Source: Mixta tenebrionis (GTDB lineage: Bacteria > Pseudomonadota > Gammaproteobacteria > Enterobacterales > Enterobacteriaceae). Taken from it: DNA of 64,000 nt. The translations under genes were made by a program, and so were the position numbers. Location of the stretch: NCBI RefSeq assembly GCF_006517625.1, contig NZ_VHQI01000006.1, positions 62,001 through 126,000 on the forward strand, in the 5' to 3' direction. Position 1 is the first letter of the stretch. Each line of letters begins with the position of its first letter. The notes under the pieces were generated by a model. That model worked only from the letters and a program-made list of their open reading frames with translations, did no database searches and was not told where the DNA came from. This document shows positions 1-64,000 of the stretch, in pieces.

Positions 1-1839
1 CTGCATCGCCAGCCGGTCTCGCTGCCGGACGACACGCGCCTCTGGCCCAGCGTCGATCTGCTGGTGCCGACCTATAACGAGCCGATGAGCGTGGTTAAGC
101 CGACCATCTACGCCGCGCTGGGCATCGACTGGCCGAAAGATAAGCTCACTATTTACATCCTCGACGACGGCAACCGCGCGGAGTTCCGCGAATTCGCCGC
201 CAGCGTCGGCGTGAAATATGTGGCGCGCCCGACCCATGAACATGCGAAGGCGGGCAATATCAATAACGCGCTGCGCACCGAGTGTAACAGCGAGTTCGTC
301 ACTATTTTCGACTGCGACCATGTGCCGACGCGCTCTTTCCTGCAGATGACGCTGGGCTGGTTTGTGAAGGATAACCAGCTGGCGATGCTGCAAACGCCGC
401 ACCACTTCTTCTCGCCCGATCCCTTTGAGCGCAACCTCGGCCGTTTCCGCCGCACGCCGAATGAGGGTACGCTGTTTTACGGCCTGGTGCAGGACGGCAA
501 CGATACCTGGGACGCCACCTTTTTCTGCGGCTCCTGCGCGGTGCTGCGCCGTAGCGCGCTGGATGAGATTGGCGGTATCGCGGTCGAGACGGTAACGGAA
601 GATGCGCACACCTCGCTGCGCCTGCACCGGCGCGGCCATACTTCGGCCTATATCCGCATCCCGCAGGCGGCGGGACTGGCGACGGAGAGCCTGTCGGCGC
701 ATATTGGCCAGCGTATCCGCTGGGCGCGCGGCATGGTACAGATTTTCCGTCTCGATAATCCGCTGCTGGGGCGCGGCCTGAAGCTGGTGCAGCGCCTCTG
801 CTACGCCAACGCCATGCTGCACTTTCTCTCCGGCATTCCGCGTTTGATCTTCCTGCTGGCGCCGCTCGCCTTCCTGCTGTTCCACGCCTATATCATCTTC
901 GCGCCGGCGCTGGCGATCGCCATTTACGTGCTGCCGCATATGCTGCACACCAGCCTGACCAACTCGCGTATTCAGGGGCGCTATCGTCACTCTTTCTGGA
1001 GCGAAGTGTATGAAACAGTGCTCGCCTGGTATATCGCCCGCCCAACGACGGTGGCGCTGTTTAATCCGCATAAGGGCAAATTTAACGTCACGGCGAAAGG
1101 CGGCCTGGTAGAGGAACAGCATCTCGACTGGGTGATCACCAAACCCTATATGATTCTGGTGCTGCTTAACCTGGCGGGCGTCGCCATGGCGGGCTGGCGC
1201 ATCTTTTATGGCCCGCAAAATGAAGTATTAACGGTGCTGGTGAGCCTGCTGTGGGTGTTCTACAACATGATTATCCTCGGCGGCGCGGTGGCGGTTTCGG
1301 TCGAGGCGCGCCAGATCCGCGAGGCGCATCGCGTGGAGATGGCGATGCCCGCCGCCATCGCCCGTAACGATGGTCATATGCTGCCCTGCACGCTGCGCGA
1401 CTATTCGGACGGCGGCGTCGGCGTCGAGCTGCGCGAGCCGGATGCGCTTGGCGACGGCGAAGCGATTCACCTGCTGCTGCGGCGCGGCCAGCAGGAGTTT
1501 AGCTTTCCCGCCACGGTGCAGCGCGTCTTCGGGCGTCGGGCCGGTATCCGCCTGAGCCAGCTCACCACGGAACAGCATATCGATTTTATTCAGTGCACCT
1601 TTGCGCGCGCCGACACTTGGGCGCTGTGGCAGGACGGTTTCCCGGAAGACAAACCGGTGCAGAGCCTGACCGACATTATGATTCTGGGCTTTAAGGGCTA
1701 TATCCGGCTGGCGGAGTATGGGCCGGCCCGCCTGCGCCGCCTGTTCCGAATGCTGACCGCCTTCCTCTGCTGGCTGGCGTCGTTTTTTCCCCAAGGCGTG
1801 GGAAGCGCGCCGGCAGGCATTGCCGGTGTAAAACCGTGA
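1..1839 (+). CDS. bcsA: Cellulose synthase catalytic subunit BcsA, 5'-truncated by window edge
   Basis: Inner-membrane family 2 glycosyltransferase that polymerises UDP-glucose into beta-1,4-glucan and threads it through its own membrane channel. The frame is open from base 1; the start and first membrane helices lie outside the window, leaving 612 residues. Visible catalytic motifs are the DxD-type FDCDH (about nt 310-325), the TED motif in VTEDAHTS (about nt 590) and QRIRW (QxxRW, about nt 709-723). Several hydrophobic helices follow, then a C-terminal PilZ domain with the c-di-GMP signature RxxxR (REAHR) and DYSDGG. Cyclic-di-GMP activation is therefore expected. bcsB begins 19 nt downstream, so the genes are co-transcribed. 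Identification is secure. Confidence 0.97.
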   Translation: MHRQPVSLPDDTRLWPSVDLLVPTYNEPMSVVKPTIYAALGIDWPKDKLTIYILDDGNRAEFREFAASVGVKYVARPTHEHAKAGNINNALRTECNSEFVTIFDCDHVPTRSFLQMTLGWFVKDNQLAMLQTPHHFFSPDPFERNLGRFRRTPNEGTLFYGLVQDGNDTWDATFFCGSCAVLRRSALDEIGGIAVETVTEDAHTSLRLHRRGHTSAYIRIPQAAGLATESLSAHIGQRIRWARGMVQIFRLDNPLLGRGLKLVQRLCYANAMLHFLSGIPRLIFLLAPLAFLLFHAYIIFAPALAIAIYVLPHMLHTSLTNSRIQGRYRHSFWSEVYETVLAWYIARPTTVALFNPHKGKFNVTAKGGLVEEQHLDWVITKPYMILVLLNLAGVAMAGWRIFYGPQNEVLTVLVSLLWVFYNMIILGGAVAVSVEARQIREAHRVEMAMPAAIARNDGHMLPCTLRDYSDGGVGVELREPDALGDGEAIHLLLRRGQQEFSFPATVQRVFGRRAGIRLSQLTTEQHIDFIQCTFARADTWALWQDGFPEDKPVQSLTDIMILGFKGYIRLAEYGPARLRRLFRMLTAFLCWLASFFPQGVGSAPAGIAGVKP

Positions 1840-1858
1840 CTTAACTGATGATGCGACA

Positions 1859-4159
1859 ATGACGAGAAAAATAAGCTGGTTTACCGCCGTGCTGATGGGC
1901 CTGACGCCGCTGGCCTATGGCGCTCCTGAATCTAACCCGGCCCCGGCCCCGGCGTCGGCCGGCATGGCGCAGCCAGCCGAGGCGCCGGCGGGCAGCGCCG
2001 CGCCGGTCGATCCGGCAGCGCCGGTGCGCAGCAGCGCGCTGCTGTTCAGCAACGTCGCGCCTGCGCCAGGCAGCTTTAAGCTGCAGGGGACGCGTCCGGA
2101 CGGGCAGATTGAGTTCGGCGTGCGCAGCGATGAGCTGGTCACCCAGGCGGTGCTGCATCTCAGCTATCGGCCTTCGCCCGCGCTGCTGCCGACGCTGTCG
2201 CATGTGAAAGTCTATCTGAATGACGAGCTGGTGGGGCTGGTGACTATCACGCCGGAGCAGCTGGGCAAAGAGAGCCAGACGACGCTAGCCATCGATCCGC
2301 GCTTTATCGGCGATTTTAACCGCGTGCGCTTTGAGCTGGTAGGCCACTACACCAACATCTGTGAAAATCCGGCCAGCAGCGCCATCTGGGTGGATATCGG
2401 TAAAGCGAGCCGCCTCGATCTCACTTTGCAGAAGCTGCCGCTGAAAAACGATCTCGCCGATTTCCCGGAGCCGTTTTTCGACAGTCGCGATAACCGTCCG
2501 CTCCAGCTGCCGATGGTGTTTGCCGCCGCGCCGGATCGGGCGCAGCAGCACGCTGCGGCGCTGCTGGCCTCCTGGTTCGGCGTGCAGGCGCAGTGGCGCG
2601 GCCAGTCGTTTCCGGTGCTCTATAATCAGCTGCCGCAACAGCAGCATGCGGTGGTGTTCGCCACCAATGCGCAGCGGCCCGACTTCCTGAAAGATTACCC
2701 GCCGGTGGATAAGCCTACCGTGGAGCTTATCAGCCAGCCCGACAATCCTTATCAGAAAATGCTGCTGGTGCTGGGCCGCAACGATGCCGATCTGCTGACG
2801 GCGGCGACAGGCATCGCCCAGGGCGAGCTGCTGCTGCGCGGTCAGTCCGCTACCGTTGAGGCGGTAAAAGCGCTGGCGCCGCGCCAGCCTTATGATGCGC
2901 CTAACTGGGTGCGCACCGACCGCGCCACCAGGTTTTCCGAGCTGCAACAGTATGAAAATCAGCTGCAGGGCGATGGTATTCAGCCCTGGCCGGTCAGCCT
3001 GACGCTGAATCTGCCGCCGGATCTCTTTCTGGTACGTGCGCGCGGTATCAATATGGATATCGCCTATCGTTATACCTCGCCGCGGCAAAACGACGGCTCG
3101 CGGCTGGCGATCCATCTAAACAATCAGTTTATGCAGGACTATCCGCTGCAGGTCAAAAGCGACAGCGGCAAGCAGCTGCTGCATATTCCGCTGATTCAGG
3201 GTTTGCAGGATAACAGCGCCTCGCTGACCATTCCGGCGCTGCGGCTGGGCGTGGTAAACCAGCTGCGCTTCGATTTTGACTACGCCTCGACCGTTATCGG
3301 CGGCAGCAGCGAAACGCGCTGTGAAACGGTGACGCCGGTGACCAATCATGTGGTAGTGGACGGCGACTCCACCATCGATTTTTCCGGCTATCGCCACTAT
3401 ATCGAAATGCCGTCGCTGCGCGCTTTCGCCAACGCGGGCTTCCCCTTCAGCCGGCTGGCCGATCTGTCGCAAACCCTGGTGCTGGTCAACGCGCAGCCGC
3501 GAGCCGACCAGGTCAGCGCGCTGCTGAACGCGCTGGGTAATATCGGCGCGCAGACCGGCTTCCCGGCGCTTAACGTGCAGATCACCGACGACTGGTCAAA
3601 AGCTAAATCAACCGATGCCGATTTGCTGATGATCGGCGCGATTCCCGCCGATCTGCGTGAAGACAGCCGCATTAACCTGCTGGTGGATGCGGCAAAGAGC
3701 TGGGTGAAAATGCCGGTGCGCCAGGCGCCGCTGGATAATATGAGCGCGCCCGCCGGCGATCGCGCCGTCGCCAGCCAGACCACCATTGTCTCTGACGGGC
3801 CGATGGCGGCGATTGTCGGCTTTCAGTCGCCGTTTCACCAGCAGCGCAGCGTGGTAGCGCTGCTGGCGGATAGCCCTCGTGCTTATCAGCTGCTCAATAA
3901 CGCGCTGCTCGATAGCGGCAAGCGCGCCGCCATCTACGGTTCCGCCGCGATTATTCGTGAGTCGGGCGTTAACAGCCTGCGCGTCGGGGATACCTACTTT
4001 GTCGGCCATCTGCCGTGGTGGGAGCGGCTGTGGCATGCGCTGGCTACCCATCCGGCTCTGCTGGCGCTGTTCGCGGTGATCGTGGTGGTTATTGTGGCGA
4101 TGATGGTCTGGCGCCTGATGCGTCTGGTTACCCGTCGTCGTCTTGGAGATGATGATTGA
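1859..4159 (+). CDS. bcsB: Cellulose synthase regulatory/periplasmic subunit BcsB
   Basis: A 766-residue partner of BcsA that guides the nascent glucan across the periplasm and completes the synthase with its C-terminal anchor. An N-terminal signal peptide (hydrophobic stretch ending near LAYGAPES) is followed by a Pro/Ala-rich linker and the long periplasmic carbohydrate-binding and flavodoxin-like region. One strongly hydrophobic C-terminal helix (about residues 734-755) precedes a basic tail. Length matches the family (about 780 in E. coli). Its TGA overlaps the TTG start of bcsZ, so translation is probably coupled. The AP-rich linker after the signal peptide is the least conserved part. 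Confidence 0.95.
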   Translation: MTRKISWFTAVLMGLTPLAYGAPESNPAPAPASAGMAQPAEAPAGSAAPVDPAAPVRSSALLFSNVAPAPGSFKLQGTRPDGQIEFGVRSDELVTQAVLHLSYRPSPALLPTLSHVKVYLNDELVGLVTITPEQLGKESQTTLAIDPRFIGDFNRVRFELVGHYTNICENPASSAIWVDIGKASRLDLTLQKLPLKNDLADFPEPFFDSRDNRPLQLPMVFAAAPDRAQQHAAALLASWFGVQAQWRGQSFPVLYNQLPQQQHAVVFATNAQRPDFLKDYPPVDKPTVELISQPDNPYQKMLLVLGRNDADLLTAATGIAQGELLLRGQSATVEAVKALAPRQPYDAPNWVRTDRATRFSELQQYENQLQGDGIQPWPVSLTLNLPPDLFLVRARGINMDIAYRYTSPRQNDGSRLAIHLNNQFMQDYPLQVKSDSGKQLLHIPLIQGLQDNSASLTIPALRLGVVNQLRFDFDYASTVIGGSSETRCETVTPVTNHVVVDGDSTIDFSGYRHYIEMPSLRAFANAGFPFSRLADLSQTLVLVNAQPRADQVSALLNALGNIGAQTGFPALNVQITDDWSKAKSTDADLLMIGAIPADLREDSRINLLVDAAKSWVKMPVRQAPLDNMSAPAGDRAVASQTTIVSDGPMAAIVGFQSPFHQQRSVVALLADSPRAYQLLNNALLDSGKRAAIYGSAAIIRESGVNSLRVGDTYFVGHLPWWERLWHALATHPALLALFAVIVVVIVAMMVWRLMRLVTRRRLGDDD

Positions 4160-5268
4160 GGCGCCTGAGGTTACGGCTGGCAATGGCGCTGATGCTGCTG
4201 GTCACGGCGGTAAGCGCCGGCGCGCAGTGCATTAGCTGGCCCGACTGGGAACAGTTCAAACGCGATTACATTAGCGAACAGGGGCGAGTAATCGATCCCA
4301 GCGACGGCAAAAATATCACCACCTCTGAAGGGCAGAGCTATGCGCTGTTTTTCGCGCTGGCGGCTAACGACCGCCCGATGTTCGATCTGCTGCTGGGCTG
4401 GACGGAGAACAACCTGGCGGCGGGCGATTTGACGCAGCGCCTGCCTGCCTGGCTTTGGGGGCAGGAGAGCGCCAGCCAGAAATGGCAGGTGCTGGATAAC
4501 AATCCCGCCGCCGATGCCGATCTCTGGATCGGCTGGACGCTGCTGCAGGCAGGGCGGCTGTGGCACAGCCGCAGCTATCAGGTTACCGGTACGCTGTTGC
4601 TGAACCGGGCGGCGAAAGAGGAAGTCGCCGATCTTACCGGCTTCGGCCTGATGCTGATGCCGGGCAAATATGGCTTTATCCATGACGGCAGCTGGATGAT
4701 CAACCCCAGCTACCTGCCTTTGCAGCTGCTGGCGGGCGTTGCCCATCTGCCGGGACCGTGGGCGGAGGTTAATCGCAACGCGCTGCGCCTGCTACAGCAG
4801 AGCGCGCCGAGAGGACTGGCGCCCGACTGGTATCGCTGGCAGCGCGACAGCGGCTGGCATCCCGATAAGTCGAAGGGGCCGCTGGGCGGCTACGACGCTA
4901 TCCGCGTCTATTTGTGGGCCGGAATGCTTAGCGATGACGATCCGCGCAAGGCCGCGCTGCTGACCCACTTTGCGCCGATGGCGCGTCTGACGGAAGAACA
5001 GGGCGCTCCGCCGGAGCGGGTAAACGTGCTGACCGGCGCCGCAACTAACCAGGGCAATGTCGGCTTTTCCGCCGCGCTGCTGCCCTTTCTGCAAGGCTCT
5101 TTCGCTCTGACGGCGCAGCAGCAGCGCGTCCGGCAGCAGCCTCCCGGCAGCGATGCCTATTACAGTAGCGTGCTAGCGCTGTTTGGCGTCGGCTGGGATG
5201 AAAAACGTTTTCGCTTTAGCGCGCAGGGCGATCTGCTGCCGGTCTGGGATCAACCATGCAAAAATTGA
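4156..5268 (+). CDS. bcsZ: Periplasmic endo-1,4-beta-glucanase BcsZ (GH8)
   Basis: Family 8 endoglucanase of the cellulose operon; it cuts beta-1,4-glucan in the periplasm and is needed for orderly cellulose export. It has 370 residues, close to the 368 of E. coli BcsZ. The signal peptide ends near SAGAQC. The TTSEGQSY motif carries the catalytic acid Glu (residue 58 here), and GGYDAIRVYLW near residue 250 carries the expected catalytic Asp. The start is taken as TTG, overlapping the bcsB stop (TTGA), because GGAG lies 7 nt upstream; an in-frame ATG at 4183 would remove the basic N-region of the signal peptide. It overlaps bcsC by 13 nt. Confidence 0.95.
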   Translation: MRRLRLRLAMALMLLVTAVSAGAQCISWPDWEQFKRDYISEQGRVIDPSDGKNITTSEGQSYALFFALAANDRPMFDLLLGWTENNLAAGDLTQRLPAWLWGQESASQKWQVLDNNPAADADLWIGWTLLQAGRLWHSRSYQVTGTLLLNRAAKEEVADLTGFGLMLMPGKYGFIHDGSWMINPSYLPLQLLAGVAHLPGPWAEVNRNALRLLQQSAPRGLAPDWYRWQRDSGWHPDKSKGPLGGYDAIRVYLWAGMLSDDDPRKAALLTHFAPMARLTEEQGAPPERVNVLTGAATNQGNVGFSAALLPFLQGSFALTAQQQRVRQQPPGSDAYYSSVLALFGVGWDEKRFRFSAQGDLLPVWDQPCKN

Positions 5269-8200
5269 AATTACGCTGCCTGAGCCTGCTGCTGCCGGGC
5301 CTGACAGGCCTGGGCGGCCCCGTTTTTGCGGCGCAAGAGGCTGCGCCGACGCGTGAGGTAGCGCCGGTGGCCTGGCTGCTGGAGCAGGTGCGCGCCGGCG
5401 AGGCGACCAATAAATATGATCTGGTGAACCAGGCGATCTACCGGCTGGAGAAGATCGCGCCCGATGACCCGGAGGTAATTGCCGCGCAGCTGCGTCTGGC
5501 GCTGCATCAGGGCGATCGGGCAAAAGCGCAGCAGCTTATGGCGCGGCTTAAGCAGGGCGCCCCCGATGCGCCGGCGACGCGGGAGGCGCAGGCCGCGCTG
5601 CTGTTAACCAGCCCCGAAGGGCGGCAGCAGCTACAGCAGGCGCGCCTGCTGGCGACCTCCGGGCGGGCGGCGGAAGCGCGCGCCGCCTGGGATCGGTTGT
5701 TTAACGGCAGTTTCCCCGGCGTGGATATCGCGCTGGAATACTGGAGCCTGGTGGCGCGTATCGACGGTCAACGTGCCGTGGCGCTGGCTAATTTGCAGGC
5801 GCTGGACCGCCGTTATCCCGGCAACGTCGGCGTCAGGTTGCAGCTGGCGCGGCTGCAGTATCAGAACAATAACCCCGCGCAGGCGACAGAAGCGTTGAAA
5901 ACGCTGGCGGATAATCCCGCCGGGCGCGATCGGGCCGCCGCGCTGTGGCTGAGCGCTATCCAGGCGCAGCCGGTGACGCCGCAAAGCGTGGCGCAGCTGC
6001 GGGACTATCTCGATACCTTTACCAGCGGCGATGCGCGCAGCAACGGCGAGCAGGAGCTGGCGCGCCAGCAGAAAATGCTGGCCGATCCCGCTTATCAGAC
6101 GCGGCTGCGCGGCCTGGCGCTGGCGGATAACGGCGACGGCGCGGCGGCGATTGCGGCCTTACAGGCGGCGCTGAAGCTGAATCCAGACGATGCCGAACTG
6201 CTGGGCGCGATGGGCCAGGCGCAGGCGCGGGCGAATAACCGCGCCGGGGCGGTAGGCTATCTGCAGCAGGCGATTCAGGCGGGGCAGCAGAGCACCAGCG
6301 TCGGTAAATGGCAAAGCCTGTTGCAGACTAACCGCTACTGGCTGGCGATCGAGAGCGGCGATAAAGCGCTGGCGAAAGGCGACGTTGCCGGCGCCGGGCG
6401 GTACTATCAGCAGGCGCGCGCGCTGGACAGCAGCGACAGCTATGCGCTGATAGGCCTCGGCGACGTGGCGCAGGCGCGCAAAGATGAGGCCGGCGCGGAG
6501 CAGCTGTTCCGCCAGGCGTGGCAGCGGGATCGCACCAACAGTACGGCGGTCAGGCGGCTGGCGGCGATATATCAGCAGCAGTCGCCGCAGCAGGCGATCG
6601 CCTTTATCAATAGTCTGAGCGGCGTACAGCAGCGGGCGCTGGGCAGCACGCTCAGCAGCCTGCGTAGTGATGTTCTGCGCGCCGAAGCGGATGCGCTGGC
6701 GCAGCAGGGTAAATGGGCGCCGGCGGCGGAGAAATATCGCCAGGCGCAGCAGGATGCCCCGGACGACGTCTGGCTTAATTACCGGTTAGCCGGCGCGCTG
6801 CGTAACGCCGGCGAGCCGCAGCAGGCCGATGCGCTGATGGCTGCGATGGCGCGCCGTCTGCCCGACGATGCGGCGCAGGTGTACGCTTACAGCCTCTGGC
6901 TCTCCGGCAGCGACCGCGCCGATGAGGCGCTGCGTGAGCTAAACCGCCTGCCGCAGGCGCGCTGGAATCAGAATATGCGCGAGCTGGCCGATCGTTTGCA
7001 GCAGGACAAAATTTATGCGCGGGCCGATGCGCTGCGTCAGGCGGGCAACGCCGGCGCGGCGACGGCGCTGTTGAATCAGCTGCCCGCCTCGCCGCGTCGC
7101 GATCTGACGCTGGCCGACTGGGCGCTGGCAGAGGGTTATCCGCAGCAGGCGCTGGAAGGCTACCGGCGCCTGCTGGCGCAGGATCGGCAGAATCAGGATG
7201 CGGCGCTGGGGCAGATTGAGGCGCTGGTGGCGCTGAACCGCAAGGCGGAGGCGCGCGATGCGCTTAACGCGCTGCCGCCGGGCAGCGGCGAGACGAGCCT
7301 GAACGTTGGGCGTCGGCAGGCGCTTGCCTGGCGGAGCGTTGATGAAACGGCCCGCGCGCGCCAGCTCTATCAGCAGCTGAAGCCGCGCGCGCGGCAGGAA
7401 GCGCCTTCGCAGGCCAGCGCGCTGCTGTTTCGTGACGCCGCCCGGCTGGAGGCGCAGCAGCAGCCCGCTCTGGCGCTGATGGACTACCGTCAGGCGATGG
7501 TCGCCAGCGGCATTACGCCTGCGCTGCCGAAAGATAACCTGCGTTTTACCCGTCTGATGCGCAATCACCCCAGTGATGACTGGCTGCAGCGCGGCATCCG
7601 CAGCGACGCCGCCGAACTTTATCAGCGTCAGGACACCATGCTGATGCTGGAGCAGGACTACTCGCGCAATAAGGGCACCGGCGGCATCTCCGATCTGACG
7701 GCGCATACCACCATGCTTCAGCTGGAAACGCCGCTCGCCTCCGGCAAAAGCTTTCTACGCGTCGATCGCGTCGAGGTATCGGCAGGCACCTTCTCCACCA
7801 GCAACGGCAGATATAGCGAGGTGTTCGGCACCTGCGCCGATAACGGCACCGGCTGTAACCGCGATTTGCAACAGCGCCAGCAAGGGGTGGCGCCTGGCGT
7901 CGGCTGGCAGAATGAGCGCTGGTCAGTGGATATCGGCGCTTCGCCAATCGGTTTTGAGGTGGTGAACTGGGTGGGCGGCCTCAGCTGGAATACCGATGTA
8001 AAAGATATCGGCCTGACCTTTACCGCCTCGCGACGTCCAATTTCCAGCTCGCTGCTGGCTTACGCCGGCGCGCGCGATCCCAGTCCGCAGGGCGGACGGC
8101 GCTGGGGCGGCGTGGTGGCGACCGGCGGCTCGGTCGGGCTGAGCTACGATCGCGGCGGTGCGCACGGCGTTTGGGCCGATCTCAGCGCCCACCAGATTAG

Positions 8201-8750
8201 CGGTAAAAACGTCGCGGATAACAGTCGCGAGCGTCTGATGGCCGGCTATTATTATAAGTTGATCAATGAAGATAACCGGCGCGCCACCGTTGGCTTAAAC
8301 AGCATGCTGTGGCACTACCAGAAAGATCTCAGCGACTACGCTTTTGGACAGGGCGGCTATTACAGCCCGCAGCAATATTTCTCGCTGGCGGTGCCGCTGA
8401 ACTATCGGCAGCGTACGGAAAACTGGTCGTTTGACGTTGGCGGCTCTGTTTCCTGGTCGCGTTCCAAAACGCGCGCGCAGCAGCGCTATCCGGTCTGGCC
8501 GGGCTACCAAACGGCGCCGGGCGATCCTTCCACGGACAGCTCCGGCAGCGGCTTTGGCTATACGCTGCGCGGCGCGGTGGAACGCCGTCTTACCGCTCAC
8601 TGGACGCTGGGCCTGGCGGTAGATATCCAGCAGGCGAAAGACTATACCCCCAGCCATGGTCTGATTTATGCCCGCTATTCGCTGGCGGGCTGGGAAGGCG
8701 ATCTTAACCTGCCGCCGCAGCCGCTGGCGCCGCTGGCCGACTTCAAATAA
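5256..8750 (+). CDS. bcsC: Cellulose synthase outer-membrane/TPR subunit BcsC
   Basis: An 1164-residue export subunit. A signal peptide (hydrophobic region ending near PVFAAQE) is followed by a long periplasmic alpha-helical TPR superhelix (about residues 30-780), with many repeats rich in Ala, Gln and Leu, and then a C-terminal beta-barrel domain (about residues 800-1164) that forms the outer-membrane pore for cellulose. E. coli BcsC is 1157 residues, so the gene is full length. The ATG lies 13 nt inside bcsZ with GGGAT upstream. It is the last gene of bcsABZC; a hairpin with a T-rich tail follows within 80 nt. Confidence 0.95.
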   Translation: MQKLKLRCLSLLLPGLTGLGGPVFAAQEAAPTREVAPVAWLLEQVRAGEATNKYDLVNQAIYRLEKIAPDDPEVIAAQLRLALHQGDRAKAQQLMARLKQGAPDAPATREAQAALLLTSPEGRQQLQQARLLATSGRAAEARAAWDRLFNGSFPGVDIALEYWSLVARIDGQRAVALANLQALDRRYPGNVGVRLQLARLQYQNNNPAQATEALKTLADNPAGRDRAAALWLSAIQAQPVTPQSVAQLRDYLDTFTSGDARSNGEQELARQQKMLADPAYQTRLRGLALADNGDGAAAIAALQAALKLNPDDAELLGAMGQAQARANNRAGAVGYLQQAIQAGQQSTSVGKWQSLLQTNRYWLAIESGDKALAKGDVAGAGRYYQQARALDSSDSYALIGLGDVAQARKDEAGAEQLFRQAWQRDRTNSTAVRRLAAIYQQQSPQQAIAFINSLSGVQQRALGSTLSSLRSDVLRAEADALAQQGKWAPAAEKYRQAQQDAPDDVWLNYRLAGALRNAGEPQQADALMAAMARRLPDDAAQVYAYSLWLSGSDRADEALRELNRLPQARWNQNMRELADRLQQDKIYARADALRQAGNAGAATALLNQLPASPRRDLTLADWALAEGYPQQALEGYRRLLAQDRQNQDAALGQIEALVALNRKAEARDALNALPPGSGETSLNVGRRQALAWRSVDETARARQLYQQLKPRARQEAPSQASALLFRDAARLEAQQQPALALMDYRQAMVASGITPALPKDNLRFTRLMRNHPSDDWLQRGIRSDAAELYQRQDTMLMLEQDYSRNKGTGGISDLTAHTTMLQLETPLASGKSFLRVDRVEVSAGTFSTSNGRYSEVFGTCADNGTGCNRDLQQRQQGVAPGVGWQNERWSVDIGASPIGFEVVNWVGGLSWNTDVKDIGLTFTASRRPISSSLLAYAGARDPSPQGGRRWGGVVATGGSVGLSYDRGGAHGVWADLSAHQISGKNVADNSRERLMAGYYYKLINEDNRRATVGLNSMLWHYQKDLSDYAFGQGGYYSPQQYFSLAVPLNYRQRTENWSFDVGGSVSWSRSKTRAQQRYPVWPGYQTAPGDPSTDSSGSGFGYTLRGAVERRLTAHWTLGLAVDIQQAKDYTPSHGLIYARYSLAGWEGDLNLPPQPLAPLADFK

Positions 8751-8793
8751 CGATCAATCGGTTTACCATCGATACTATCTTTACTTAAAAATC

Positions 8794-8827
8794 AGCAACC
8801 ATGAGATATACTCCTGGTTGCTTTTAT
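8794..8827 (+). terminator. Intrinsic terminator after bcsC
   Basis: AGCAACC (8794-8800) pairs with GGTTGCT (8816-8822), with an inner GAG/CTC pairing in the loop, followed by TTTTAT. It lies 44 nt after bcsC and just before the next gene, so it may end the bcs operon or attenuate read-through into the c-di-GMP gene. Confidence 0.6.
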
Positions 8828-8863
8828 CGTTATTGCCCGCTTTCCGGGGCCTGGAGAATAGCT

Positions 8864-10879
8864 TTGCGCGTTAGTCGGTCACTTACGATCAAGCAGATGG
8901 CAACGGTTTCTGGCGTTGCGGTAGTGACCATCTGTATTTTTATCGTTATCCAGCTCTTCCACTTTGTGCAGCAGCGCAGAACGGACTACGCCCAACAGAT
9001 GGAAAATATCGCGCATACGGTACGCCAGCCGCTCTCCGAGGCGGTGCTGCGCGCCGATATTCCTGAGGCCGAGCGCATCCTCAACGCCCTGAAGCCCGCC
9101 GGGATTCTGACGCGCGCCGACGTGGTGCTGCCGAACGCCTTTCAGGCGTTGCACACCGATTTTGATAACGAAAGGCCGGTGCCGCGGCTGATTGCCCGGC
9201 TGTTTGAGCTGCCGGTGCAGATTACCGTGCCGCTCTATTCGGTGCAGAGCGCCGCCTCGCCTAAGCCGCTTGCCTATCTGGTATTACAGGCGGACTCCTG
9301 GCGCGTCTATCAGTTTATCCTCAGCACCATCTCCACCATGCTGACAACCTATTTGCTGCTGGCACTGATCCTTTCCGTCGCCATCAGCTGGTGCATCAAC
9401 CGTCTGGTGATCCATCCGCTGCGTGATATCGCCGGTACGCTACAGGATCTGCCGCCGCAGGATATCCTGACCCATAAGCTGCCGCTGCCGAAGCTGCACC
9501 ATGACGATGAGATCGGCATGCTGATCCGCAGCTATAACCGCAATCAGCAGGTACTGGAATCGGTGCATGATGAGATGAGCCGCCTGACCACCCATTACGC
9601 CCTGACCGATCTGCCGAACCGCACGCTGTTTCTGGCGCTGCTGGAGCAGCATCTCAAGGCCGCCGTTTACAGCGGGCCGTTCAGCGTGATCGTGGTGCGC
9701 ATTGAAACGCTGCTGGAGGCGAACGGCGTGCTGACGGAAGAGCAGCGCGATACGCTAACCCTGACGCTGTTGGAAAAAATTCGCGCGGCGATTGAAGAGC
9801 GTACCGTGGTTGGCCAGCTGGGCGTCAGCGATTTCGCGCTGCTGGTAAAGAAGGCTAACAATCCGTTCCGTGCTTACCGGCTGGCGCGTAACCTGATGAA
9901 CCGGCTGAATCAGTCGGTCAGCCTGCAACAGGTACAGCTGCGTCCGACGCTCAGCATCGGTATCGCCCAGCGCGATACGGCGGAAATGAGCGCGCCGGAG
10001 CTGCTGGGGCGGGCGGTTTCCGCCATGATGTCGGCGCGGCATCAGGGAAAAAATCAGATTCTGTTTTTCGATCCGCAGCTCACCGAGCGGGCGCAGCGCC
10101 GCCTGACGCAGGAACACGATATCCTGCAGGGGCTGGAACAGGAGCAGTTCGCGCTGTTCCTGCAGCCGCAGATTGATATGGCCAGCGGCAAGCTGGTCGG
10201 CGCCGAGGCGCTGCTGCGTATGCGCCAGCCGGACGGCAGCTACAGCCTGCCGGAAGAGCTAATCGCCAATGCGGAAGAGATCGGCGTGATTGGCGCGCTG
10301 GGACGCTGGGCGCTGGAAGAGGCGTGCCGCGTGCTGGCGGGCTGGCAGAAACGCGGCATTCCGCTGCCGCTGAACGTTAATATTTCCGCTTTACAGCTGC
10401 GTGAATCAGGCACCGTCTGGCATTTACAGGAGCTGCTGGAACGCCATCGTATTCGTCCTGGCAGCCTGGTGCTGGAGCTGACGGAAACCGCGCAGATTGG
10501 CGATGCCGCCCAGGCAAAAAGCCTGCTTGGCGCGCTGCAGGAGGCGGGCGTGGCGGTGGCGCTGGATGATTTCGGCACTGGTTACGCCAACCTTAGCTAT
10601 CTGCATCAGTTCCGATCTTTGCCGATCAGCAAGCTGAAAATGGATCGCAGCTTTGTTTCGATGCTGCCAGATGATGACACCATGGTCAGGATCGTCGCGG
10701 CAATCGCGGAAATCACCGATCTTGGCGTGATTGCCGAAGGCGTGGAAACCGAAGCGCAGCGCGACTGGCTGCTGGCGCGCGGTATTACTATCGGCCAGGG
10801 CTACCTGTTCGATGGCCCGCTTTCCCTGGCCGATTTCGAGAAGTGGCTGGCGACGCTTTCGCCATCTGAGGTCTGCTAA
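8864..10879 (+). CDS. pdeK: HmsP/PdeK-type membrane protein with degenerate GGDEF and EAL domains
   Basis: Predicted c-di-GMP phosphodiesterase (YhjK/PdeK in E. coli, HmsP in Yersinia), which sits beside bcs and is expected to lower c-di-GMP near the synthase. The start is placed at TTG 8864, giving 671 residues: GGAG sits 7 nt upstream and the N-terminus RVSRSLTIKQMATVSG then matches the family; a longer frame from 8801 adds an unlikely leader. Order: TM helix (about 15-35), periplasmic loop, TM helix (about 145-170), HAMP, a GGDEF-like domain whose signature is GVSDF and therefore probably inactive, and an EAL domain with GAEALLR and DDFGTGYANLSYL retained. Phosphodiesterase activity is family knowledge; the inactive cyclase is read from the sequence. 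Confidence 0.9.
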   Translation: MRVSRSLTIKQMATVSGVAVVTICIFIVIQLFHFVQQRRTDYAQQMENIAHTVRQPLSEAVLRADIPEAERILNALKPAGILTRADVVLPNAFQALHTDFDNERPVPRLIARLFELPVQITVPLYSVQSAASPKPLAYLVLQADSWRVYQFILSTISTMLTTYLLLALILSVAISWCINRLVIHPLRDIAGTLQDLPPQDILTHKLPLPKLHHDDEIGMLIRSYNRNQQVLESVHDEMSRLTTHYALTDLPNRTLFLALLEQHLKAAVYSGPFSVIVVRIETLLEANGVLTEEQRDTLTLTLLEKIRAAIEERTVVGQLGVSDFALLVKKANNPFRAYRLARNLMNRLNQSVSLQQVQLRPTLSIGIAQRDTAEMSAPELLGRAVSAMMSARHQGKNQILFFDPQLTERAQRRLTQEHDILQGLEQEQFALFLQPQIDMASGKLVGAEALLRMRQPDGSYSLPEELIANAEEIGVIGALGRWALEEACRVLAGWQKRGIPLPLNVNISALQLRESGTVWHLQELLERHRIRPGSLVLELTETAQIGDAAQAKSLLGALQEAGVAVALDDFGTGYANLSYLHQFRSLPISKLKMDRSFVSMLPDDDTMVRIVAAIAEITDLGVIAEGVETEAQRDWLLARGITIGQGYLFDGPLSLADFEKWLATLSPSEVC

Positions 10880-11217
10880 CGCTGCCGAATGGCATCTGGT
10901 TAGCAAGCGGTCCGCTTTTTCGGCGCTGTTTATTTCCTTCCTTCGCTTTTAACGTCGTGCTGTGTTGTTGCTCCGCGTCGCTCTTCCCTGCTGAGTTCGT
11001 CTGTTTTGCCGATGGAAATAGCTTGCAGTTGGCGGGTAGTCTGCCTTTTAGTTATGGTTAAATCCGCTGAAGCGTTTCAGTTCATAAATTGTGCTTATGC
11101 CCGTTAGAAACAGGGATAGATGATATCAATCTTGTTAATGCGGTGTTATTTTTGTGCAACCTTTTGTTGATGATAACAGCACACGCTTGTCCCCACGCCG
11201 TCAACGGATACGATTCT
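10880..11217. promoter_or_regulatory. Intergenic region upstream of dctA
   Basis: 338 bp with no credible gene. Directly after the pdeK-like stop is a short hairpin AAGCG-GTC-CGCTT with T5 (10905-10920), a weak terminator candidate. The rest should hold the dctA promoter. In E. coli dctA is controlled by CRP and DcuR, but I could not point to a convincing CRP half-site pair here. Confidence 0.4.
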
Positions 11218-12507
11218 ATGAAAACCTCGCTGTTCAAAAGTCTTTATTTTCAAGTGATTACTGCAATCGCTATCGGTATTCTGCTTGGTCACTTTTATCC
11301 GGAACTGGGCGCTCAGATGAAGCCGCTGGGCGATGCCTTTGTAAAGCTGATTAAAATGATCATCGCGCCGGTAATTTTTTGTACGGTAGTGACCGGTATT
11401 GCCGGCATGGAAAGCATGAAAGCGGTAGGGCGTACCGGTGCGGTCGCGCTGCTCTATTTCGAGGTGGTCAGCACCATTGCGCTGATTATCGGGCTGATCG
11501 TGGTTAACGTTCTGCAGCCGGGCGCGGGAATGAATGTCGATCCCGGCACGCTGGACGCTAAAGCCGTTGCGGTGTATGCGCAGCAGGCGGAGCAGCAGGG
11601 GGTGGTGGCTTTTCTGATGGATATTATCCCCGGCAGCGTTATTGGCGCCTTCGCCAGCGGTAATATTTTGCAGGTGCTGCTGTTTGCCATTCTGTTCGGC
11701 TTCGCGCTGCACCGGCTGGGCGATAAGGGCACGCTGATTTTCAACGTTATTGAAAACTTTGCCAGAGTGATTTTCGGCATCATCAACATGATCATGCGCC
11801 TTGCTCCCATCGGCGCTTTCGGCGCGATGGCTTTCACCATCGGTAAATATGGCGTCGGCTCGCTGGTGCAGCTGGGCCAGCTGATTATCTGTTTCTATAT
11901 TACCTGCATCCTGTTTGTGGTCATCGTGCTGGGCGCTATCGCCCGTTTTACCGGTTTTAATATTTTTAAATTTATCGCCTACATCAAAGAAGAACTGCTG
12001 ATCGTGCTTGGCACCTCTTCTTCTGAATCTGCGCTGCCGCGTATGCTGGATAAGATGGAAAGGCTGGGCTGTAAAAAATCGGTGGTGGGGCTGGTGATCC
12101 CGACCGGCTACTCTTTCAACCTTGACGGCACTTCTATCTATCTGACGATGGCGGCGGTGTTTATTGCCCAGGCCACCAACAGCCATATGGATATTGTGCA
12201 TCAGGTAACGCTATTGGTAGTGCTGCTGCTCTCCTCAAAAGGTGCGGCGGGCGTTACCGGCAGCGGCTTTATCGTGCTGGCGGCCACGCTGTCGGCGGTA
12301 GGCCATCTGCCGGTGGCGGGGCTGGCGCTGATCCTTGGCATCGATCGCTTTATGTCGGAAGCGCGTGCGCTGACTAACCTCGTAGGGAATGGCGTTGCGA
12401 CGATTTTCGTGGCGAAGCGGGTCGGCCAGCTGGATGAGCGGCAGCTGCGTGACATGCTCTCGCCGGCAAAGAACGCGAAAAAGCTGTCGGAAACCACTCG
12501 CTACTAG
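11218..12507 (+). CDS. dctA: C4-dicarboxylate:cation symporter DctA
   Basis: Aerobic inner-membrane uptake of succinate, fumarate, malate and aspartate (DAACS family). The start at ATG 11218 gives 429 residues, one more than E. coli DctA; an upstream extension of the frame has no homology. Hallmarks are the serine-rich motif [12 protein letters not shown], the conserved [12 protein letters not shown] segment in the substrate site, and about eight hydrophobic helices plus re-entrant loops. It keeps the E. coli neighbourhood, between the pdeK-like gene and yhjJ. A good terminator follows. Confidence 0.96.
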
Positions 12508-12531
12508 CACAGCTGCGCGAGCTGTTAACCG

Positions 12532-12563
12532 GGCGGCGTCTGAACACAGGCGCCGCCTTTTTT
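12532..12563 (+). terminator. Intrinsic terminator after dctA
   Basis: GGCGGCG (12532-12538) pairs with CGCCGCC (12551-12557) and is followed directly by six T residues (12558-12563), 25 nt after the dctA stop. Confidence 0.8.
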
Positions 12564-13043
12564 ATTTGCTCTGGCGAGACCAGTGCCGCTTAAACCGCGA
12601 GGTTCACCCGGCGGCGTTATTACCGCTGCGATAAATATGCCGCACAGGCAACGCGCATCTCAGCGCTGCCTTTCTCTCTCCATCATTAAGGGTATTTCAG
12701 CCGTCGCTGCCGGTTTGCGCGCGTAATGAGCAGTTTCTGACGGGAAAAATCGGTAAAAATATAAAACTTTGCAAAAAATCGTTATCTGCGTCCGCCGCTG
12801 CTTGCCCTTACGCCAGCCATTTGCATAATAAAGCCCACAAAGACTGTGTCAGCTCATACGCTGCCCATGCGCAGGCAAAAACACGGTTAAATTTATTTTC
12901 AGATGATATTTCACTTCGTTGCGTGACAACCTTGTTTTTGCGTGGTCTAACTGCGGTACGCCCGCCGTGCGTTATCTTCAGGACGATAACGCCTGACTAT
13001 CGCGCGTCATCAATGAGACTAAGTGGGTAATTTAGGGGTTCAC
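12564..13043 (+). promoter_or_regulatory. Long leader/promoter region before yhjJ
   Basis: 480 bp without a supported gene. A sigma70-like promoter candidate is TTGCCC (12802-12807), 16 nt, CATAAT (12824-12829). If used, it would give yhjJ a leader of about 210 nt. A 69-codon frame starting at 12821 lacks a ribosome binding site and protein-like character and was not accepted. Confidence 0.35.
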
Positions 13044-14537
13044 ATGCAGGGCACCAGAATTCGTCTTTTAGTTGGTGGGCTGCTGCTGGCGGCCGTTAGC
13101 GGCACGTTGCAGGCTGAAACACTCCAACCCGATCCCGCCTGGCAGCAGGGAAGATTAGATAACGGCTTTAAGTGGCAGGTGCTCAGTACGCCGCAGCGTC
13201 CCAGCGATCGCGTGGAGATTCGCCTGCTGGTGAATACCGGTTCGCTGATGGAAAACGCCCAGCAGACCGGCTTCAGCCATCTGCTGCCTCGCCTGGCGAT
13301 GGTGCATAATACCGCGCTGGATCCGGCGCAGCAGCGCGCGCTCTGGCAGCAGGCGATGGACCCTGGCCGCCCGTTGCCGCCCGCCGTCACCTCCTATGAA
13401 TTTACGCAATACAACCTTAGCCTGCCGAACAACCGCCCCGATCTGCTCAAGGATGCGCTGGCGTGGCTCGCCGCTACGGCGGGCAAAATGACCATTAATG
13501 AGCAGGTGGTCAGCACCGCGCTGGGCGCTTACGATCCCGGCGCCAGCTGGCCGGCTAATCCGCACGATGTCTGGTGGCGCTATCGGCTGAAAGGCTCAAC
13601 GCTGCTGGGGCACGATCCGGCGGAAACGCCGAAGACGCCGGTAGACGTTAACCAGCTCGGCAGCTTCTATAAGCAGTGGTATACGCCGGACGCCATGACG
13701 CTGTTTGTGGTGGGCAATATCGACAGCCGCGCGCTCAGCGAGCAGATTAATAAGGCTTTTTCACCGCTGGAAGGACGGCGTGAAACCCCTGCGCCGGTGC
13801 CTACTTTGACGCCGTTGTCCACCCAGCCGGTGGTGCTGGTCAATCCGGCCCTGAAGCAGGATCGCCTGTCGCTGATATGGGATACGCCCTGGCAGCCGAT
13901 TCGCGAATCACAGCATCTGATACGTTACTGGCAGAGCGATCTGGCGCGCGAGGCGCTGTTCTGGCACGTACAGCGCGCCCTTTCCGACAGCAAAGCGCAG
14001 GGCGTGCAGGTGGGCTTCGACTGCCGCGTGCTTTATCAGCGGGCGCAGTGTGCTATCAGCATGGATTCCGGCGCGGCAACGCTGGAGAAGAATATGCTGC
14101 TGATCGCGCGTGAGCTGGCGAACGTGCGCGATAACGGCCTGCCGCAAACGGAATTCGATGCGCTGATGGCGCAGAAAACCGCCGAGCTGAACAAGCTGTT
14201 CGCCACCTATGCGCGCACCGATACCGATGTGCTGATGAGTCAGCGTTTGCGCTCGCAGCAAAATGCGGTAGTGGATATCGCGCCGGAGCAGTATCAAAAA
14301 TTCCGGCAGGATTTCCTTAATAGCCTGACGCTGGCGGCGCTGAATCAGGAGCTGCGCCAGCAGCTTTCGCAGGAGCTGACGATGGTGCTGATGCAGCCGC
14401 AGGGCGAGCCGGAAATCAATATCCAGGCGCTGCATGACAGCTGGCAAAAAATTATGGCGCCGCCGCCCGCGCCGGCAGTGGCTACGCCGGAAGAGGGGAA
14501 ACCTGTGGTTTCCGATATACCGGCTCCTCAATCATGA
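13044..14537 (+). CDS. yhjJ: Periplasmic M16-family peptidase-like protein YhjJ
   Basis: A 497-residue protein (E. coli YhjJ 498) with a signal peptide ending near TLQAE. It belongs to the M16 (insulinase/pitrilysin) fold, but the expected HxxEH zinc motif near the N-terminus is absent; that segment reads FSHLLPRLAMVH, so it is probably catalytically dead. LSLPNNRPDLLKDALAWLA and KQWYTPDAMTLFVVGN are typical M16 core segments. ATG 13044 was chosen because AGGGG lies 5 nt upstream and the N-terminus matches the family; a GTG at 13023 would hide the signal peptide. The function is unknown in any species; neighbours only reflect conserved synteny. Confidence 0.93.
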   Translation: MQGTRIRLLVGGLLLAAVSGTLQAETLQPDPAWQQGRLDNGFKWQVLSTPQRPSDRVEIRLLVNTGSLMENAQQTGFSHLLPRLAMVHNTALDPAQQRALWQQAMDPGRPLPPAVTSYEFTQYNLSLPNNRPDLLKDALAWLAATAGKMTINEQVVSTALGAYDPGASWPANPHDVWWRYRLKGSTLLGHDPAETPKTPVDVNQLGSFYKQWYTPDAMTLFVVGNIDSRALSEQINKAFSPLEGRRETPAPVPTLTPLSTQPVVLVNPALKQDRLSLIWDTPWQPIRESQHLIRYWQSDLAREALFWHVQRALSDSKAQGVQVGFDCRVLYQRAQCAISMDSGAATLEKNMLLIARELANVRDNGLPQTEFDALMAQKTAELNKLFATYARTDTDVLMSQRLRSQQNAVVDIAPEQYQKFRQDFLNSLTLAALNQELRQQLSQELTMVLMQPQGEPEINIQALHDSWQKIMAPPPAPAVATPEEGKPVVSDIPAPQS

Positions 14538-14635
14538 GTTGCGGGCCGGACAGAGCGAAGATGCTGTACTATCTCTCCCGCCCGCCTGCGTTCGCGCTTT
14601 AGCGGCTCAGATGTAAGTGTATACTTACTTTTATT

Positions 14636-14653
14636 ACGGGCCGCCTGGCCCGT
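14636..14653. terminator. Hairpin between convergent yhjJ and hydrolase genes
   Basis: ACGGGCC (14636-14642), 4-nt loop, GGCCCGT (14647-14653). The stem is perfect but neither side carries a proper T-tract, so termination here is uncertain. Confidence 0.35.
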
Positions 14654-15543
14654 TAGCCCGTCTTAATTGCTGTTTTCTGCGCCCGCAGCCATTCCGTCAC
14701 CAGCATCGGCCAGCTCGCCAGCGGCGAATCGGCCAGATTGCGCATGCCGAAGCCGTGACCGCCTCGCTCATAGAAGTGCAATTCTACCGGCACTTTCTGC
14801 TCACGCAGCGCGCTGAAGAAGGCCATGCTGTGGGTTACCGGCACGCTCTCATCATCCACCGCGTGGATCAGCAGTACCGGCGGCGTTTGCGGGCTGACAC
14901 GCGTTTCCAGAGAGTAAGCCTCGACAGTTTTATTATCCGGCCAGTCGCCCAGCAGCCGCTGGCGTGAGGCTGCGTGCGCCATGCCTTCGCGCATGGTAAT
15001 CACCGGGTAGACCAGCACCAGCGCATCGGGACGCGGCGACAGGCTGTCGATATCATCCTGCGGCGGATAAAGTTTTTCCGTAAAGCGCGTGCCAAGGCTG
15101 GCCGCTACGTAGCCGCCGGCGGAAAAACCCAGCATCACGATGCGTTTACCGTTCAGACCACGGGCAGCGCGATCGCGCAACAGGCGCACCGCGCGCTGGG
15201 CATCGGCCAGCGGCGCATCGGCCCCCTCGTGATGTCCGTCGGCGGGCAGGCGGTAGGTCATCACCGCCAGCGTGTAGCCCATGGCGGTGAAGAAAGTGGC
15301 CAGCGAGCTGCCTTCTTTATCGATCATAATGCGCGAAAAGCTGCCGCCCGGCGCTACCAGCAGCGTGGTGCCGTTCGATTCTTCCGGATACCAGACGGCC
15401 AGTTCAGGACAGCGAACGCCTGATGCTGCGCGGTTGTAAGGCTCAAACTCTTTTGCTAAGTCGATAATTTGCGGCCTGGCGGAAGACTGGCTGGCGCCAG
15501 GCGCATCGCCGTGCGGCCATAGATTGAAAATATCTGCTTTCAT
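14653..15543 (-). CDS. Alpha/beta hydrolase, acyl-esterase type (COG0657-like)
   Basis: A 296-residue cytoplasmic esterase-like enzyme with no signal peptide. The alpha/beta-hydrolase layout is clear: an oxyanion-hole segment APGGSF (near residue 65), nucleophile elbow GFSAGGY with Ser in GxSxG, the acid in HAVDDESVP and the base in GGHGFG near the C-terminus. This family includes carbohydrate acetyl-esterases and small-ester lipases; the substrate cannot be told from the sequence. SD-like AGGACAGG precedes the ATG. It and the next GST gene interrupt the yhjJ-kdgK adjacency of E. coli, so they are lineage-specific additions. Confidence 0.85.
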   Translation of the reverse strand: MKADIFNLWPHGDAPGASQSSARPQIIDLAKEFEPYNRAASGVRCPELAVWYPEESNGTTLLVAPGGSFSRIMIDKEGSSLATFFTAMGYTLAVMTYRLPADGHHEGADAPLADAQRAVRLLRDRAARGLNGKRIVMLGFSAGGYVAASLGTRFTEKLYPPQDDIDSLSPRPDALVLVYPVITMREGMAHAASRQRLLGDWPDNKTVEAYSLETRVSPQTPPVLLIHAVDDESVPVTHSMAFFSALREQKVPVELHFYERGGHGFGMRNLADSPLASWPMLVTEWLRAQKTAIKTG

Positions 15544-15893
15544 AACCTGTCCTGATCAGCGTGATGGTTAAAGGCCAGCGCCGCCGCAATGGGGATAAAA
15601 ACCAGGCGGCTATTTATCATTGGCGGCGATGGCGCCGCGCGTCCAGCGTTTCCTGGCGGCGCAAAAGCAGTTTCAGATTTAGCCTGGCGACGAAAAACGC
15701 AGTTTGAACCAGGCGATAAACTTCAGCGTTGCTGCTGTGTTTAACCCTGGAAATCGTTATTGTGCGGTGCGAAAAAGCGATGCAGAGCAGCAGCGTCCAG
15801 CGCGGTTAAGATAAATCAGAGCGGTAATAAGATGAATAAGGCGGCATACTTTAGAGCAGCCGCCTTATATACATGATGTGAATATTTACTAAC
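15544..15893. other. Intergenic region with an imperfect direct repeat
   Basis: 350 bp with no gene. It contains an imperfect direct repeat of about 22 bp, CCTGGCG..CAAAAGCAGTTT (15652-15673) and CCTGGCG..AAACGCAGTTT (15683-15705), 31 bp apart, of unknown meaning. The hairpin at its right end is listed separately. Confidence 0.4.
15836..15868 (-). terminator. Probable terminator of the GST gene
   Basis: A perfect 10-bp stem, ATAAGGCGGC (15836-15845) with GCCGCCTTAT (15859-15868), and a 13-nt loop. On the minus strand the stem runs into a moderately T-rich tail (TTATTCATCTTATT). It lies 25 nt beyond the GST stop. Confidence 0.55.
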
Positions 15894-16541
15894 TTATTGT
15901 AATCCGACGCGCAGCTCGTCCCAGGAGATCATGACGTGTTCCTGATAGGCGGGACGCTGTGTTAAGCGCTGGTAATAGTTTTCCAGCGCCGGCAGCAGCG
16001 GACGAGCGATTTCCAGCGTGTAGTAGCGATAGAGCAGCGTGCCGAACATAATATCCGCTACCGTCAGCCTGTCGCCTGCCAGATAATCGTGCTGCGCCAG
16101 CCGATCGTCGGCGATTTTCAGCAGCTTCGCCAGATTATCTACCGCCTGCTTCACTGCCTCGATGTCGCGTTCCTCTGCCTTCTGGGCAACCAGCGGCCAG
16201 AAGATGGGACGAATAAAAGCCACGTAAACGCTGGATTTGGCCCACTCCGCCCAGATATCCACGCCGGCGCGCGCCAGCGGCTCGTGCGGCCAGAAGTCAT
16301 CGCTGCCGTAGCGGCTGGCCAGGTAGCGGACTATCGCCGCGGATTCAAACAGCGGCTGGCCTTCGCCGTCGCGCACAACCGGCACCAGGCCGTTGGGGTT
16401 CATCGCCAGAAATTCCGGCGTATGATTGCCGCCATATTTGTGGCCGATATCAACGCGCTGATACGGCAGCCCCAGCTCGCCGATACACCACATCACAGCC
16501 TGTACATTCGACGAGGTTTTACGTCCCCAAACCTTAAGCAT
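15894..16541 (-). CDS. Glutathione S-transferase family protein (GstB-like)
   Basis: A 215-residue soluble GST. The N-terminal thioredoxin-like domain starts with KVWGRKTSSNVQ (GSH-site Ser/Asn region as in GstB/beta-class relatives) and has NPNGLVPVV (cis-Pro) and ESAAIVRYLA (the SNAIL/ESxAI GSH-binding segment). The C-terminal helical domain carries LTVADIMFG, the usual N-capping motif. It resembles E. coli GstB in length and motifs but is not certain to be its orthologue. Detoxification substrate unknown. AGGAGAG lies 7 nt before the ATG. It stands alone between two unrelated minus-strand genes. Confidence 0.88.
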   Translation of the reverse strand: MLKVWGRKTSSNVQAVMWCIGELGLPYQRVDIGHKYGGNHTPEFLAMNPNGLVPVVRDGEGQPLFESAAIVRYLASRYGSDDFWPHEPLARAGVDIWAEWAKSSVYVAFIRPIFWPLVAQKAEERDIEAVKQAVDNLAKLLKIADDRLAQHDYLAGDRLTVADIMFGTLLYRYYTLEIARPLLPALENYYQRLTQRPAYQEHVMISWDELRVGLQ

Positions 16542-16587
16542 TTTTTACTCTCCTGTGCGATGACGGAAAGTAACAGCATAGGCGCAG

Positions 16588-17526
16588 TCAGGTTTGCGGC
16601 ATAGCGCTCAGCGGAATTATCGCGCCGCGATGCTGAATTACCGTGCTGGCGGTCAGGTGTCCGCGCTCGGCTGCCTGTTGAGCGCTGCCGCCGCACAGGC
16701 GTACCGCCAGATAACCGGCGCTGAAGGAGTCGCCGGCGGCGGTAGTATCAATAATTTTCTCTTTTTCCAGGCGTATTGCCGGCACTTCCAGCAGCGGCGC
16801 ATCGTCCAGCGCCACCAGACAGGCGTCGGCGCCGCGTTTAATCACGATTTCACTCACGCCGGCGGCGCGGGTACGGGCGATAACCTGCTCTTCAGACGCC
16901 TCGCCCCACAGGGCGACTTCATCATCCAGCGTCAGGAAGGCGATATCGGTGCAGTCGAGCATCGCCTGGTAAGCCTGCTGTGCGGCTTCGCGGCTCGGCC
17001 ACAGGCGCGGGCGATAGTTGTTATCGAAAATGACCTTAGCGCCGTTGCGACGGCAGGCGGCCAGCAGCGCCATCAGTTTCTGCCGATCTTCCGCAGGCAG
17101 GATCGCCAGGCTAATACCGCTGAGATAGAAGTAGTCAAACTGCAGCAGCTGCCGACAAATCTCCTCCGCCTGCGGGCTTTGCAGCCAGAAGCGCGCGGCG
17201 GCCTCGTTGCGCCAGTAGCTGAAAGTACGTTCGCCGTGCGCATCCGTTTCAATCACATACAGGCCGGGCAGCCGGTTTTCCATGCGCTGCACCAGATGCG
17301 TATTTACCCCTTCCTGCTGCCAGGCAGCCAGCATTTCAGCGCTGAAGCTGTCGTTGCCGAGCGCGGTGACATACTCTACCGTAAGCTGCGCTGCATCTGT
17401 CTGACGCGCAATATAAACGGCCGTGTTCAGGGTATCGCCGCCGAAGCCGCGCTTCAGCGCGTCGCCCTGCTGTGAAAGTTCAATCATGCACTCGCCGATT
17501 ACCGCTATTTTTTTCCCTGCCATCAT
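16588..17526 (-). CDS. kdgK: 2-dehydro-3-deoxygluconokinase
   Basis: PfkB-family kinase phosphorylating KDG to KDPG in hexuronate and pectin catabolism (cytoplasm). It has 312 residues; E. coli KdgK is 309. N-terminal IAVIGECMIELS, the substrate-side GFGGDTLNTAVYIAR and the C-terminal PfkB signature DTTAAGDSFSAGYL with the catalytic Asp are all present. Two adjacent ATGs (17526 and 17523) compete; GGGG sits 5 or 8 nt upstream. A palindrome resembling the KdgR operator lies about 60 nt upstream, fitting induction by KDG. The gene is divergent from pdeH, as in E. coli. Confidence 0.96.
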   Translation of the reverse strand: MMAGKKIAVIGECMIELSQQGDALKRGFGGDTLNTAVYIARQTDAAQLTVEYVTALGNDSFSAEMLAAWQQEGVNTHLVQRMENRLPGLYVIETDAHGERTFSYWRNEAAARFWLQSPQAEEICRQLLQFDYFYLSGISLAILPAEDRQKLMALLAACRRNGAKVIFDNNYRPRLWPSREAAQQAYQAMLDCTDIAFLTLDDEVALWGEASEEQVIARTRAAGVSEIVIKRGADACLVALDDAPLLEVPAIRLEKEKIIDTTAAGDSFSAGYLAVRLCGGSAQQAAERGHLTASTVIQHRGAIIPLSAMPQT

Positions 17527-17586
17527 GGTTACCCCGTCATGAAAATCTGCCTTAGTCTCTATCGGGCGCGACGGTGAGTCAATATT

Positions 17587-17603
17587 TTAAAACGTCGTTT
17601 TAA
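17587..17603. promoter_or_regulatory. Candidate KdgR operator upstream of kdgK
   Basis: TTAAAACG-T-CGTTTTAA is a perfect 17-bp palindrome. Its core fits the KdgR-type pattern TRAAAYRNYGTTTYA at every position (consensus from memory of published KdgR motifs). It lies 60 bp before kdgK, where repression would be expected. Confidence 0.6.
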
Positions 17604-17617
17604 TTTAACTTAAGTGA

Positions 17618-17644
17618 CTAAGTTGCTGATATAAGCGGCGATCA
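17618..17644 (+). promoter_or_regulatory. Candidate sigma28 (FliA) promoter for pdeH
   Basis: CTAAGTTG, 11 nt, GGCGATCA resembles TAAAGTTT-N11-GCCGATAA (11 of 16 positions). It is about 145 nt upstream of pdeH, which is a flagellar class 3 gene in E. coli. Spacing fits but the match is moderate. Confidence 0.4.
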
Positions 17645-17787
17645 AACGATAAATCACGGCCTTATTGTCAGGATTGAAAGCATATCCGCCTGATAAAGTA
17701 GGCGGCCTTAACGTGACGTAAGTCCGTAAAGCTTTGCCAACGTGCTGCCCTCAGCTGAAGAGATGGCCTGCTAACCGGGATAAAATT

Positions 17788-18561
17788 ATGCGGTTGAAGA
17801 AACTCAGCTATCGGCTTCCTTCCTCCATTGTCTCGCCGCAGCATCAGGAGCCGCAGCGCTACTGGCTGGCGTGCCAGCGTGCTTACACCTTTCAACCGAT
17901 TTATCAGGTAACGGGACGCCTGATGGCGATCGAGCTGCTGACCGCCGTAACGCATCCCTGCGCGCCGACGCAGCGGATTTCACCGGAGCGTTATTTTGCC
18001 GCGCTGAGCGTCAGACAACGCCTGGCGATAATTTACGAGCAGCTGGAACTGCTGGGAAGCCGGGAGCATTTTTTCCTCGATTCCGATCGCGTTGCTTCCG
18101 TTAATATTGATGGCCCGACGCTGCTGGCGATCCAGCACCATACGCCGCTGCGCGCGCTGATTGCGCGCCTGCCGTGGGTGCGTTTCGAACTGGTTGAGCA
18201 CCATATTTTGCCGCAGGAAGAGATGGTGGCGCAGATGCCGGAGCTGGGCGCGCTATGGCTGGACGATTTTGGTTCGGGAATGGCGAATTTTTCCGCGCTG
18301 ACCGAACTGAATTACGATTACATCAAGCTGGCGCGCGAGCTGTTCGTGCTGCTGCGCGCAAGCGAAGAGGGGCGTAATCTGTTTACTATGCTGCTGGCGC
18401 TGATCAATCGCTACTGTAAGGGCGTAATTGTCGAAGGGGTTGAAACCGCCGAAGAGTGGGAGCAGGTACGCCAGTCGTCCGCCTTTGCCGCGCAGGGCTA
18501 TTTCTTCGCCCGCCCGGCGCCCTTTCATCAGCTCGGCGATCTGCCGCTGCTGCTTCCCTGA
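17788..18561 (+). CDS. pdeH: Cyclic-di-GMP phosphodiesterase PdeH (YhjH), EAL only
   Basis: Stand-alone EAL-domain phosphodiesterase, the main c-di-GMP degrader coupled to motility in enterobacteria. The start at ATG 17788 gives 257 residues (E. coli 255); the frame extends upstream to a TTG at 17734 without homology. The signature reads AIELL in place of EAL (E. coli has VELL, also active), and LWLDDFGSGMANFSAL and VIVEGVET supply the metal and catalytic acidic residues. It is cytoplasmic with no membrane segment. It is divergent from kdgK and followed after 59 nt by yhjG. By lowering c-di-GMP it should oppose BcsA activation. Confidence 0.94.
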   Translation: MRLKKLSYRLPSSIVSPQHQEPQRYWLACQRAYTFQPIYQVTGRLMAIELLTAVTHPCAPTQRISPERYFAALSVRQRLAIIYEQLELLGSREHFFLDSDRVASVNIDGPTLLAIQHHTPLRALIARLPWVRFELVEHHILPQEEMVAQMPELGALWLDDFGSGMANFSALTELNYDYIKLARELFVLLRASEEGRNLFTMLLALINRYCKGVIVEGVETAEEWEQVRQSSAFAAQGYFFARPAPFHQLGDLPLLLP

Positions 18562-18620
18562 TGTCGTTTCCGCCGCTCTCTACTATCTTTACCAGATAGA
18601 TTGCAGGTAAGGAGACGGAG

Positions 18621-20678
18621 ATGTCACGCGCAGGAAAAATTGCCGGCTGGGCGATCGGAATTATATGTTTGCTGTTGGTGGTGATAATTGTCGTTATCGC
18701 TACCTTCGACTGGAATCGCCTGAAACCCACCATTAATCAGAAAGTTTCGACGGAGCTGAACCGCCCGTTCGCCATTCGCGGCGACCTCGGCGTTGACTGG
18801 ACGCGCAACCGCGAAGAGCCGGGCTGGCGCCGCTGGGTGCCCTGGCCGCAGATTCACGCTGAAGATATTGTGCTGGGCAACCCGCCGGATATCCCGGAGG
18901 TAACCATGGTGCATCTGCAACGCGCCGATGCCACTATCTCACCGCTGGCGCTGCTGCATAAAGAGATTTTTATCCCCTGGATTAAGCTGCAGCAGCCCGA
19001 CGCCCGCCTGATCCAGACGGCGGATAAAAAGAATAACTGGACCTTTAACCTCGCTAACAGCGGCGAGGAAGAGGAGCAGAACCAGACGCCGTCCGCCTGG
19101 TCGTTTCGGCTGGATAATATTTTGTTCGATCGTGGTCATATTACCTACCGCGATGCGGTGAATAAGGCCAACGTGAAGATGGATGTCGATCCGCTGGGCA
19201 AGCCGGTGCCTTACGGACAGGTAGCTGGCGGCGATGATAAGCAGAAGGGCGCGGCGGACTTTGTGTTTGGCTGGCGCGCCAGCGGCACTTACAACGATCA
19301 GCAGCTACAGGGCAGCGGCAAGCTGGGCGGTATGCTGTCGCTACGCAGTAAAACCACGCCGTTCCCGGTGCAGGCCGAAGTACGCAACGGCACCACGCGC
19401 GTTAATATTACCGGCAGCCTGCAGGATCCGTTGAACCTTGGCGGTCTGGATCTGCGCGTGCGTTTTTCCGGCGATACGCTGGCTAACTTATATGAACTGA
19501 CCGGCGTGCTGCTGCCCGATACGCCGCCGTATGAAACCGACGGTCATCTGCGGGTAAAATTCCGCGATAAGGGCGGCGCCGTTTTCCACTATCAGAATTT
19601 TAATGGACATATCGGCGACAGCGATATCCACGGTTCGCTGACCTATACGCAAGGTAAACCGCGTCCGAAGCTGAGCGGAGAGGTTGAATCACGCCAGCTG
19701 CGCATGGCGGATCTCGGTCCGCTGATTGGCGTAAATACCGGTAAAGGCAGCGAGAAAACGGCGAAGGCGAAAGCGCAGCGCGGCGATGCCGCCACGCAGC
19801 CGGCCGATCGCGTGCTGCCGCACGATCGCTTTGATACCAAAAACTGGGATGTAATGGATGCCGACGTGAAGTTTAGCGGTAAGCGGATCGAGCACAGCGA
19901 TTCGCTGCCGTTAAGCGATCTTTATACCCATCTGGAGCTGAAAAACGGCGATCTGTTGCTCGATCCGCTGCGTTTCGGCGTGGCGGGCGGCAATCTCAAC
20001 GCGACGGTTCGTCTCGAAGGAAGCCGCACGCCGATGCGTGGCCGCGCCGATCTTCACGCGCGTAAGCTGCATCTGCGCCAGCTTTTCCCCGGCGTGGAGG
20101 CGATGCAGAACAGCCTGGGGCAGCTGAACGGCGATGCTTCGCTGAACGGCAACGGCAACTCGGTGGCGGATCTGCTGGCGACCAGCAACGGCGAGGTGAA
20201 GCTGCTGATGAACGATGGCGTTATCAGCCGCAGCCTGATGGAGATCGTCGGGCTGAACGTCGGCAACTATGTGGTCGGCAAGCTGTTCGGTGATGATGAG
20301 GTGCGTATCAACTGCGCGGCGGCGAATCTGGACGTGCGTAACGGGCTGGCGACCTCGCGGCTGTTTGTGTTTGATACCACTAATGCGGTGATCAACCTTT
20401 CCGGCAACGTTAACTTCGGCAATGAGCGAATGGATCTCAGTATTGATCCGGAGAGCAAGGGGATACGTATTATCACCCTGCGATCGCCGCTTTACGTGCG
20501 CGGCACCTTTAAAAATCCGGACGCCGGGGTGAAAACCGGGCCGCTGCTGGCTCGCGGCGCGGCTGCCGTGGCGCTGGGCGCAGTAGTGACGCCGGCCGCC
20601 GCGCTGTTGGCGCTCATCTCGCCCAGCGATAATGAGGATAATCAATGCGTTAACGTGCTGCAGCAGATGAAGAAGTAG
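18621..20678 (+). CDS. yhjG: AsmA-family inner-membrane/periplasmic protein YhjG
   Basis: A 685-residue AsmA-like protein (E. coli YhjG about 690). One N-terminal membrane anchor (residues 8-30, rich in Ile/Val/Leu) is followed by the conserved FDWNRLKPTINQKV segment of the AsmA N-terminal domain, and then a long beta-rich periplasmic part of the kind thought to bridge the envelope for phospholipid transport. A C-terminal Ala-rich hydrophobic patch precedes a Cys near the end. AAGGAGAC gives a strong SD. The precise role is unsettled; lipid transport is inferred from the family. An 11-bp hairpin follows. Confidence 0.93.
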   Translation: MSRAGKIAGWAIGIICLLLVVIIVVIATFDWNRLKPTINQKVSTELNRPFAIRGDLGVDWTRNREEPGWRRWVPWPQIHAEDIVLGNPPDIPEVTMVHLQRADATISPLALLHKEIFIPWIKLQQPDARLIQTADKKNNWTFNLANSGEEEEQNQTPSAWSFRLDNILFDRGHITYRDAVNKANVKMDVDPLGKPVPYGQVAGGDDKQKGAADFVFGWRASGTYNDQQLQGSGKLGGMLSLRSKTTPFPVQAEVRNGTTRVNITGSLQDPLNLGGLDLRVRFSGDTLANLYELTGVLLPDTPPYETDGHLRVKFRDKGGAVFHYQNFNGHIGDSDIHGSLTYTQGKPRPKLSGEVESRQLRMADLGPLIGVNTGKGSEKTAKAKAQRGDAATQPADRVLPHDRFDTKNWDVMDADVKFSGKRIEHSDSLPLSDLYTHLELKNGDLLLDPLRFGVAGGNLNATVRLEGSRTPMRGRADLHARKLHLRQLFPGVEAMQNSLGQLNGDASLNGNGNSVADLLATSNGEVKLLMNDGVISRSLMEIVGLNVGNYVVGKLFGDDEVRINCAAANLDVRNGLATSRLFVFDTTNAVINLSGNVNFGNERMDLSIDPESKGIRIITLRSPLYVRGTFKNPDAGVKTGPLLARGAAAVALGAVVTPAAALLALISPSDNEDNQCVNVLQQMKK

Positions 20679-20697
20679 TGGCGAAACAGAGGGGAAC

Positions 20698-20724
20698 GCT
20701 GCCGCCTGAGTTGCAGGCGGCAGC
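20698..20724. terminator. Hairpin after yhjG at the island boundary
   Basis: GCTGCCGCCTG (20698-20708) pairs perfectly with CAGGCGGCAGC (20714-20724) over a 5-nt loop, 19 nt after yhjG. There is no T-tract, so it may be Rho-assisted or simply a 3'-end stabiliser. The T6SS island starts just beyond. Confidence 0.45.
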
Positions 20725-20782
20725 AGCAAGCCTAACCGTGCCGGGAGAACTTCATTTTTATGCGGCTGCTGTTTAAGCCTGC

Positions 20783-21079
20783 TTAATAAAATTCGATAAA
20801 TGATTGGACTTCAATACAATCCAGACAGACGAATACATAAATCATTCCGCAATCTGCAATGCAGTAGTTATCATTAATTGAGTCTAACTGCGCATAAAAT
20901 GTCATTTGTTCACCACACTCTGGACAATCAGGCCAGATACCGCCCTGAATAAAATCGGGAGTGCCGCCTAATTTATGACGAGAGCCAATTGGTTCAGGCG
21001 CCTTTTTAAATTTAGGTAAGGCTTCAGCCTTTTTAGTCAGAGGATGAGGTATCAGCTGGAAAGGTGGAATTTTTTTCAT
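20783..21079 (-). CDS. Orphan YwqG/DUF1963-like small protein (immunity candidate)
   Basis: A 98-residue soluble protein. The segment LGGTPDFIQGGIWPDCPECG, with a following QMTFYAQLDSI, looks like the C-terminal part of YwqG/DUF1963 proteins, a fold common among immunity proteins of polymorphic toxin loci. Cys pairs CPEC and CLDC could bind a metal. AGGAAG lies 8 nt upstream of the ATG, so the gene looks expressible. It sits right after a broken Rhs 3' end, which suggests an orphan immunity gene left when its toxin module was displaced. Family assignment is from motif memory, and the immunity role is inferred from context. Confidence 0.6.
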   Translation of the reverse strand: MKKIPPFQLIPHPLTKKAEALPKFKKAPEPIGSRHKLGGTPDFIQGGIWPDCPECGEQMTFYAQLDSINDNYCIADCGMIYVFVCLDCIEVQSFIEFY

Positions 21080-21248
21080 TAATTTACTTCCTGTGTAGGT
21101 AGATATCTGCCTAACTAAATCCTGAGATAACTATTAATTTATTTTCGATGAAAAGCCAGGTTCTGGCGCACGGCTACTACAAAACTATTATTAATAGCAG
21201 CGGGGCAGTTCAGGCAAGTGAAATTTATTGCGTACTGATAAAAAAGGG

Positions 21249-21428
21249 TTATACCGGATAATCCGCTGGGTTCCGGCGGATAAAACTGTCGCCGTGTGGA
21301 TTGTAGTACCGGTAGCGGCTGTAGTGCAAACCGGTCTCTTTATCATCATGCTGCTTCTGATAACGCAGTGAATGGCCGTTGAGGTGGGGCTGCTTGCCGG
21401 GCAGGGTGCCGCCGTCCTGCCAGAATCA
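21249..21428 (-). pseudogene. Remnant of an Rhs core 3' end
   Basis: On the minus strand a frame reads HLNGHSLRYQKQHDDKETGL then HYSRYRYYNPHGDSFI before a stop at 21249-21251. It parallels the end of the intact Rhs core (QYYDKETGLHYNRYRYYNPH then SGSFISQDPIGL). DNA at about 21285-21350 is nearly identical to 23930-23995. The copy has lost the DPxGL boundary and any toxin tail and has an upstream in-frame stop at 21426-21428, so it is dead. It marks an older Rhs C-terminus displaced by recombination at the core. Confidence 0.8.
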
Positions 21429-21439
21429 GGTAATTTCAC

Positions 21440-22552
21440 TCAGATTGATAGTTTGCTTTTAAATAATTAATCGATCCGGTCTGGCGCTTAAATCTGTTAT
21501 TTTTTTAGCTAATAATATTTTTATCAGGCGAATAGAAAAAATATATCTACATAGATTGTATATGTATAATAAAAAAATCATCTTCTTTACGATGAAAATG
21601 TTTTTATTTGGATGTGCCTTATTCCATTTTCACAGTAAGGTCTATGTCTTTTATATACAAATGCTTCGTCATGGTAAATTCCACCGTAGAAATAGCTTTT
21701 GTGAAATTAATCCTCTCTTTGATTATTAATAAGAGGCTTCTCAGATAAAATGTCCATTTAATACCAAATACACAGGATAGAATAAAGAAATACTCTGGTA
21801 AATTGATTTTTTTAAAAGAGAGAAGGTTTTCTGATGTCATGAATGGAATAGTTATAAAGTACGCACAGAAACCTATCATGTCTGGTTCTCTTTACTTTTC
21901 TCCACAGGATAAAAACTATTTCACCGACTTTGTTATGGATATGATTTTGCCTGAAAAATTATTTTGTGTAATATCTTCTTCTTTTGAAGAGAAAGAGTTG
22001 TTTTTTTAATTCAACAGAATATGTTTCGTCGCTATATCCAACAATTTCATGGGCGTCTTATAAGATATTCTATAGGAAATTATTTCCCACATCATTTTTT
22101 ATTTTTTTTAAGATCATTCAAGCTTTCACCTGTTTAGTATATTTCCTAAGGGCGTCTTTTATTTCATTATTTAGAATAGACTGAAATTATTTAATTTATT
22201 TTAGTATAATAATTTCCTCAATTAGCTCTTCGTTACGTCCCCTCCCTTAACTATTATAACCTAGATAGTTACCATGAAATGGTCTGTCTAACTTTATCAA
22301 TTCATTGATGAATTTTTAAATGCCTTGTGAAAATTCTCAGAAATTAAATTTAGTAAAGCTTGCTAATAACTTTATCCTTGAGGATACGGTTTATTGCACC
22401 GATGTTAATATTTTTTTATTTTCCTAAAATTATTGACGGGAATTTACACTGCAATTAACGAAAAGTATTGATGTATAAATATATTATTTTCTCAAGCCAG
22501 GATTGTATTATTTATGAGTTTTCCTAAATCTTATTTCCAGTTTATATCCAGG
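21440..22552. other. AT-rich, decayed stretch without an intact gene
   Basis: About 1.1 kb, far richer in A+T than the flanks. The best frames are an 86-codon minus-strand frame at 21619-21879 (hydrophobic, starting MIGFCAYFITIPF), and upstream of it, in another minus frame, the segment DAHEIVGYSDETYSVELKKQ (about 22000-22060), with stops and shifts between them. This looks like the wreck of one or more toxin or immunity cassettes. Plus-strand frames at 21803-22009 and 21984-22184 are equally unsupported. I do not call a gene here. Confidence 0.45.
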
Positions 22553-23449
22553 TCATGCAGATAGTCTTCGGCGAGCAATAATTTCATTTACTTCTTGCTG
22601 CGTGTGTGTGTAATGCTTTTTATTTGGATAGAAAGTTATTCTTTCAATATGGGGTATTTCCAAGGCTAAAGCAATATTGCCATCAATCAGTTCATCGAAT
22701 CCAACTGTTTTTAAGTTCGGCATGTAACGGATAAAGTCAAGGGAATCGACCCTGTTTAATCCAAGCTGTTCTATAGAACAATTACCTTTTAAGCATGAAA
22801 AGTTAACCATTTGCTTGCTATTTATAATAAAAACTCCATTGAGCTTTTTTAACGCATCTATTCCTGATAAATTTAGCAGCTTCGTACATCTTATTAAATG
22901 TAATTTTTCTAAATTTTCACAACCAGATAAGCCATCTAAGCTTCTGATTTGTGATTGTGTTATTTTTAATTCCCGCAAATTAGGGAAGTCTCCGAAGAAA
23001 CCAAAATCATTAGTATTTAAATGCCATAACCAAAGGTTTCTTAAATTAGTTAGCGCGCTAAAGTTAGAAAATTTCTTTGAATATGTTGCTGTTAAATTAG
23101 TTAGCTTGCTGAAGCGATTAAAATCTATTGAGATACCCTTAACATGTATTGTTAAAGAGGTTAGTTTAGATAGTGCATAAAGTGGAGAGAAATCCTGATC
23201 TGGTGAAAACTTTATATTAGGGCCGATAGCCAACTCATCTATACTCCTAACCCTGTCAAGGAGAGAAAAATCAATGTTTACCTGTTGAGTTTGAGAAAAT
23301 GAGTCTGCTTTTAAATAAAAACCATTACAATTTAACTGAGTGGCTAAAAAAACCCCTTCAAGATATTTATTATGTTCGGCGCTAATAATTCTACGCCCAT
23401 CTTTATTTATAAAGTTTATTCCCTCTGGGAAATCATCTTTTTTCATCAT
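22553..23449 (-). CDS. Leucine-rich-repeat protein, candidate immunity protein for the Rhs toxin
   Basis: A 298-residue cytoplasmic protein with no signal peptide. From about residue 90 to 265 it holds repeating LRR units such as LTNLRNLWLWHL, FPNLRELKITQSQI and CENLEKLHLIRCTKLLNLSG. The start is set at ATG 23449: GGAGG (23456-23460) lies 6 nt upstream, whereas ATG 23455 touches the SD. The ATG overlaps the rhs stop (TAATG), so translation is coupled. A gene immediately after an Rhs toxin tail is normally its cognate immunity gene; LRR and other solenoid repeats are known among predicted immunity proteins. A+T content is high, like the toxin tail. The function is inferred from position. Confidence 0.75.
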   Translation of the reverse strand: MMKKDDFPEGINFINKDGRRIISAEHNKYLEGVFLATQLNCNGFYLKADSFSQTQQVNIDFSLLDRVRSIDELAIGPNIKFSPDQDFSPLYALSKLTSLTIHVKGISIDFNRFSKLTNLTATYSKKFSNFSALTNLRNLWLWHLNTNDFGFFGDFPNLRELKITQSQIRSLDGLSGCENLEKLHLIRCTKLLNLSGIDALKKLNGVFIINSKQMVNFSCLKGNCSIEQLGLNRVDSLDFIRYMPNLKTVGFDELIDGNIALALEIPHIERITFYPNKKHYTHTQQEVNEIIARRRLSA

Positions 23450-26400
23450 TAACATCCTCCACTTTTCTTTGAATTCTTGGCTCTTGCTTTTTTATCTGCT
23501 TGAAATTTTGCTTCAAGTGCATTTGCATTTTCGTTTACTTGAGATTTCATATTTGAATTTGCAGCAGACTTTTTCAATCCTGGTGAATTAATTTCATTCA
23601 ATAAATTTGGATTTGTTCCAAAATTATTTCTTTGCATAATTTCATTTTCAACCATAAACCCCATATCATTTGATTGGAAATCTATATGTGCTTGCCCAAC
23701 CACTTTAGGTGTAGGGGAACCGGGAGGTAACGAACGTGTAACTTGTGCTAGTCTCTCTTTAATCGAATCGTTCATTCTTTTCAATGTTCCCTTACCGATA
23801 TATTTATCCCCTGTGTCGAATTCAAAAATATAAGCACCGGTTAACCCCAGCGGATCGATCCAGCTAATCGGATTCGGCGCATACTGATAAACATTCACCC
23901 CGCCCAACAGCCCTATCGGGTCCTGGCTGATAAAGCTGCCGCTGTGTGGATTGTAGTACCGGTAACGGTTGTAGTGCAAACCGGTCTCTTTATCATAATA
24001 TTGTCCCTGAAAGCGCAGCGGGTTATGCACCTGCTGCGTCAGGCGTTTTACTCCGCCCCAGGCATGGTAGTGCGCCTCCCAGGTGATATTGCCGTCGCCG
24101 TCGGTCAGGCGCAGCGGGCAGCCGTTGAGGTCGTTGTGATAATAGTGGATGCGCGCATCGGGCTGCGTGCGGTCGGGCAGCAGGGCGAAGGGAATAAAGC
24201 TGCCGGGCCGGTAAACGTACTCCTGCATGGCAGGCCAGAGCGCGCGCGCCGCCAGCCTGCGCTGTGCGCTGGCTTTAGCGTCGTCAGGGTCAGCGGCGGC
24301 GGTGTCCGGCAGGCCGGGCGTGCTGTTGGGGCGAGTCACCTCGCCAAGCAGGGCGTCGCCGTCCCACCAGAACCAGGTGGTTTCCTGCGCGTTGCGCTTG
24401 AACACCCGCCGCCCGGCGGCATCATAGCCATATTCGGTGGTGTGATGCTTATCGCGCGAGCCGCGCAGGCGTTGGTTGCCGTCCCAGCGCAGCTGGCGAT
24501 GGTTGCCGTCTCGGTCGCTTTGCCGGCGCAGATTGCCCGCGCGGTCAAACAGGTAGCGCACGCCGTGCAGCTCGCCTTCGCGCCACCAGCCCTGCGGGGT
24601 ATCATCCTGCGCCCGTATCTGCGTCAGCAGCTGGTTGCCGGCGGCATCCTGGATAAAACGGGTGACGCGCCCTTCCGGACAGGTGTGAGCCAGCAGCCGT
24701 CCCACCGGATCATAGCTGAAGTATTCGTGTCCCAGCCGGCTGTCGCTGCGCTCTTCCGGATTGCCGTTGCGGTCGTAACGGTAGCCGGTACTGAACAGTC
24801 CGGCGTCGTTACGGCTGACCGCCTGGGAAACCAGCCGGTCGCGTGCGTCATAGCGGTAGCGACGGCTCAGCGTTTCGCCCAGCGTTTCGTCCTGTAGTCT
24901 GCCGCAGGCGTCATAGGCAAAGCGGCTGGTTTCGCCGTCCAGCGTGACGGCGACGGGCTGCCCGCGCTGGTTATAGCGCCACTCCGTTCGGTGACCGGCA
25001 TCGCTGTGCCGGCTGATGCAGTTGCCTGCGGCATCGTAGCGCCAGTAGATGCCCAGTCCGTCCTGGCGTTCCTCCGTGAGGCGGCCTGCAGCATCATATT
25101 TGCGCGTAACTTCGCGCCAGGGATTAAGCAGCGCCGTCACGCGGCCGCAGCGGTCATAGCGGAAACGCTCTTTCAGCGTCTGCTCTCCGTCCCGGTAGCG
25201 CTTCTCGGTCAGCCTGCCCATGCGGTCGTGGCGGTATTCGGTGAGCTGCCCCAGCGCGTCGCTGCGTGCAACAAGATTGCCCGCCTCATCGTAGCGATAG
25301 CGGGTCTGCTGACCATAATAATCTTCGGTTTGTATTATTCTGCCCGCCCCGTCGCGCCGCAGCCGGTAACGCTGGCCCAGTTCGTTTACCACCGCCGTCA
25401 GCTGCTCTTCGCTGTCATATTCACAGCGCACCGTTTTACCGTCCGGCGTGGTGCGGCTGGTCAGCACGCCCATGCCGCTGTAGCTGAGCCGGGTTTCGCC
25501 GTTCAGCTCGTCCACATGGCGGCTGGGATTATCACAGGCGTCCCAGCCCAGCGTCTGCACGCTGCCGTCCTCCGACTGCCAGCGGATCAGTCGTCCTTTG
25601 GCGTCGTAATCCCAGCTGCAGTGGCGGCCCATGGCGTCGGTACGCTGGCGCAGCAGGCCACGGCTGTCGTAGCGGAACGTGGTGCGTGCGCCTTCGCCGT
25701 CGGTGTGGCTGCGTAAGAAGCCGTAACCATCGTATTCCAGCTGCGTTTCGCATCCGGCCGGATCCATGCTGAAGATAAGATCGCCGAAATCGTTGTAGCG
25801 GTAGATGGCGATCTGCCCCAGCTCATCGGTCTGGCTGATGAGCTGGCCGTCGCGGCTCCATTCATACAACCTGCTGGCGCCTTCTTCATCGGTCTCTTTT
25901 ATCAGGCGGTTATCAAGCCAGACGTAAAGGCGCCTGCTGCGATCGGGATGGGTCAGGGTACAGAGATTGCCGGCATCGTCCCATTCAAAACGGGTTTCGC
26001 GGCGTGCGGCATCCACCTGGCTGACGGGACGCCCGACTTCGTCGTAGCGATAGCGCGTGGCGCTTCCTTCAGGATTGATCTCACAGATCGGTAGCCGATC
26101 TGCATCAAACTGGATCTGCGTGCGGTTGCCCAGCGAGTCGGTAATTTCCACTTCGTTGAGCAGATCGTGATACACAAAGCGATAATCGTACAGCCCGTCA
26201 TCGCCCCAGGAATGGCAGACTCTTTGCTGTTCATCGTACTGATAGTGAAAGGTCAGGCCGCTGCGCAGGCTATGACTGATCATTTTTCCCTGCTGCCAGC
26301 CGTAGCGCCGGCACAGGCCGACCGCATCCTCTTCGGCTACCAGCTGGCCGCGATCGTCATAGTGATAGCGCGTCAGGGGCAGGTTGCACTGGCTGTCTTC

Positions 26401-27591
26401 ATCACTGAAGGTCAGCGCCGTCAGGCGATGGTTCTGCCACTGTGCCTGTAGCGTTCGTCTCCGCTGGCCTGCGGCATCCCACTCTACCAGCTGTTGTAGT
26501 TCTCCATTGCGGCGTACAAACTGCCAGCGGTTACCAACCAGATCGCTTATCGCCTCCAGCAGCATCGGCTTTTGCGGCAGCGGCTGTGTGGCGGGATAGC
26601 GAAAGTAATAACGTTTCCCTTCTTTGGTTTCCACCACCAGCTGGTTGCTGTCCGTTTCCGCTATCTGCCAGACCACGGCACCGTCCACCAGCTCCATCAC
26701 GGCATGTTCACGCCCTGGCGCGGCGGGAAAGCCGGGAAAGACGGTCAGGGTCAGCGCTTCGTGAAAGAAAAGCGCATCCAGTTGCGCATCGTAGCTAAGC
26801 TGTATATCCGCCGGCGTTTGCCAGCCTTCGCCGCATGACGGGGCGAGCAGCGTAACCGGAGAAAGAGAGGAGCGATAATAGCGCGTCCACTCCAGCGGCA
26901 GCCGGCCCGGCAATTCGAAATCCTGATGCTCAATGAGCACGCTACCGTCACGAACATCTACCGGATCGCCGAAAACCCACCGACATATCCATGAGTTTTC
27001 GCAGTTCATATTAGGCAAGATCTTTTTACGTAGCGCTTTGGCCGGACCGGAGCGGATCAGTTTCTTCAAACCCCACAACCCCGCCTTCATCGCCATCGCA
27101 ACCAGATTGATGGTTGAGGGGCCGCCCACTTCCACGCCGTTAGGCAGCGCAAGGTTCAGCGCCAGCGGCAGTTCGAGGGAGAGGGGTTTCGGCTTTGTCG
27201 CCTTTTTCAGGCGAAACGGGGGAACAAGGCCAACAATATTACAGTCCAGCACCGGTTCTGAAAAACGGGACATGGGATCACCGTCAGCAATAACGGTTTT
27301 ACTGCCCATAAAGATTTCGTCAGTGATTTGCGGCCCGGCGGTCATTTCCGCTACCGGTATCCATGAACCGCCTACCGGTATATGTATGCCCATTCCGCCG
27401 GTGCCTGCCGTACCCCGGCGTAGCCAGTTAATGGTTACCGTGCTGCCGATAATGGGAATATAATCAAAAGGATCGAATACCGCCGCGATACGCGGCGTGG
27501 GGAGCGGCACCGGCGTGGGAGAGGGCGGGATCAGATAGGTATGAACATCAACGCCCAGTTGCGGATCGGTATGGCAGGTTGAGTGGGGCAT
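23449..27591 (-). CDS. PAAR-Rhs polymorphic toxin with GIY-YIG-like C-terminal nuclease
   Basis: A 1380-residue T6SS effector. Order: PAAR-like N-terminus (about 1-150, with GGMGIHIPVGG and GDPMSRFSEPV), DUF6531 start (GDPVDVRDGSVLIEHQDFEL, about 207), an RHS/YD repeat shell (about 330-1150), the conserved core end DKETGLHYNRYRYYNPHSGS and IDPLGL (residue 1250), then a 130-residue variable tail. The tail has AYIFEF, KYIGKG, KRMNDSI, an ENEI glutamate and PNLLNEINSPG, the pattern of a GIY-YIG (URI-type) nuclease, so DNA cleavage is predicted. Core DNA is GC-rich while the tail is AT-rich, showing module exchange. AGGGAAG precedes the ATG. It is delivered with the VgrG encoded upstream. Confidence 0.9.
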   Translation of the reverse strand: MPHSTCHTDPQLGVDVHTYLIPPSPTPVPLPTPRIAAVFDPFDYIPIIGSTVTINWLRRGTAGTGGMGIHIPVGGSWIPVAEMTAGPQITDEIFMGSKTVIADGDPMSRFSEPVLDCNIVGLVPPFRLKKATKPKPLSLELPLALNLALPNGVEVGGPSTINLVAMAMKAGLWGLKKLIRSGPAKALRKKILPNMNCENSWICRWVFGDPVDVRDGSVLIEHQDFELPGRLPLEWTRYYRSSLSPVTLLAPSCGEGWQTPADIQLSYDAQLDALFFHEALTLTVFPGFPAAPGREHAVMELVDGAVVWQIAETDSNQLVVETKEGKRYYFRYPATQPLPQKPMLLEAISDLVGNRWQFVRRNGELQQLVEWDAAGQRRRTLQAQWQNHRLTALTFSDEDSQCNLPLTRYHYDDRGQLVAEEDAVGLCRRYGWQQGKMISHSLRSGLTFHYQYDEQQRVCHSWGDDGLYDYRFVYHDLLNEVEITDSLGNRTQIQFDADRLPICEINPEGSATRYRYDEVGRPVSQVDAARRETRFEWDDAGNLCTLTHPDRSRRLYVWLDNRLIKETDEEGASRLYEWSRDGQLISQTDELGQIAIYRYNDFGDLIFSMDPAGCETQLEYDGYGFLRSHTDGEGARTTFRYDSRGLLRQRTDAMGRHCSWDYDAKGRLIRWQSEDGSVQTLGWDACDNPSRHVDELNGETRLSYSGMGVLTSRTTPDGKTVRCEYDSEEQLTAVVNELGQRYRLRRDGAGRIIQTEDYYGQQTRYRYDEAGNLVARSDALGQLTEYRHDRMGRLTEKRYRDGEQTLKERFRYDRCGRVTALLNPWREVTRKYDAAGRLTEERQDGLGIYWRYDAAGNCISRHSDAGHRTEWRYNQRGQPVAVTLDGETSRFAYDACGRLQDETLGETLSRRYRYDARDRLVSQAVSRNDAGLFSTGYRYDRNGNPEERSDSRLGHEYFSYDPVGRLLAHTCPEGRVTRFIQDAAGNQLLTQIRAQDDTPQGWWREGELHGVRYLFDRAGNLRRQSDRDGNHRQLRWDGNQRLRGSRDKHHTTEYGYDAAGRRVFKRNAQETTWFWWDGDALLGEVTRPNSTPGLPDTAAADPDDAKASAQRRLAARALWPAMQEYVYRPGSFIPFALLPDRTQPDARIHYYHNDLNGCPLRLTDGDGNITWEAHYHAWGGVKRLTQQVHNPLRFQGQYYDKETGLHYNRYRYYNPHSGSFISQDPIGLLGGVNVYQYAPNPISWIDPLGLTGAYIFEFDTGDKYIGKGTLKRMNDSIKERLAQVTRSLPPGSPTPKVVGQAHIDFQSNDMGFMVENEIMQRNNFGTNPNLLNEINSPGLKKSAANSNMKSQVNENANALEAKFQADKKARAKNSKKSGGC

Positions 27592-27613
27592 CTTTTCTTC
27601 CCTGAACAGAGGC

Positions 27614-27742
27614 TCAGATAATTCTTCTCAGCGCATTTAAAAACGATCTGGCTTCATTGCCATATTCTTCACCCATGCAGCTCACCAGAATCATCATTAC
27701 GACAATGGCGCCGCCGATAATCACTAATCGCTTCTTTGTCAT
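27614..27742 (-). CDS. Tiny predicted lipoprotein between TPR protein and Rhs
   Basis: A 42-residue protein. A basic N-terminus (MTKKR), a hydrophobic run and the lipobox LVSC (Cys at residue 22) predict a lipoprotein with a mature tail of about 21 residues, GEEYGNEARSFLNALRRII after CM. ATG 27742 overlaps the stop of the TPR gene as ATGA and has AAAGGAAG 5 nt upstream; the longer frame from 27838 lies inside the TPR gene and is rejected. It is sandwiched in the vgrG-TPR-rhs operon, so a role in effector loading, delivery or self-protection is possible, but no known family was recognised. Confidence 0.65.
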   Translation of the reverse strand: MTKKRLVIIGGAIVVMMILVSCMGEEYGNEARSFLNALRRII

Positions 27743-29346
27743 AAAACTTCCTTTAATTCGCTGGCCGGCATTTCCGTCTGTAGCAGCTGCTCGGTTGATT
27801 TTGGCTCCGGCGTCATAAATGACAGCGGCGCATCCCATTCAGCTGGCTCTTTATCCAGCGGATGGGCGATATCGGGGATGCCGCTCCAGTTAGGCGCCAG
27901 CAGTTCGCGTCCGGCAAAGATAATGCGCTGGAATGGAATACTGGCCTGACGTATCAGTGATTCCCGCTGCTCACAGCAGTGCAGAAACGCCTGTTCCATC
28001 GCCTGCTCCATCCGCTGCTGCAGCCGGGCGGTTTTTTCCGGCGCCGGATATTTTCCCAGCGCCAGCGCCTCTTTTTCGGCCTTACGCTGTATATCCGTCA
28101 GCTGGTTGCAGTACGCCTGGGCTTTTTTTTCCAGCGCCTCAGCTCTGGCTTTATCCTGCATGGTCAGCAGCGCATGCAGCGTGATGCCGAGCGTGGAAAA
28201 CTTACGCTCCGCCAGCGGGAGCTGCGTCGCCGCCCGTATCGCTTCGGTATAGAACTTTGTCGCCAGCGTGGTATGGCCTTTGCGCTGATAGCAAAAGCCC
28301 GCCATGCGGTAACCTTCGATAACATATAGCGGATGCGGTACGCGCTGCGCCTCGGCGGCGGCGCGCGCGTAAACCTCAGCGGCCTGCTCATAGCGCCTGG
28401 CGGTAAACCAGGCGCCTGCTTCGCCAAATAAACTTTGCGTAATTAGCTGGTGTTTAATCGCCGGCTGTTCGATCTGCACCGCTCGCTCCGCCGCCAGCCG
28501 GTAGGACTGTACCGCCCTGGGGATATCCTGCCCCTTAAGCCAGGCGCCGGCGATAATGCTGTGCATAACCACCTGCTGTTCCGGCCATCCTTTTTGCTGC
28601 GCCAGCTCCAGCGCGCGCTGCGCGCGCTCGGTAACCTGCTGCGGCGTGCCGCGTTGCAGCAGTACCATACTGTCGGTCATATAGCGACGATAGAGAAAAG
28701 TCTCGTTATCCTCGGTGCTCTGGCTGGCCACTTCTGTTATCAGCGTATGCTGCTGGAGATCGGGTATCAGCTTTTGTATGTCGTGCGGCCGGGCTTTTTC
28801 CAGCGGACGCCAGCATGGATTGCTGTGGCTGTGAAGCAGCATAAATCGCAGATTGGCGGGCCAGCTGCTCTGCAGCGCCAGGTCAATCCACTGTTGCCAG
28901 GAGCTATGCAGGCTGACGGCGTCGGGTGAAAGGGCTACCACAAGGTAACGGAACTGCGCCTGATAGTAGTGGGCAAAAGAGGATAACGCGGCCATAAAGC
29001 CATCAACCGAATCGCATTCCGCCAGCGGCGGGTAGCGCCAGTCTGTCGCCAGCTGTTGCTCAGCCAGCGCTTCTTTGCTGTGTTGATAGTTTTCCAGCAG
29101 CTCATGGCGTAGCGCGCGGCTGTAGCCAAACAGCGTATCGAACGGCGCGCGAAAAGTGATAAACAGGTCAGGGAGATCGTATTCCGTTTCTTGCTGCTGC
29201 AGCGCCGTAAAGGCCTGGATAAGCGACTTCGCATCATCTTCCACTTCCCAGAGAAAAATGCGGGCGTCACGGCCGCTCTGCTCCAGCCACAGCCGATGTA
29301 AAATCGCCATCCGTCGTTCAACCGGATTTCTTTCTACCGTCGCCAT
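27739..29346 (-). CDS. TPR-repeat protein of the VgrG-Rhs operon, putative effector adaptor
   Basis: A 535-residue cytoplasmic protein. The N-terminal 200 residues look like an alpha/beta domain without Walker motifs. About residues 230-400 form helical TPR-like repeats, e.g. ERAQRALELAQQKGWPEQQ, AVQSYRLAAERAVQ, QAAEVYARAAAEAQRV and LATKFYTEAIRAA, followed by a charged coiled segment. It stands exactly where T6SS loci carry loading adaptors or chaperones (EagR/DUF1795, DUF4123, DUF2169), none of which is visible here. By position it may load the Rhs effector onto VgrG; this is inference. Its 3' end overlaps the small lipoprotein gene by 4 nt. Confidence 0.8.
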   Translation of the reverse strand: MATVERNPVERRMAILHRLWLEQSGRDARIFLWEVEDDAKSLIQAFTALQQQETEYDLPDLFITFRAPFDTLFGYSRALRHELLENYQHSKEALAEQQLATDWRYPPLAECDSVDGFMAALSSFAHYYQAQFRYLVVALSPDAVSLHSSWQQWIDLALQSSWPANLRFMLLHSHSNPCWRPLEKARPHDIQKLIPDLQQHTLITEVASQSTEDNETFLYRRYMTDSMVLLQRGTPQQVTERAQRALELAQQKGWPEQQVVMHSIIAGAWLKGQDIPRAVQSYRLAAERAVQIEQPAIKHQLITQSLFGEAGAWFTARRYEQAAEVYARAAAEAQRVPHPLYVIEGYRMAGFCYQRKGHTTLATKFYTEAIRAATQLPLAERKFSTLGITLHALLTMQDKARAEALEKKAQAYCNQLTDIQRKAEKEALALGKYPAPEKTARLQQRMEQAMEQAFLHCCEQRESLIRQASIPFQRIIFAGRELLAPNWSGIPDIAHPLDKEPAEWDAPLSFMTPEPKSTEQLLQTEMPASELKEVL

Positions 29347-29378
29347 AAAAGGGTTCCCTGAGGCATTGATTCACTTCC

Positions 29379-31664
29379 CTATGCGTTCAGCTTAATTTTT
29401 TTACCGTCCATCGATATGCCGCTTCCATCAATGACGATGACCGACCCGCTGGCCTTAATAGATATTTCACCGCTTTTAATAGTGATACCGGTACCACCTA
29501 CTTCCAGGGTAATGCTACCGCTGGCGCTTTCGCTAAGATTACCGTTGACGGTGCGGGTATCTTCTCCGGTAACCGTTAAATTACGGCCCGCCTGTAGCGT
29601 TACTTCCTGCGGACCAAGCACCGTAAACTTATGCTTAGCTTTAAAGGTTTCCTGAACCACACCGTTAACGGTAGTTTCTTCCGCGCCGGTAATGATCTTG
29701 GTGCGCTTGCCGGTAACGTCCAGCTTTTCCTCGCCTTTAACGATAGCCGTCCTGTTACTGATTACGGTGGTCTCCTGATTACCCTTTACCTTAATCTCCT
29801 GGTTGCCTTTCACCGCCACTTCGCGCTTACCATCCACCGCTAACCGGTCATCAATCTTCACGTTGCGCGTGCGGTTCTTTTGTACGGTGATGGTTTCATC
29901 GCCTTCCACCGTCGCTTTCCGGTCTTGTTTGATAGCGATGGTCTCTTTGCCGCTGACCTGCTCGTTACGGTTACCGCTAATTTCCAGCGTTTCGTTACCG
30001 GCAACCTTTTCGCTGCGGTTACCGGCGATGGTAATGGTTTCGTTGCCGTTAACGGTTTCGGTGCGATCCTGCTCAATGGTGGAGGTTTCATTCCCGGCGA
30101 CGTTTTTCGTGCGGTTGCTGCCGACGGCATGGGATTCATCGTTTTTAACGTTGGTATCCATATTGCGTTCGGCCTGAATGAATACCTGCTCGGCTCCCGC
30201 TTTGTCTTCAAAGCGCAGCATATTGGCGTTGCCCGGCGTGCCGTCTTTGGTGCGGCTCATAAATCCCATCTGCGTTGCCGCCGCCGGCAGCGACCAGGGA
30301 GGCATGCTGGCTTCGTTATAAACGCGCCCGGTGATGATCGGACGATCCGGATCGCCGTTGATGAAATCGACGATAACCTCATCGCCCACGCGTGGGATCT
30401 GCACGCCGCCGTAGCCCTGGCCGGCCCAGGCGCTGGAAACGCGTATCCAGCAGGAGCTGGTATCATCCCCTTTAGCTTCGCGATCCCAGTGGAATTTCAC
30501 CTTTACCCGGCCAAAGCGGTCGGTCCAGATCGATTCGCCGGCCGGTCCCACCACCCTCGCCGTTTGCGGGCCGTAGGTACGCGGCCACTGCGTTTTCGCT
30601 TCAGGGCGGAACGGAATATCCGCCGGCAGCGCGGTGAAATTAAGCTGATGGATTGAGGTGCCGCCGCTGCCGCTGGCGTAGGGGTTTTCTTCAAGCTGGT
30701 AGTCAACGGCGGTAATCAGATAGTCGCGGTTATCACTAAGCACCGGCGCGTTAATCAGCGTAAAGGTATAGCCGGGGCAGATGCCGATAGCCGTGGCGGT
30801 AGCATGAATCTGCATATGATCGACCGCCCAGCGCTGCTGGCGAATGCGGGCATAAAATTCGCCGTGCCCGTGCTCTACATAACGTCCCGGCCAGTCGTAA
30901 ACGTCGATATTGCCCGGCTTTGGCGAGGCCGGGTTCTGCCTGGCCTGCAGCAGCCAGGCGTGCGGCTTACGAAAATCGTAGTCGTCAACGCTGTAAAGGC
31001 CCGGCGTGACGCGCATTTCCGGCTGCCAGCGGGAAACGCCCTCCGCGTCCGCCACGCCGCCGGTGGCGGTCTGATAATAGGGAATCGCTTCATAAGCGGA
31101 GAAGGGCTTATGCGCATCGGGGCCGTCGGTTAACACCAGCGTATGGTTGCCGTCTTCATGGCGGAAGAAATAGCTGATGCCCTCCAGCTCCATCAGGCGG
31201 CTGATAAATTCCAGGCTGCTTTCCTGATACTGCACGCAATATTCCCAGCTGCGGTAGTTGCCGGTCAGGCGATCTTCCACGTTAACCTGGTACTCGCTCA
31301 GCAGGGTTTTAACGATCAGCGGTACGGTGGTTTCCTGAAAGATGCGCAGATTGCGATCGCGCTTCATCGGCCACAGATCTGATTCCAGCGTCAGGGCGTA
31401 AGAGGTATAGCGGGTGCCGTCCAGCTCCTGCGAGCCTACCACGACGCGGGTAATTTTGCCGTTCAGCCAGCGGAATGACGCGCTGTGCTGCAGCGGGATT
31501 TGAAGGGTGAGCGGCTGTCCCAGCAGGGTGGCGTTGTCAATGCGCGGATGAGAGCTGAGTAACGTTACGTTAAGGCTGAAAGATTCAGACAGCGCTTCGC
31601 GTCCGGACAGCTTCCAGAATAGTAACTCTTCTGCCGGAGAGCGGGCGATAATTCGGTTAAGCAT
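29379..31664 (-). CDS. vgrG: Type VI secretion spike protein VgrG (TssI)
   Basis: A 761-residue trimeric spike component. The N-terminal gp27-like region (with LEFISRLMELEGISYFF) is followed by the gp5 OB-fold (about residues 365-450; IWTDRFGRVKVKFHWDREAK and CWIRVSSAWAGQGYGG), and a C-terminal triple-stranded beta-helix made of many short repeats of the NETxxI..NRxxxV type (about 500-720). No catalytic extension follows the helix, so this is a structural VgrG that should carry the PAAR-Rhs protein encoded three genes on. No other T6SS structural genes lie in the window, so this is an orphan vgrG island. Confidence 0.95.
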   Translation of the reverse strand: MLNRIIARSPAEELLFWKLSGREALSESFSLNVTLLSSHPRIDNATLLGQPLTLQIPLQHSASFRWLNGKITRVVVGSQELDGTRYTSYALTLESDLWPMKRDRNLRIFQETTVPLIVKTLLSEYQVNVEDRLTGNYRSWEYCVQYQESSLEFISRLMELEGISYFFRHEDGNHTLVLTDGPDAHKPFSAYEAIPYYQTATGGVADAEGVSRWQPEMRVTPGLYSVDDYDFRKPHAWLLQARQNPASPKPGNIDVYDWPGRYVEHGHGEFYARIRQQRWAVDHMQIHATATAIGICPGYTFTLINAPVLSDNRDYLITAVDYQLEENPYASGSGGTSIHQLNFTALPADIPFRPEAKTQWPRTYGPQTARVVGPAGESIWTDRFGRVKVKFHWDREAKGDDTSSCWIRVSSAWAGQGYGGVQIPRVGDEVIVDFINGDPDRPIITGRVYNEASMPPWSLPAAATQMGFMSRTKDGTPGNANMLRFEDKAGAEQVFIQAERNMDTNVKNDESHAVGSNRTKNVAGNETSTIEQDRTETVNGNETITIAGNRSEKVAGNETLEISGNRNEQVSGKETIAIKQDRKATVEGDETITVQKNRTRNVKIDDRLAVDGKREVAVKGNQEIKVKGNQETTVISNRTAIVKGEEKLDVTGKRTKIITGAEETTVNGVVQETFKAKHKFTVLGPQEVTLQAGRNLTVTGEDTRTVNGNLSESASGSITLEVGGTGITIKSGEISIKASGSVIVIDGSGISMDGKKIKLNA

Positions 31665-31796
31665 AATTTATCATCCATGAACAGCGCACAGCATTTTCTG
31701 TATATTTTCCGATTAGTACAGCCGGAAAGAACGAGGGTCAATTAAGCAATGCTAAACAATAAATTGCCGGAAAGCGTAGGTGGTTTTTTCCTGGAA

Positions 31797-31822
31797 CGAA
31801 AAAAGGCGCCATCAAGGCGCCT
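31797..31822 (-). terminator. Intrinsic terminator downstream of yhjE
   Basis: AGGCGCC (31804-31810) and GGCGCCT (31816-31822) form a 7-bp stem with a 5-nt loop; on the minus strand it is followed by six T residues (31799-31804). It is the first recognisable element on the yhjE side of the island. Confidence 0.75.
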
Positions 31823-31937
31823 GCGGTAGATGAATAAATTCTCTTGCGGAGCGGCGATTGCGCACTGCAAGCAAAGCGGCATCCATGCCGGCCGCGTTAT
31901 TCGCGACGCCTGGCCTTCTGCCGGCTATGTCAGCGCA

Positions 31938-33269
31938 TCAGACTTCGTACAGCGTCTGATGGCGGGTCTCTTTACAGGCGAGCAGCGCCAGCAACGTCAG
32001 CAGCGCCATCGCTGCCAGATAAAGCCCCACGGCGAACAGCCCGTAGTGTGCGTTAAGCCAGGCCGCAATATAGGGCGCGACCGAGGCGCCGAGGATCGAC
32101 GACAGATTGTAAGAGAACGACGCGCCGGTATAGCGCACCTCTGTGGGAAACAGCTCCGGCAGCAGCGCGCCCATCGGGCCGAAGGTCAGCCCCATAATGC
32201 TCAGGCCGATCAGCAGGAACAGCATCATCATTGCCTGGCTGCCGGAGGCCATTAGCGTAGGGAACAGCAGGGCAAACAGCATAATCCCCAGCGTGATCGC
32301 AATCATGGTCTTACGGCGTCCGAAGCGGTCAGCCAGCAGGCCGGCAACCGGCACCATCGCGCCGAAGCCGATCACCGCCACCATCAGCATCCACAGCAGG
32401 CTGTTGCGTGAGAAGCCAAGGCCGGCGGGCGCCGGCGCGGTGCCGTAGCTCATCGAGTAAACGGTCATGATATAGAACAGCGTGTAGGTCGCCAGCATAA
32501 TAAAGGTGCCGAGAATCGTCGCGCCCAGATGCTTGCTCAGCAGGGTGCCGATCGGCACGCGCACCTGCTTTTTCTCTTTCTGTACCTTAGCGAAGACCGG
32601 ACTTTCATGCAGCGAAACGCGCACGTAGAGGCCGATAATTACCAGCACGGCGGAGAGAATAAAAGGCACGCGCCAGCCCCAGCTCATAAACTGCGCGTCG
32701 GTCAGCAGCCAGGAGAGCAGCAAAAATGTGCCGTTGGCGAAGAAGAAGCCGATGGGTGCGCCAAGCTGCGGGAACGAGCCGTACAGCGCGCGTTTTTTCG
32801 CCGGCGCGTTTTCCGTCGCCAGCAACGCCGCGCCGCCCCATTCGCCGCCGAGGCCCAGCCCCTGACCGAAACGCGCCAGCGCCAGCAGCAGCGGCGCAAA
32901 AACGCCGATGGCGTCGTAGCCCGGCAGCAGGCCGATGAGCACCGTTGAAATACCCATCGTCAGTAACGAGGCAACCAGCGTCGCTTTACGCCCGACGCGA
33001 TCGCCGAAATGTCCGAAAAGCGCTGAACCTATGGGGCGGGCGACAAAAGCGATGGCGAAGGTGGCCAGCGACTGTAGCGTGGCGACGGTGGCATCGCCCT
33101 GCGGAAAGAAAATATGCGGAAAGACGATCACGGCGGCGGTGGCATAGATATAAAAATCGAAAAATTCGATGGCGGTGCCAACCAGCGAGGCGATGACGAC
33201 TTTACCGCGCGAGTTAACCGGCGCGGCGGCGGTTTCTGTGTCGATTGTTGGTGCGATGGTTGCTTGCAT
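31938..33269 (-). CDS. yhjE: MFS metabolite transporter YhjE (SHS/MHS type)
   Basis: A 443-residue, 12-helix major facilitator of the metabolite:H+ symporter group (E. coli YhjE 440). The N-terminus GTAIEFFDFYIYATAAVIVF and the loop 2-3 signature GHFGDRVGRKATL are diagnostic; GLGLGGEWGGAALLATENAP and PELFPTEVRYTG are near-invariant in this family. The substrate is unknown. A weak SD precedes the ATG. It is in the same order and orientation relative to yhjD and yhjC as in E. coli, but separated from yhjG by the effector island. Confidence 0.94.
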   Translation of the reverse strand: MQATIAPTIDTETAAAPVNSRGKVVIASLVGTAIEFFDFYIYATAAVIVFPHIFFPQGDATVATLQSLATFAIAFVARPIGSALFGHFGDRVGRKATLVASLLTMGISTVLIGLLPGYDAIGVFAPLLLALARFGQGLGLGGEWGGAALLATENAPAKKRALYGSFPQLGAPIGFFFANGTFLLLSWLLTDAQFMSWGWRVPFILSAVLVIIGLYVRVSLHESPVFAKVQKEKKQVRVPIGTLLSKHLGATILGTFIMLATYTLFYIMTVYSMSYGTAPAPAGLGFSRNSLLWMLMVAVIGFGAMVPVAGLLADRFGRRKTMIAITLGIMLFALLFPTLMASGSQAMMMLFLLIGLSIMGLTFGPMGALLPELFPTEVRYTGASFSYNLSSILGASVAPYIAAWLNAHYGLFAVGLYLAAMALLTLLALLACKETRHQTLYEV

Positions 33270-33554
33270 AATTGTTTCTTATTTGTAAACCGAACAAAGA
33301 ATCTTACGCACAGCTTTCAGCAGGTTCAATGGTGAAAAGCCGCGTCAGCGCTGGGCTGAGCGCATGAAAAGTGGATAATTTTTAACAAAAAAGCTTTACT
33401 GGCGGATGGCAGGGGAAACGGCCTGTTTTCTGGCGGGAATCACTGCAAAACGGGAAAATAAAAGTGAGGGGTTAGTTATTCATGCTGGGCGTTGGCTGAA
33501 TTTTGCGCACGACGCGGCATATTTCGCTATTGTGCCGCGCCGTGTGCGCTTCGC

Positions 33555-34562
33555 TTACTTTTTCCGTCGCAGGTTAAGCGGCGGATCGTTTTCATAATCG
33601 GCGGTAGCGATCCAGGCGGCGCAGAACAGCGTCAGGCGGGCAAAGAAGTAGAAGAACGCCATCAGCCCCAGTACCGAACCGAAGGCGGCGCCGGAGGGCG
33701 ACGAGGCGAGCTTGGGCAGCGTCAGGGTCATGATGAACTTGATCGCCTCAAAGCCGATTGCCGCCAGCAGCGTGCCGCGCAGCAGCGCTTTTTTATGCGG
33801 GCGATGGCGCGGCAGAATCCAGAAGATCCACAGAAACAGCAGGTAGTTAGCGAAAATGGAGATCGACAGCGCGATCAGCGTCATCGCCGGCCGCAGCCAT
33901 TCGATATCCTCCAGCCCCAGCGCGCGCACGATCGCCGCCTGCGCCGCGCCGGCAATTGAAGTTAGCGACAGGGTAATAATCAGCGCCAGCACCAGCCCGG
34001 TCAGAGAAATAAAGTCGCGGGTATATTTGAAATAGATCTTCTCTTTGTCCTGGGCGCCGCGCTCCCAGACATCGCGCGACTGGGCGCGGATCGCCTCGCG
34101 CAGGTTGCCCATCCAGCTGATGCCGGAATAGAGCGCCACCAGCAGACCGGTAATGCCTACCGTGGTGCGCTGTTCAACGGCGGTATGCACGGTATTTTTT
34201 AGCGTGCTGGCCAGCGTGGGATCGCTGATGCTGTTAACGATGCGCTCAATCAGTTCGTTCAGCAGCATCGGATGGGAGGCCAGCACAAAACCGACGGCGG
34301 CGAACGACACCATCAGAATCGGGATCAGCGACAAAAAAGAAAAATAGGTAATGGCGGCGCCGAACTGGCTGCCGAGGCGATCGGTAAAGCGCTCCCCGGC
34401 GCGAATAAAGTGCGCCACCGCCGGAATCGCCCGAAACCAGCTGACAAAGCGTGAAACGCGGCTGAGCGAACGATCGACTGTATGATTGCCGGTTTTAATT
34501 TTAATCAGCGGCTTATCTTCTTGCTGCCGCTGTTCAGGGGGCTGCGCATGTTTTTCCGTCAT
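33555..34562 (-). CDS. yhjD: Inner-membrane protein YhjD (YihY/BrkB family)
   Basis: A 335-residue membrane protein (E. coli 337) of the BrkB/YihY family, with six hydrophobic helices from about residue 70 to 315 and a basic, hydrophilic N-terminus of about 45 residues. FGAAITYFSFLSLIPILMVS and LYSGISWMGNLREAIRAQSR are characteristic. In E. coli, YhjD mutations allow survival without Kdo, hinting at a role in lipid IVA or envelope transport; that is literature memory. It lies between yhjE (285 bp away) and yhjC (55 bp). Confidence 0.93.
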   Translation of the reverse strand: MTEKHAQPPEQRQQEDKPLIKIKTGNHTVDRSLSRVSRFVSWFRAIPAVAHFIRAGERFTDRLGSQFGAAITYFSFLSLIPILMVSFAAVGFVLASHPMLLNELIERIVNSISDPTLASTLKNTVHTAVEQRTTVGITGLLVALYSGISWMGNLREAIRAQSRDVWERGAQDKEKIYFKYTRDFISLTGLVLALIITLSLTSIAGAAQAAIVRALGLEDIEWLRPAMTLIALSISIFANYLLFLWIFWILPRHRPHKKALLRGTLLAAIGFEAIKFIMTLTLPKLASSPSGAAFGSVLGLMAFFYFFARLTLFCAAWIATADYENDPPLNLRRKK

Positions 34563-34617
34563 GAACCGGACTCATCCTTCTGTTTTATTACGTCAAACGC
34601 TCATTATAGCCGCGCCG

Positions 34618-35517
34618 TCACGCGGCGTACTCTTTCATTACCTGCGTTAGCCACTCCATAAATACCCTGACGCGCTGCGTCAGGTTGCGGCGGTGCGGCC
34701 AGAGCAGCGACAGCGGCAGCGGGCGGGCGCAAAAGTGGGGCAACACTTCTACCAGCTGCTGGTTTTCCAGCAGCGGCTGCACGCCGTAACGCGGCGCCTG
34801 AATAATTCCCAGCCCGGCCAGGCAGGCGTGGCGGTAAGCGGGCGTGGCGTTAACGGTCAGCGCGCCGCCGGTCTGAATAAAGTGGCTGCGCTGGCCGTCA
34901 TAATACTCAAAACCTGCCGCAGGGGCGCCCAGCTGCTGGCTGTAATGCACCATCGCATGCTGCGACAGATCCTCCAGCCTGAGCGGCATCCCGAAGCGCA
35001 TCAGATAATCGGGGCTGGCGCAGTTGACCATCGCCAGCTGGCCCAGCGAACGGCTCATCAGGCTGGCATCCTGACGCTGCCCGATACGCACCACGCAGTC
35101 AAATCCTTCACGGATAGCGTCTATCTGGCGATCGCTGCTGCTTAGCTCCAGTTCCAGGCCGGGATAGTGCTGTAAGAAATGGGGCAGCCTGGGAATAATC
35201 ATATCGGTTGCCAGCGTGACCGGCATATCTACCCGCAGACGACCGCTAAGCGTGGCTGGCTCGTTCTGAAACAGCGCGTCCATCTCATCCAGCGTCGCCA
35301 GTACGTCGCGGCAGCGTTCATAGTAAATCAGCCCGTCCTGGGTGAGCTGAACGCGACGCGTGGTGCGGTGCAGCAGGCGCGCGCCCATGCGCTCTTCCAG
35401 CGCCTGCACCTGTCGCGATACGCTGCCCTTCGGCTGGCCCAGGCTTTCCGCCGCGCGAGTAAAGCTTTCCATCTCGGCGACGGTAACGAACACCTTCATT
35501 GCGTGAATTTTATCCAT
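34618..35517 (-). CDS. yhjC: LysR-family regulator YhjC
   Basis: A 299-residue LysR-type transcription factor, exactly the E. coli YhjC length when started at ATG 35517 (MDKIHAMKVF); the frame extends to 35550 without homology. The winged HTH is at residues 1-60 (FTRAAESLGQPKGSVSRQVQ), followed by a periplasmic-binding-protein-like co-inducer domain. It is likely to control neighbouring genes or its own promoter, but the ligand and targets are not known. It is closest to the AaeR/DsdC-unrelated CrgA-type subgroup by its N-terminus, an assignment I hold loosely. Confidence 0.9.
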   Translation of the reverse strand: MDKIHAMKVFVTVAEMESFTRAAESLGQPKGSVSRQVQALEERMGARLLHRTTRRVQLTQDGLIYYERCRDVLATLDEMDALFQNEPATLSGRLRVDMPVTLATDMIIPRLPHFLQHYPGLELELSSSDRQIDAIREGFDCVVRIGQRQDASLMSRSLGQLAMVNCASPDYLMRFGMPLRLEDLSQHAMVHYSQQLGAPAAGFEYYDGQRSHFIQTGGALTVNATPAYRHACLAGLGIIQAPRYGVQPLLENQQLVEVLPHFCARPLPLSLLWPHRRNLTQRVRVFMEWLTQVMKEYAA

Positions 35518-35904
35518 CTTCAAACCCGTTTGTTGCCGTAATGGTGACAATGAGGCGCTGTGAAGCTTCTTTATTAACTAAAATTAACTCAATATGCTTG
35601 TTTTTCACCCGCTGGCAAGAGAGTTATCGATAAAAGGTTAATAAAATCACGTTAATTACCGGTAACAGTGCGCTTTCAGCGGATACAGCAGAGGAAAATC
35701 GGCGCAAAATGGCGGCGGCGGCGCTTTTAGCCGGCGGCGTCGGGGTAAAAGGGGTAGCAGAGGAGAGGCGGCGGCAGAGGGAGAAAATGCGGCAGCTGCC
35801 GGCCGCCAGCTGCGGGTATGGCTGCTGCTGACGCTTGCCGCGCTAACACCGCCGGCGCAATCAAACGTCCGGCGGTACAGGCGCCAGGCTGGCCGCCGAA
35901 GCGC
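35518..35904. other. Intergenic region between yhjC and the PhzF-family gene
   Basis: 387 bp with no gene. The left 130 bp are AT-rich and should hold the yhjC promoter. 35700-35820 is a purine-biased GC-rich stretch. ACCGCCGG (35848-35855) and CCGGCGGT (35869-35876) form an 8-bp stem past the end of the minus-strand gene at 35905, without a T-tract; it may act as its terminator. Confidence 0.4.
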
Positions 35905-36756
35905 TTAAACCGTCAGGGTACCGTCAATCAGCGTGGCGGTGCGGCCGCCGATCCAGATAGCTTCCTCGCGGAAGCGTACGCTGATGCGTCCGTCACGCCG
36001 GATAACGCTGCCCTGCCGCGCCAGATAGTCGTGCGGCCGCCCCTGCGCCGCCAGGTAGCGCGCCAGGCAGGCATTGGCGCTGCCGGTTACCGGATCTTCG
36101 GTCAGCGCGCCCTGTTCCACCAGCAGCCCGCGCACTTCCCAGGCGACCGCGCCGTCGCTGGCTGGACCAAACGGCATCAGGCCGGTAACTGACGCATCCG
36201 CCAGCAGCTGCGCCAGCCGCGGCACGTCGGGGCGTATATCCAGCACCGCCTGCGCCGAACTCATCGGCACCAGCAGCCAGCGAATACCCATATCGACAAT
36301 AGTGACCGGCTGCTGCATATCAAAAGCCTCGCTGTTGAGCGCGGCGGCGAGGCCGGGATGCTGCCACGGCGTCAGCGTCGCCTGCGGCGCAGCAAAAGCC
36401 AGTTCGCCGCTCTCGCCGATGGCGATATGCACCAGTCCGACGCCGCACTCCTGCACCAGACGGCCCGGCGTTTTCGGCCGCCGTCCCGCCTCCAGCAGCG
36501 CGTGGGCGGTGCCCAGCGTCGGATGGCCGGCGAAAGGCAGTTCGCCTTCAACGGTGAAAATGCGCACCCGATAATCGGCTGCGGGATGCCGGGGCGGCAG
36601 GACGAAGGTGGTTTCGGAAAGCTGGGTCCAGCTTGCGATGCGTTGCATCTGGGCGTCGCTCAGGCTGCTGCCGTCAAGAATCACCGCCAGTGGATTACCG
36701 CTCAGGGGCGTGGTGCTGAATACATCGACCTGCTTAAAAGGAAGCGTGGCTGCCAT
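35905..36756 (-). CDS. PhzF-family isomerase/epimerase-like protein
   Basis: A 283-residue cytoplasmic protein with the two-lobed diaminopimelate-epimerase-like PhzF fold. Motifs: VDVFSTTPLSGNPLAVI at the N-terminus, SETTFVLPP with the presumed catalytic Glu, VEGELPFAGHPTLGTAH, and EDPVTGSANACLARYL in the second lobe. It retains the acid seen in active PhzF but no phenazine genes are nearby, so it is a generic PhzF/YddE-type enzyme of unknown substrate. It is transcribed alone. Confidence 0.87.
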   Translation of the reverse strand: MAATLPFKQVDVFSTTPLSGNPLAVILDGSSLSDAQMQRIASWTQLSETTFVLPPRHPAADYRVRIFTVEGELPFAGHPTLGTAHALLEAGRRPKTPGRLVQECGVGLVHIAIGESGELAFAAPQATLTPWQHPGLAAALNSEAFDMQQPVTIVDMGIRWLLVPMSSAQAVLDIRPDVPRLAQLLADASVTGLMPFGPASDGAVAWEVRGLLVEQGALTEDPVTGSANACLARYLAAQGRPHDYLARQGSVIRRDGRISVRFREEAIWIGGRTATLIDGTLTV

Positions 36757-36883
36757 TATCGTCTCACCGTTGAGAAACAGAGATCTGATTAGTAGGCGTT
36801 CCTGCTGTTAAGGTCAATGGGGTGCCGATGAATAACGTTCAGGGCGTTTAACGCTGGCGCCGGACGCTAGCGAAGTAAAGCAG

Positions 36884-36907
36884 GGCGGCCCCCCGTAGCA
36901 GGCCGCC
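36884..36907 (-). terminator. Weak terminator after phosphoketolase gene
   Basis: GGCGGCC (36884-36890) pairs with GGCCGCC (36901-36907) over a 10-nt loop; on the minus strand the tail is CTGCTTTACTTC, only modestly T-rich. It starts 7 nt after the stop of the phosphoketolase gene. Confidence 0.4.
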
Positions 36908-36913
36908 TGCGGA

Positions 36914-39313
36914 TTACTCCGGCGCGTTGCCGCTGCCCTGCTGCGACGGCCATTTCCAGTTACGTACTTCCGGTACGTCTTCGCCATATTCGCGCACGTA
37001 GCGGTGATGTTCAGCGATTCTCTCTGCAAGATCGTCGAGAATTGAATCCGCTTTACCCTGCAGCGCGGGCACGCGCAGGATCGCCTCCTGCGCCAGATGA
37101 TAGCGATCCAGCTCGTTCATCACCGTCATATCGAACGGCGTAGTGGTAGTGCCTTCTTCCATAAAGCCGCGTACGTGGAAATTACGGTAGTTATTACGTC
37201 GATAGGTCAGCCGGTGAATCAGGCTGGGGTAGCCGTGGAAGGCGAACACGACCGGACTGTCGCTGGTAAACAGCTGGTCGAACGCCTCATCCTCCATGCC
37301 GTGCGGATGTTTATCTTTGGTTCGCAGCGCCATCAGGTCGACCACGTTTACCACGCGCACGCTCAGATCGGGCAGGTACTCACGCAGCAGATCCACCGCC
37401 GCCAGCGTCTCCATGGTGGGGACATCGCCGGCGCAGGCCATTACCACATCGGGCTGCCGGCCCGGCTGTTCATTGCCCGCCCACTCCCAGATGCCCATGC
37501 CCGCTTCGCAGTGCTTAATCGCCTGATCCATCGTCAGCCACTGCGGCTCCGGCTGTTTACCGGCAACGATCACGTTGATGCGATCCCAGGTTTTCAGGCA
37601 GTGATCGCCCACCCACAGCAGCGTATTGGCATCCGGCGGCAGATAGATACGCACAATATCCGATTTCTTATTCGCCACGTGATCGATAAAGCCGGGGTCC
37701 TGATGGCTGTAGCCGTTGTGATCCTGACGCCAGACGTGCGAGGAGAGCAGGTAGTTCAGCGAGGAAACCGGCTCGCGCCACGGCAGCTTGCGCGTTACCT
37801 TCAGCCATTTTGCGTGCTGGTTAAACATCGAGTCGATAATATGGATAAAGGCTTCGTAGCAGTTAAACAGGCCGTGACGCCCGGTAAGCAGATAACCTTC
37901 CAGCCAGCCCTGACACTGATGCTCGCTAAGGATTTCCATTACCCGGCCATCGGGCGCCAGCTGTTCGTCATAGTCGCGCACCTCTTCCATCCAGGTGCGG
38001 CTGGTAACGTCAAATACCTTGCTGAGGCGGTTAGAGGCCGTTTCATCCGGGCCGAACAGGCGAAAGTTATCTTGATTAAGCTGGAAGATGGCGCGCAGAT
38101 ACTCCCCCAGCACTTCGGTGGACTGCACCTGTTTTTCGCCTGGCGTGGCGACATCAACGGCAAAATCGCGGATATCTGGCGTCTTCAGCTCGCGCCGCAG
38201 TCGGCCGCCGTTGGCGTAGGGCGTGGCGCCCATGCGCTTAGCGCCCTGCGGCGCCAGCGCGCGCAGTTCCGGTTGCAGCCGTCCCTGCTCATCAAACAGA
38301 TCTTCCGGCTGATAGCTGCGCATCCAGTTTTCCAGAATCTGGCGATGCTCATCGTTTTCGCGACAGGAGGAAACCGGCACCTGATGCGCGCGCCAGAAAT
38401 CTTCCACTTTTTTGCCATCCACCCTTTGCGGGCCGGTCCAGCCTTTCGGGCTGCGCAGGATAATCATCGGCCAGCGCGGAATCGGCTCCGACGTTTCGCC
38501 GCGCCGCGCGCGCTGCTGATAGTCGCGGATTTTATCGCAAGCGTTATCCAGCGCCCTGGCCATCAGCTGATGCATCTTCTCTGGCTCATGGCCGCAGACG
38601 AACAGCGGCTCATAGCCGTAGCCGCTGAACAGCTGATGCAGATCTTCGTCGCTGCTGCGCCCCAGCAGCGTCGGGTTAGCGATTTTATAGCCGTTGAGGT
38701 GCAGTATTGGCAGCACCGCGCCGTCGCGCGCCGCGTTCAGGAATTTGATGCCGTGCCAGCTGGAGGCGAGCGGGCCGGTTTCCGCCTCGCCGTCGCCGAT
38801 AACGCAGGCGGCGATCAGATCGGGATAGTCAAACACCGCGCCGAAGGCGTGCGACAGCGAATAGCCCAGCTCGCCGCCTTCGTTAATCGAGCCTGGAGTT
38901 TCCGGCGCGGCGTGGCTGGGAATGCCGCCGGGAAAAGAGAACTGCTTAAATAGCCGCTGCATTCCCTGCGCATCTTCGCTGATATCGGGATAGATTTCGC
39001 TGTAGCTGCCCTCCAGCCAGGTATTGGCAACCATCCCCGGCCCGCCGTGTCCGGGGCCGCAGATATAGATCATATCGAGATCGCGCTGGCGGATAATGCG
39101 GTTGAGGTGCGCATAGATAAAATTAAGCCCTGGCGTGGTGCCCCAGTGCCCCAGCAGGCGCGGCTTGATATGTTCTGCTGTTAGCGGCTCGCGCAGCAGC
39201 GGGTTATCCATCAGATAAATTTGCCCGACCGACAGATAGTTGGCGGCGCGCCAGTAGCGATCGAGCAGGGCGAATTCTTCGGCGGCGTTCGTTGTTGACG
39301 TTGGGAGCGTCAT
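36914..39313 (-). CDS. xfp: Xylulose-5-phosphate/fructose-6-phosphate phosphoketolase
   Basis: A 799-residue thiamine-diphosphate enzyme that cleaves xylulose-5-P (or fructose-6-P) with phosphate to acetyl-phosphate plus glyceraldehyde-3-P (or erythrose-4-P). Family hallmarks: [57 protein letters not shown], the ThDP-binding [11 protein letters not shown] and later [14 protein letters not shown]. Full family length. AGGAGGGG precedes the ATG. Phosphoketolase is not universal in enterobacteria; here it can route pentose phosphate to acetate/acetyl-CoA without pyruvate. Next to mqo, but with its own leader, so probably a separate unit. Confidence 0.95.
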
Positions 39314-39469
39314 GTTTCCCCTCCTGTGACAGCAATCACAACTACGGGACCAGCCCGCAACGGAATTTATTACTCCTTAAACCTAATAGAAGAATGCCCT
39401 ATCAGCCAAAAAAGCGGCGCTTTTAGGGATTTTTACCTGGAACTGCTGCGGAGGGGACGCTGCGCTAAT

Positions 39470-39492
39470 AAAAAGAGCGGCATCGCTGCCGC
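39470..39492 (-). terminator. Intrinsic terminator after mqo
   Basis: GCGGCA (39477-39482) and TGCCGC (39487-39492) form a short stem with a 4-nt loop; on the minus strand it is followed by TCTTTTTATTAG. It lies 25 nt after the mqo stop. Confidence 0.65.
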
Positions 39493-39516
39493 CCTGAGGG
39501 GATAGTGCTGAGACGC

Positions 39517-41121
39517 CTATTTGCCCATTACGGCGGCGGTATGCGTCGGCTCGTCGTTGGCGGCCGCCGGCGTCATCGGCGTGTAGTCCAGCTGCAGAAT
39601 GCGGCTGGTTTCCGCCAGTTCACGCTCGGTCGCGCTGATATTGCCGTTCAGCTTCTGGCCGAGCGAAGGAATCAGCTCTTTCAGCTTCGCCTGCCATTCC
39701 GGCGTGGCGAATTTTTCCTTAAACGCTTTTTGCAGCAGGTTCAGCATAATCGGCGCGGCGGTCGAGGCGCCCGGCGAAGCGCCCAGCAGCGCGGAAACGG
39801 AACCGTCCTGCGAGACGATCACCTCGGTGCCCAGCTGCAGCACGCCGCCTTTTTTGGCGTCTTTTTTGATGATCTGTACGCGCTGGCCTGCCTGCACCAG
39901 ACGCCAGTCCTCTTTTTTCGCCTGCGGGAAATAAGCCTGCAGCGCTGCATAGCGATCGTTGTCGCTCAGCATCAGCTGGCTGAGCAGATATTTCACCAGG
40001 TTGAAGTTGTCTTTACCTACGCAGAGCATCGGCAGCAGATTGCTGGGGGTGATAGATCCGAACATATCCCACAGCGAGCCCTGCTTGAGGAATTTGGTGG
40101 AGAAGGTGGCGAACGGTCCGAACAGCAGCACCGGCTTGCCGTCCAGCACGCGGGTGTCGAGGTGCGGCACCGACATCGGCGGCGCGCCGACGGAAGCTTT
40201 TCCATACGCTTTCGCCAAATGGCGTTTCACTACTTCCGGGTTTTCGGCTACCAGGAAAGAGCCGCCCACCGGGAAACCGGCATAGTTTTTCGCTTCCGGA
40301 ATACCGGTTTTTTGCAGCAGCGGCAGCGCCGCGCCGCCCGCGCCGATAAACAGATATTTCGCGTTAACGGTTTTCAGCGCGCTGCCGTTCGTCAGATCGG
40401 CCAGCGTGATCTGCCAGCTGCCGCTTTCGTTACGCTGAATTGCACGCACTTCGTGACCGGTGCGCAGCCTAAAGCCGGGCTTTTTGCTCAGCGCAGCTAC
40501 CAGCTGACGCGTAATCTCACCGAAGTTTACGTCGGTGCCGATGTTAATGCGCGTTGCGGCGACGCGCTGCTGCGGATCGCGTCCGGCCATCATCGCCGGC
40601 GCCCATTTGGCAATCTGCTCGCGATCTTCTGAGTACTCCATGCCGCGGAACAGGGTGCTTTTTTGCAGCGCTTCATAGCGTCGGCGCAGGAAACTGATAT
40701 TGTCGTCGCCCCAGACAAAGCTCATATGCGGAGTGGTGTTGATAAAGCTGCGCGGATTGCGCAGGGTGCCTTTCTGCACCAGGGACGCCCAGAAACGGCG
40801 GGAGACCTGAAAGGATTCGTTGATCTCAACGGCTTTACTGATATCGATCGCGCCGTTTTTTTCCGGCGTATAGTTCATTTCTGCCAGCGCGGAGTGACCA
40901 GTACCGGCGTTATTCCAGCCGTTTGAGCTTTCTTCCGCCACTTTTCCCTGGCGCTCTACCATCTCGATAGTCCAGTCCGGCTCCAGCTCCTGAAGATAAG
41001 TGCCCAGCGTGGCACTCATGATCCCTCCGCCGATGAGCAGTACATCGACGTCCTTTTCCCCTTCTGCAGCTGCATGCCTGCCATTCACAGACAGCGTTGA
41101 AGGTAATGCTGATTTACGCAT
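39517..41121 (-). CDS. mqo: Malate:quinone oxidoreductase
   Basis: A 534-residue FAD-dependent peripheral membrane enzyme that oxidises malate to oxaloacetate and passes electrons to quinone (TCA cycle and respiratory chain). The Rossmann motif [15 protein letters not shown] is at residues 26-40, followed by [20 protein letters not shown], a conserved Mqo block, and [17 protein letters not shown]. coli Mqo is 548 residues. The N-terminal 20 residues are hydrophilic and there is no signal peptide. A GGAG lies 10 nt before the ATG. Upstream lies a 357-bp region that also holds terminators of the adjacent operon. Confidence 0.96.
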
Positions 41122-41312
41122 GAGGCGACATCTCCGTCCGTTGATGACTCAACGGTAATTGCAGGTGAAAGAGACCGTCTTCTTTCAGGCGGGTTACCCT
41201 CTTTCCATAAACATCTGAAATAAACCCGGTATAACCATACTAAAAATGCAGGTTAACTGCACGTTATATGTACCGCATGAAATATAACATTTTCGCAATA
41301 AAATTGAATAAA

Positions 41313-41350
41313 TTGTTTAAAAATTAAAAGCTGGTTAAGTTTTAACCAGC
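41313..41350 (-). terminator. Terminator upstream of mqo (minus strand)
   Basis: GCTGGTTAA (41330-41338), 3-nt loop, TTAACCAGC (41342-41350): a perfect 9-bp stem. On the minus strand it is followed by TTTTAATTTTT. It would stop transcription arriving from the two BOF genes. Confidence 0.55.
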
Positions 41351-41430
41351 ATAATGAGATGTAGCTCACAGGACGTATGTTAAAGATGTTAAGAGAGTGT
41401 AGGGCTTACTACAGCAGGAATAGCAGGTAA

Positions 41431-41462
41431 GCGTTCCCTTACTTTGGCCTCTAAGGGAACGC
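41431..41462 (-). terminator. Hairpin just after the distal BOF gene
   Basis: A perfect 11-bp stem, GCGTTCCCTTA (41431-41441) with TAAGGGAACGC (41452-41462), and a 10-nt loop, 17 nt beyond the stop of the gene at 41479. The T-tract is poor, so it may protect the 3' end or act together with the next hairpin. Confidence 0.45.
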
Positions 41463-41478
41463 GAAACAGGCGGGGAAA

Positions 41479-41874
41479 TTACAGCAGGTAGAGCTTTTCG
41501 ACTTTCACCAGTACGCGCTTGTTATGATGACTTACGGTACCTGTTACCGCGATTAAATCATCAGGTTTGACCTGCTGGCCTCGCCAGACATCATCGTCGA
41601 TCTGCAGCTGCGCCGTGCCCGATCGATCGCGCAGCTGCCAGGTTTTAGCGCCGCTCTGGCGGATAATATTACCCTGTAGCGTGACCGTATCGCCGCTGGC
41701 AAGCTGCGGAAGCTGCTGCGCGGCGGTGATCTGCTGGTTATCGGTCACGGCGCGGTAGCCGCTCTTTTGATCTGCCGGCGGCGGCGCGCTGCCGTGCGGA
41801 TTAAAACCGCCGTCGGCGGCGAAAAGCGGGGCGGTAAGCAGAACCGCCAGCGCAAGCGTCAGCATTTTCTTCAT
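41479..41874 (-). CDS. Periplasmic BOF-fold protein, YgiW/YdeI family (distal copy)
   Basis: A 131-residue secreted protein. The signal peptide ends at PLFAAD; the mature part is a single bacterial OB-fold (BOF): VTLQGNIIRQSGAKTWQLRD, then LIAVTGTVSHHNKRVLVKVE. Family members (YgiW/VisP, YdeI) are periplasmic stress proteins; VisP binds peptidoglycan in Salmonella. GGAGG lies 5 nt before the ATG. It is the second gene of a tandem pair 48 nt apart. The paralogues share layout but differ in sequence, so the duplication is old. Confidence 0.85.
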   Translation of the reverse strand: MKKMLTLALAVLLTAPLFAADGGFNPHGSAPPPADQKSGYRAVTDNQQITAAQQLPQLASGDTVTLQGNIIRQSGAKTWQLRDRSGTAQLQIDDDVWRGQQVKPDDLIAVTGTVSHHNKRVLVKVEKLYLL

Positions 41875-41922
41875 CTTCGCCTCCCATGCTCTCCGCCGGT
41901 TGGACGGAGAGCAGGTGTTTAC

Positions 41923-42318
41923 TCAGGGTACGCCCAGCTGTTCAACGTCAATCCAGCGGCGTTTACCATCGTGGCGCAGGCGGCCGTTCAACCGCACCTG
42001 ATCTTCGGCGTCGTAGGTTTTTCCGTCAAATACCTTTTTCGGGATCACCAGATCGATATTATCTTTCGCCCGATCGCGTAGCTGATAGCTCTGCTCGCCT
42101 TTTTGCCTGACGATATAGCCTTCCAGCGTGACCCAGGCGCCGTCGCGCATGGTTTTCACCTGGCTAATGGGCGGGGAGGTGGTGTCTTCGGTGCCTTTAT
42201 AGCCGCTGTCCTGGTTACGCGGCGGCGTTTCGCCGCTTTTATAACCGCCCGCGTCTTCGGCAAACACGGGCAGCGTAAACAGAGCGATCAGCGCGGCAAC
42301 GGTAAATTTTTTAACCAT
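41923..42318 (-). CDS. Periplasmic BOF-fold protein, YgiW/YdeI family (proximal copy)
   Basis: A 131-residue secreted protein with a signal peptide ending at PVFAED and a Gly/Pro-rich linker (GGYKSGETPPRNQDSGY), followed by the BOF domain: WVTLEGYIVRQKGEQSYQLR and VRLNGRLRHDGKRRWIDVE. AAGGAG gives a strong SD. It leads the two-gene unit with the paralogue at 41479-41874. Expected to be an envelope stress protein; a more exact role is not visible. Confidence 0.87.
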   Translation of the reverse strand: MVKKFTVAALIALFTLPVFAEDAGGYKSGETPPRNQDSGYKGTEDTTSPPISQVKTMRDGAWVTLEGYIVRQKGEQSYQLRDRAKDNIDLVIPKKVFDGKTYDAEDQVRLNGRLRHDGKRRWIDVEQLGVP

Positions 42319-42500
42319 AGCTTCTCCTTAATAATGGTCCTTTCAGGCCGGTACACCGGGCCTTATCCGTTAATAAGCCTGGCACAGACTGATTAAGTTG
42401 TGCGGATTCGCAGCAAAAGGGCGCGGATTAGTCGCTACAGGCTGGGCGGCGGCGCTATCAGGTTGCCTGACAATATGAAAACAGGCCGTACGCGCAGAGG

Positions 42501-42743
42501 TTATACCTGCCCGAAGCGGCGCCAGAGAAAGCGGATGATAAAAAACTCAATGATGCCCAACAGTAGAAACCACAGGCAGAGAACAATGGTATAGAGCTGG
42601 CCCAGATCGCTGAAGTGGAACAGCGACATCAGACGGGCCGAAAGCTGCGGGCCGAGCGCGGGCGCGGGCAGCAGCAGCGCGGAGAGAAAGCCCAGCAGTA
42701 AAATACTCAACGGCGCCAGCCAGTTTTCGAAGGTAGATTTCAT
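42501..42743 (-). CDS. Small inner-membrane protein, two predicted helices
   Basis: An 80-residue protein starting at ATG 42743 (MKSTFENWLAPLSILLLG). Two hydrophobic segments, about residues 8-30 and 44-70, and a basic C-terminus (RFLWRRFGQV) predict an inner-membrane protein with cytoplasmic ends. The SD is weak; a TTG at 42788 would add 15 residues. No family recognised. The neighbours give no clue. Confidence 0.6.
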   Translation of the reverse strand: MKSTFENWLAPLSILLLGFLSALLLPAPALGPQLSARLMSLFHFSDLGQLYTIVLCLWFLLLGIIEFFIIRFLWRRFGQV

Positions 42744-43374
42744 AATGGTTAAAAAATAGTAACAAAGCAGAGGGCCATTCTCCGGCAATTGGCGCGTCGG
42801 TTCAACGCTTCGCGCCGCAAAGCCTGAGAGAACGTTATTTCACGATATAAATTAATAGCAGGGGCTAAGTAATAAATATGTGTAAAGCAAATTCCGTGCA
42901 CGCTTTGTTAAAAAATACTTTTGGGCAATGACGGATGATGCCTCATTGAGCACCGGGGGCGTCCTGTTTTACCTGAAGAGGCCGCAAATTTTTTAAGTGA
43001 GTATGCCGCCGCGCTAAAGGTCGATATGACCATTTCCATTTCAACCAATATTTTCCGCGCGAAGGCGTACCGTTCCTTCCTGCCAGACGCTATCCTGCCC
43101 GCCTTTATGCGCACAGCACATCACGCGCCGCAGCCGCTAACCGTAGCGATGTTAATCGCCAGCGCTGCAGCGGGGCGCTCAGGCGACTACGTTTTTTCTG
43201 CGCCGCTAACATATCCAATAAAAAAACCGCCCGGTAAGCCAGGTTTAACCAGATGATTTTAAAAGTAAAGTTTCCTGTACTCTTCCCGTTTTGAACGGAA
43301 GCAGGCGATTAACCGCTGTTTAAGAATAAATTTTCATAAATGTGCGAAATTTTGTGATCTACCTCAAGAAAATA
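42744..43374. other. Long intergenic region before the azuC-like gene
   Basis: About 630 bp without a supported gene. A 76-codon frame at 43026-43256 has an AAAGG before its ATG, but its composition is not protein-like and it shows no domain; a 68-codon minus frame at 42908-43114 is no better. An A7 run at about 43220 follows no clear hairpin. The last 25 bp hold the CRP-like site described with the azuC promoter. Confidence 0.4.
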
Positions 43375-43403
43375 TTGAAGCTGGCAGCGACGCTGGTTAT
43401 AAT
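43353..43403 (+). promoter_or_regulatory. Sigma70 promoter with CRP-like site upstream of the azuC-like gene
   Basis: TTGAAG (43375-43380), 17 nt, TATAAT (43398-43403) is a near-ideal sigma70 promoter. Just upstream, TGTGATCTACCTCAAG (43353-43368) carries a full CRP left half-site (TGTGA) and a partial right half. The centre would be close to -50 relative to a start near 43410. CRP repression of azuC is known in E. coli. Confidence 0.7.
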
Positions 43404-43445
43404 TTTTGTTGTAATTTTCAACAAAATTTTAGCAGGTCATCGATT

Positions 43446-43523
43446 ATGAAAAAGTTTTTCCGGTATGTATTTCATGCTTACGTTGAAGCCTTTAAGCATG
43501 TGCCGCCGGGCGCGCTGAACTAA
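43446..43523 (+). CDS. azuC: AzuC-like 25-residue small protein
   Basis: The reading MKKFFRYVFHAYVEAFKH then VPPGALN resembles E. coli AzuC (28 residues), which has the same lysine-rich start, aromatic middle and FKxVPPG ending (from memory). AzuC is an amphipathic, membrane-associated protein reported to bind the glycerol-3-phosphate dehydrogenase GlpD, and its transcript (AzuCR) also works as a base-pairing RNA. Support here: a strong promoter 43 nt upstream, AGCAGG 9 nt before the ATG, and family-like C-terminal residues. Whether the RNA function is retained cannot be judged. Far below ordinary ORF size limits. Confidence 0.72.
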   Translation: MKKFFRYVFHAYVEAFKHVPPGALN

Positions 43524-43885
43524 CGGCGCTGCCGACAGCAAACCCTCGATAACCGCGGCCAGGGAACGCCGATGGTTATCAAACTCCTGTTATTCTCCTG
43601 CTTCATCCTCTTTTTTCCCAACGCTGATGTTTATTACAGCTGCGCGCAGACGTTCAGAGTACGAGTGCGGGCTGCTGACGAGCCGTTGCTAACCATCTTG
43701 TCCGGCACGCCGGCAAAACAGCGGTGCCGGGCCGCCTGCGCTGTCACTCTCTTTTTCTCCTAAATAGCTATTGTTGATAGCCGCCGCACAGTTTTGTCAC
43801 TCTGCCCGCCCGATGGCCCGGCAGGTAAGGCGAAGCGCCATTTAGCACCTAAACTTAGCGGGTATCCTTACTCTGAGGGCAGCTG
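43524..43885 (+). other. Downstream region of the azuC-like transcript
   Basis: 362 bp without a firm gene. GATAACC (43548-43554) pairs with GGTTATC (43574-43580), enclosing AGGGAA and an ATG at 43572. The 63-codon frame from that ATG (43572-43763, hydrophobic start MVIKLLLFSCFILFF) has a plausible SD but an odd Arg/Ala-rich remainder, so it is only a weak small-protein candidate. It could equally be the base-pairing 3' part of an AzuCR-like RNA. Confidence 0.35.
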
Positions 43886-44809
43886 ATGAAGAGAATATCC
43901 CGGCGGCGCGGGCCAGATCACCGCGTACTTCTTCTCGGTATGGCTGCCGCCGCAGCCGGAAGCGCGCTGTTTGTCAGGCAGTGGCGTAAATGGCAGCAGA
44001 CGCCGCCAGTCGGCATCCACAGCCACCAGGCGGGCCTGGCGGGCTACTATCAACAGATCGGTCCGTGGCGCATGTTTACCCGCACCACGCCGGAAACGCG
44101 CCCCGGCCTGCCGGTGGTGCTGCTGCATGGCCTGGTGCTCTCCGGGCGGGCGATGGAGGATCTGGCGCTGGCGCTTGGCTGGGAGTATCGCGTGCTGGCG
44201 CCCGATCTGCCCGGCTTCGGCGGCAGCGCCTTTCCCGCATCGCAGCCGGTGCTGGATGTCGATCGGCTGGCGGAAGCGCTCTGGATGTGGATGCAGCAAA
44301 ACCAGCTGTCGCGCGCGATCTTCGTGGGCAACTCATTTGGCTGCCAGGTACTGGCGGCGCTGGCGGTGGCGCATCCTGAGGCGGTCGCCGGGCTGGTGTT
44401 ACAGGGGCCGACCGTCGATCGCCGCTGTCGTTCGTTGCCGCGCCAGCTGTGGCGCGAATGGCGCAACGGGCGCCGTGAGACGCATCGCTCCTCCGCCGCG
44501 CTTAGCCGCGTTGATTACGCTAAAGCTGGCGTCTGGCGCGCTTTCGCCACCATGCGCGCCATGATGCGCGATCGTATTGAGCAGCGCCTGCCCTATATCC
44601 AGGCGCCGACGCTGGTGGTACGCGGTTCGTTTGACGTGGTTTCGCCGGCGCGCTGGGTAGAAGAGATCGTCGCCCTGCTGCCGCACGGGGAGTTGATGAC
44701 GCTGCCGCAGGGCACCCATTCGCTGCACTATGTCTACCCGTGGAGCTACAGCCGCGCCATTCGTCCCTTTATTGCCCGTGTGCAGAAGGAGCAGGAAAAC
44801 CATGAGTAA
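43886..44809 (+). CDS. Alpha/beta hydrolase with N-terminal membrane anchor
   Basis: A 307-residue lipase/esterase-like protein. A basic N-terminus precedes one hydrophobic stretch (about residues 14-28) that may anchor it in the inner membrane. Hydrolase features: oxyanion loop VVLLHGLVLSG, nucleophile elbow VGNSFGCQ (Ser), acid in RGSFDVVSP, base His in GTHSLHY. GAGGG lies 7 nt before the ATG. It overlaps the next gene by 8 nt, so the two are translationally coupled. Substrate unknown. Confidence 0.82.
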   Translation: MKRISRRRGPDHRVLLLGMAAAAAGSALFVRQWRKWQQTPPVGIHSHQAGLAGYYQQIGPWRMFTRTTPETRPGLPVVLLHGLVLSGRAMEDLALALGWEYRVLAPDLPGFGGSAFPASQPVLDVDRLAEALWMWMQQNQLSRAIFVGNSFGCQVLAALAVAHPEAVAGLVLQGPTVDRRCRSLPRQLWREWRNGRRETHRSSAALSRVDYAKAGVWRAFATMRAMMRDRIEQRLPYIQAPTLVVRGSFDVVSPARWVEEIVALLPHGELMTLPQGTHSLHYVYPWSYSRAIRPFIARVQKEQENHE

Positions 44810-46193
44810 ACCTCCTCGCGGCATCGCCCGCTATGATTCTGCGGTGGCGATGGTCACGGCGTTAAGCAATGCGCTGCATCAGCGTCCGTTCAGCAGCCCC
44901 AGCCAGTCGCCGACGCTGGACCGCGTGCTGCCCGCGCTGAATCTGTTGCCCGATCGTATGCGTGAGTGGAGCTACGCGGTGGGCGGTATGACGGAAGGCG
45001 TCACCCTCAATCAGCTACAGCAGCTGGATATTGAAGGGATCGCGCGCTGGATCGCCGCCCGCTATCCGCAGCAGCATTATCCGGCGGTATTTGTCGGCGC
45101 CTCTAACGGCGCGATGGTGCATCTGGCGGCGGCGATGGGCGTACCCTGGCTGCCGCAGACTTTCCTCTGCCCGGTGCGTTCGCTGCATAACGATCCCGAT
45201 AATGCGCAGGAGGGAATGGCGAACGGCAAGCCGGCGACCGATGCGCTGCTGGCTACTTCGCCGCATATCGCCGTGCACCAGATGCAGGATCCGAATCAGG
45301 GCCGCCTGATGCTTGAGCAAATCGCCTGGTTTTACCTTAAGCACCGTAAGCTGCCGCTGGAATACAGCGAATTTTTATTAAGCGCGCTGCCGCCGGGCGG
45401 CACCCTGGTGATCAACCACTGCACCCAGCAGTGGCCCGCCACCCGCACCAGCGATCGCTCGTTTTACCAGTTCGGCGCGCCGGGCGGCGCAACGGAGCAG
45501 GAATATTTTCAGGGCGGGTCGCGGGTGGCGGAACATCTGGCGCGCTATGGGCGCGATGAGGAAAAATGGACGCCGCCGACGCCGGACGTTATCGTGCCTG
45601 AAGCGGAATGGGGCTTTGACGCGCACCTGATGGCGGAACTGAAAAAGCTGGCCAATACCCAGGGCTGGAAGCTGGTAGAGCTGCGCTATGAAAACCCTGA
45701 AGCGCTGAGCTTCGTCACCGCCGAAATTTATCGCGACTGGTATATGTCCGCCGGCGTCATCGCTTCGCGGCTGGTGGTGGATAGCTTTTTACTGATGGAT
45801 CCCTGGACCACTATCCAGCAGCGCGCCATTCCTTTCTGGCTCTCGTTCTGCACCGAGCCTTCCGCCAATTCGCTACAGCGCTACCTCGATCGCCAGCCGC
45901 CGTTCCGCAATATCGATCTGATGCTCTTTTCACACGGAACCGAGAGCATCGGTATGGCGCCTGTTGAACGCTGGCAGCAGTTATTAAACTATGCCAGCGA
46001 TGAAGGCGCCTTTGTCGGCGTCGATGTGGAACGTTTTCCGCGTGATTTTGCCGCGCTGTCGCGCTTCGATCGTGAATTACAACAGCGGGCGCCGCTATTG
46101 CCGCCGCCCGAAGCGCTCTCTACCGCTGCTTTTCTGGCCGGCGTACAGCGCTACGGTGATAAATTCCAGGTAGAGTGTTTACGGCATAATTAA
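44802..46193 (+). CDS. Unrecognised 463-residue protein coupled to the hydrolase
   Basis: Starts at ATG 44802, overlapping the hydrolase stop, with AGGAGCAGG upstream; the frame extends back to 44730 without merit. No signal peptide or membrane helix. YPAVFVGASNGAMVHLAAAM resembles a serine-hydrolase nucleophile elbow (GxSxG, here GASNG), and aromatic/Pro-rich patches follow (e.g. FYQFGAPGGATEQEYFQGG). No family could be named. Strict coupling to a hydrolase suggests both act on the same substrate; that is inference. Confidence 0.7.
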   Translation: MSKPPRGIARYDSAVAMVTALSNALHQRPFSSPSQSPTLDRVLPALNLLPDRMREWSYAVGGMTEGVTLNQLQQLDIEGIARWIAARYPQQHYPAVFVGASNGAMVHLAAAMGVPWLPQTFLCPVRSLHNDPDNAQEGMANGKPATDALLATSPHIAVHQMQDPNQGRLMLEQIAWFYLKHRKLPLEYSEFLLSALPPGGTLVINHCTQQWPATRTSDRSFYQFGAPGGATEQEYFQGGSRVAEHLARYGRDEEKWTPPTPDVIVPEAEWGFDAHLMAELKKLANTQGWKLVELRYENPEALSFVTAEIYRDWYMSAGVIASRLVVDSFLLMDPWTTIQQRAIPFWLSFCTEPSANSLQRYLDRQPPFRNIDLMLFSHGTESIGMAPVERWQQLLNYASDEGAFVGVDVERFPRDFAALSRFDRELQQRAPLLPPPEALSTAAFLAGVQRYGDKFQVECLRHN

Positions 46194-46243
46194 GCGTGGG
46201 TGACGCCCAGGGGGGAATAAGAGAGGAGAAAAGCGGTGGGGAG

Positions 46244-46265
46244 GGTCAGGCCGCGCGGCCTGACC
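46244..46265. terminator. Perfect palindromic hairpin between convergent genes
   Basis: GGTCAGGCC (46244-46252), GCGC, GGCCTGACC (46257-46265): a 9-bp stem or full 22-bp palindrome between the plus-strand operon and the ferritin-like gene. No T-tract on either strand, so its role as a bidirectional terminator is unproven. Confidence 0.45.
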
Positions 46266-46274
46266 TGAAAACCA

Positions 46275-46751
46275 TTACTGCGTTTTTTCTGCGATGATGG
46301 TCAGCTTCTCATCGGTCGCTTTCTCTTCTTTCAGCGTTTCTTCCAGCAGGCGCGCCGCTTCTTTATAGCCCAGCTTCAGCGCCAGCGCGCGTAGCGTGCC
46401 GTAAGCGGCGATTTCGTAATGTTCCACTTTCTGCGCCGCGCCGATCAGGCCGGCATCGCGTACCACGCCTTTTTCAACGGATTCAATGATTTCCTGCGCT
46501 TCTTCCACCAGGCCTTCCAGCGCATGGCACTTCATGCGTTTGATGCGCGCTTCAGGCGTGGCTTCAACCAGCTGGTCGAGGCGCTCGATTTGACCCTGGG
46601 TTTCTTCCAGATGAGTTTTAAACGCTTCGATAAGTTTTTCATCGGTAGCAGCGCGCGCCATTTTTGGCAACGCACGGCTGATTTGTTTCTCAGCGCTGTA
46701 AACATCAGAGAGATCGTGAATAAACAGGTCTTCCAGCGTCTTAATACTCAT
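46275..46751 (-). CDS. Ferritin-like DUF892 protein (YciE/YciF family)
   Basis: A 158-residue four-helix-bundle protein: LEDLFIHDLSDVYSAEKQIS at the N-terminus, HLEETQGQIERLDQLVE, and KVEHYEIAAYGTLRALA with the conserved Glu/His metal positions. E. coli YciE and YciF (about 167 residues) belong to this stress-induced family. ATG 46751 was chosen because GGAG lies 6 nt upstream; the frame runs on to 46832 without homology. A KGG-repeat gene lies 296 bp upstream on the same strand, reproducing the yciG-yciF/E pairing of E. coli, where RpoS-dependent stress expression is known. Confidence 0.9.
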   Translation of the reverse strand: MSIKTLEDLFIHDLSDVYSAEKQISRALPKMARAATDEKLIEAFKTHLEETQGQIERLDQLVEATPEARIKRMKCHALEGLVEEAQEIIESVEKGVVRDAGLIGAAQKVEHYEIAAYGTLRALALKLGYKEAARLLEETLKEEKATDEKLTIIAEKTQ

Positions 46752-46984
46752 AATTGACTCCATAACCAAAGGGATTAATTTATTAATTAAATATGTCAGG
46801 GCAGAGTGCCCTGTTAATTCAAGTATAGACAAGAATAATTAAGTGCAATGGATGAAATGCAGCTTTAAGACTCATCCGCACCTTACCGCTTCGGCTGTTT
46901 TAAATAGCAGCGGAGCGCTATGGTTATTAGCGCCTGAAAAGCGGCTGGCGGCGGATAAAAAAACAAGAGCGACAAATGAGATTT

Positions 46985-47011
46985 CCCGCAGTGCGGCATG
47001 CACACTGCGGG
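46985..47011 (-). terminator. Hairpin between the yciG-like and yciF-like genes
   Basis: CCCGCAGTG (46985-46993) pairs with CACTGCGGG (47003-47011). Only a loose T-rich tail follows on the minus strand, so partial termination between the two genes is possible. The rest of the 296-bp gap shows nothing else. Confidence 0.4.
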
Positions 47012-47047
47012 TTGAGCTAAACTTACCGGCGGCTGCCCGCGCTAAGA

Positions 47048-47212
47048 TTAGCTACGGCGGCTGTTCTGACCGCCTTTTTTGCCTGCTTCAGAAGCTTTTT
47101 CACGGTCATTTTTAAAGTTGCCGCCGCTCTGCTGGCCGCCTTTCTTACCTGCTTCAGACGCCTTCTGACGATCTTCTGCAAAGTTACCTGAACCACCACG
47201 ATGCTGAGTCAT
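47048..47212 (-). CDS. yciG: KGG-repeat stress protein, YciG family
   Basis: A 54-residue very hydrophilic protein with two copies of a roughly 22-residue unit, each FxxDRxKASEAGKKGGQ, the hallmark of the KGG (PF10685) family (YciG, YmdF, GsiB-like). Proteins of this type are stress-induced and considered hydrophilin-like. AGGAG lies 7 nt before the ATG. A promoter and a striking leader hairpin lie upstream. It leads a probable stress operon with the ferritin-like gene. Confidence 0.9.
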   Translation of the reverse strand: MTQHRGGSGNFAEDRQKASEAGKKGGQQSGGNFKNDREKASEAGKKGGQNSRRS

Positions 47213-47242
47213 ATTATTTCTCCTCGTGTGAGTTAACAGCGT

Positions 47243-47278
47243 GCATATATTTATCAGTGGGGGGAGATAAATATATGC
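47243..47278 (-). promoter_or_regulatory. AU-rich leader hairpin of the yciG-like gene
   Basis: GCATATATTTATC (47243-47255) and GATAAATATATGC (47266-47278) form a perfect 13-bp inverted repeat. On the minus-strand RNA the 10-nt loop reads UCCCCCCACU, and with its closing base offers CUCC, complementary to the GGAG of the SD about 20 nt further on. It could be an RNA-level switch or a protein operator. Confidence 0.5.
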
Positions 47279-47294
47279 GCATCCAACGCTTTTA

Positions 47295-47322
47295 AATCTA
47301 GCGGGTGCGTATGGCTTTGCAA
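47295..47322 (-). promoter_or_regulatory. Candidate promoter of the yciG-like gene
   Basis: On the minus strand TTGCAA (47322-47317), 16 nt, TAGATT (47300-47295). Transcription would start near 47288, placing the 13-bp hairpin at the very beginning of the leader. The remaining 47323-47560 is AT-rich and without a gene. Confidence 0.4.
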
Positions 47323-47580
47323 GCGCGGCCCAGCGAAAAGATTTTCTTATGACCGGAAAATATAACTTAAGTTGGTGTGGCGTAACGATAAAATGAAAAT
47401 GTTATATTTTATTAATGATGCGTAAAATAAGCGAATGCGTCGCGCCGGCGTTTTTATTGAAGCTTCCCATAAAATTAATTATAAGCCAGGAATATTCTTA
47501 AGAAAAAATCTTTCCGTTTCGTTTAATCTCTGCTTTAAGAACGAAGCAGCACTGACTTACTGTAACGGAGGAGAGGTCTG

Positions 47581-47763
47581 ATGCAGACGACATGGTTACG
47601 ATCCCGCGAGTTTCCTCACTTAGGGGCGTTCATCGTGTTGAAGAAGGGCAAGGCTGCGTGGCTGCTGCTCCACAGCGGGGGAGCGATGTTGCGCTCTGCG
47701 CAGTGGCTACAGCGCCATCGTCACTCCTTTGAGCCGGTAGCCGGACCGGGCCGGAAGCAATAG
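47581..47763 (+). CDS. Small hypothetical protein with strong SD
   Basis: A 60-residue basic protein (MQTTWLRSREFPHLGAFIVL at the start). A very good SD, GGAGGAGAGG, ends 4 nt before the ATG, which is the main support. A moderately hydrophobic middle (AAWLLLHSGGAMLRSAQWL) is too short and polar for a clear membrane helix. No family recognised. A 7-bp GC-rich hairpin AGGCGCC/GGCGCCT (47772-47789) follows within 10 nt and may terminate it. Confidence 0.5.
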   Translation: MQTTWLRSREFPHLGAFIVLKKGKAAWLLLHSGGAMLRSAQWLQRHRHSFEPVAGPGRKQ

Positions 47764-47771
47764 CCATCGCC

Positions 47772-47789
47772 AGGCGCCGCGCGGCGCCT
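47772..47789 (+). terminator. Hairpin after the small gene
   Basis: AGGCGCC (47772-47778), GCGC, GGCGCCT (47783-47789), then TTCTCACC. The tail is weak in T, so termination efficiency is uncertain. Confidence 0.4.
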
Positions 47790-47829
47790 TCTCACCGGGC
47801 GGACGGTTTTCCCGGTTTATTACGGCCGC

Positions 47830-48759
47830 TTACGCCGCCTGCCGGCGCAGCGTTTGTAGAAAGTGCGCCTGCGCCGCCGCGGCGTCCACGCCCAGGCAGA
47901 TCTGCTGCGCCGGGCAGCCGGCAAAGGCGTTGTCGCGTGATGCCAGCGAGGTTAGCTGGCGCTGGGTCTGCCCGCTGGCGATCCCTTCGCTGATGACCCG
48001 TATCGGCGCGCGTACGGTGCGAAACCAGCCGGGATTTACCAGCCAGCTGATGGTTAGGGTATCGTGCAGCGCCATACCTGCGAAGCGCTCTTTTTGCCGG
48101 CTGTAGTCAAGGTAGCTGCGTGAAATCGCTTCCAGCACCGGCTGCTGTAAGGTGCGGATTGCCTCGCCGCTGATTAACACCTGATGCGTAACGTCCAGCG
48201 GCACCAGCACTATCGGCAGCGCCGAGGTTAGCACCTGATCGGCGGCGTGCGGATCTTTCCAGATATTAAACTCGGCGAAAGGCGTAACGTTGCCCGCGTG
48301 TCCGTCGGTGCCGAACGCGCCGCCCATAATCACCAGCTGTTTGACGCGCGCCGCGATTTCCGGCGCCTGGTTGATGGCGCTGGCGATATTGGTCAGCGGG
48401 CCGATCGCCACCAGGGTAATTTCGCCGGGGCGGGCGTTAACGCTGCGAATAATAAAATCCACCGCGTTCTCCGCCTCGCTGCTGAAATGATTGCTGAACA
48501 CGCCGCCCAGCCCGTCGGCGCCGTGTATCCATGTCGCGGGCGGCGTCGGCGCCTGCGCCAGCGCGCGTGAGCAGCCGCGCAAAATCGGCGCGTCGATTTG
48601 CATCTTATGGCAAAACAGGCGGGCGTTTTTTACCGCCTGCTCTACCGCCACGTTGCCGAAGACGGTAGTGATGCCCAACAGCCGCTGGGTTTTGGCGGCA
48701 TAGGCCAGCGCAAAGGCGTCATCGACGCCGATATCGGTATCCAGAATAATGTCGTGCAC
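47830..48759 (-). CDS. Inosine-uridine-preferring nucleoside hydrolase family protein
   Basis: A 309-residue enzyme hydrolysing ribonucleosides to base plus ribose. The calcium-binding N-terminal motif DTDIGVDDAFAL, the family blocks GITTVFGNV, IGPLTNIASAI and IMGGAF, and the late acid/His region (MALHDTLT) are all present. The start is GTG 48759 with GGAG 7 nt upstream. Cytoplasmic. Related to RihA/B/C but not clearly one of them. The gene upstream on the same strand is a DUF1624 membrane protein, 122 bp away, so a shared transcript is possible. Confidence 0.88.
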   Translation of the reverse strand: MHDIILDTDIGVDDAFALAYAAKTQRLLGITTVFGNVAVEQAVKNARLFCHKMQIDAPILRGCSRALAQAPTPPATWIHGADGLGGVFSNHFSSEAENAVDFIIRSVNARPGEITLVAIGPLTNIASAINQAPEIAARVKQLVIMGGAFGTDGHAGNVTPFAEFNIWKDPHAADQVLTSALPIVLVPLDVTHQVLISGEAIRTLQQPVLEAISRSYLDYSRQKERFAGMALHDTLTISWLVNPGWFRTVRAPIRVISEGIASGQTQRQLTSLASRDNAFAGCPAQQICLGVDAAAAQAHFLQTLRRQAA

Positions 48760-48881
48760 TGCGTTCTCCAGGAAAGAGCTTTGGTGGCTTCAGCATCCGC
48801 CATCCGGCAATGGAGGGCAAGAAACCGGGTTTCCAGCCGGGCGCTTTCTCGTTTCGGCCCCGTTTTCCTGCCGTCGCCAAA

Positions 48882-50030
48882 TCAAAAATATTTCAGCCAG
48901 CGGAGATCGCGCCTTCGCTGTTTCAGCTGGCCAAAGGCGCGCACCGGCCACCACAGCAGCAGCGCTAACAGCAGCGTCATCAGCCAGAGCTGCCAGACCG
49001 CGTTAAAGCCGAACCAGTCGCCCTGATTTTTTCCCCAGCAGGCTTCGGCGGCCAGATAAAGCCCTTTTAAAACGTACAGATGCAGCAGGTAGAAGAACAT
49101 CGGCGCTCCGCCGAAGGTCGCCAGCCAGAGGAGCGCGCGGCGTCCCTCCGCGCGCTCAAACAGCGCCAGCAGCGCCAGCCCCAGCGCCAGCGTCAGGCAG
49201 AGAAACAGCAACGACGGCGGATATTTAGTGATATTGAAAAAAGCCATCGCGCTTTCGCCGAAGGTCGCGCCCGCCTGCCACGGTTTCTCGCCGTAACCGT
49301 TCAGCAGGCGCAGCAGCACAAACAGCCCCAGCAGACCGGCGGCGGCGGTAAGCAGCGCGCGGCCTCTCGCGGCGGGAAGGCAGCCGGGCCGCCAGAGCTT
49401 TCCGGCACAGTAGCCTGCGACGATAACGCCGATCCACGGCAGCAGCGGGTAAGAGGTGCGTATACGCAGCGCATCGCCTGCTGCAATCCAGCTGCGATCG
49501 TGCAGAATCGCCCACGGCAGATGCCACAGCGAATCTGGCGCCGCATGCAGGTCGTCGAGCAGATTATGTCCCGCTATCAGCAACAGGCTAACGGCCGCCA
49601 GCGCCCGCAGCGGCAGCCAGAGCAGGGCGCTCAGCGCTACCATGCTCAGGCCGATGGCCCAGATAACCTGCAAATAGAGCGTTTCCGGCGGAAAGCGAAA
49701 GGTCCAGGCGAAGTTAACCAGCGTCAGTTCCAGCGCAATCAGCACCAGCCCGCGCTTGAGTAAAAAATGAGAAACGGCTTTACGGCTCTGTTTTTTCTGC
49801 TGGTAAAGCGCCGCCGACAGGCCGGTAAGAAAAACAAAAACCGGCGCGCACAGGTGCGCCAGAGTGCGGCTGATAAACAGCGTCGCCTCAGTCGTCGCCA
49901 CATCGATCGGATCGGCCAGCTGCTTATGCAGATAAAAGGTTTCGCGCACGTGATCCAGCAGCATCAACAGCACCACCAGCCCACGCAGCGCATCAACCGC
50001 CTGTAAACGTTGTACCAGCTTAACGGACAT
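48882..50030 (-). CDS. DUF1624-type membrane acyltransferase-like protein
   Basis: A 382-residue polytopic membrane protein with about ten hydrophobic helices. The N-terminus LQAVDALRGLVVLLMLLDHVRE is the signature of DUF1624/heparan-alpha-glucosaminide-N-acetyltransferase-like proteins, and the R/H in it belong to the proposed acetyl-transfer site. These proteins move acyl groups across the inner membrane onto sugars; the substrate here is unknown. GGAAGG precedes the ATG. A Zur-box-like palindrome overlaps its presumed promoter. Confidence 0.82.
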   Translation of the reverse strand: MSVKLVQRLQAVDALRGLVVLLMLLDHVRETFYLHKQLADPIDVATTEATLFISRTLAHLCAPVFVFLTGLSAALYQQKKQSRKAVSHFLLKRGLVLIALELTLVNFAWTFRFPPETLYLQVIWAIGLSMVALSALLWLPLRALAAVSLLLIAGHNLLDDLHAAPDSLWHLPWAILHDRSWIAAGDALRIRTSYPLLPWIGVIVAGYCAGKLWRPGCLPAARGRALLTAAAGLLGLFVLLRLLNGYGEKPWQAGATFGESAMAFFNITKYPPSLLFLCLTLALGLALLALFERAEGRRALLWLATFGGAPMFFYLLHLYVLKGLYLAAEACWGKNQGDWFGFNAVWQLWLMTLLLALLLWWPVRAFGQLKQRRRDLRWLKYF

Positions 50031-50057
50031 ATTCCTTCCCGGAAGTAAGAAAAAATA

Positions 50058-50072
50058 TGTTATAACATAACA
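50058..50072. promoter_or_regulatory. Zur-box-like palindrome upstream of the DUF1624 gene
   Basis: TGTTATAACATAACA matches the enterobacterial Zur core TGTTATANTATAACA at all but one position (consensus from memory), and TATGTTATAACATA (50056-50069) is a perfect 14-bp palindrome. It lies 28 bp upstream of the DUF1624 gene and overlaps a minus-strand -10 (TATAAC), with TTGAGT 18 nt upstream. Confidence 0.5.
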
Positions 50073-50199
50073 ATTGCCGTCAACTCAACGTAATACCGCC
50101 CGCGTCGAAGCGCGCAGCATTAAACCCCCGAAATTAAAGGGTTACGCGCAGCGCCCGGCTGCACTATTGTCTGCCATGTCCGCCATCGCTACACTACGC

Positions 50200-50266
50200 C
50201 CTTAAGGCGATGGCGCTCTACCTTTCCCAACCGCTCCTTTCCAGGGCTGACGCTGCCTGACGCGAC
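50200..50266 (+). ncRNA. Probable fluoride riboswitch (crcB motif)
   Basis: Read 5'-3': AAGGCGATGGCGCTCTACC forms P1 (AAGG with CCTT) with the invariant GATGG; AACCGC follows (50229-50234), then a short stem GCTC/GGGC, then GCTGACG and GCCTGAC. These fit the crcB-motif consensus (GG-GAUGG...AACCGC...GCUGAUG...GCCUAC) with small deviations, in order and spacing. It ends about 90 nt before crcB, where such switches normally lie; a GGCG-TTTT-CGCC hairpin (about 50302-50313) sits between. Confidence 0.6.
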
Positions 50267-50355
50267 AGATAAAGGTGCGGCGCATGTCAGGAGCACAGGC
50301 GTTTTCGCCGAGCGGCCTGCCCCGTTAAATAATCATCTTCTGTTGGGTTGCTACG

Positions 50356-50736
50356 ATGATGCTGAAATCGATGCTGGCCGTAATGTTCGGCGGCGCCGCA
50401 GGCTGTACGCTGCGCTGGTTAATCTCTTTACGCTTTAACGCGCTGTTTCCTAATCTTCCTCCCGGCACGCTGCTGGTCAATCTGGCGGGCGGGCTAATCA
50501 TCGGCATGGCGACCGCCTGGTTTATGAAGCATCCGCAGCTTTCGCCGGAGTGGAAGTTGCTGATCGTCACCGGGCTGTGCGGCGGCCTGACCACTTTTTC
50601 CACCTTCTCCGTAGAGATAATGACGCTGATGCAGGGCGGAAAATATCTCTGGGCGCTGGGGCATATGCTGATACATGTGGTCGGTTCGCTGCTGATGACC
50701 TTTGCCGGTTTTCTGCTGGTCACGCTGCTCGGCTAA
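50356..50736 (+). CDS. crcB: Fluoride ion channel CrcB/Fluc
   Basis: A 126-residue, four-helix inner-membrane dimer that exports fluoride. GGAAGCTLRWLIS, GTLLVNLAGGLIIGM (pore Asn), and GLCGGLTTFSTFSVE (the central Na+/F- region, with the TTFSTF Phe box) are all present. Either ATG 50356 or the adjacent ATG 50359 may start it; the SD is weak (GGG). A likely fluoride riboswitch upstream would couple expression to fluoride. A single gene between divergent and unrelated units. Confidence 0.95.
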   Translation: MMLKSMLAVMFGGAAGCTLRWLISLRFNALFPNLPPGTLLVNLAGGLIIGMATAWFMKHPQLSPEWKLLIVTGLCGGLTTFSTFSVEIMTLMQGGKYLWALGHMLIHVVGSLLMTFAGFLLVTLLG

Positions 50737-50813
50737 GAGCGATAACCTTCTACAGTTAAACAGGGCGGTATGCGATCTGGCATGCCGGGAGTCCCGTTCA
50801 ACAAGGAGGATCG

Positions 50814-51632
50814 ATGAGCGACAACCTTACATTCCTTAATTTAGTGCTGCTTTCCGGGGAAACCCCGGCGCAGCTACAGGCGGCAAAACAGGCCGGTTTC
50901 GATCGGGTGGAGATCTGGCAGCGCAACGTTGAGTCCGCTGCGGGCGGCGCGGCGGCGGTGCGCGAACAGGCGCGGCAGCTGGGGCTGGGCTTTATCAACT
51001 GTCAGGTGCTGAGCGATTTTGCCGGCGCTCCGCTGGCTATCCGCGACGAAAAACGCCGGCAGGCGCAGCAGTTTTTTCAGCTGGCGCAGGCGATTGGCTG
51101 CGATACGGTACAGGCGCCCGCCTGCACCCGCGCCGACTGCCAGGCCGATCTGATCGATGAAGATTTACGCTGGCTTTCGGCTGAGGCGGCGCGCCGCCAG
51201 CTGCGTATTATGTATGAGCCGATGGCCTGGAGCGCCGTCGACAACCGGCTGGAAGCGATCTGGCGCCGGCTGGAGCGGCTGGCGTTGCCCAATGTCGGGC
51301 TGGTGGTGGATCTGTTTCATATTACCGCGTGCGGCGATGACGCCAGCGTGCTGGACGCTATCCCGATGGAACAGATTTATGAGGTGCAGCTGTGCGATAC
51401 GGTTGAAGCGGTTACGCCGGGAGACAGGCAACACCTGATCGAGACGGCGCGCCATCGCCGGCTGCTGCCCGGCGACGGTAATTTACCGGTGGCGGAGTTT
51501 GTTAGCGCGCTGAAACGTAAGGGCTATCACGGCCCGGTAGGGATTGAAGTATTTAACGACCGGCTGCAGCAACAGCCGCCGCAGCGTGCGGCGCAGCAGG
51601 CCTTCGCCGCGCTACGCCGCTGTTGGTCATAG
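50814..51632 (+). CDS. Sugar phosphate isomerase/epimerase-like TIM-barrel protein
   Basis: A 272-residue protein of the xylose-isomerase-like AP endonuclease-2 superfamily. Barrel elements: FDRVEIWQRNVES, RIMYEPMAW (metal Glu), VGLVVDLFHITACG (Asp/His), and GPVGIEVFND (final Glu). The substrate is unknown; relatives act on inositol, dehydroshikimate or keto sugars. AAGGAGG lies 6 nt before the ATG. Its 3' end overlaps the convergent esterase gene by 6 bp. Confidence 0.8.
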   Translation: MSDNLTFLNLVLLSGETPAQLQAAKQAGFDRVEIWQRNVESAAGGAAAVREQARQLGLGFINCQVLSDFAGAPLAIRDEKRRQAQQFFQLAQAIGCDTVQAPACTRADCQADLIDEDLRWLSAEAARRQLRIMYEPMAWSAVDNRLEAIWRRLERLALPNVGLVVDLFHITACGDDASVLDAIPMEQIYEVQLCDTVEAVTPGDRQHLIETARHRRLLPGDGNLPVAEFVSALKRKGYHGPVGIEVFNDRLQQQPPQRAAQQAFAALRRCWS

Positions 51633-52241
51633 CGCGTCGGTAAGGCCGAAGCAGCGGGCGATAAAGCTGACTGCCCGCTGCGCGCCCGTCCCGGAAATAG
51701 CGTGGCCGACGCCGTTTTCAAACAGCGTCTCTACCGGCAGACCCGTCGTCTTCAGCCGCAGCGCGGCGGATTCGCTCTCTTCCCAGGGAATCACCGCATC
51801 AACCCGGCCATGCGCCAGCAGCACCGGCGTCTGGCATCGCGGCGTCAGCGGATCGGGCGTCGCCAGCCGGCCGGAAAAAGCTACCACGCCCGCCAGCGGC
51901 CAGCGCCCGGATGCCAGCGCATCCAGCGCCATCATTGAACCCTGCGAAAAGCCCACCAGCAGTACATTCTCCGGCCGGGCGATCTGCTGCGCGCTCAGCA
52001 GAGCGTGCAGGGTAGCGTCGAAGGCGGAGCGGGCGGCGATCAACCTTGCGGCGCGGTTTTGCGGCGTAATGGCGTCAAGGCTGAACCACTGATAGCCGGG
52101 GCCGTGATCGAAGCGAAAAGGGGCGTCGGGCGCGGCAAAGGCGACGCCCGGCAAACGGGGCGCCCAGTGCGGGCCGAGCCCGGCTAAATCATTGCCGTTG
52201 CTGCCGACGCCGTGCAGAAATATCACCAGTTTTTTTGTCAC
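51627..52241 (-). CDS. YpfH-like carboxylesterase
   Basis: A 204-residue alpha/beta hydrolase of the phospholipase/carboxylesterase (YpfH) group. N-terminal VIFLHGVGSNGND (oxyanion region), LLVGFSQGSMMAL with the nucleophile Ser, acid in LAHGRVDAVIP, base His in NGVGHAIS. No signal peptide, so cytoplasmic. E. coli YpfH (232 residues) is similar in layout but in another neighbourhood. Physiological substrate unknown; family enzymes prefer short acyl esters. Confidence 0.83.
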   Translation of the reverse strand: MTKKLVIFLHGVGSNGNDLAGLGPHWAPRLPGVAFAAPDAPFRFDHGPGYQWFSLDAITPQNRAARLIAARSAFDATLHALLSAQQIARPENVLLVGFSQGSMMALDALASGRWPLAGVVAFSGRLATPDPLTPRCQTPVLLAHGRVDAVIPWEESESAALRLKTTGLPVETLFENGVGHAISGTGAQRAVSFIARCFGLTDAL

Positions 52242-52286
52242 CTTCGCCTCCGGGAAACGCGCTATGCAGGAAATAATTTACGCTCT

Positions 52287-52315
52287 GTAAGCGCGGCAAA
52301 ATGCCGGGCGCTTAC
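52287..52315. repeat. Inverted repeat between divergent genes
   Basis: GTAAGCGC-GGCA (52287-52298) pairs with TGCC..GCGCTTAC (52302-52315) with a 2-nt bulge. It lies between the divergent esterase and ABC transporter genes, in neither gene's 3' region, so it is more likely an operator or leader element than a terminator. Confidence 0.45.
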
Positions 52316-52466
52316 GTTGGTAAGTGGCTGGGAGCAGCGAGGAAAACCGCGCCAGGCGCAGCGCAGAAGGCGATCTCCTTGCGCTGCGCTTCAGGAAGCG
52401 GCGGGCAAGCCTCGCAGCAATATGCACTAAGCTCAGAGTCTTGTCGTTTAAAAAGTGAGCGTGACC

Positions 52467-54299
52467 ATGCTGTTCCGCCGTTTCGAACGTTATATCAATA
52501 TCTTTCAGGATGCGCCGGGCGACGCGCCGCCCGATAACGTCGGCGCGTTTTACCGCTATTTTCTGCGCCAGGTCTGGCGCAGCTTTGCGGCGCTGCTGAC
52601 TGTCGGCCTGATTACCGCCTTGATTGAGGTGGCGCTTTATCGCTATCTCAGCCAGCTGATTGATATGGTCAACGCCTCCTCGCCCGCCACGTTTTTTCAG
52701 CAGCACTGGGGAGCGCTGCTGTGGATGGCGGCGGTGGCGCTGGTGCTGCGCCCGCTGTTTATCGGCCTGCACGATCTGCTGGTTCACCAGAGTATTGGAC
52801 CGAGCCTCGGCAGCCTGATCCTCTGGCAGAACCACAGCTACGTACTGCGCCAGAGCCTGAAGTTTTTCCAGAACGATTTTTCCGGGCGTATCGCGCAGCG
52901 CATTATGCAAACCGGCAACGCGCTGCGTGATTCGGCGGTGCAGATTGTTGACGCCATCTGGCACGTGTCGATTTATGCCATCACTTCGCTGGTGCTGTTC
53001 GCCGGCGCGGACTGGCGGCTGATGCTGCCGCTGATTATCTGGATTATCGCCTATGCCGGCGCGCTGCGCTATTTTGTGCCGCGCATCAAGGCGCGTTCGG
53101 TCGTCTCCTCGGAAGCGCGCTCAAAGCTGATGGGCTGTATCGTTGACGGCTATAGCAATATCACCACGCTGAAGCTGTTCGCCCATACCGATCTGGAGCA
53201 GCGCTATGCGCAGCAGGCGATTGGCGAGCAGACCGAGAAAACCCAGCACGCCAGCCGGATGCTGACCAGTATGGACTTCGCGCTCTCCACCCTTAACGGC
53301 CTGCTGATCGGCGGCACCTGCGGGCTGGCGCTCTGGCTGTGGAGCGAATCGCTGATTACCGTCGGAGCGATCGCGCTGGTCACCGGCCTGGTGATCCGCA
53401 TTGTGAATATGTCCGGCTGGATTATGTGGGTGGTAAACGGCATCTTCGACAATATCGGTACGGTGCAGGATGGGCTGAGCACCATCTCTCAGCCGCTGAG
53501 CGTGACCGATGCGCCGGAAGCCAGGCCGCTGCGCGTTCAGCAGGGCGCGATCCATTTCGATAATCTGCGTTTTGACTATGGCGGCGGGCGTCATGTAATT
53601 AACCGCCTTAACCTTACTATTCAGCCGGGAGAGAAAATCGGTCTGATCGGCCCTTCGGGCGCCGGGAAATCGACGCTGGTGAACCTGCTGCTGCGGCTGT
53701 ATGACCTTAATGACGGACGCATCGCTATCGACGGCCAGGATATTACCCAGGTTACCCAAACCAGCCTGCGCGCGCAGATCGGCATGATTACTCAGGATAC
53801 CTCGCTGCTGCATCGTTCGATTCGCGATAATTTACTTTACGGGCGGCCTGATGCCAGCGAAGGGCAGCTGTGGACGGCGATCCGCCGGGCGCGGGCGGAT
53901 GAGTTTATTCCGCAGCTCTGCGATAATCAGGGGCGCAGCGGGCTGGATGCGCACCTCGGCGAGCGCGGCGTGCAGCTTTCCGGCGGTCAGCGCCAGCGTA
54001 TCGCTATTGCCCGCGTGCTGCTGAAGGATGCGCCGATTCTGATTATGGACGAGGCGACTTCGGCGCTCGATTCCGAGGTGGAAGCGGCGATTCAGGAGAG
54101 CCTGGATACGCTGATGGCGGGAAAAACGGTGATCGCCATCGCTCACCGCCTCTCAACTATCGCCCGCCTGGATCGGCTGGTGGTGCTGCAGCACGGCAGG
54201 ATTGTCGAAATGGGCAATCATCACCAGCTGCTGGCGCAGAACGGCCTTTATGCCCGGCTGTGGCGTCATCAAACCGGCAACTTCGTCGGCGATGATTAA
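52467..54299 (+). CDS. ABC exporter, fused membrane and ATPase domains
   Basis: About 610 residues. An N-terminal six-helix ABC exporter domain (about 35-320) and a C-terminal ATPase: Walker A GPSGAGKST, Q-loop ITQDTSLLHRS, signature LSGGQRQRIAIAR, Walker B ILIMDEATSALD, H-loop IAHRLSTIAR. It forms a dimeric exporter of the MsbA/MdlB class. The start is taken as ATG 52467; GTG 52455 in frame adds four residues, and neither has a good SD. The substrate cannot be inferred. It ends 4 bp inside the convergent DUF482 gene. Confidence 0.9.
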   Translation: MLFRRFERYINIFQDAPGDAPPDNVGAFYRYFLRQVWRSFAALLTVGLITALIEVALYRYLSQLIDMVNASSPATFFQQHWGALLWMAAVALVLRPLFIGLHDLLVHQSIGPSLGSLILWQNHSYVLRQSLKFFQNDFSGRIAQRIMQTGNALRDSAVQIVDAIWHVSIYAITSLVLFAGADWRLMLPLIIWIIAYAGALRYFVPRIKARSVVSSEARSKLMGCIVDGYSNITTLKLFAHTDLEQRYAQQAIGEQTEKTQHASRMLTSMDFALSTLNGLLIGGTCGLALWLWSESLITVGAIALVTGLVIRIVNMSGWIMWVVNGIFDNIGTVQDGLSTISQPLSVTDAPEARPLRVQQGAIHFDNLRFDYGGGRHVINRLNLTIQPGEKIGLIGPSGAGKSTLVNLLLRLYDLNDGRIAIDGQDITQVTQTSLRAQIGMITQDTSLLHRSIRDNLLYGRPDASEGQLWTAIRRARADEFIPQLCDNQGRSGLDAHLGERGVQLSGGQRQRIAIARVLLKDAPILIMDEATSALDSEVEAAIQESLDTLMAGKTVIAIAHRLSTIARLDRLVVLQHGRIVEMGNHHQLLAQNGLYARLWRHQTGNFVGDD

Positions 54300-55423
54300 G
54301 AGGCGTCGCGGCGGTAAGGCAGCGCCTGCCGCGCCTCTGCTGCCCAGGCGCGCACCGCTTCGCGCTCCTGCGGTAAAAAGTCGGCCACCGCCTGCTGCAA
54401 TCCCTCATGGCGCAGCAGATGCCATGAGCGGGTCAACGCCGGCGCAAAGCCGCGCGTCAGCTTATGTTCGCCCTGTGCGCCTGCGTCGAAACGCCGCAGT
54501 CCGTGGGCGATGGCGTACTCAATGCCCTGCCAGAAGCAGGTTTCGAAGTGCAGCCGGTCAAACTCCGCCAGACAGCCCCAGTAGCGGCCATAGAAGGTGT
54601 TATCGTCGAGCAGGCTGAAGGCCATCGCCGCCGGCTGCGCGTCGCGCAGAGCGAACACTACGCGAATCGTCTGCGGCATCCGTTCAGCCAGCAGACTAAA
54701 AAAATCACGCGTCAGATAGGGCTGTTGGCCGCGCAGCGCATAGGTATTGGCGTAGCAGTCATAGACGAAATCCCACTGCGCTTCGCTCAGTTCGCCGCCG
54801 CTCTGCCAGCGAAAGGTGATGCCGCTGGCGGCGACCTGCTCGCGCTCTTTGCGGATCTGCTTGCGTTTGCGCGACATCAGCGTATCCAGAAAATCCTGAA
54901 AATCGCGGTAGCCGGGGTTATGCCAGTGATACTGGCAGCCGAGGCGCTCCAGCCAGCCGGGCTGTGCGGCCAGCAGCGCATCGCCGCGCGCGTCGGTAAA
55001 ATTAATATGCGCGCCGGAGAAGCCGTGGCGGGCCAGCATCTCAGGCAGTTCCGCCAGCAGCGTTGTCAGGGCGGAGGTTGCTCCCAGCAGGCGCGGCCCG
55101 CTTACCGGGCTGAAGGGCACGGCGCCGAGCCACTTGGGATAGTAGCGGATACCGGCGCGCTGGCAGGCATCGGCCCAGCTGTGATCGAAAACATACTCTC
55201 CCCAGGAATGGCTTTTGCCGTAGCCGGACAGGGCGGCGCGCAGGCGTCCCTGTTCCGTCCAGACCAGATGCGCCGGCCGCCAGCCGCTGCGCGCGTTTAC
55301 GCTGCCGCTCTCTTCCAGCGTGCTGAGAAAGGCGTGGCGTAAAAACGGGTTGTTATCCGGCAGCAGCGCATCCCACTCGGCGGGAGAGACGGCGGTAAGG
55401 GAAGCAAGGAAGGAGAGCGACAT
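54296..55423 (-). CDS. DUF482/GNAT peptidogalycan-type acyltransferase-like protein
   Basis: A 375-residue cytoplasmic protein of the DUF482 (COG3146) GNAT-like family, related to FemAB. NPFLRHAFLSTLEESGSVN at the N-terminus, then YGEYVFDHSWADA-like block (here WGEYVFDHSWADACQRAG), MSRKRKQIRKEREQV, YLTRDFFSLLAERMP and RFDAGAQGEHKLTRGF are characteristic. ATG 55423 was chosen (GGAG 7 nt upstream; codon 55426 is a TTG). Function in bacteria is poorly known. Convergent with the ABC exporter. Confidence 0.87.
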   Translation of the reverse strand: MSLSFLASLTAVSPAEWDALLPDNNPFLRHAFLSTLEESGSVNARSGWRPAHLVWTEQGRLRAALSGYGKSHSWGEYVFDHSWADACQRAGIRYYPKWLGAVPFSPVSGPRLLGATSALTTLLAELPEMLARHGFSGAHINFTDARGDALLAAQPGWLERLGCQYHWHNPGYRDFQDFLDTLMSRKRKQIRKEREQVAASGITFRWQSGGELSEAQWDFVYDCYANTYALRGQQPYLTRDFFSLLAERMPQTIRVVFALRDAQPAAMAFSLLDDNTFYGRYWGCLAEFDRLHFETCFWQGIEYAIAHGLRRFDAGAQGEHKLTRGFAPALTRSWHLLRHEGLQQAVADFLPQEREAVRAWAAEARQALPYRRDAS

Positions 55424-55489
55424 CAACAGACTCCGGCAAAGAGCGGGCGTCGGCCCGCCCGAAAGGACGTTTCACCTTAGCATAGTTGC

Positions 55490-56254
55490 CTATTGGCTAT
55501 CTTCGCGCATATTCAGCGCCAGCGCGCTGGCGGGATCGAACAGCGACAGGCTTTCAATCTGATCCAGCAGAATGACCTTGCGGAACGCCAGCGCCGACTG
55601 CGGCTCTGAAGTCAGAGTGATGTCATGGCTGGCGTACCAGGCGCTGTAGTTATGCTCGACGATTAGATCGAGCGTTTTGCTGTCGCGGTAGCCGCTCAGC
55701 ATCGGGATCAGCACCACGTTATTGGCATCGGCGCTGTCAAAGGAAGAGGTATGGATCATGCCGATATAGATGCGGTGCGAGGTCAGGGTAATCCACGCCA
55801 GCTCGCCCTGTTCCATGCACTGATAAAGCAGGTGTTCCACGCCGTTGGAGCGCGACAGCACATTATAAAGTTCGCGCCGCCCGCGCCCGTCAAGGCGCGC
55901 GCTGCCCGCCCAGTTGGAGCGATAGAGGCAAAACAGCACGGCGAAGGTGAGCATAATCACCACCGGCGCCTGGATGCCGAGAAAGCTCCAGTTCATAAAC
56001 TCGATATGATAGTAGTGATATTCGCTGCCAAAATATTGCGGCAGCGCGTTCATGGTGGCGGAGGTGACCAGCAGCAGCAGCCAGATTATCGCGGTGGCGA
56101 TAACGCCCTGAATAACGAAAATGCAGCCGTAGAGCGCCACCAGGAAGTAGACGTCCCAGCCGAAGGTGCGCTTAAATTTGAAGCGGGTAGAGAGATCGCG
56201 GCTGCTGTACCAGTAACCGCAGACCATCAGTACCATAAATATCGCCGTTCCCAT
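55490..56254 (-). CDS. Unrecognised membrane protein with cytosolic C-terminal domain
   Basis: A 254-residue protein. Three hydrophobic segments (about residues 2-17, 34-62 and 91-110) are followed by a soluble C-terminal part of about 140 residues (RRELYNVLSRSNGVEHLLYQ onward). It follows the 65-residue gene with only 1 nt between stop and ATG, so they form an operon. No family recognised. A role as a membrane-anchored sensor or processing partner is only a guess. Confidence 0.7.
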   Translation of the reverse strand: MGTAIFMVLMVCGYWYSSRDLSTRFKFKRTFGWDVYFLVALYGCIFVIQGVIATAIIWLLLLVTSATMNALPQYFGSEYHYYHIEFMNWSFLGIQAPVVIMLTFAVLFCLYRSNWAGSARLDGRGRRELYNVLSRSNGVEHLLYQCMEQGELAWITLTSHRIYIGMIHTSSFDSADANNVVLIPMLSGYRDSKTLDLIVEHNYSAWYASHDITLTSEPQSALAFRKVILLDQIESLSLFDPASALALNMREDSQ

Positions 56255-56255
56255 G

Positions 56256-56453
56256 CTATGCCCTCTTTAACGCTGCAACGTGGCGGGCAAAATCGTTCTG
56301 CACCTCCTTGCTGTGAATATTGACCATCGCACTGCCGTTTTCGTCGATGATGATGCGATCGCCATCTTCAATCGAGTCCTGTACATCATCCTGGGACATT
56401 ACCTGAAGCAGTTTTTCCGGGCTGGTAAATAATGAACGAATCAGCTTAAGCAT
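56256..56453 (-). CDS. Unrecognised 65-residue soluble protein, first gene of a two-gene operon
   Basis: ATG 56453 with AAGGAGG 7 nt upstream, an excellent SD; the frame reaches back to 56534 without support. The acidic middle (QDDVQDSIEDGDRIIIDE) gives a small hydrophilic protein starting MLKLIRSLFTSPEKLLQVM. No known domain. Tightly coupled with the membrane protein gene (TAG, 1 nt, ATG). Confidence 0.7.
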   Translation of the reverse strand: MLKLIRSLFTSPEKLLQVMSQDDVQDSIEDGDRIIIDENGSAMVNIHSKEVQNDFARHVAALKRA

Positions 56454-56690
56454 CACTTTTCCTCCTTTAACATCAAGTGTAGGAAGGGATAGCGGCTTTG
56501 GTGTCTGAAACTGCAGCGAAGCGGTAAAAAACAAGTCAGCGGGATGATAAGTCGGTCAACGTTCTCTGAAAAAGGCGATCAGGCCCAGCGCTCAGACGTA
56601 ATTGATGCAAAAAAATATAATGGGTACTGGCATCGCCAGGATGGATAATAGGTATATTTCCCTTCGGAAGAGCGATATTAATAAATTTAA

Positions 56691-57164
56691 AAATACCGGG
56701 AAATAATTAAGTATATAGACACGACTGAACAACTAAATGGAACCTGTTTTTATGGTGGATTGCACAATATCACGGCAGGAGAACTATTTTTCTGGCTTTT
56801 CATTGATGTTGTTAAGGAACATTTTAACGGTATACAGGATGTTGCTGCCGTTGCCTGTATATTGCCTGGGCAGCCGGTGATTGACACGAGGCGTAAACCG
56901 GGAAGAACGACACCGGGAACGTCGCTTGCCTCATTATATTCTCGCCGTTGGCTTGACGTTTAATTACCGTTCAGGCTGCCTGGATGGACTAATGCAAGCG
57001 CCAGCACCTTAAAGCCGATGATGGTTAATAATCCTGGTGCTTTCGTTGGGCGCACGGTGCCGGTTGTAGAATGGTTGCATCTCGCCAGTGATGTTTCCAG
57101 TATCGCTTATAAAGCGATGACCAGCTACAGCTACATTGTCAGAAAAGAGGATAAAATATGGTGA
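56691..57164 (+). pseudogene. Unrecognised gene interrupted by one in-frame stop
   Basis: One frame reads from about 56691 through TAGELFFWLFIDVVKEHFNG and VAAVACILPGQPVIDTRRKP, stops at TAA 56961-56963, and continues in the same frame as LPFRLPGWTN then NNPGAFVGRTVPVVEWLHLA and IVRKEDKIW, ending at TGA 57162-57164. Protein-like sequence on both sides of a single stop indicates a recent nonsense mutation. The 5' end is unclear (an ATG at 56641 is in another frame). It resembles, from memory, uncharacterised proteins encoded directly before DUF1493 genes. It overlaps the next start by 7 nt. Confidence 0.65.
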
Positions 57165-57484
57165 CGGATAGCGATGTAGTAGAGTTTTTTCGCGATAATT
57201 TACCCGCTGTTGGTAGCTGGACATTAAAGGTTATTCCTTTTGAACTGGACGATATATTACAGGCGGTGATAGAACCGGATGATATGATTATGGCGATTGA
57301 TAAGTTCGGGGAGTTCTTTAAAACAGATACTTCCAGATTGAAAATTCATCATTACTATCCATGAAAAAGATCCTGCTTTTTTAGAAAATGGTTAACTAAA
57401 CAGCCGGTCAGGCAAGCGAAAAAAACACTTACTATCAGAATGTTTGTCGAGTCCGCCAGAGCAGGGAAATGGTGGTATGACTAA
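57158..57484 (+). pseudogene. DUF1493-family gene interrupted by one TGA codon
   Basis: ATG 57158 has GAGG 6 nt upstream. The frame encodes MVTDSDVVEFFRDNLPAVGS and ends early at TGA 57362-57364 after HHYYP, but continues in the same frame through WLTKQPVRQAKKTLTIRMFV and ESARAGKWWYD to TAA 57482-57484. The full length would be 108 residues, right for DUF1493 (a small acyl-carrier-like family), and the last part is its typical ending. The TGA replaces what is probably a Trp (TGG). The N-terminal 68 residues may still be made. Confidence 0.8.
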
Positions 57485-57545
57485 AGCGTAGCGCGCTGAT
57501 AACGGAAGCTGCTGCCTTTAACGCAGAACGCCCGCGCCTTCAATT

Positions 57546-57563
57546 TTTATACTTTTTTTACGC
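57546..57563 (+). promoter_or_regulatory. KdpE binding site upstream of kdpF
   Basis: TTTATACTTTTTTTACGC closely matches the E. coli KdpE operator (TTTATACTTTTTTTACAC from memory), 98 nt before the kdpF start as in E. coli (about 100). A second TTTATAC at about 57589-57595 could be the -10 element. Confidence 0.8.
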
Positions 57564-57643
57564 TTCGCCGCCCTAATTTAACGCCAATTTTATACGCCAG
57601 TTTTTATCCTCTGCGCTAACTGTAATGCGCCCTGGAGGTGACT

Positions 57644-57733
57644 GTGAGTATCGGAATCGCGGCGGGCATCGTGCTGCTGTTTTTACTGCTGGGCTATCTG
57701 GTTTACGCCCTGATTAACGCGGAGGCCTTTTAA
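57644..57733 (+). CDS. kdpF: K+-ATPase small subunit KdpF
   Basis: A 29-residue single-helix lipid-like stabiliser of the KdpABC complex. GTG start with GGAGG 6 nt upstream; the C-terminal [16 protein letters not shown] is nearly identical to E. coli KdpF. Its TAA overlaps the kdpA ATG (TAATG), so kdpA translation is coupled. Confidence 0.95.
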
Positions 57734-59412
57734 TGGTCGCCTCTGCGTTTTTACTGCTGGCCAGCTATCTGGGGATCTTGTTGGCGCTGGCGCATCCGCT
57801 GGGACGGGCGTTGGCGGGTATCGTGCGCGACAGGCCGCTGCTGCCCCGGCTGGAAAATATGCTGTGGCGGCTGTGCGGCGCGCAGCAACAGAGCATGAGC
57901 TGGCGACACTACCTGCTGGCGCTGCTGCTGTTTAACGGCCTCGGCCTGCTGCTGCTGTTCGCGATGCTGATGACGCAGCAGGCGCTGCCGCTTAACCCAT
58001 TACGGCTGCCGAATCTGAGCTGGCACCTTGCGCTGAACACCGCCGTCAGCTTTGTTACTAATACCAACTGGCAATCCTATGCCGGTGAGAGCACTCTCAG
58101 CCCGCTAAGCCAGATGGCAGGTCTGGCGGTGCAAAACTTTCTGTCGGCAGCAACCGGCATCGCCGTCGCCTTTGCCCTGATACGCGGCTTCGCCAATAAA
58201 TCGCTGGCAACGCTCGGCAACGCCTGGCGCGATATAACGCGTATTACCCTCTACGTTCTGCTGCCCATCAGCCTGATAATCGCGCTGCTGCTGGTCAGCC
58301 AGGGCGTGGTGCAGACGCTGAGCGCCAGCATTGATGTGCAGACGCTGGAGGGGGCGAAGCAGACGCTGTCGCTGGGGCCGGTAGCCTCGCAGGAAGCGAT
58401 TAAAATGCTGGGCACCAACGGCGGCGGTTTCTTCAACGCCAACTCGGCCCATCCGTTTGAGAATCCTACCGCGCTCAGCAACTTTATTGAAATGCTGGCG
58501 GTTTTTCTGATCCCAGCCGCGCTCTGCTTCACCTTCGGCGAAGCGGTCAGCGATCGTCGCCAGGGCCATGCGCTGCTCTGGGCGATGAGCATTCTGTTTA
58601 TTGCGGCGGTAGCGGTGGTGATGTGGGCCGAGCTGCGCGGTAATCCGCACTTCCTGACGCTCGGCGCCGATAGCGCGATCAATATGGAAGGAAAAGAGAC
58701 GCGCTTCGGCATCCTTAACTCCAGCCTGCTCGCGGTGATCACCACCGCAGCCTCCTGCGGGGCGGTAAACGCCATGCACGACTCCTTTACCGCGCTGGGC
58801 GGCATGATCCCGATGTGGCTGATGCAGCTGGGCGAAGTGGTGTTCGGCGGCGTCGGCGCGGGCCTGTACGGCATGCTGCTGTTCGTGGTGCTGGCGGTGT
58901 TTATCGCCGGGCTGATGATCGGACGGACGCCGGAATATCTCGGTAAAAAAATCGACGTAGGCGAAATGAAGCTGACGGCGCTGGCGATTCTGGTAACGCC
59001 GACGCTGGTGCTGCTCGGCAGCGCGCTGGCGATGATGACCGACGCGGGGCGCGCCGGGATGGCGAACCCTGGCGCTCACGGCTTCAGCGAAGTGCTGTAC
59101 GCCGTCTCGTCGGCGGCCAACAACAACGGCAGCGCCTTTGCCGGGCTGAGCGCCAATACGCCGTTCTGGAACCTGCTGCTGGCGTTCTGCATGCTGGTTG
59201 GGCGCTTCGGCATCATCGTTCCGGTGCTGGCGATTGCCGGTTCGCTGGCGGTGAAAAAGGCGCAGCCGGTGAGTAGCGGCACGCTGCCTGGCCACGGCGC
59301 GCTGTTTGTTTGCCTGCTGATCGGCACCGTGCTGCTGGTTGGCGCGCTGACCTTTATTCCTGCGCTGGCGCTGGGGCCGGTGGCAGAACATCTCCAACTG
59401 ATTTCGCGTTAA
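57733..59412 (+). CDS. kdpA: K+-ATPase potassium-binding subunit KdpA
   Basis: A 559-residue channel-like subunit (E. coli 557) with ten helices that binds and translocates K+. Selectivity-filter-like loops: [29 protein letters not shown] and [11 protein letters not shown] are all present. The ATG overlaps the kdpF stop. kdpB follows after 15 nt. Confidence 0.97.
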
Positions 59413-59427
59413 CGGACGGGCAAGCTC

Positions 59428-61476
59428 ATGAGTCGTCAACAACAGGCGCTGTTTGATGGAGCGCTGGTGCGTACCGCCATTATCGAGGCGTTTAAAAAGC
59501 TGGATGCGCGCGTGCAGTTCCGCAATCCGGTGATGTTCCTGGTTTATCTCGGCAGCGTGTTGACCACGCTGCTGGCGCTGGCGATGGCGGCCGGTCAGGC
59601 GGCGGGGGAGGCGAGTTTTACCGGCGCGATTGCGCTGTGGCTCTGGTTTACCGTGCTGTTCGCCAACTTTGCCGAAGCGCTGGCGGAAGGGCGCAGCAAG
59701 GCGCAGGCCAGCACTCTGAAGGGCGTGAAGAAAACCAGCTTCGCGAAAAAACTCAGCGCGCCGCGTTACGATGCCGGCTGGCGGCAGACGGCGGCAGAGA
59801 CGCTGCGCAAAGGGGACTGGGTGCTGGTCGAGGCGGGCGATATTATTCCCTGCGACGGCGAAGTGATAGAGGGCGGCGCGTCGGTGGATGAGAGCGCCAT
59901 TACCGGCGAATCCGCGCCGGTGATCCGTGAATCGGGCGGCGATTTCGCCTCGGTGACCGGCGGTACGCGCATTCTCTCCGACTGGCTGGTGATTCAGTGC
60001 GGCGTGAATCCGGGCGAAACCTTCCTTGACCGCATGATCGCGATGGTGGAAGGGGCGAAGCGGCGCAAAACGCCCAACGAGATCGCCCTGAGCATTCTGC
60101 TGATTGCGCTGACTATCGTCTTTCTGCTGGCGACCGCCACGCTCTGGCCTTTCTCCGCCTGGGGCGGCCACGCGGTAAGCGTTACCGTGCTGGTGGCGCT
60201 GCTGGTCTGCCTGATCCCGACCACCATTGGCGGTTTGCTCTCCGCGATTGGCGTGGCGGGCATGAGCCGCATGCTGGAAGCCAATGTGATCGCCACCAGC
60301 GGACGGGCGGTAGAGGCGGCGGGCGATGTGGACGTGCTGCTGCTGGATAAAACCGGCACCATTACCCTCGGCAACCGTCAGGCGACGCGCTTTATGCCCG
60401 CGCCGGGCGTCAGCGAGCAGCAGCTGGCCGATGCGGCGCAGCTTGCCTCGCTGGCGGATGAAACCCCGGAAGGACGCAGCATCGTGGTGCTGGCGAAGCA
60501 GAAATTCAATCTGCGCGAGCGCGATCTGCAAAGCATCGGCGCCACCTTCATCCCTTTTTCGGCGCAGACGCGCATGAGCGGGGTTAACGTGCAGCAGCGC
60601 AGTATCCGCAAGGGCGCGGTAGACGCGGTGCGTAAACATATCGCCGCCAACCACGGCGCTTTCCCCGCCGAGGTGGATGCGCTGGTGGAAGAGGTGGCGC
60701 GCGCTGGCGGTACGCCGCTGGTGGTGGCGGAAAACGAACGGGTGCTGGGCGTGGTGGCGCTGAAAGATATCGTGAAGGGCGGTATTCGCGAGCGCTTTGC
60801 CGAACTGCGCAAAATGGGCATCAAAACGGTAATGATCACCGGCGATAATCCGCTGACCGCCGCCGCGATTGCCGCCGAAGCGGGCGTCGACGATTTTCTC
60901 TCCGAGGCGACGCCGGAAGCCAAGCTGGCGCTGATCCGTCAGTATCAGGCGGAGGGACGGCTGGTGGCGATGACCGGCGACGGCACCAACGACGCTCCGG
61001 CGCTGGCGCAGGCCGACGTGGCGGTAGCGATGAACTCCGGCACCCAGGCGGCGAAAGAGGCGGGCAATATGGTCGATCTCGATTCCAATCCGACCAAGCT
61101 GCTGGAAGTGGTGCATATCGGCAAGCAGATGCTGATGACGCGCGGCTCGCTGACCACCTTCAGCATCGCTAACGACGTGGCGAAATATTTCGCCATCATC
61201 CCCGCCGCCTTTGCGGCGACTTATCCGCAGCTTAATTTGCTGAACGTGATGCAGCTGCATTCGCCCGGCTCGGCGATTTTATCGGCGGTGATCTTCAACG
61301 CGCTGATAATTGTGTTTCTTATTCCGCTGGCGCTGAAGGGCATCAGCTATCGCCCGCTTGCGGCGGCGGCCCTGCTGCGCCGTAACCTCTGTCTGTACGG
61401 TATTGGCGGCCTGCTGGCGCCTTTCGCCGGCATCAAGCTGATTGATATTGCGCTCACCCTGTTGGGCTGGGCCTGA
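59428..61476 (+). CDS. kdpB: K+-ATPase catalytic subunit KdpB
   Basis: A 682-residue P-type ATPase (E. coli 682). Actuator TGES (AITGESAPV), phosphorylation motif DKTGTITLG with the aspartate, nucleotide-domain segment FSAQTRMSG, and hinge [20 protein letters not shown]. It hydrolyses ATP to drive K+ uptake through KdpA. AGCTC-type weak SD. The long open frame on the opposite strand is an artefact of codon bias. Confidence 0.97.
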
Positions 61477-61486
61477 GGAGAAGATG

Positions 61487-62065
61487 ATGTACGCACTACG
61501 CCCCGCCCTGACGCTGTTGATTATTCTGACGCTGCTGACCGGCGGCCTCTATCCGCTGCTGACCACTCAGCTGGCGCAGCGGCTGTTTCCAACGCAGGCC
61601 AACGGCTCGCTGCTGCGGGTGAACGAGGCGACGCGCGGCTCGGCGCTGATCGGTCAGGCGTTCAGCCGCATGGATTATTTTTGGGGCCGCCCCTCCGCGA
61701 CGGCGGAAACGCCCTATAACGGCGCCGCCTCATCGGGCAGCAACCTCGCCGCCAGCAACCCGGCGCTGGATCAGGCGGTGAGCGAACGCGTCGCGCGGCT
61801 GCGCGCCGCTAACCCGCAGGCCAGCCGCCAGGTGCCGGTCGATCTGGTTACCGCCTCCGGCAGCGGCCTCGATCCGCATATCTCTCCGGCGGCGGCGCAG
61901 TGGCAGGCGCCGCGGGTTGCGGCAGCGCGTCGGCTGCCGCTGGAAGCCGTGCAGCGGCTGATTGAAGAAAATAGCGATCGTCCGCTGCTGAAATTTCTTG
62001 GCGAGCCGGGGGTGAATGTGGTGAAACTGAATATGGCGCTGGATGCGCTGACGGCAGCGCGCTGA
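61487..62065 (+). CDS. kdpC: K+-ATPase subunit KdpC
   Basis: A 192-residue single-pass periplasmic subunit. N-terminal helix ([20 protein letters not shown]), then [33 protein letters not shown] and [17 protein letters not shown], the family signature. ATG 61487 is preferred over the adjacent 61484 because GGAG then sits 6 nt upstream. It follows kdpB by 10 nt. Confidence 0.95.
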
Positions 62066-62114
62066 CGGCCTGCCCCCGCCGGTTGGAAAAACCGCTTCAC
62101 CTTCAGGAACCGCG

Positions 62115-64000
62115 ATGAACGATGAGATAGCCCGCCCCGATCCTGACGCGCTGCTGCAGCACGACAGCCATCGCGGCAAGCTGAAAATCTACTTTGGCGC
62201 CTGTGCGGGCGTCGGGAAAACTTACGCCATGCTGCAGGAGGCGCGACGGCTGCGCGCGCAGGGGCTGGACGTGCTGGTTGGCGTGGTGGAAACCCACGGC
62301 CGCCAGGAGACGGCGAGCCTGCTGGAAGGGCTAAGCCTGCTGCCGCGGCGCGCCGGCAGGCGGGCGAGCTATGAGGAGTTCGATCTGGATGCGGCGCTGG
62401 CGCGGCGTCCGGCGGCGATCCTGATTGACGAGCTGGCGCACAGCAACGCGCCCGGCTCGCGCCATCCAAAGCGCTGGCAGGATATCGATGAGCTGCTGGA
62501 GGCGGGCATCGATGTGATGACCACCGTCAACGTGCAGCATCTGGAAAGCCTGAACGATGTGGTGGGCGGCATCACCGGCATCCGGGTGCGCGAGACGGTG
62601 CCCGATCCCTTTTTTGATCGCGCCGATGAGGTGGTGCTGGTGGATCTGCCGCCGGACGATCTGCGTCAGCGGCTGAAGGAGGGCAAGGTTTACGTGGGCG
62701 ATCGCGCCGAGCGGGCGATTGAAAATTTCTTTCGCAAAGGCAACCTGTTTGCCCTGCGCGAGCTGGCGCTGCGGCGTACCGCCGATCGGGTGGACGATCA
62801 GATGCGCGCCTGGCGCGACGTGCAGGGCAGGGAGAAAGTCTGGCATACCCGCGATGCCATCCTGCTCTGCATCGGCGATAACACCGGCAGCGAAAAGCTG
62901 GTGCGTACCGCCGCCCGGCTGGCTTCGCGCCTCGGCAGCGTCTGGCATGCGGTATATGTAGAAACGCCCCGGCTCTACCGGCTGTCGGAGGCGCGGAGGC
63001 GCGCCGTGTTACGCACGCTGCGGCTGGCGCAGGAGCTGGGCGCGGAAACCGCCACCCTGGCGGAGGCGGATGAGGCGCAGGCGGTATTGCGCTACGCGCG
63101 CCAGCATAATCTGGGCAAAATCGTTATCGGCCGTCGTCCGACGCGGCGCTGGCGACGCGACAGCTTTGCCGCCCGTCTCGGCCAGCTGGGGCCGGATCTC
63201 GATCTGGTGGTGGTGGCGCTGGAGGAGGCGGCGCGGGAAACGCCCACGACGCTGCACGATACGCGCAGTTTCAGCGAAAAGTGGGCAACTCAGCTGCGCG
63301 GCATGGCGGCGGCGCTGCTGCTGTGCGCGCTGATTACCTTTGCCGGACAGTACTGGCTGCCCGGTTTCGATCCCGCCAACGGCGTGATGATTTATCTGCT
63401 CGGCGTGGTAGTTATCGCGCTGCGCTACGGGCGCTGGCCGTCGGTGGCGGCGACGGTAATGAATATCATCGCCTTCGATCTCTTTTTTATCGCGCCTACC
63501 GGCACGGTGGCGGTTTCCGATCTGCAATATCTGGTCACCTTCGGCGTTATGCTGGCGGTGGGGGTGATTGTCGGCAACCTGACGGCGGGCGTGCGCTATC
63601 AGGCGCGGGTAGCGCGCTATCGCGAGCAGCGGGCGCGCTACCTCTATGATATGGCCCGCTCGCTCAGCAGCGCGTTACGCTATGAGGATATCGCCGCCGC
63701 CAGCCAGCGCAGCCTTTTCGCCACCTTGCAGGCGCGCAGCGCGCTGCTGCTGCCCGATGAGCGCGGCGAACTGCGCGTAACCGGCGACAGCAGCCTGACG
63801 CTGCCGCCCGATGGCGCTATCGCCCGCTGGAGCTTCGGCAAAGGGCAGCCTGCCGGAGCCGGAACCGATACGCTGCCGGCAATGCCCTGGCAGATGCTGG
63901 CGCTGAAAACCCAGCAGCAGATCCGGGGCCTGCTGGTGGTGGAGCCGGAGAACCTGCGCCAGCTGATGATCCCGGAGCAGCAGCGGCTGCTGGAAACCTA
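62115..64000 (+). CDS. kdpD: K+/turgor sensor kinase KdpD, 3'-truncated by window edge
   Basis: ATG 62115 (MNDEIARPDPD), 628 residues visible and still open at the window end. The N-terminal KdpD domain begins GKLKIYFGACAGVGKTYAML (Walker-A-like GACAGVGKT), followed by VGVVETHGRQET and LIDELAHSNAPGSRH; a USP-like domain (about 250-370, with IVIGRRPTRRW) comes next, then four membrane helices (about 400-500). The C-terminal GAF part is begun; the histidine kinase core lies outside. It phosphorylates KdpE to induce kdpFABC at low K+. 49 nt after kdpC. Confidence 0.95.
   Translation, partial: MNDEIARPDPDALLQHDSHRGKLKIYFGACAGVGKTYAMLQEARRLRAQGLDVLVGVVETHGRQETASLLEGLSLLPRRAGRRASYEEFDLDAALARRPAAILIDELAHSNAPGSRHPKRWQDIDELLEAGIDVMTTVNVQHLESLNDVVGGITGIRVRETVPDPFFDRADEVVLVDLPPDDLRQRLKEGKVYVGDRAERAIENFFRKGNLFALRELALRRTADRVDDQMRAWRDVQGREKVWHTRDAILLCIGDNTGSEKLVRTAARLASRLGSVWHAVYVETPRLYRLSEARRRAVLRTLRLAQELGAETATLAEADEAQAVLRYARQHNLGKIVIGRRPTRRWRRDSFAARLGQLGPDLDLVVVALEEAARETPTTLHDTRSFSEKWATQLRGMAAALLLCALITFAGQYWLPGFDPANGVMIYLLGVVVIALRYGRWPSVAATVMNIIAFDLFFIAPTGTVAVSDLQYLVTFGVMLAVGVIVGNLTAGVRYQARVARYREQRARYLYDMARSLSSALRYEDIAAASQRSLFATLQARSALLLPDERGELRVTGDSSLTLPPDGAIARWSFGKGQPAGAGTDTLPAMPWQMLALKTQQQIRGLLVVEPENLRQLMIPEQQRLLET

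Follow-up and report, generated by a model that had tools for sequence, protein, structure and literature searches.

A predicted GIY-YIG/URI nuclease tail on an Rhs protein of Mixta tenebrionis and its candidate leucine-rich repeat immunity partner

Introduction

Both Rhs toxins with URI nuclease domains and leucine-rich repeat (LRR) immunity proteins have been reported before, separately. Tox-URI1 and Tox-URI2 are listed as URI domain nuclease toxins, the former with the motif Y, YxG, R, [RK]xxE, N (Zhang et al., 2012; PMC3482391); they resemble the locus presented here in having a URI/GIY-YIG fold at the C-terminus of an Rhs protein and adjacent immunity genes, but the partners given in their entries are Imm14/26/44/51 and Imm9/39/12/44, not LRR proteins. 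Imm-LRR, from the same listing, is likewise an LRR protein predicted to provide immunity and adjoining polymorphic toxins; its row, however, gives the setting as “next to T5SS toxins” or within polyimmunity loci, and a URI pairing is absent from that row (PMC3482391). The PAAR-RhsA-GIY-YIG candidates of Salmonella SPI-6 combine an Rhs effector, a GIY-YIG tail, a type VI secretion system (T6SS) locus and a bicistronic arrangement with an immunity candidate, whereas their partner is tabulated as “No/CdiI” and LRR is absent from the main texts (PMC10469887, PMC11669294). Stenotrophomonas rhizophila has LRR-domain proteins in the lower-GC Rhs sequence of its Rhs/VgrG6 region, and an LRR-domain protein, WP_141058140.1, is tabulated as “Nuclease immunity”; the main text, however, mentions neither GIY nor URI, and the passages on this region do not give the nuclease type (PMC13340143). 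In the papers searched, we found no URI toxin paired with an LRR immunity protein.

Here we describe a candidate for such a pair in a 64,000-nt stretch of the Mixta tenebrionis genome (“the window”). With a probability of about 0.82, we read it as a contact-delivered antibacterial Rhs toxin, probably dependent on a T6SS, with a GIY-YIG/URI nuclease tail and a dedicated LRR immunity protein.

Results

The Rhs gene (23449..27591, minus strand) encodes a protein of 1380 aa with an RHS_repeat match at E 3.2e-76, in which residues 208-1250 (23842..26970, minus strand) form the cage and core, comprising DUF6531, YD repeats and an RHS-associated core that ends in DPLGL. The Rhs_assc_core match covers residues 1175-1250, the motif IDPLGL ends at residue 1250, and the variable C-terminal toxin tail begins where this match stops (residues 1251-1380, 130 aa; 23452..23841, minus strand); a core ending in DPxGL and followed by a variable tail marks the protein as an Rhs polymorphic toxin. 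GC content drops to about 0.32-0.40 in the tail and the LRR gene, and relatives carry the tail behind other Rhs cores and as displaced cassettes. Upstream lies a gene for the T6SS spike protein VgrG (29379..31664, minus strand; Pfam Phage_GPD 6.7e-84, Gp5_trimer_C and Gp5_C), and three TssC genes are present on other contigs of the same genome, which together provide a T6SS context. The 535-aa protein encoded between VgrG and Rhs (27739..29346, minus strand), with a weak TPR match below the cut-off, is possibly an adaptor. Residues 1-120 of the Rhs protein, where a PAAR or similar spike domain would be looked for, gave no Pfam match, PADLOC returned nothing for the Rhs or the LRR protein, and PHROGs returned nothing useful.

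The earlier note had read the motifs AYIFEF, KYIGKG, KRMND, ENEI and LLNEINSPG, following IDPLGL, as the order expected of a GIY-YIG/URI nuclease, and all of them are present in that order. The nuclease-like core spans residues 1252-1338 (23578..23838, minus strand) and carries Y1254, Y1264, G1266-K1267-G1268, R1272, R1280, H1302, E1315, N1332 and N1335. In an alignment of nine tails, consisting of the window tail and eight relatives (A3), the residues Y6, Y16, G18-K19-G20, R24, R32, H54, E67, N84 and N87 are invariant in every row. An AlphaFold model of the tail (pLDDT 81.9) places strands at 4-10, 15-19 and 49-56 and helices at 22-38 and 60-73, giving the beta-beta-alpha-beta-alpha topology of the GIY-YIG/URI fold; Y6 is on the first predicted strand and Y16-x-G18 on the second, R24 is in the first helix, E67 in the second, and N84 and N87 are near the end. 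By comparison with I-TevI and UvrC, we take R24, E67 and N84/N87 to be the catalytic positions. When 160 Foldseek candidates were re-ranked with VIA-align, I-TevI came first (Z 4.7, 80 aligned residues, 3.3 A) and UvrC next, and 15 of the 21 rows listed were GIY-YIG nucleases or UPF0213, with Z below 5 throughout, a range in which the tool warns that scores may reflect merely a common arrangement. Foldseek alone reached a best E of 0.63 for the tail model.

The window tail alone has no GIY-YIG family match in Pfam or NCBIfam, and the other eight members of A3 have no Pfam nuclease match save RE_endonuc at E 0.085 in one; none of the nine passes the gathering cut-off of PF01541 (GIY-YIG) or matches PF15653 (Tox-URI2), which sets them apart from Tox-URI2, a family too rare for profile comparison at one in 247 genomes of the order. 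Nor did hhalign give a match with the small GIY-YIG protein that this genome itself encodes. The A3 profile alone gave GIY-YIG chains at E 0.17-0.37 only. Against the PDB, eight of the nine matches to profile A5 were GIY-YIG chains (E 4.2e-4 to 0.043), although five of the six UvrC chains among them look like variants of one protein, with equal lengths and consecutive entries; the reversed-sequence control yielded one unrelated chain at E 0.044. A diverged relative, L066, lies above the Pfam PF01541 cut-off (24.4 versus 22.6 bits, profile positions 2-40 of 78) and matches the A3 profile in a pairwise hhalign comparison (probability 96, E 4e-9). With L066 added to the alignment, Y6, Y16, G18, K19, E67, N84 and N87 stay invariant, so that the two-tyrosine pattern is kept, while R24, R32 and H54 lose invariance, the R24 position not being aligned as Arg in L066.

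Profile search, as proposed in the earlier note, gave no GIY-YIG family match for the window tail by itself, an outcome that note had not anticipated, and gave GIY-YIG matches for the A5 profile and the bridging homologue; structure prediction, also proposed there, returned a GIY-YIG-type topology with GIY-YIG enzymes ranked first at modest scores. Taken with the conserved residues, this speaks for the nuclease assignment: the tail is a probable GIY-YIG/URI-type nuclease domain, predicted from sequence and model to cut DNA or RNA, and would belong to a toxin subfamily overlooked by current Pfam models. The weak similarity of the window tail alone to known nucleases would also suit a GIY-YIG fold without nuclease toxicity, such as a degenerate enzyme or a domain for binding, with the LRR protein as its folding partner; we consider this very unlikely, since the nine close tails share every putative catalytic residue although they span different phyla, and LRR genes exist without the toxin (see below), which would be unexpected of a folding partner.

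Directly behind the toxin is the LRR gene (22553..23449, minus strand; 298 aa), the candidate immunity gene. At the junction TGTTAATGATG, the Rhs stop codon TAA and the ATG at 23449 overlap by one base (TAATG); an alternative start at 23455 gives a longer frame of 300 aa. The encoded protein matches Pfam LRR_4 with 33.6 bits against a cut-off of 27, and is modelled with confidence as an LRR solenoid (mean pLDDT 88.9), so that a TAATG-joined gene for leucine-rich repeats, as first noticed from the sequence, is present. An LRR solenoid gene immediately behind a toxin is also the arrangement of Imm-LRR.

The question of whether this pairing recurs could be addressed with the 12 copies of the toxin found, which are spread over Enterobacterales, a further gammaproteobacterium and Bacteroidota. 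All 12 have an LRR or LRR-like gene directly 3' of the toxin, one of which is interrupted (L031) and one merely LRR-like (L048), and in Gilliamella the LRR gene follows complete Rhs genes as well as displaced tail cassettes. Given the motif residues invariant in nine tails and the LRR or LRR-like gene behind all 12 toxin copies, the observation goes beyond chance, and the pairing is no local accident. A scan of genome contigs with the single window tail found no relative, whereas a three-row alignment found seven. Another search gave matches at E up to 10 in 42 genomes, with E < 0.001 solely in the own genome and two others; we regarded the remaining matches, with E of 0.027 or more, as due to chance, L005 after inspection of its ORFs, and two weak class-level matches (L029 and L030, E 0.0033 and 0.007) were dropped as unrelated frames after inspection. 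Searches of plasmids and phages yielded no convincing relative of the toxin (four chance-level matches at E up to 10 and two chance-level matches, respectively), and viral contigs yielded none.

Toxin-LRR linkage alone could be compatible with co-effectors. LRR proteins serve as effectors too, and our LRR protein has a weak match to XopL (E 0.12); its gene is co-directional with the Rhs gene and overlaps it, as might be expected of a second secreted effector or of an adaptor that loads the tail. We nevertheless give this explanation little credence, as the gene follows the tail, at complete Rhs genes and at displaced Gilliamella cassettes alike, and toxin-free copies sit among cassette arrays.

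These toxin-free copies came to light in a search starting from the LRR protein, which gave at least 28 matches at E up to 1e-8 in 23 of 335 genomes, a lower bound, with seven first-look candidates scored in many genomes. Five matches are close (E up to 7.4e-87): three stand beside the toxin, and two are intact genes without it, both within Rhs cassette arrays of G391, a genome of the same family as Gilliamella. G391 gave no match in the toxin search with 42 matching genomes, in whose sample it was probably included. In front of both G391 genes only the last few toxin codons are recognisable, as judged by eye from the sequences; LRR genes with a mere scrap of toxin, at two loci, are what is expected of immunity genes. 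Together with the conserved linkage, they favour the role in immunity that the earlier note had proposed for the LRR gene. Among the other 23 matches, one (L095, at the same place as L066) adjoins a GIY-YIG tail. Fourteen of the 28 loci were inspected, and 12 of these showed no toxin at E 0.01 when searched with ten tails; most of the weaker LRR relatives among the inspected loci are thus LRR proteins of a general kind that lack the toxin. LRR matches at 29-30% identity also occurred on plasmids of Planococcus and Priestia, and the two stretches examined there contained no related toxin.

Comparison of eight toxin-LRR pairs showed that relatedness of the tails follows that of the LRR proteins (r 0.93, reached by 11 of 40320 permutations), a correlation inflated by close relatives. 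The eight aligned LRR proteins fall into two lengths, 221-224 aa in the Gilliamella/Chryseobacterium group versus 291-322 aa in the other four. Seven of the eight have a positive net charge at pH 7, and on this ground the idea of an acidic LRR protein acting as a DNA mimic was rejected; the tail and the LRR protein of the window are both net basic, and charge complementarity is not consistent. Such common positive charge might suit nucleic-acid binding by the LRR proteins, and immunity could in principle arise by binding or shielding the target, be it nucleic acid or another factor, instead of the toxin. Of the alternatives weighed here this seems to us the least probable: the LRR solenoid is known chiefly as a scaffold for binding proteins, and the relatedness of the tails and that of the LRR proteins vary in parallel.

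Discussion

We favour an LRR protein directed at the toxin itself. In the mechanism we propose, the Rhs protein would probably be loaded on the VgrG whose gene lies upstream, with a T6SS as its route of delivery. Its payload, residues 1251-1380, would be a small GIY-YIG/URI nuclease that depends on metal and cuts nucleic acid in a competing cell, presumably in the cytoplasm. The LRR solenoid from the overlapping downstream gene would protect the producing cell and its relatives, and direct binding to the tail, over its active site or its substrate face, would be the most likely means; the earlier proposal of an LRR surface blocking the putative nuclease is plausible.

On a wider scale, the chances seem to us about even that these tails form an uncatalogued URI toxin subfamily tied to its own LRR lineage, in which one cassette has moved between Bacteroidota and Gammaproteobacteria, solenoid length tracks the toxin subclade, and the repeat scaffold provides an evolving recognition surface. 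The locus joins two separate predictions, that of URI nucleases as Rhs toxins and that of immunity provided by LRR proteins. Some dozen naturally occurring candidate toxin-immunity pairs, divergent to differing degrees, and two candidate immunity genes free of toxin offer material on how a solenoid may inhibit a nuclease and on shifts in its specificity; if this wider reading is true, nature would provide in them a system of nuclease inhibitors that are built from repeats and can be retuned.

The locus

An earlier note had described an Rhs protein with a tail like the nucleases of the GIY-YIG/URI superfamily and, overlapping its gene, a candidate immunity gene encoding leucine-rich repeats (LRR). 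Both genes are present as described: an Rhs gene of 1380 aa (23449-27591, minus strand) is followed downstream by the LRR gene (22553-23449), and the junction reads TGTTAATGATG, with one base common to the Rhs stop and the likely LRR start. Residue 1250 is the last of the RHS-associated core domain, and the tail motifs picked out in the note all follow it in the order given there. In 500-base windows, the Rhs core has a GC content of 0.55-0.68, against about 0.32-0.40 for the tail and the LRR gene; a drop of this sort is typical of exchangeable toxin cassettes. Upstream of the Rhs gene lie genes for VgrG and for a 535-aa protein with a weak TPR match only, and the Mixta genome has three TssC-type sheath genes, all on other contigs.

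Further downstream, past the LRR gene, a stretch low in GC holds an Rhs core-end remnant (21190-21440, minus strand), which by eye reads LRYQKQHDDKETGLHYSRYRYYNPHGDSF and is probably an older displaced cassette. A 98-aa ORF (20783-21079, minus strand), with a DUF1963 match below threshold (21.5 versus 23 bits), is possibly an old immunity gene from a displaced cassette.

Relatives of the tail

Among 295 sampled genomes of the same family, the Mixta genome alone carries the tail (E up to 0.001); at order level, with 394 genomes searched, two true relatives came up (E 8.9e-11 and 7.7e-8). The alignment of these two with the window tail served as the query for a species-collection search, which returned seven loci: Pectobacterium sp. 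PL152, two Flavobacterium, two Chryseobacterium and two Gilliamella, the last apparently identical with the two order-level relatives. A further copy came from a class-level search (genome G808), and two more from 296 genomes of the Chryseobacterium-type family: in G1199 the third copy of Chryseobacterium type, and in G1254 a partial one (locus L048).

The tail as a predicted GIY-YIG nuclease

Positions invariant across nine close tails (alignment A3, where position + 1248 gives the Rhs residue number) include Y6, Y16, G18, K19, G20, R24, R32, H54, E67, N84 and N87. With A3 as the input alignment, AlphaFold predicts (pLDDT 81.9, pTM 0.77) the order strand-strand-helix-strand-helix, with a long C-terminal helix last. 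Foldseek placed UPF0213 and I-TevI on top, yet at E of only 0.63 and 0.81. When the Foldseek candidates, and these only (160 chains), were re-aligned with VIA-align, rows 1-7 were I-TevI, UvrC and HIGLE; of the 21 rows listed, GIY-YIG enzymes or UPF0213 made up 15. HIGLE, Slx1 and UPF0213 are GIY-YIG proteins. The best score was Z 4.7 over 80 residues at 3.3 Å. Such scores are modest, and the weight rests on the coherence of the matches.

Gilliamella intestini carries a second, diverged tail (L066:2939-3256, minus strand), which exceeds the Pfam GIY-YIG cut-off (24.4 versus 22.6 bits) with a match to the profile's first half. In pairwise hhalign comparison it matches A3 over 76 columns (probability 96, E 4e-9), from just before the first tyrosine through the INSPG motif. 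With L066 included (alignment A5), Y6, Y16, G18, K19, E67, N84 and N87 are still invariant and R24, R32 and H54 are not. Judged by these profile similarities, L066 is the apparent bridge between the A3 tails and Pfam GIY-YIG. Three of the four PDB matches of the A3 profile alone were GIY-YIG chains (E 0.17-0.37); with A5 these were eight of nine (E 4.2e-4 to 0.043), namely 9u75, 9u7u and six chain sequences of UvrC (five of these seem to be variants of a single protein), and the reversed-sequence control for A5 gave one unrelated chain (E 0.044). The reading of the tail as GIY-YIG-like is upheld by the residues invariant in A3, the predicted fold and the A5 matches, the window tail alone matching no nuclease model in Pfam or NCBIfam and no PDB sequence.

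Pairing of tail and LRR gene

Directly 3' of the tail, an LRR or LRR-like gene is found in 12 of 12 copies: the window, Gilliamella (L033, L035, L066), Pectobacterium (L031), Flavobacterium (L032, L034), Chryseobacterium-type bacteria (L036, L037, L052), a gammaproteobacterium (L028/L053) and a distant member of the Bacteroidota (L048). The diverged L066 tail, too, has its LRR gene directly behind it, matching the LRR profile (A4) with hhalign probability 97.9 and E 4.3e-13. In Pectobacterium the LRR sequence is interrupted (L031:4623-5171, plus strand), so this copy is probably dead; it lies among repeated cassettes of Rhs tails. In seven of eight compared pairs the two genes either share 1 or 10 bases or are separated by 4-5; in L028 they share 47 bases, taking the first ATG as the start.

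The Bacteroidota locus (L048:1186-2482, plus strand) combines a diverged tail, in which YKYHGKGPINRM occurs, with a following gene that is LRR-like. The tail is similar only in part (E 9e-5; hhalign 35 columns, probability 95), and the downstream protein matches the LRR profile with hhalign probability 94.7 and passes no Pfam LRR cut-off. Since neither the tail nor its LRR-like gene passes a Pfam cut-off, the pair suggests a wider family without models.

Between Gilliamella (Gammaproteobacteria) and Chryseobacterium (Bacteroidota), identity is 71-76% for the tail and 61-62% for the LRR protein; between either and the window it is far lower (37-39% and 20-21%). The likeliest reading is that the tail-LRR cassette has moved as a unit between phyla. 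The tail and LRR identity matrices correlate at 0.93 (8 pairs); 11 of 40320 permutations attain this value, which close relatives inflate.

The LRR gene as an immunity candidate

A search of the ten toxin-bearing genomes with the LRR profile turned up 12 matches. Ten lie behind the tails by which these genomes had been identified and one behind Gilliamella's second tail; the twelfth is weak (E 4.3e-4) and falls within an 1814-aa frame. At least five close LRR copies occur in 335 genomes of the order, three of them behind a tail. Two close LRR genes without a toxin, both intact, are found in one genome from the family of Gilliamella (G391), within arrays of Rhs cassettes. Searched with ten tails, the 15 kb around each held no toxin beyond a scrap of 13-15 residues immediately in front of the LRR gene (E 0.02 and 0.012); the two other matches had E 0.37 and 0.70, and at the DNA level, by eye, 34-43 bases before the LRR genes still match the toxin gene end. 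Genes kept after loss of the toxin are the pattern expected of immunity genes, and together with the LRR or LRR-like gene behind every tail they favor the immunity role proposed earlier.

The two arrays (L098 and L099, on G391 contigs C7 and C5) are long series of short Rhs core ends that differ in their tails and are each followed by a small gene; each array includes a single LRR gene that lacks its toxin.

Among the weaker LRR matches (E 1e-27 to 1e-8), those inspected are mostly found apart from toxins of this kind, so an LRR fold by itself is not diagnostic. Net charges do not hint at electrostatic pairing: the window tail is at +5.8 and the window LRR protein at +5.1, and of eight LRR proteins seven are positive.

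Proposed mechanism and known systems

The Rhs cage would take the tail into a neighboring cell on a VgrG spike. Once released, the tail would cut DNA, or possibly RNA, with a putative GIY-YIG active site of two tyrosines, an Arg, a Glu-bound metal and an Asn, positions assigned here on the model of I-TevI and UvrC. Within the producer, the solenoid encoded by the overlapping LRR gene would be the putative binder of the tail.

GIY-YIG effectors are already known. The portions of the literature consulted here describe Salmonella Rhs-GIY-YIG candidates (PMC10469887; PMC11669294), Nte4 of N. cinerea (PMC8263058), TANFOR toxins (PMC7073777) and Bae2 of Bacteroides (PMC12694586); LRR is absent from the main text of these five papers. 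Another GIY-YIG protein is the subject of PMC10113328, to judge from the part consulted. In the sections used of Zhang et al. (2012; PMC3482391), Tox-URI1/2 are URI tails of Rhs proteins like that of the window, but their partners are non-LRR whereas the window partner is LRR, and Imm-LRR is described next to T5SS toxins. The main text of two bee-gut T6SS papers (PMC5727410; PMC8125069) lacks the terms GIY, LRR, leucine, URI and nuclease. The portions searched of the open-licence PMC literature contained no pairing of a GIY-YIG toxin with an LRR immunity protein; the nearest precedent there is an LRR protein listed as "Nuclease immunity" in an S. rhizophila paper (PMC13340143).

Overall, the earlier account is right in substance. 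The cassette is an Rhs toxin of predicted URI-type nuclease with a dedicated LRR partner, present in two phyla.
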